14,842 nt of DNA, from assembly GCA_030634615.1 (NCBI GenBank), contig DAOWAL010000014.1, positions 1 through 14,842 on the forward strand, written 5' to 3'. The DNA is from Candidatus Aenigmatarchaeota archaeon. Its GTDB lineage: Archaea; Aenigmatarchaeota; Aenigmatarchaeia; QMZP01; QMZT01. This document shows positions 1 to 14,842 of the stretch, one piece after another. A program made the position numbers and the translations under genes. Each line of letters starts with the position of its first letter. The stretch's first letter is position 1. The notes below the pieces were generated by a model. It made no database searches. It was given only the letters and a program-made list of their open reading frames with translations, and was not told where the DNA came from.

Positions 1-10
1 AAAACGAAAT

Positions 11-532
11 TTACTTTTTAGCCTTTTTCTTTGTCGCTTTCTTGGCTGCTGGTTTTTTCTTTGGAGCTTCTTTTTTCTTGTGTTCAACTTTCTTCTTTTC
101 TACTTTGTGATCAATCTTCCTGTGTTCTTTTGGTTTTTCTTCTTTCTTTCCAGTTTTATGCTCTTCTTTCTTGTGTTCAGCCTTCTTGTGTTCTTTTTTT
201 GGCTTTTCAGAAACTTTTTCTTTGTGCCTCGCTGCAGCTTCTTCTGCAAGTTTCATGTCTTCTGCAGTTGGTTTAACAAGTTTAAGCTTTTCGTAAACTT
301 TGTCTTTTTCGTAAGCGTTCATTACTTCTGTATCTGTTGCACCGTCTTTGACGTTTATTTTTACTGGAACAGGTTCAAGATGCCTTACATTACATTTTCT
401 TCTTCTTACGTCAGTTACAATTCTTGGTCCTGTTACTGTTACAAAATCGTCTTCTTTCTTACCGATTACAACACAGAATTTACCTGCCTCTCTACCGGCA
501 GTTTTCATACAAATTCGTCCAATTTCAAACAT
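11..532 (-). CDS. rpl14e: Ribosomal protein eL14 (L14e) with long Lys/His/Glu-rich tail
   Basis: This is a large-subunit ribosomal protein of the archaeal/eukaryotic eL14 family. The first 90 or so residues match it: the FEIGRICMKTAGREAGK start and the KOW-like beta-barrel with GPRIVTDVRRRKCN near residues 35-48, which contact rRNA. Archaeal members usually end at about 75-100 residues, but this one has 173. Residues from about 105 to the end form a low-complexity tail with repeated EHKK-type units, ending in Lys/Ala-rich sequence, probably disordered and RNA-binding. The ATG follows a clear GGAGGTG ribosome binding site 22 bases downstream of eL34, so it is translated as the second gene of an eL34-eL14 operon. 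In many archaea a cytidylate kinase gene lies between these two genes; it is absent here. The family call is firm; the role of the tail is inference. Confidence 0.95.
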   Translation of the reverse strand: MFEIGRICMKTAGREAGKFCVVIGKKEDDFVTVTGPRIVTDVRRRKCNVRHLEPVPVKINVKDGATDTEVMNAYEKDKVYEKLKLVKPTAEDMKLAEEAAARHKEKVSEKPKKEHKKAEHKKEEHKTGKKEEKPKEHRKIDHKVEKKKVEHKKKEAPKKKPAAKKATKKKAKK

Positions 533-539
533 TCAAATA

Positions 540-546
540 CACCTCC
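540..546 (-). promoter_or_regulatory. Strong Shine-Dalgarno site of eL14
   Basis: On the minus strand the sequence reads GGAGGTG, then TATTTGA, then the ATG of eL14. It fixes the eL14 start and contrasts with eL34, which has no such site and appears leaderless. Confidence 0.8.
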
Positions 547-554
547 ATAGTCGC

Positions 555-830
555 CTACTGGAGAGACTCGACGAGCCTCTTTTTAATCTCCCTGCGTGAG
601 CAGGCAGAACATAGGTTACCGCCAAAAGCCCTGTCAGGTCTTTTTTGTGATTTTGAAAGCTTTGAAATGTCGGAATCCCTTCCCGCAGGTACGCCTGCAA
701 GAGGTTTTTTGCACGTTGCACATTTTGCTCTTGAGTTGTTTTTTCCTGCGTAACGATTTACTGTTCTTCCACCTGGTGTTTTCTTCCTAAGCTTCCTAAG
801 CGATGTTGATCTTAAACTTGGCCTTGGCAT
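555..830 (-). CDS. rpl34e: Ribosomal protein eL34 (L34e), zinc-ribbon type
   Basis: This is a 91-residue ribosomal protein of the archaeal/eukaryotic eL34 family, a normal length. It has the basic N-terminus (MPRPSLRSTSLRK, then TPGGRTVNRY), a zinc-binding ribbon from CATC (Cys37, Cys40) and CSAC (Cys74, Cys77), and the conserved KSQKRPDRAFGG segment between them. The start is the only plausible ATG. No Shine-Dalgarno site precedes it, but a TATA-like box lies about 27 bases upstream, which fits a leaderless transcript carrying eL34 and then eL14. That box lies inside the end of the upstream HTH gene, whose stop codon is only 12 bases before this start. Confidence 0.96.
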   Translation of the reverse strand: MPRPSLRSTSLRKLRKKTPGGRTVNRYAGKNNSRAKCATCKKPLAGVPAGRDSDISKLSKSQKRPDRAFGGNLCSACSRREIKKRLVESLQ

Positions 831-842
831 AGTAACTATATA

Positions 843-1598
843 CTATATATAGCTATTTAAAAGTTTGCAAGAATCCAGCAGTTCCGAATGTAAGATTCTA
901 CCAATGAAATCTGAAACCACTGACTGTCGGAAGCATTTTTTGACATTTTTTAAAATTTTGAACTTATTAGCATACTTTTCCATGCGAAATTTACCAAAGA
1001 GTATTTCCTCTTTGTCGGTTTTTGAGAGAGTTATTCCAAACAGTGAGCTCATCTTCTTAAAATTGAAGTAACTCATTGTGGTTTTTTTCGTTTTGCTCAA
1101 AAATGCCTTCATGGCTTCCTTTTCTTTTCCTTCCATGAAATAGACTGGACGATTTCTGACTATTACTGATTTCACTGGAACATGACCTTTTAGATACCTG
1201 TATGATCTTTTCACCTGATTTGTATCTTCTCTTTTAGGAACGTAAAAACCGTCTTTCATGAGAACTTTCAACAGATTCAAGGTTCCTCCTCTTATACCAG
1301 TATTACCTTGTTTCTTGGACAAATCCATTGTCAGTCTGTTTACAAAAGATGTGGACACTCCAAATGTTTTAGCTACTTCAATTCTAGGCATACCAGATTC
1401 AACGTATTTTATTATTTTTTTCCTTGTTTTATCAGGTATCTTTCTCCTACCACAATGCATTTTCGGCAAATCGTTAGTCCAGTTGTATACGTTCTTTGGG
1501 CTTATGTTGAACTCTCTCGCAACATCGTATCTGGGACTACCATTTTCTACCTTTTGCCTTATTTTGGATTTCAATTCAGTAGAAGCAAAATTTCCCAT
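843..1598 (-). CDS. Protein with two tandem HTH units and unknown C-terminal domain
   Basis: This is a predicted DNA-binding protein of 251 residues; I do not recognise the family. Residues about 8-46 and 57-95 are copies of one homeodomain-like/resolvase-type HTH unit: both follow the pattern K(I)..V(E).G.PR..VA..F..S...V...T.DL.K at a fixed offset of 49 residues. The rest (about 100-251) is basic and mixed helix/strand, with YRYLKGHVPVK and VYFMEGKEKEAMKAFL as its most distinctive parts. It could be a third winged helix or an endonuclease-like domain, but no catalytic motif is visible. A TATA-like box about 27 bases upstream supports the ATG used. Placed 12 bases before a ribosomal protein gene whose promoter it overlaps, it may be an insertion or a regulator of that operon. 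Confidence 0.75.
   Translation of the reverse strand: MGNFASTELKSKIRQKVENGSPRYDVAREFNISPKNVYNWTNDLPKMHCGRRKIPDKTRKKIIKYVESGMPRIEVAKTFGVSTSFVNRLTMDLSKKQGNTGIRGGTLNLLKVLMKDGFYVPKREDTNQVKRSYRYLKGHVPVKSVIVRNRPVYFMEGKEKEAMKAFLSKTKKTTMSYFNFKKMSSLFGITLSKTDKEEILFGKFRMEKYANKFKILKNVKKCFRQSVVSDFIGRILHSELLDSCKLLNSYI
855..861 (-). promoter_or_regulatory. TATA-like box of the eL34-eL14 operon, inside the HTH gene
   Basis: On the minus strand TTTAAAT is centred about 28 bases before the eL34 ATG, the usual spacing for an archaeal leaderless promoter. These bases also encode part of the C-terminal LLNSYI of the upstream HTH protein, so promoter and coding sequence overlap. A second AT-rich stretch (CTATATATAG) lies closer but would be badly spaced. 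Confidence 0.5.
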
Positions 1599-1620
1599 GA
1601 TTATTGAGATATATTGAGTG

Positions 1621-1628
1621 ATTTTAAA
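1621..1628 (-). promoter_or_regulatory. TATA-like box of the tandem-HTH gene
   Basis: On the minus strand TTTAAAAT is centred about 27 bases before the ATG, with no Shine-Dalgarno site between, consistent with a leaderless start. The rest of the 135-base gap (1599-1733) is AT-rich and holds only a weak palindrome, ATTATTTAATAAT at 1641-1653. Confidence 0.4.
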
Positions 1629-1733
1629 GACAGTAGTCGAATTATTTAATAATCTAATTTAAATTCAGAAAAAGTGTAAATTAATCGGTTGTGGTACTGA
1701 TGGAAATTATATTATGACAAAATTTAAGGTAGT

Positions 1734-2771
1734 TCAAACTTCATGATAACCATCCACATCATACCAAGAAAGCATCTGGTATGACTGCATGCAATCAACG
1801 TCTTGATATTCTGATGGGAACTCCTCACCAGACACGAGTATTTCCTGATCAAAGTAATTGGCATATTTTGCTGGGTCTGAACACACTGGGTCTATCCTGT
1901 ACCATCCGCTACTAATCTTAACACCTGCCCAACAATGCCCACCCCCTGGAACCAAACCACACTCGACTCTTGCCTTATCATGTGGAACTCCTGAAGCATA
2001 CATCATTCCCACGAAAAGCTGGGCATAGTCGTCACAATCTCCGCACAAGTTGTACTGTGAACCGAATAATAGTTCATCAGGCGAGAAATACTGCATCTGA
2101 ACACAATAATTTCCCAGACATATTCCTTTATCAAAACAATACATATAGTATTCACCAAGCCAGTCGTATATGTCTTTGACCCTTTCCCACATTTCAGCGT
2201 CGTTCCTCGGTTCCTGAACAGATGTGATACCAACAATCAGATTTCTCGTTTCATCATAATCATTCAAAAGCTCGTAAGCGAGTGATCTGTCTATACCCTG
2301 TTTAACTCTTTTTTCGTATAATTTGGCTATCTCAAGCAATCTTTCCGTTTCTTCCAATTCCTCTTCGGTTTGCAAAAGTTCACCAGTTGTCTTATCTAGG
2401 TTATCCTTTGTAGAATCGAGTTCTCCTGTCGTCTGATCCAAATTAATTGTTAATATATCTACTTCGCTTTTCAGTTCTGACAAATCACTTTCCAACCAGT
2501 CTATGTTTATTTCCCTCTGGGTAAGACTATGATTAAGTTTTCCTATTGTCTTTTCATATTTACCGATTATTTCGTTTTGAGTGGATATCGCCGATTCTTG
2601 CTTTTCTATAGTGGCATCACGCTGTGCTACAAATATTTTTTGTCTGTTCCATTCTTCCAAAGAAGAGCGATACATCGAATCCGAACCTTGAAAAAGCAAC
2701 GATAGAAAAATTATAATGAAAACACAAATGCCCAAAGATGCTTTCATGTTGAAAATTTTTGTGAAAATCAT
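1734..2771 (-). CDS. Membrane-anchored coiled-coil protein with transglutaminase-like Cys protease domain
   Basis: This is a predicted extracytoplasmic enzyme of the transglutaminase-like superfamily, which hydrolyses or cross-links peptide amide bonds through a Cys-His-Asp triad. Residues about 9-28 form one hydrophobic signal/anchor segment (MKASLGICVF onward). Residues about 40-150 are a coiled coil with a 14-residue repeat seen as LDQTTGEL and LDKTTGEL. The C-terminal domain carries the triad in order: GDCDDYA (Cys246), GGHCWAG (His279) and YRIDPV (Asp294), with spacing typical of the fold. The TATA-like box at 2792-2800 sits 25 bases before the ATG used; a second ATG eight codons in would leave a better signal peptide. 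Substrate unknown, perhaps cell-surface protein. A winged-helix gene is divergent 96 bases away. Confidence 0.8.
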   Translation of the reverse strand: MIFTKIFNMKASLGICVFIIIFLSLLFQGSDSMYRSSLEEWNRQKIFVAQRDATIEKQESAISTQNEIIGKYEKTIGKLNHSLTQREINIDWLESDLSELKSEVDILTINLDQTTGELDSTKDNLDKTTGELLQTEEELEETERLLEIAKLYEKRVKQGIDRSLAYELLNDYDETRNLIVGITSVQEPRNDAEMWERVKDIYDWLGEYYMYCFDKGICLGNYCVQMQYFSPDELLFGSQYNLCGDCDDYAQLFVGMMYASGVPHDKARVECGLVPGGGHCWAGVKISSGWYRIDPVCSDPAKYANYFDQEILVSGEEFPSEYQDVDCMQSYQMLSWYDVDGYHEV

Positions 2772-2791
2772 GAATCTATTTTGGAATATGA

Positions 2792-2800
2792 TAATATAAA
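2792..2800 (-). promoter_or_regulatory. TATA-like box of the transglutaminase-like gene
   Basis: On the minus strand TTTATATTA is centred 25 bases before the ATG. No Shine-Dalgarno site is visible, so a leaderless transcript is likely. Confidence 0.45.
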
Positions 2801-2867
2801 TGTTAAATGAATGTTAAGTATTTGTAGCATAATTAGATATCCCTTGTTTTGGTATTGTTAATTGTAT

Positions 2868-3128
2868 ATGAACTGGGAACTCTATTCTTTCGTAGTTAGG
2901 TCTGGGAGAAGAAAGAGCATCATACTATCTTTAAAAACCCCGAAGACTCCAACCGAAATATCAAAGGACATAAAGGCTTCCACTGCACATGTCAGCAGGA
3001 GCTTGAAGGAATTCCTGAACAAGGGTCTCGTGAAATGCCTCACCCCGAATGCAAGAGCGGGAAGAGTATACAAGCTCACGGAAAAAGGTCAGGAGTTGAG
3101 GGAAGAACTGATGAGAAAGGAAGTCTGA
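2868..3128 (+). CDS. Small winged-helix (MarR/ArsR-like) transcriptional regulator
   Basis: This is a predicted DNA-binding regulator of 86 residues consisting of a single winged helix. The order is a lead helix (MNWELYSFVVRSGRRKSIIL), the HTH TPTEISKDIKASTAHVSRSLKEF, a turn (NKGLVKCL) and a wing ending in GRVYKLTEKGQ. This pattern is common in small archaeal one-domain regulators. I chose the ATG at 2868 because the MNWELYSF start fits the family; a TTG two codons earlier would only add two residues. No ligand-binding or oligomerisation domain is present. It is divergent from the transglutaminase-like gene and may regulate that gene or itself. Target unknown. Confidence 0.8.
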   Translation: MNWELYSFVVRSGRRKSIILSLKTPKTPTEISKDIKASTAHVSRSLKEFLNKGLVKCLTPNARAGRVYKLTEKGQELREELMRKEV

Positions 3129-3134
3129 AAGGTA

Positions 3135-3152
3135 GGATATACATATATATCC
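3135..3152 (+). repeat. Inverted repeat after the winged-helix gene
   Basis: GGATATA and TATATCC form a perfect 7-base inverted repeat around a CATA loop, starting 7 bases after the winged-helix stop codon. No T-run follows, so it is a weak terminator candidate; it could equally be an operator. The rest of the gap to 3242 shows nothing clear. Confidence 0.35.
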
Positions 3153-3242
3153 ACAGGCGCAAGTTATAATTTGGATTCTAAGAGCGTCAGACCTCATTTA
3201 AGATACAAGAAGAGAAAAATATTGTAACTAGAAATTGTAAGC

Positions 3243-3674
3243 TTATTCACATGTCAAATATTCTTTTCGCAATTCTTCGTATTCTTTGATTATCAGATTA
3301 ACCAGCTTTTTGATATCTGCATCTTTCTGTGTTTTAAAGTATCCCGCTCCAAAAACTTTGGGTAAAAGTTCATGCAATTCATCGCTAGCGAGATGCAGAT
3401 TTTGTTGGATAGTGCTATCAAGATAAGTTTTTTGTTTACCATCACCCTTTTCTCCTACTGGTTGTGAAAAACCCAATATTTTCTTACCTGTCAGCCACTC
3501 ACTACTTTTTATCATCATATAGAGTGGGGTATAAAGTTTCTCCAGTCGTGTCTTAATCAATTCTCTCTCCAACTGTCTTTTTTCTCTTTTTCTGAATAGG
3601 TGAATGTCTCTCAACCAGAATAGAATAAAGGCTACTACAAAACCAGCAATCGTACCGATTACTTCATATACCAT
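3243..3674 (-). CDS. Small single-pass membrane protein, unknown function
   Basis: I do not recognise this 143-residue protein. Residues about 4-21 form one transmembrane helix (VIGTIAGFVVAFILFWL), followed by a strongly basic stretch (HLFRKREKRQLERELIK) that would keep the rest in the cytoplasm. The remainder is mostly helical, with the motif RLEKLYTPLYMMI after the membrane segment and a charged C-terminal helix. Small proteins with this helix-plus-LYxPLY layout occur in accessory and defence-type islands, which is a weak hint only. It is divergent from the GHKL ATPase gene, with an 82-base shared promoter region, so it may be co-regulated with that system. Confidence 0.7.
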   Translation of the reverse strand: MVYEVIGTIAGFVVAFILFWLRDIHLFRKREKRQLERELIKTRLEKLYTPLYMMIKSSEWLTGKKILGFSQPVGEKGDGKQKTYLDSTIQQNLHLASDELHELLPKVFGAGYFKTQKDADIKKLVNLIIKEYEELRKEYLTCE

Positions 3675-3724
3675 AATTTTACATTCAAAATAAGAGTTAA
3701 ATTGTTATGTTTTCTACAAGCCCG

Positions 3725-3732
3725 TTTAAACA
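3725..3732 (+). promoter_or_regulatory. TATA-like box of the GHKL operon
   Basis: TTTAAACA is centred about 28 bases before the ATG at 3757, in the 82-base gap shared with the divergent membrane protein gene. The spacing fits a leaderless transcript. For the divergent gene, ATTTAAC on the minus strand near 3700 is a weaker candidate. Confidence 0.4.
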
Positions 3733-3756
3733 TCTTTTTTTTAAGTCGAAAATCTA

Positions 3757-5901
3757 ATGAAAACGTATATGAATACTTTAAACTTCACCATAGATGCAAA
3801 ACTCATAAGAGAGTTGGGAGAAAGATTGGTCGGTAAACCATCCATTGCATTAGGTGAATTGATTAAAAATAGTTACGATGCCGATTCAACAAAAGCCAAA
3901 ATTCGGTTTGAGCGGTCAGATAGAGGAATAATTACAATCTCAGATGATGGTCAAGGAATGAACTTTGAAGAATTTAAATCGTACTGGATGAGAATAGGAA
4001 CCACTCACAAAGAAGGTTGGCACCGTTCACCAAAGTTTAAACGTATATTAACAGGACAAAAAGGAATTGGGAGATTATCCGTCCAATTCTTGGCTGATGA
4101 AATGGAACTAATAACCGTATCAGAGAAAAACTTAAATAAAAGACTAAGAGCATTCATCCGTTGGGAAGACGCCATAAAGGCTGGAGATTTGATAAAGGCT
4201 ACCGTAAAATACGAAATTGAAGATGGTGATTTTCAACAAGGAACCACAATAAAACTAATTAATTTAATACACGATTGGAGCGAAAACGACTTCAAAGAAT
4301 TAGCAAGGGATATTTGGATTTTGTCACCTCCTTTCAAAGCATTTAAAACGGAACATGGAAACTTTGATATCGACATAATCAGCACAGAAAAGATAATCGA
4401 AAAAATTTTTTCAAAACAAATGAAGGCATTTTTGAATGCTTACGAAGGTAAAATCGTAGGTAAGAACATCAATGGCAACGTAAAAGTATCATTGACACAT
4501 AAAGGATGGGAACAAGCAAATTACGATTACAAAATAGCAGATATTCCAGGTGTCCAGATGGAAAAGGGCAAGGAATTGAAAAATGGAGAATTTGAAATTC
4601 GAATATATAGATTATTGGGACATCAACCATACGGAATATTAGTGGATGATTTGAGAGATTATATGGAAGACTTTCACGGAGTCCACATTTATGATGCTGG
4701 ATTTCATTTACCATATTATGGACAAAAACATGGAGAATGGTTAGGAACTTCTGATGAACAAGCAAGAAGAGTCGCAGTATCCGATATTTTGCCCTCCGAA
4801 TATCAAGTAGATAATGGATTGACTCACTTACCTGGATTGAGAAGAACACTTGGCGTAGTAAAAATCAACACTTCCGAAGAGTTAGGTTTAGAGATAGCAA
4901 TAAGTCGTGATCGTTTGGTGGATACGAAGACATTCAGAGCCTTAAGAGAAATGATTAGATATGCATTGCATTTATACGCAATGGAAATTGGCAAACATAA
5001 AATCCCAAAAATGATTATTCAAGCAATGCCTTCAAACAGGATAGAAACAGTCAATCAAGTACTTGAAAAATATCATGAAGAAATTCCAAATCCCATTTAT
5101 GAAGATCTCAAAAAAAATATAGAAAATGCTATTGAATCTTCGGACAAAAGGGAATCATTATATAGAGATAAGATATCATTTCTCGGTACATTTGCCACGG
5201 CTGGAATTTCTTCGTTAGCGTATCACCATGAAATACAAAAGCAATTGAGAACGATAAGTGATGTTTCAGAAGATATCAAAACCATGATTACCGATAAACG
5301 TATCAATGAAGAAAAACTCAAAAATATAGCATTGGAATTAAGTGAATGGGTAGAGAAAGCGAAACAATTGGAAGCACTATTCAGTTACTACGGAGATGCG
5401 GAAACCATAATGGAAAGTGATTATTATAGTGCAAAGAATGTTCTTGATGAAATAATAAAACAACTTTCGTGGTTTTTGCGGGGGGTAGAAATCAATAACA
5501 ATATCCCAGAAAACGTAAAACTCCCGAAAGCAACTTTGGCAGAGTGGGGTGCAATATTCCAAAATGTGATTCTGAATGCATATAATGCTATATCTGTCTC
5601 AGAAAACAAAGAGAAAGGTGTTATAGGGATAAGTTATATTGAAGATAAAATTGAAAAATCCATTTTGGTACAAGATAATGGAATAGGAGTTGATATTGAA
5701 AATTCGGAAGATCTATTCAAGCCATTTGAAAGGAAAATAAAGTTATCGGATAGTATAAAGGCACTTGGTTATGGAGGAAATGGGATTGGTTTGACTATAG
5801 TTAGATTAATTTCTGAACGAATAGGATGCAGAGCCATTTTCACGCAACCAATAAAAGATTATAAAACTACATTCAAATTGTTTTGGAGGGGGGAGAAATG
5901 A
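3757..5901 (+). CDS. Hybrid MORC/Hsp90-like GHKL ATPase and histidine kinase
   Basis: This 714-residue protein carries two ATP-binding domains of the GHKL fold. The N-terminal one is of the Hsp90/MutL/MORC-like type: N-box ELIKNSYDAD (Glu34, Asn38, Asp41), DDGQGM (Asp63, Gly65, Gly67) and GQKGIG (Gly100-Gly105). A following S5-like domain has the marks of prokaryotic MORC relatives: GVHIYDAGF near 308, WLG at 328 and SRDRL near 383-387. A helical linker leads to a histidine-kinase core with an H-box-like LAYHHEIQKQL (His490/His491), N-box QNVILNAYNA (602-611), DNGIG (640-644) and GYGGNGIGL (671-679). No membrane or sensor domain is present, so the first ATPase may act as the sensor. MORC relatives are known from restriction-modification operons. 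The stop overlaps the next start as ATGA. The ATG at 3757 fits the promoter; one at 3769 is possible. Confidence 0.85.
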   Translation: MKTYMNTLNFTIDAKLIRELGERLVGKPSIALGELIKNSYDADSTKAKIRFERSDRGIITISDDGQGMNFEEFKSYWMRIGTTHKEGWHRSPKFKRILTGQKGIGRLSVQFLADEMELITVSEKNLNKRLRAFIRWEDAIKAGDLIKATVKYEIEDGDFQQGTTIKLINLIHDWSENDFKELARDIWILSPPFKAFKTEHGNFDIDIISTEKIIEKIFSKQMKAFLNAYEGKIVGKNINGNVKVSLTHKGWEQANYDYKIADIPGVQMEKGKELKNGEFEIRIYRLLGHQPYGILVDDLRDYMEDFHGVHIYDAGFHLPYYGQKHGEWLGTSDEQARRVAVSDILPSEYQVDNGLTHLPGLRRTLGVVKINTSEELGLEIAISRDRLVDTKTFRALREMIRYALHLYAMEIGKHKIPKMIIQAMPSNRIETVNQVLEKYHEEIPNPIYEDLKKNIENAIESSDKRESLYRDKISFLGTFATAGISSLAYHHEIQKQLRTISDVSEDIKTMITDKRINEEKLKNIALELSEWVEKAKQLEALFSYYGDAETIMESDYYSAKNVLDEIIKQLSWFLRGVEINNNIPENVKLPKATLAEWGAIFQNVILNAYNAISVSENKEKGVIGISYIEDKIEKSILVQDNGIGVDIENSEDLFKPFERKIKLSDSIKALGYGGNGIGLTIVRLISERIGCRAIFTQPIKDYKTTFKLFWRGEK
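5885..5895 (+). promoter_or_regulatory. Purine-rich Shine-Dalgarno site at the ATGA gene overlap
   Basis: GGAGGGGGGAG lies just before the ATGA shared by the hybrid ATPase stop and the receiver-like start. It selects the ATG at 5898 over the in-frame TTG at 5883, which lies upstream of this site and has none of its own. It implies translational coupling of the two genes. Confidence 0.75.
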
Positions 5902-7085
5902 AAAAGAATGAAATTTTAATTTATGATGATGATGGTAAGATAGGGAAAAGAAATTTAGATAAGTTACAAACTGTCACTGGTTTGAAAAATAATACTAGTA
6001 TCATAGATGATGATAATTTTAGAAAAATGCTATTTGAATTAAACGATAGGAGAAAGAACTGCTTGAAAGGGAGAGAAAAATCTGAAAATCATATAGATGC
6101 AGATGACGCAAAAATTTTCATCGTGGATTTTCGTTTAATGGAAAAATTTCCAGGACTGAATGGTGAAGAGTTTGCATACAACTTACTATGTTTTAGCGAT
6201 TGTAAATACATAATAGGTTTGAATCGTTACCATATGGAAAGTACTTTCGATTTGACCCTCATGGGGAACTTTGATTCTTATGCTGATTTAAATATTAGTT
6301 ATCAAGACCTTGATAATCAAGGACTATGGAATGGGAAAACAACTGGCTACAGACCATGGTATTGGTCGAATGTCTTGAATTATCTAAAAAACCGAGAAAA
6401 ACAAATTAGAGAGGTAGAGAAAAATTTCAATAGTTCAATTTGCGAAACACTCAAAATACCAGAACATGTAATGAAAAACATTCCTAATAGTGCAGGTAAC
6501 TATTTGGGAATTGACAGAAAAAACATCAGCAAAATGACATTCAAAGATTTTTTTCTAAAATCCAATATTCTGGTACCGAGAGATCTAAAAAATGATTTTT
6601 CCGTGAAAAGGAAGGCTAAAATCGTTGCTTCTCGTTTATCAAAATGGTTTGAAATGACGATATTGCCAGGACAGGACATTCTCGTGGACGCTCCACATCT
6701 AGTATTGGGCTTTCCAAGTTTGTTGAGAGGAAATAAAAAAAATATAAGTACATGGAATAAGACCACAAAATTCGGATTGGCGAAAGATTTAGGAATTCAT
6801 CATCAAAAAATAAAAAATCACATATTCAGTGAACATTGGTTATCAAGACCTGCTTGGTTTTGGCACGATATTTCTGAAATGGTAGAGATAGATGAAGTCA
6901 AGGAGCCTTGGAAAAGAAAAGATTTCGGATTTGTTTTTGCTGAAGACGCGTCATCTTTTTATAATAAAAATGAATGTAAAAATTTCATTTCTAGTGTCGA
7001 ATCATCTTTTCGAGAAAGATATATCAAGGACTTTCGGAAAAAATCAGTGAAATACAAACCAATTCAATTACTTTTCAAGAGGTAG
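5898..7085 (+). CDS. Response-regulator-like protein with atypical receiver and unknown effector domain
   Basis: This 395-residue protein starts with a receiver-like domain. It has the acidic cluster after strand 1 (ILIYDDD, Asp10-Asp12), the putative phosphoacceptor in FIVDFRL (Asp77) and a LNGEEFA stretch that matches the GxxGxE part after the acceptor in classical receivers. About 20 extra residues separate the first two sites. The Thr/Ser expected after strand 4 and the Lys after strand 5 are not evident: the matching segments read IIGLNRY and SYADLNIS. Residues from about 135 to 395 match no family I know; landmarks are LPGQDILVDAPHLVL, WLSRPAWFW and FVFAEDASSF. It is coupled by an ATGA overlap to the kinase-like gene, so it is its likely partner. 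Output could be DNA binding, an enzyme or complex assembly. Confidence 0.75.
   Translation: MKKNEILIYDDDGKIGKRNLDKLQTVTGLKNNTSIIDDDNFRKMLFELNDRRKNCLKGREKSENHIDADDAKIFIVDFRLMEKFPGLNGEEFAYNLLCFSDCKYIIGLNRYHMESTFDLTLMGNFDSYADLNISYQDLDNQGLWNGKTTGYRPWYWSNVLNYLKNREKQIREVEKNFNSSICETLKIPEHVMKNIPNSAGNYLGIDRKNISKMTFKDFFLKSNILVPRDLKNDFSVKRKAKIVASRLSKWFEMTILPGQDILVDAPHLVLGFPSLLRGNKKNISTWNKTTKFGLAKDLGIHHQKIKNHIFSEHWLSRPAWFWHDISEMVEIDEVKEPWKRKDFGFVFAEDASSFYNKNECKNFISSVESSFRERYIKDFRKKSVKYKPIQLLFKR
7078..7083 (+). promoter_or_regulatory. Shine-Dalgarno site of the third operon gene
   Basis: AGAGGT lies 6 bases before the ATG at 7090 and overlaps the last codons and stop of the receiver-like gene. It supports one transcript for the three plus-strand genes. 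Confidence 0.55.
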
Positions 7086-7089
7086 AAAT

Positions 7090-7764
7090 ATGATCAGTCA
7101 AAATAGTGAAATATACGATACTAAACGAGTAATTAGGAATATAATAAGCGTTTCAAAAAATAAATGGAATAAAATAGAACGAGATGTCAAAATGAAACAT
7201 TTCGTTGATAAGAAAAACGTGCTAATTTCTCAATATTTTTTTCATGAATACAAAGATAGTATTTACGGTGAACTATCTAAACCGATATTTAAACCTTATA
7301 TTAAAGAACGTAAAAATCATAGAGTTTTTTTACCGCCAACCAAAGATAAAAAGTTCTTACCATTGTTGACATTTGAATGGAATCACAACAAAGGTAATTG
7401 GGATTGGAAATTCATATTGGATATATTGAATACAGAAAAAATAAATACGGAAAATGTTATTAACAGGACACTAAGTTTAAGGTACGAAACCAGTCACGAT
7501 GAAAAAAGTATCCATAATTTTTCACACGTGCAAATAAACAATAAAATCTTTGGTTCAGATAAAGATTCATACACTCTTTCGTGGTTGCCTAAAAGTCATC
7601 CTCACATATTACTACGATCAGATAAATATCACAATTCTCCAGTTATCTTATTAATATTTCTTCTCGCTAGTCTGTATAGTTTTAAGGATATACCAGAATT
7701 TCTAAGAGGAATTCATGAAGACTATCATCGTAAAGATATGAAAAAATATTTCACAAATATGTAA
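7090..7764 (+). CDS. Unknown 224-residue protein, third gene of the GHKL operon
   Basis: I do not recognise this protein. It begins 4 bases after the receiver-like gene with its own ribosome binding site, so it belongs to the same operon. The N-terminal half is basic and mixed. The C-terminal half has the features most likely to be conserved: LSLRYETSH near residue 134, HNFSHVQI near 147, WLPKSHPHILL near 166 and a hydrophobic helix SPVILLIFLLASLYSF near 185. A run of R-Y-E, S-H, L-P and S-P...LLxFLLxxLY recalls small uncharacterised proteins of accessory islands. No nuclease PD-(D/E)XK motif, HNH or membrane anchor can be assigned with confidence, although the hydrophobic helix could touch a membrane. 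Candidate effector or accessory factor of the two-component-like pair. Confidence 0.7.
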   Translation: MISQNSEIYDTKRVIRNIISVSKNKWNKIERDVKMKHFVDKKNVLISQYFFHEYKDSIYGELSKPIFKPYIKERKNHRVFLPPTKDKKFLPLLTFEWNHNKGNWDWKFILDILNTEKINTENVINRTLSLRYETSHDEKSIHNFSHVQINNKIFGSDKDSYTLSWLPKSHPHILLRSDKYHNSPVILLIFLLASLYSFKDIPEFLRGIHEDYHRKDMKKYFTNM

Positions 7765-7782
7765 GATTTACAATGGTATTAT

Positions 7783-8874
7783 CTATTTGTACTTAATGTT
7801 GGGACATTTATCTAGCAAATGTTTTATTACACTTTTCCCAATCACGGTTCCCAATTTAACAGGAACCGCGTTTCCGATATGAATACCTAATCGCTGTGAT
7901 GAAATTTCGGATTTTGGATCAATAAACTTATAATATTTTGGGAAAGTCTGCAAAAGGGCACCTTCTCTCAGAGAAAGAGCTCTGTCTTGTTCTGGATGAC
8001 CGAAACGACCAGTTCCGAAAATGTAGAATTGTGTCGTTATCGTAGGTGAAGGTTTGTCCCATTCCATTCGAGAATAAACAGTAGTGTAAGTTGCCCCAGT
8101 CTCTTTTCTATGACATGGCGAACGCAATTCTTCATCCCAATCCAACCACGTTCCACCAGGCGTTGATTTATTGATACGTATTTTATTGAGTGGAGACAAA
8201 TTAGATGCCCTATGTAGAGGATCATTTTTGGACTTACCACCACTTTTTATGGATTCAATTTTATATATTGTATCTCTCACCGTTCTGTAATTCGATTTTT
8301 TGTGAGTTTTCGGTAGAAGTTTTATTTCTCCAAGTTTTGATGCTAACAATACCAATCTTCTTCTGCTCTGCGGAATGCCATAATCTGGACAATAAACTGT
8401 CTCATAAAAAATTTGATATTTGAGTTTTTTTAATTTGTTTACAAAATCTGCAAAAACTTTCTGCTTTTGTATTTGTGGAACATTTTCCATGGAAATTATA
8501 TCTGGTTCAGCTTCTTCAACTAATCTTGAAAACGAATACAAAAGACCCCATTTCTCATCCTCGCTACGTTTTTTGTTTTTCTGGGTATGTTTTGAGAAAG
8601 GTTGGCATGGGGCACACCCTACTAAAATTTTAGTACATCCTTTAGGATATAATTTCTTTAAAAAATCGCCAGTAATTTTTCTTACATCTTCTTTGATGAA
8701 AGTACTTTTGTTGTTTTTTTCGTATGCATATTTGCAAGTTCCATCACTATCTATGCCAGCAATTACTGGTATACCAGATTTTATGAGACCATGAGTTATA
8801 GCACCAACTCCACAAAAAAGATCAATAGCAGCATAATGCCTGTCTTCTTTAACATTTCCAATTTTATTTTTCAT
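7783..8874 (-). CDS. DNA (cytosine-5-)-methyltransferase
   Basis: This enzyme transfers a methyl group from S-adenosylmethionine to carbon 5 of cytosine at a specific DNA site. At 363 residues it has normal length and the standard motif order: motif I AIDLFCGVG (16-24), motif IV GCAPCQPFS with catalytic Cys90, motif VI MENV (Glu130), motif VIII QSRRRLVLLAS, a target-recognition region, and motif X HIGNAVPV. All key residues are present, so it should be active; the site it methylates cannot be read from sequence. The start lies 6 bases after the winged-helix stop, making it the last gene of a three-gene minus-strand operon. Its stop is 18 bases from the end of the convergent 224-residue gene. 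No restriction enzyme is recognised beside it. Confidence 0.95.
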   Translation of the reverse strand: MKNKIGNVKEDRHYAAIDLFCGVGAITHGLIKSGIPVIAGIDSDGTCKYAYEKNNKSTFIKEDVRKITGDFLKKLYPKGCTKILVGCAPCQPFSKHTQKNKKRSEDEKWGLLYSFSRLVEEAEPDIISMENVPQIQKQKVFADFVNKLKKLKYQIFYETVYCPDYGIPQSRRRLVLLASKLGEIKLLPKTHKKSNYRTVRDTIYKIESIKSGGKSKNDPLHRASNLSPLNKIRINKSTPGGTWLDWDEELRSPCHRKETGATYTTVYSRMEWDKPSPTITTQFYIFGTGRFGHPEQDRALSLREGALLQTFPKYYKFIDPKSEISSQRLGIHIGNAVPVKLGTVIGKSVIKHLLDKCPNIKYK

Positions 8875-8880
8875 CTAATA

Positions 8881-9189
8881 TCACATTTTGTCAGCAACAG
8901 ATAATTTTATTTTCCATTGCGTCTTCTTTACTTTCACAATAGTCTTTCTAGTTCCACTTTTAGTATTAGTGTTTATTATAACAGTTTTCTTTTTCATTAT
9001 ATTTTTTCTTCCAACCAAACCTAGATTTTTTAGTTTTATTAAATGACTCTTCGCAGTTCTCCAATCAAGTCCCAAAGCACCTGCTATTTCATTTGTGGTA
9101 AGATTATCGTAGTGAACTAAAATTCGGATTATTCTTTTCTGATTAGGTGTAAGACATCTCAATTTTTCTTTCAAGTTATCCCTATTCAT
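8881..9189 (-). CDS. Winged-helix protein, likely regulator of the methyltransferase operon
   Basis: This 102-residue protein carries a winged-helix DNA-binding domain: LTPNQKRIIRILVHYDN, then the HTH LTTNEIAGALGLDWRTAKSHLIKLKNLGLV at about residues 30-60, then a Lys-rich wing and tail (KNIMKKKTVIINT). I chose the ATG at 9189, which overlaps the stop of the preceding AbrB-like gene as ATGAATAG; a GTG at 9198 would add three residues. Overlap upstream and a 6-base gap downstream put it in one operon with the AbrB-like gene and the methyltransferase. By analogy with controller proteins of restriction-modification systems it may limit methyltransferase expression, but this is inference. Confidence 0.75.
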   Translation of the reverse strand: MNRDNLKEKLRCLTPNQKRIIRILVHYDNLTTNEIAGALGLDWRTAKSHLIKLKNLGLVGRKNIMKKKTVIINTNTKSGTRKTIVKVKKTQWKIKLSVADKM

Positions 9190-9484
9190 CCAACTCACTC
9201 AATATTTTTTTCTGCATTTTATTCATTTTTTTTGTTTTTATTATTTCAAGCCTCAGAACAGAACTATCGGAATGTGCGGTCGGTGGCGTGTATGAAGCTG
9301 TCATTTCGTCTTTGTCCTTAAGTCCAAATTTATCTGCCAGAAATTTTGGTATTTTTACCGAATATTGATAATACGTTTTACCTTTCATTTTTAACTTATG
9401 TTTTGAAACTTTGACTTTAATTGGTTCAGTTTCAGCGTCCACCTCATCAATGGCTCTCATCAACTCTCGTTTTGAGGTATACAT
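9182..9484 (-). CDS. AbrB/SpoVT-like DNA-binding protein
   Basis: This 100-residue protein is the first gene of the methyltransferase operon. Residues about 38-66 match the AbrB/SpoVT swapped-hairpin pattern, SVKIPKFLADKFGLKDKDE (compare S-V-x-I-P-x-x-L-A-x-x-L-G-L-x-x-G-D in antitoxins and transition regulators). Such proteins bind DNA as dimers and often repress their own promoter. The N-terminus is a helix (SKRELMRAIDEV) and the C-terminus a basic tail. The ATG is supported by a TATA-like box 27 bases upstream, flanked by two arms of an inverted repeat that look like its operator. No toxin gene is adjacent, so an antitoxin role is not supported. Confidence 0.7.
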   Translation of the reverse strand: MYTSKRELMRAIDEVDAETEPIKVKVSKHKLKMKGKTYYQYSVKIPKFLADKFGLKDKDEMTASYTPPTAHSDSSVLRLEIIKTKKMNKMQKKILSELDE

Positions 9485-9486
9485 AA

Positions 9487-9543
9487 TATAATTTAGTGTT
9501 AAATTAGCTTAAATAGTTTTCATTATTTTAAAACTAAATTATA
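9487..9543. repeat. Inverted operator-like repeat flanking the AbrB-operon TATA box
   Basis: TATAATTTAGT at 9487-9497 and its exact reverse complement ACTAAATTATA at 9533-9543 form an 11-base perfect inverted repeat with a 35-base spacer. The near arm covers the expected transcription start and the far arm lies just upstream of the TATA box, a good layout for autorepression by the AbrB-like or winged-helix protein. The binding role is inference. Confidence 0.6.
9508..9515 (-). promoter_or_regulatory. TATA-like box of the AbrB-methyltransferase operon
   Basis: On the minus strand TATTTAAG is centred about 27 bases before the ATG at 9484, preceded by a purine-rich GAAAAC that could be the BRE. 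There is no Shine-Dalgarno site, so the operon probably starts leaderless. Confidence 0.5.
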
Positions 9544-9551
9544 CACAAACA

Positions 9552-9564
9552 TTTAAATATATAA
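9552..9564 (+). promoter_or_regulatory. Possible TATA-like box of the transposase gene
   Basis: TTTAAATATATAA would place the start near 9582, inside the palindrome at 9573-9590. An alternative box, CTAAAATATAAT at 9583-9594, would instead give a leaderless start at the transposase ATG. I cannot choose between them. Confidence 0.35.
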
Positions 9565-9572
9565 CCACGAAT

Positions 9573-9590
9573 TATTTTAGTACTAAAATA
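9573..9590. repeat. Perfect 18-base palindrome, related to the operator-like arms
   Basis: TATTTTAGTACTAAAATA is a perfect palindrome. Its right half with flank (9582-9592, ACTAAAATATA) matches the ACTAAATTATA arm at 9533-9543 in 10 of 11 bases; the left half matches the other arm in 8 of 11. It may be a second, tightly joined operator of the same protein, between the methyltransferase operon and the transposase. Confidence 0.6.
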
Positions 9591-9614
9591 TAATCAACAA
9601 TTTCAATGATCTAG

Positions 9615-11207
9615 ATGAATAGAAGTAACGTATCGTGGTTCAAGAAGGATATTTATAGAACATTTTCAGCCATAGGAAGGGGTCAAACCATCAAAACATC
9701 CGAGTTTCTGAAAACCTTTGAACTTGGTTCGCTATACATGAAAAGAAAACACGAAAAGTTTTCCACCCCATCCATGATGAAGCTCAATGTCTTCATGAGA
9801 CTAAAGGGAATCAAGTTTCAGACCAGGATAGTAGATTACCTAAAAAAGAACAAGGAAGATGCACACAATCTCGGATTCGGAAAAGAAATTCCTGACCAAA
9901 GAACCATAAGCCACTTTCTGAACCACTCTTTGGACAATGAAGCGAACAAATACATTTCTGCAATTGTAAGGATAATTGAGACGGCATCAGAAAAGTTCAA
10001 TGTAGTTCTTGACGAAAGATGCATTGAAGTGAAAAGAGCCAGGAAAACCGACAACAAAAAAACCATTCATAATAGAAAATTTGAAAAGCTATGTGAGGCA
10101 TGTAGATACACCAAAAAGAATATTTATCCACATATAAGACTTGAGATAGGAAAGAATGCAAAATTCAGCAAAAAGCGTTATTTAGACCTTCTATTGGAGA
10201 CTGCCCACACCAACCAATTTTTGGAAAACAAATCCAACACTTTGAGGGGGAAATTTAAATTAGGAAAAATCAACGTGGAGTTTCCCCAAGCAGACAGTCT
10301 ATTATACCATCTAAAAAAATACGGTAAAGGTGAAGAAGCAATATCTAACATAAAATCGATGTATTTTGATATGTTTGAAAAGTTATGGAAAACTGCAAAA
10401 GACACGAACAAGTTCAAAGACAGAAAATTGAAGGTAGCTATTGACTATACTCATTTACCATATTACGGGAACGAAAACAGATATATGGTAACCGAATGTA
10501 AACCCACCCGTGGAACTTTCCATTCTTATACATTTGCAAGCGTGTGCATAGTAGAACACGGTATGAGATTCACACTTCTTGCTCTCCCAGTTGGCAAATT
10601 CGATTCCAAAAAGAAAATAGTCGAAGAGTTACTTGAGTACACAAGAAAGAAAATATCGATAAGCGAGGTTCTTTTAGATAGAGGATTCTTTGGAATAGAT
10701 GTAATAAGCCTACTCAGAAAAAATGGTATAAAGTACAAAATGCCTGCCATAAAAAATGCAGAGATAAAGAGGATGTGCGAGACAATCCCTGCACCTAATT
10801 ATATGAATGATTACAGAATTGGCAAAGGCAAGAAACATACATACACGAATATTTTTTTCGTTAAGTCGAGGAGTAAAAAAGATGAAACAATGGCTTTTGT
10901 GACAAATACTGACATAAGCAATAGTGACATAGATTTTCTAGAAGATATGGCGGATGATTACGGAAAACGCTGGGGTGTTGAGACATCGTATAAAGACATC
11001 AATGAAGCTTTCAGGGCAAGGACAGTTTCGGTCAACTACACCATAAGATTTTTTTATTACATGTTTTCTGTCATCTTTTACAATGTTTGGATATTAGTGA
11101 AGATGTTGATATCATTGTTTCTCTTCGGGAAAATCGTTGAGAAGTCAATAATATCTGCAAAGATGTTTGTAGAAATTCTGGTGTGTGTACAGATGGAAGT
11201 ACCCTGA
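9615..11207 (+). CDS. DDE transposase, IS4-superfamily type
   Basis: This 530-residue protein is a transposase of the RNase H-like DDE class, which cuts and joins the ends of an insertion sequence. The catalytic triad is visible: VAIDYTHLPYYG (Asp277), LLDRGFFG (Asp355) and YGKRWGVETSYKDI (Glu456). The last follows the Y-(2)-R-(3)-E spacing of IS4-type elements, but the usual Lys seven residues after Glu is an Asn. The region after Glu456 (AFRARTVSVNYTIRFFYYMF) resembles archaeal ISH3-like enzymes, though this protein is longer, with an N-terminal domain of about 270 residues. An in-frame TAG directly precedes the ATG, so the start cannot be further upstream. The frame is intact. Clear terminal inverted repeats were not found. 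Confidence 0.85.
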   Translation: MNRSNVSWFKKDIYRTFSAIGRGQTIKTSEFLKTFELGSLYMKRKHEKFSTPSMMKLNVFMRLKGIKFQTRIVDYLKKNKEDAHNLGFGKEIPDQRTISHFLNHSLDNEANKYISAIVRIIETASEKFNVVLDERCIEVKRARKTDNKKTIHNRKFEKLCEACRYTKKNIYPHIRLEIGKNAKFSKKRYLDLLLETAHTNQFLENKSNTLRGKFKLGKINVEFPQADSLLYHLKKYGKGEEAISNIKSMYFDMFEKLWKTAKDTNKFKDRKLKVAIDYTHLPYYGNENRYMVTECKPTRGTFHSYTFASVCIVEHGMRFTLLALPVGKFDSKKKIVEELLEYTRKKISISEVLLDRGFFGIDVISLLRKNGIKYKMPAIKNAEIKRMCETIPAPNYMNDYRIGKGKKHTYTNIFFVKSRSKKDETMAFVTNTDISNSDIDFLEDMADDYGKRWGVETSYKDINEAFRARTVSVNYTIRFFYYMFSVIFYNVWILVKMLISLFLFGKIVEKSIISAKMFVEILVCVQMEVP

Positions 11208-11281
11208 TGAATTCTGTTTATTGTAATTGGTTTTAGTTAGCCACAGCTATTTCTGAACGGACAATTTCTTTTGAGAAGTGG

Positions 11282-11300
11282 TTTGTTTTTCTATTTTTTT
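11282..11300 (+). terminator. T-rich terminator after the transposase
   Basis: Two T-runs (TTTGTTTTT, then C-T-A and TTTTTTT) lie 75-95 bases after the transposase stop. Archaeal transcription often ends at such runs without a hairpin. The rest of the 205-base gap to 11412 holds no gene that I can see. Confidence 0.4.
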
Positions 11301-11383
11301 CAAAGATTTCGTATTTTTATCGTCATTGTAAATGGACGTTTTTCATTGATTTCTACAAGAAAAATCAGGATTTATTAGATTTT

Positions 11384-11395
11384 GAAACTAGTTTC
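11384..11395. repeat. Short palindrome near the end of the surface-protein gene
   Basis: GAAACTAGTTTC is a perfect 12-base palindrome 18 bases beyond the surface-protein stop. Read on the minus strand it is followed by AAAA and, about 20 bases on, by a T-run (GATTTTTC), so it could contribute to termination or be chance. Confidence 0.25.
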
Positions 11396-11412
11396 GGAAC
11401 TACTGGAATCAG

Positions 11413-14001
11413 TTACGCTTTCTGCTCTTTTCCGTTAACCATTGCAGAAAATCCTTTGTTTGCAGTTCTCGTGTCATACTGCATAATGACTTCTTCGCCT
11501 GGATTTAGTTTTAATATTTCCCATGTAAGGACATCTGTTGTCGCGTTGAGTGCTTTTATCCCAGGAACCATTCTTGATCGTATGAATGCTCCTTTTGGTA
11601 CAGAATCACGTATTGTTATACCTTCGAGCATTTCTTTTGTTTTATTTCTTATTTTAAGCATAACGTGGGGACCACTTACGGTTTTTTCAAGTTTTAATGG
11701 ACCACCGCCACCTATACTTATACCGCTCATCACACCACTTCCTTTGATGAACTTGAAGTATACCACAACACCGCCGGCAATGCAGCCAATGAGAATAACT
11801 ATCTGAACAATAAGCATAACATTAAACGGCTCAGAAACTTCACCCGTGTTTGACTCAGTGTAATAACCTTCTTTACGAGCATTTATTTCAACCCTTCCGG
11901 CATGCTTTATTGTGATTTCAACAAGACCATTACTGTTTGTGTATTCCTCTTCCATATCGACAAGAGGATCAGTATCAGGATATTCAATAGTAAGTTTCAC
12001 ATTACTAACAGCATTGCCGTCCTGATCAAACACCATTATTTTAACTTTCTGGCCAACTGAAAATTTGTCAGGTATTGCAAAGGAAAGTCTCATTTCTATG
12101 CACGTGTTGGAACTTGTATCGCATACTTCATTTCTGTCGCACTGAAGATCGCTGCAGCAATACCCGGGAGCCATGTTGCATCTGTGGTTTGAACGCTTCT
12201 CCGAGCACTCGCATAATACAAGTTCACAGGTGTTTGATTCAGTGTCACAGTATTTAGTATCATCACATTCGCTGTCATAACAGCAATCGTATTTAACGCA
12301 CTCATGATCAACTGCATATCCGCACGTACAATCGAGTTCTATGCACCTGTTATTCAAGCAAACATCTGTGCCGTAAAAACAATCGTCCGTGTCAAAACAA
12401 TCATATGTTGGATAAACAGTAAAGACCACGCTTGTTGAGTTTTCTACATCATCAACTGAAGTGCACGTAACAGTGATTTCATAATCACCTTCCATATCAT
12501 CGACATCCAGATATCCCCTGAACCATGTCTCGTCAATTTCGCTGAGATCTCCGGTTGTGTTGTCAACTAAATATGAACACGATGTAATGTTCGTTTCACT
12601 CGATACTTCAATTCTGAGTGTACCGTTTGCAGTAAGATCTCCTTTCATATATGTTATGTTCTGCGGCGAGTGTAAAGTGAAATTGAATGTTGCGTTCTCT
12701 TCAGGTGGAGGTTCTATCTCGTCTGTCTCATTTATGGTGAGATTCACAGAAACTCTGTCGCCTGTTAAATTTAATATCGTATAGTTGCTCGTGAAACCGA
12801 CTTTTGTAATATTAAGTATGTAAGGATTGTAATAGAATGTTCCTGATTCGTTTTCTTCCTCTATAGTGTTAGCTAAACATGCAGGAAAAGTTTGAATCAA
12901 CCACCCTTCTCCGTATTCGGCGGTTCTGTTACCTTTTATTGTGAAATTTACTTCATCCACATAACCGCCATCTGCATCAAAAACCTCAAAGCAGATATTG
13001 GCTTGTCTCAATAATCTGTTGTATGTTGTATTCTCAAAGGTAATGTTTCCGGATGAAAATATGAAGATGTCATGATAGCTATTATTCACAATAATACTGT
13101 CTTTAACAACGATATCATCCTGTCCGTAAATGCTAAGGCCTCTTCCATAATTATTCTTGAATATGTTCCCTGAGAAAATAGTGCTATAGTTACTCTTTAC
13201 ACCAAACCCGGAATTGTTTATACACAAATTGTTTGTAATGTTGTTGCTATTTCCACTTACATATATTTGCGCATCATTTAGGTTATTAAGGAATGTGTTG
13301 TTGCTTATCACGGAATTATCCAGAATTATTGTTGCTGCTGCTACTCCAACATTGTTCTTTATGATATTACCTTCGAAAAATATCCCATCACCAGAAAAAT
13401 ATCCACCTGAGATCGATTCACTGATATTGTTGCCTGTTATCACATTGTTGTTTCCATACATGTAAAATCCTAATTGATTTGAGGTGAAGTTGTTACCAGT
13501 AATTACGCTATTGTCAGAATACAGCAAAATTCCTTTGAAATTATTCGTAAACGTCGTGTTAGTTATGTTTGTCCAGTCAGACTCTATGTAAACCCCTTCC
13601 ACATCATCACGCATGTAACTATTATATCCACAATCGTGCACAAATGAATCTTTGATTTCAAGCGTTGCGCCGCTGTTTGACACAAACGTGTAAGCATAAG
13701 CAGACTCACTTTCAATTGTTGAGCCTTGCTGAATTAGAAGTGACCCATCGTTCTCAAGACCGAATTCACCATTTGATGTTGAATTGAACTGAAGAACAGT
13801 GTTTTCCAAAACAAGTGTACCCGAACTGTTTATCAGAATATTTCCATTCAGGTTAAGGAATTTATCTGTACATGTAACGCTTTCATTGACTAACCAGTCA
13901 CCGCTGTCGGGAACTTCGTAACCGCCGCAGTCTTCTGCTGTAACAAGTAACGGCGACATTGCTAAAATTAGCACTACCAGTAACAAACCCCAATTCTTCA
14001 T
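11413..14001 (-). CDS. Large surface protein: beta-helix, Cys-rich modules, membrane anchor, cytoplasmic DUF11-like domain
   Basis: This 862-residue protein is exported and anchored in the cell envelope. In order it has: a signal peptide (1-22, GLLLVVLILAMSPLL); a right-handed beta-helix of the NosD/parallel-repeat type (about 40-330) built from turns such as NNVITGNN and SVISNNTFLNN; an Ig-like stretch (about 340-525); a Cys-rich segment (about 533-635) of three related units with YDCCYDSEC and GYCCSDLQC cores; another beta-sandwich (about 640-720); one transmembrane helix (about 726-748); and a C-terminal DUF11-like domain (about 770-855). More than 25 N-x-S/T sequons by eye suggest heavy N-glycosylation. 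The role may be adhesion or binding of surface polymers. A leaderless-type TATA box supports the ATG. NosD similarity means fold only, not copper chemistry. Confidence 0.85.
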   Translation of the reverse strand: MKNWGLLLVVLILAMSPLLVTAEDCGGYEVPDSGDWLVNESVTCTDKFLNLNGNILINSSGTLVLENTVLQFNSTSNGEFGLENDGSLLIQQGSTIESESAYAYTFVSNSGATLEIKDSFVHDCGYNSYMRDDVEGVYIESDWTNITNTTFTNNFKGILLYSDNSVITGNNFTSNQLGFYMYGNNNVITGNNISESISGGYFSGDGIFFEGNIIKNNVGVAAATIILDNSVISNNTFLNNLNDAQIYVSGNSNNITNNLCINNSGFGVKSNYSTIFSGNIFKNNYGRGLSIYGQDDIVVKDSIIVNNSYHDIFIFSSGNITFENTTYNRLLRQANICFEVFDADGGYVDEVNFTIKGNRTAEYGEGWLIQTFPACLANTIEEENESGTFYYNPYILNITKVGFTSNYTILNLTGDRVSVNLTINETDEIEPPPEENATFNFTLHSPQNITYMKGDLTANGTLRIEVSSETNITSCSYLVDNTTGDLSEIDETWFRGYLDVDDMEGDYEITVTCTSVDDVENSTSVVFTVYPTYDCFDTDDCFYGTDVCLNNRCIELDCTCGYAVDHECVKYDCCYDSECDDTKYCDTESNTCELVLCECSEKRSNHRCNMAPGYCCSDLQCDRNEVCDTSSNTCIEMRLSFAIPDKFSVGQKVKIMVFDQDGNAVSNVKLTIEYPDTDPLVDMEEEYTNSNGLVEITIKHAGRVEINARKEGYYTESNTGEVSEPFNVMLIVQIVILIGCIAGGVVVYFKFIKGSGVMSGISIGGGGPLKLEKTVSGPHVMLKIRNKTKEMLEGITIRDSVPKGAFIRSRMVPGIKALNATTDVLTWEILKLNPGEEVIMQYDTRTANKGFSAMVNGKEQKA

Positions 14002-14023
14002 ACATAAAATTTGTCCGAGGTGG

Positions 14024-14030
14024 CTTAAAT
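14024..14030 (-). promoter_or_regulatory. TATA-like box of the surface-protein gene
   Basis: On the minus strand ATTTAAG is centred about 26 bases before the ATG at 14001, in the 32-base gap after ScpB. It gives the gene its own start point although it lies directly behind ScpB in the same direction. Confidence 0.4.
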
Positions 14031-14033
14031 CTA

Positions 14034-14842
14034 TTAATCATTACTAAACGGTATGACTTTATCTAAATCAGAATAAGATTTTTCATCATCATCGTCTTCG
14101 TCATCTGTTTTCTTCCCTTTTAGCTTGTTTTCCATTCTTTTGATTTTATCTGCAAGGCTTACCTCTTTTTCTTCGGTGTGCTCTTCGATTTTTTCTTCTA
14201 CAGATTCATTTTGTCCTTCCGTCTCTTCCTCTGTTACAGGTTTTTCCTGCTTGAGCTCGTTTTCGATCCTATCATGTTCTTCTTCTTGTGTTTCTCTTGA
14301 CTTCTCAAACGATTCAAGCTGCTTTTGCCTTTCTTTGTCAACCCTTATTTTTTCCTCTTCTTCCATTTCATTTACGCCGTTACTGAGAAGTTCTTTTATT
14401 CTCTGTTTTTCCTCACCGAAATATCTTTCGAATTCCTTTGTCAGTGTAAGTATTTTTGTTCTGCCTTCCTTGTGTGATTTGATAAGCCCTTTTTTAGAAA
14501 GCCTTTTGATGTAAGCATATGCTTTGTTGCCCTGTATCTTTATGACTTTACTCTGCTTTATGGGCTCCTTGTAAGCAACTAATGCAAGGGTTCTTTTGTG
14601 ACCTTCTTTTAGGTCAGAATAAGGTGTAAGGTGTGCTACCTGAGGTAAAATGCCAGGCTTTACTCTCATGCCCCACCCTTCAGGATCCCTTGTTATTTCA
14701 ACTCCTTTACAATCGTTTTCATAATCTGTTCGGAGTTCCTCGAGTCTTTCCTCTACATGCCTTTCAGGAAATCCTGTCATCTTTGCGATCTCCTTTGATG
14801 TTATTGGCTTAGGAGACATAAACAGTGCAGCTTCTATAACTT
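14034..14842 (-). CDS. scpB: Segregation and condensation protein B, 5' end outside the window
   Basis: ScpB is the winged-helix (kite) subunit that, with ScpA, bridges the SMC ATPase in chromosome condensation. The visible part shows both winged helices: SPKPITSKEIAKMTGFPERHVEERLEEL in sense, and the second with LVAYKEPIKQSKVIKIQG and YIKRLSKKGLIKSHKEGR. The first ATG in the frame (14819) is not the true start: codons upstream to the window edge stay open and read VIEAALF, which is the conserved beginning of ScpB (compare IEAALF-S in the family). The gene is therefore partial. After the two domains comes a tail of about 120 residues rich in Glu, Lys and Asp, with an acidic DDEDDDDEK run, which ordinary ScpB of about 180-200 residues lacks. 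ScpA is not in the window. Confidence 0.85.
   Translation of the reverse strand, partial: VIEAALFMSPKPITSKEIAKMTGFPERHVEERLEELRTDYENDCKGVEITRDPEGWGMRVKPGILPQVAHLTPYSDLKEGHKRTLALVAYKEPIKQSKVIKIQGNKAYAYIKRLSKKGLIKSHKEGRTKILTLTKEFERYFGEEKQRIKELLSNGVNEMEEEEKIRVDKERQKQLESFEKSRETQEEEHDRIENELKQEKPVTEEETEGQNESVEEKIEEHTEEKEVSLADKIKRMENKLKGKKTDDEDDDDEKSYSDLDKVIPFSND

What the first reader, a model, noticed from the sequence alone, without database searches (positions are those of the whole stretch)
3757..7764. Candidate new three-gene signalling system: MORC-like/kinase hybrid, receiver-like protein and unknown effector
Three coupled genes (ATGA overlap, then a 4-base gap) encode a protein with two GHKL domains, a receiver-like protein with an unknown 260-residue output domain, and an unknown 224-residue protein. 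MORC relatives are established members of restriction-modification and conflict operons (Iyer, Abhiman and Aravind 2008), but I know of no described defence system with this exact set. The setting beside a methyltransferase operon and a transposase in an AT-rich island supports a defence or epigenetic-signalling role.
Basis: partly seen in the sequence, partly recalled or inferred. Interest (0 to 1): 0.75.

Follow-up and report, generated by a model that had tools for sequence, protein, structure and literature searches.

The report
Phosphorelay module paired with DNA methylase
An archaeon carries a conserved gene set, found in many distant bacteria, that looks like a kinase-to-receiver signalling chain wired to a DNA-methylating enzyme and ending in an unknown third protein, and that may act like a restriction or anti-virus system whose cutting step is replaced by signalling.

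The parts
3757..5901 (+). Gene 1: GHKL (HATPase_c_3) + middle region + DHp-like helix with H491-E492 + CA (HATPase_c) kinase, 714 aa
   Evidence: Pfam; CpxA DHp-CA (475-684) and MutL (23-84) matches; conserved boxes of both ATPase domains and invariant HE in 19 distinct homologues
5898..7085 (+). Gene 2: receiver domain (about residues 8-180 of the 400-aa ORF) + uncharacterised C-terminal output domain
7090..7764 (+). Gene 3: candidate effector, 224 aa, invariant R131, E133, H146, Q148 and nearly invariant H142 (R-x-E ... H-x-x-x-H-x-Q)
   Evidence: Alignment of 18; one match per genome in 19 of 19 carrier genomes; low-confidence model, no clear fold match
7783..8874 (-). Cytosine-5 DNA methyltransferase, 363 aa, convergent with the trio (18 bases between the two ORFs)
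   Evidence: PF00145 E 4.8e-58; best PADLOC model DrmMII E 9.3e-97; homologue near the trio in 16 of 20 loci
8881..9198 (-). Small winged-helix protein just upstream of the methylase, possible regulator
   Evidence: HTH_24 E 3.7e-05; no match among the ORFs of the other trio loci (single-sequence profile)
9182..9484 (-). 100-aa protein overlapping the winged-helix gene, unknown
   Evidence: No family over a cut-off, none in PADLOC; no match among the ORFs of the other trio loci

Best explanation
The four genes form one module: a DNA methylase that marks self DNA, and a three-step relay that reads something tied to that mark. Gene 1 uses its N-terminal GHKL and middle region as the input (probably an ATP-driven clamp on DNA or on the methylase-DNA complex) and its C-terminal DHp-CA part as a histidine kinase. 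It phosphorylates itself on H491 and passes the phosphate to D82 of the gene 2 receiver. The gene 2 output domain then releases or activates gene 3, the effector. Where no other nuclease or toxin was recognised nearby (the window; L010 and L013, with only one further neighbour scanned in each), gene 3 or the gene 2 output domain would have to do the work of a restriction enzyme or of a growth-stopping toxin. Shown here: conservation, linkage, domain identities, intact catalytic residues, receiver fold. Inferred: phosphotransfer, DNA or methylation sensing, gene 3 as effector, role in defence.
For: Linkage: genes 2 and 3 adjoin in 20 of 20 loci chosen by gene 2, with gene 1 upstream in 19 of 20. 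Chosen by gene 1 instead: 8 of 398 Pseudomonadota genomes match at E up to 1e-40 (two candidates per genome were scored); 4 of 8 have the strict trio plus cytosine-5 methylase (2 of the 4 are seeds), 2 of 8 a distant trio, 2 of 8 a kinase plus a receiver-like gene without gene 3. Gene 3 profile: one match in each of 19 carrier genomes; in samples of 400 and 84 genomes only the 1 and 4 seed genomes match. Chemistry kept: H491, E492, both sets of ATP boxes, D15, D16, D82. Receiver fold. Co-divergence over 15 loci: g1/g2/g3 r 0.84-0.88, with the methylase 0.70-0.71. The methylase falls into four sequence groups that do not follow the kinase tree, and three distant trios adjoin Eco57I-type methylases: modification is a frequent partner, its kind is not fixed. 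Patchy spread: 1 of 156 genomes of the window's phylum, the window itself, and carriage on plasmids.
Against: No biochemistry. The receiver lacks the usual Thr/Ser (an Asn, N114, is invariant) and shows no conserved Lys, so switching may be unusual. Gene 3 matched no known nuclease or toxin family and no clear fold. Four of 20 loci show no methylase in the DNA fetched (L005, L007, L008, L015): each is cut by a contig end on at least one side, but L007 and L008 have none in 4.8 kb upstream and L015 none in 4.7 kb downstream. In several loci the neighbours scanned are metabolic. Relatives of gene 1 occur without gene 3 (L027, L029, L056, L057) or with a third gene lacking the motif (L026), and L029 and L056 show no methylase nearby. 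No homologue of gene 2 came from viral contigs.
Confidence: 0.42

Rival explanations
1. The trio is itself a restriction complex without a phosphorelay: the two GHKL parts act as ATP-driven clamps or loopers, as proposed for paraMORCs, and gene 3 or the gene 2 output domain is a nuclease. The HK and receiver folds are kept for assembly, not for phosphotransfer.
For: N-terminal GHKL closest in NCBIfam to that of BbrUII/HgiDII restriction enzymes; two PADLOC REase_II models match the same part; paraMORC proteins lie beside nucleases and methylases (PMC2292703, passages); no other nuclease recognised near the window copy.
Against: H491-E492 and the three receiver Asp are invariant across distant homologues, which a dead relay would not need; gene 3 shows no nuclease family or fold match.
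Confidence: 0.23
2. An epigenetic two-component regulator: it senses methylation state and changes gene expression, for example of the methylase, with no role against phages.
For: Kinase-receiver architecture; the 2021 authors suggest an environmental-response system (PMC8011034); in some loci the scanned neighbours are metabolic genes.
Against: No DNA-binding domain over a cut-off in gene 2 or gene 3 (the gene 2 C-terminal domain was barely tested by fold); patchy, partly plasmid-borne, laterally spread distribution.
Confidence: 0.2
3. A selfish addiction module: the methylase is the antidote, and its loss triggers the relay and gene 3, keeping the island or plasmid in the cell.
For: Carriage on plasmids and a transposase beside the window copy; R-M systems are known to behave so (recalled).
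Against: Not distinguishable from defence by sequence; only two of the loci studied with the strict trio are on records labelled plasmid.
Confidence: 0.1

Closest known systems
HEF_HK (PF19191) / Response_reg_2 (PF19192) two-component-like pairs, Bellieny-Rabelo et al. 2021 (PMC8011034)
   Same: Soluble HATPase_c_3 + DHp + HATPase_c kinase beside a receiver-like gene, linked to C5 methylases and Vsr. In the two PF19192 loci fetched the order is methylase, kinase, receiver-like, and their kinases match the gene 1 profile (E 1.1e-37 and 1.2e-30).
   Different: Gene 1 and gene 2 list neither PF19191 nor PF19192 at E up to 1; the receivers are not alignable by profile (probability 0.1 and 0.5); the two kinases lie outside the trio clade; no gene 3 match better than E 0.24 in those two loci. 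The paper speaks of bacteria; 'archaea' occurs there once, in a reference.
paraMORC / GHKL proteins of R-M operons, Iyer et al. 2008 (PMC2292703, passages)
   Same: N-terminal GHKL ATPase, in methylase neighbourhoods.
   Different: Here a complete histidine-kinase C-terminus follows; no helicase or nuclease is fused.
BbrUII/HgiDII-type restriction enzymes (NCBIfam NF050001)
   Same: N-terminal GHKL domain, residues 9-191 of gene 1, E 1e-24.
   Different: 87.1 bits against a cut-off of 550; the C-terminal part of gene 1 is a kinase.
Detocs (kinase-receiver phage defence; recalled, not tested; one search gave a listing only)
   Same: A His-Asp relay in defence (recalled).
   Different: Recalled to use other kinase and effector proteins; no methylase partner that I know of.

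Membership tests
Two-component system: histidine kinase | Phospho-acceptor His in a DHp helix before a CA domain with N, G1, F, G2 boxes | tested here: met
   H491-E492, N603/N607, D640-G642-G644, F654/F657, G673-G678 invariant in 19 distinct sequences; CpxA DHp-CA match E 1.5e-05. The DHp helix is read from the alignment; gene 1 was not modelled.
Two-component system: receiver | Receiver fold with acidic pair and phospho-Asp | tested here: met
Two-component system: receiver | Conserved Thr/Ser at the end of strand 4 and Lys at the end of strand 5 | tested here: not met
   Invariant Asn (N114) after the fourth strand; no invariant Lys in 19 sequences
Two-component system | His-to-Asp phosphotransfer | not testable with these tools
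   Needs protein
HEF_HK / Response_reg_2 (PF19191/PF19192) | Match to both Pfam models | tested here: not met
   Neither family listed at E up to 1 for gene 1 or gene 2
HEF_HK / Response_reg_2 (PF19191/PF19192) | Kinase and receiver genes adjacent, near C5 methylases | tested here: met
   Adjacent in every testable locus; methylase in 16 of 20
MORC / paraMORC | N-terminal GHKL followed by an S5 domain, with family-specific motif | tested here: inconclusive
   GHKL shown; middle region conserved but S5 fold and MORC motif not tested
BbrUII/HgiDII restriction enzymes | Score over the family cut-off across the whole protein | tested here: not met
   87.1 bits against 550, residues 9-191 only
DUF2290 (considered for gene 3 because of a similar R-x-D...HP-x-x-H motif) | Profile similarity | tested here: not met
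   hhalign of three DUF2290 proteins against the gene 3 alignment: probability 0.2, 0.6 with three more gene 3 sequences
Anti-phage defence system | Protection against phage or plasmid | not testable with these tools
   No phenotype data; PADLOC has no match for genes 2 and 3; gene 1 matches two REase_II models over the GHKL part and a weak HEPN_IX model

The most novel reading that the evidence does not exclude
A restriction-modification-type immune system in which the restriction enzyme is replaced by a His-Asp phosphorelay: an interchangeable DNA methylase marks self, a GHKL kinase reads the mark, and a receiver switches on a new effector family (gene 3, R-x-E...H-x-x-x-H-x-Q), shared by bacteria and archaea.
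Probability: 0.35. Interest if true: 0.82.

Novelty: new variant of a known kind. Interest (0 to 1): 0.6.

Why it matters
If right, immunity or DNA-state sensing would run through phosphorelay signalling tied to DNA methylation, with a modification enzyme that can be exchanged and a new effector family. It also makes the 2021 proposal of methylase-linked two-component pairs directly testable, because here the minimal unit is clear: four genes, and four invariant residues to mutate (GHKL E34, H491, receiver D82, gene 3 H146).

Tried and rejected

Counts to read with care: the 20 loci were chosen by gene 2, so gene 2/3 linkage is conditional on that; L024 and L004 are the same plasmid; L003 came from a separate plasmid search and is outside the 20; broken or cut copies (L005, L007, L009, L015, L022, L024) are included in the 20. 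In one search one sequence appears twice (20 rows, 19 distinct). The hits are the seed genomes themselves, and only some candidates per genome were scored. Receiver-like calls for L054-L057 are by eye; Pfam gave none over a cut-off. Of 91 plasmid records matching gene 1 I opened 7: 2 strict trios (L003, L004), 2 distant trios with the motif (L025, L028), 1 with a third gene lacking the motif (L026), 1 kinase-receiver-methylase set (L027), 1 kinase plus short receiver-like gene without a methylase listed nearby (L029). Most neighbours of the loci were not scanned: 20 neighbours or methylases.

Changes made on rechecking: phyla eight, not nine; methylase identity ranges, gene 3 profile probabilities, the trusted part of the gene 3 model, and the contig-end wording for loci without methylase.

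Full report
Observation. The window is an archaeal contig: ribosomal L14e and L34e at the left end and an ScpB-like gene at the right end. Gene 3 ends 18 bases from the end of a convergent cytosine-5 methylase gene (7783-8874), itself behind two small genes (8881-9198, 9182-9484). GC is only mildly lower than in the flanks.

Recurrence. A scan of 84,980 species genomes with a three-sequence alignment of gene 2 gave 20 loci. By record title and the tree's labels they belong to WOR-3, Poribacteria, Chloroflexota, Elusimicrobiota, Pseudomonadota (one a Magnetococcales), Acidobacteriota, Nitrospinota, Actinomycetota and a Thorarchaeote. Profile searches of all ORFs and maps show genes 2 and 3 adjoining in 20 of 20 and gene 1 before them in 19 of 20; in the other, the Thorarchaeote contig, the record starts inside gene 2. 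Some copies are cut by contig ends or broken (L005, L007, L009, L015, L022, L024). A methylase homologous to the window's lies near in 16 of 20. The four without are L005, L007, L008 and L015, each cut by a contig end on at least one side, but with 4.8 kb upstream (L007, L008) or 4.7 kb downstream (L015) free of one. A plasmid of Mycolicibacterium arabiense, found apart, has the same trio with a divergent cytosine methylase.

Independent anchors. With gene 3 as the query, each of 19 carrier genomes has one match; in samples of 400 genomes of one carrier's phylum and 84 of another, only the seed genomes match (1 and 4). Gene 2 occurs in 1 of 156 genomes of the window's own phylum, the window itself. 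With gene 1 as the query (E up to 1e-40), 8 of 398 Pseudomonadota genomes match: two seeds and two new ones have the strict trio with a cytosine-5 methylase; two have a distant trio beside an Eco57I-type methylase (one also with Vsr and a cytosine-5 methylase); two have the kinase and a receiver-like gene but no gene 3 motif, one of them with a cytosine-5 methylase match. In plasmids, of 7 opened records 2 are strict trios, 2 distant trios with the motif, and 3 lack gene 3 or its motif. So gene 1 has a wider life, while genes 2 and 3 travel together.

Kinase. Both ATPase domains keep their boxes, and the His-Glu pair of the presumed DHp helix is invariant in 19 distinct sequences. Local matches are to CpxA for residues 475-684 and to MutL for 23-84. 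In a tree of 26 kinases the 19 trio members are one side of a 100/98 branch, with the window next to WOR-3 and Poribacteria, which fits transfer from bacteria into this archaeon; the program flags long branches outside the clade.

Gene 3. Eighteen sequences share R131, E133, H146 and Q148, with H142 nearly invariant. Distant trios show a kindred motif ([RH]-x-[DE] ... H-P-x-x-H-x-Q), with only weak profile support (probability 17-33 where the motif aligns). The model has five short strands followed by helices and is trusted only for about residues 80-150 and 170-200, with no clear fold match. The conserved charged residues suggest an enzyme or a ligand site; this is inference.

Methylase. Pairwise identities over 15 loci show four groups; the window's group (L006, L010-L013, L020) shares 45-56 percent, and its members share 18-33 percent with the rest. 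The kinase tree does not follow these groups: L017, with a Vsr-fused methylase of another group, sits inside the window's clade (100/98), and L013 and L020, with window-type methylases, sit with the group-C carriers (93/97, an open fork). The trio distances correlate with each other (r 0.84-0.88) more than with the methylase (0.70-0.71). Eco57I-like genes form a cluster in 7 loci (one member scanned), and Vsr is adjacent or fused in several. The relay therefore goes with methylases of different kinds, which suggests that the methylase, not the trio, holds the sequence specificity. That last step is inference.

Known relatives. HEF_HK/Response_reg_2 pairs were described as two-component-like, in 91.6 percent linkage, and enriched for R-M genes with conspicuous cytosine-5 methylases and Vsr (PMC8011034). 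I fetched two PF19192 loci (2 of 229 genomes): both have methylase, kinase and a 555-617 aa receiver-like gene, no gene 3 match, and receivers not alignable to gene 2. The window set is thus a sister variant with a different output.

Verdict. Defence, phosphotransfer and the action of gene 3 remain to be shown. New variant of a known kind.

Noticed in passing
window 1734-2771 (minus): 345-aa protein with an N-terminal membrane or coiled-coil part and, by eye, a transglutaminase-like Cys/His/Asp region (GDCDDY...GGHCWAG...RIDP). No family search made.
   Followed up: no
window 843-1598 (minus): 251-aa protein with two N-terminal helix-turn-helix repeats of transposase/resolvase type (CENP-B_N, HTH_7), between ribosomal genes and the island.
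   Followed up: no
window 11413-14001 (minus): 862-aa probable secreted surface protein with repeat-rich N-terminus and Cys-rich middle, by eye.
   Followed up: no
window 9182-9484 and 8881-9198 (minus): Two small genes coupled to the methylase gene; the 105-aa one is a winged helix, like a control protein of an R-M system. No match among the ORFs of the other trio loci.
   Followed up: partly
L027 and plasmid records: 43 of 91 plasmid records matching gene 1 are Campylobacter; in the one opened (C. armoricus) the kinase is followed by a receiver gene and a cytosine methylase.
   Followed up: partly
L028:4033-11041: Rhizobium plasmid: distant kinase, receiver-like and gene 3-like genes followed by a GIY-YIG nuclease gene, with a divergent methylase.
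   Followed up: partly
L014:9630-11261 and 13586-15199: Caspase-domain protein close downstream of the trio, and a second gene matching the gene 1 profile (E 1.2e-42), cut by the locus end.
   Followed up: no
L016:3-4549 and L021:2-4564: A DNA methylase plus a ResIII-type protein directly upstream of the trio in two Pseudomonadales genomes (map; L016 copies scanned), as in a type III-like R-M operon.
   Followed up: no
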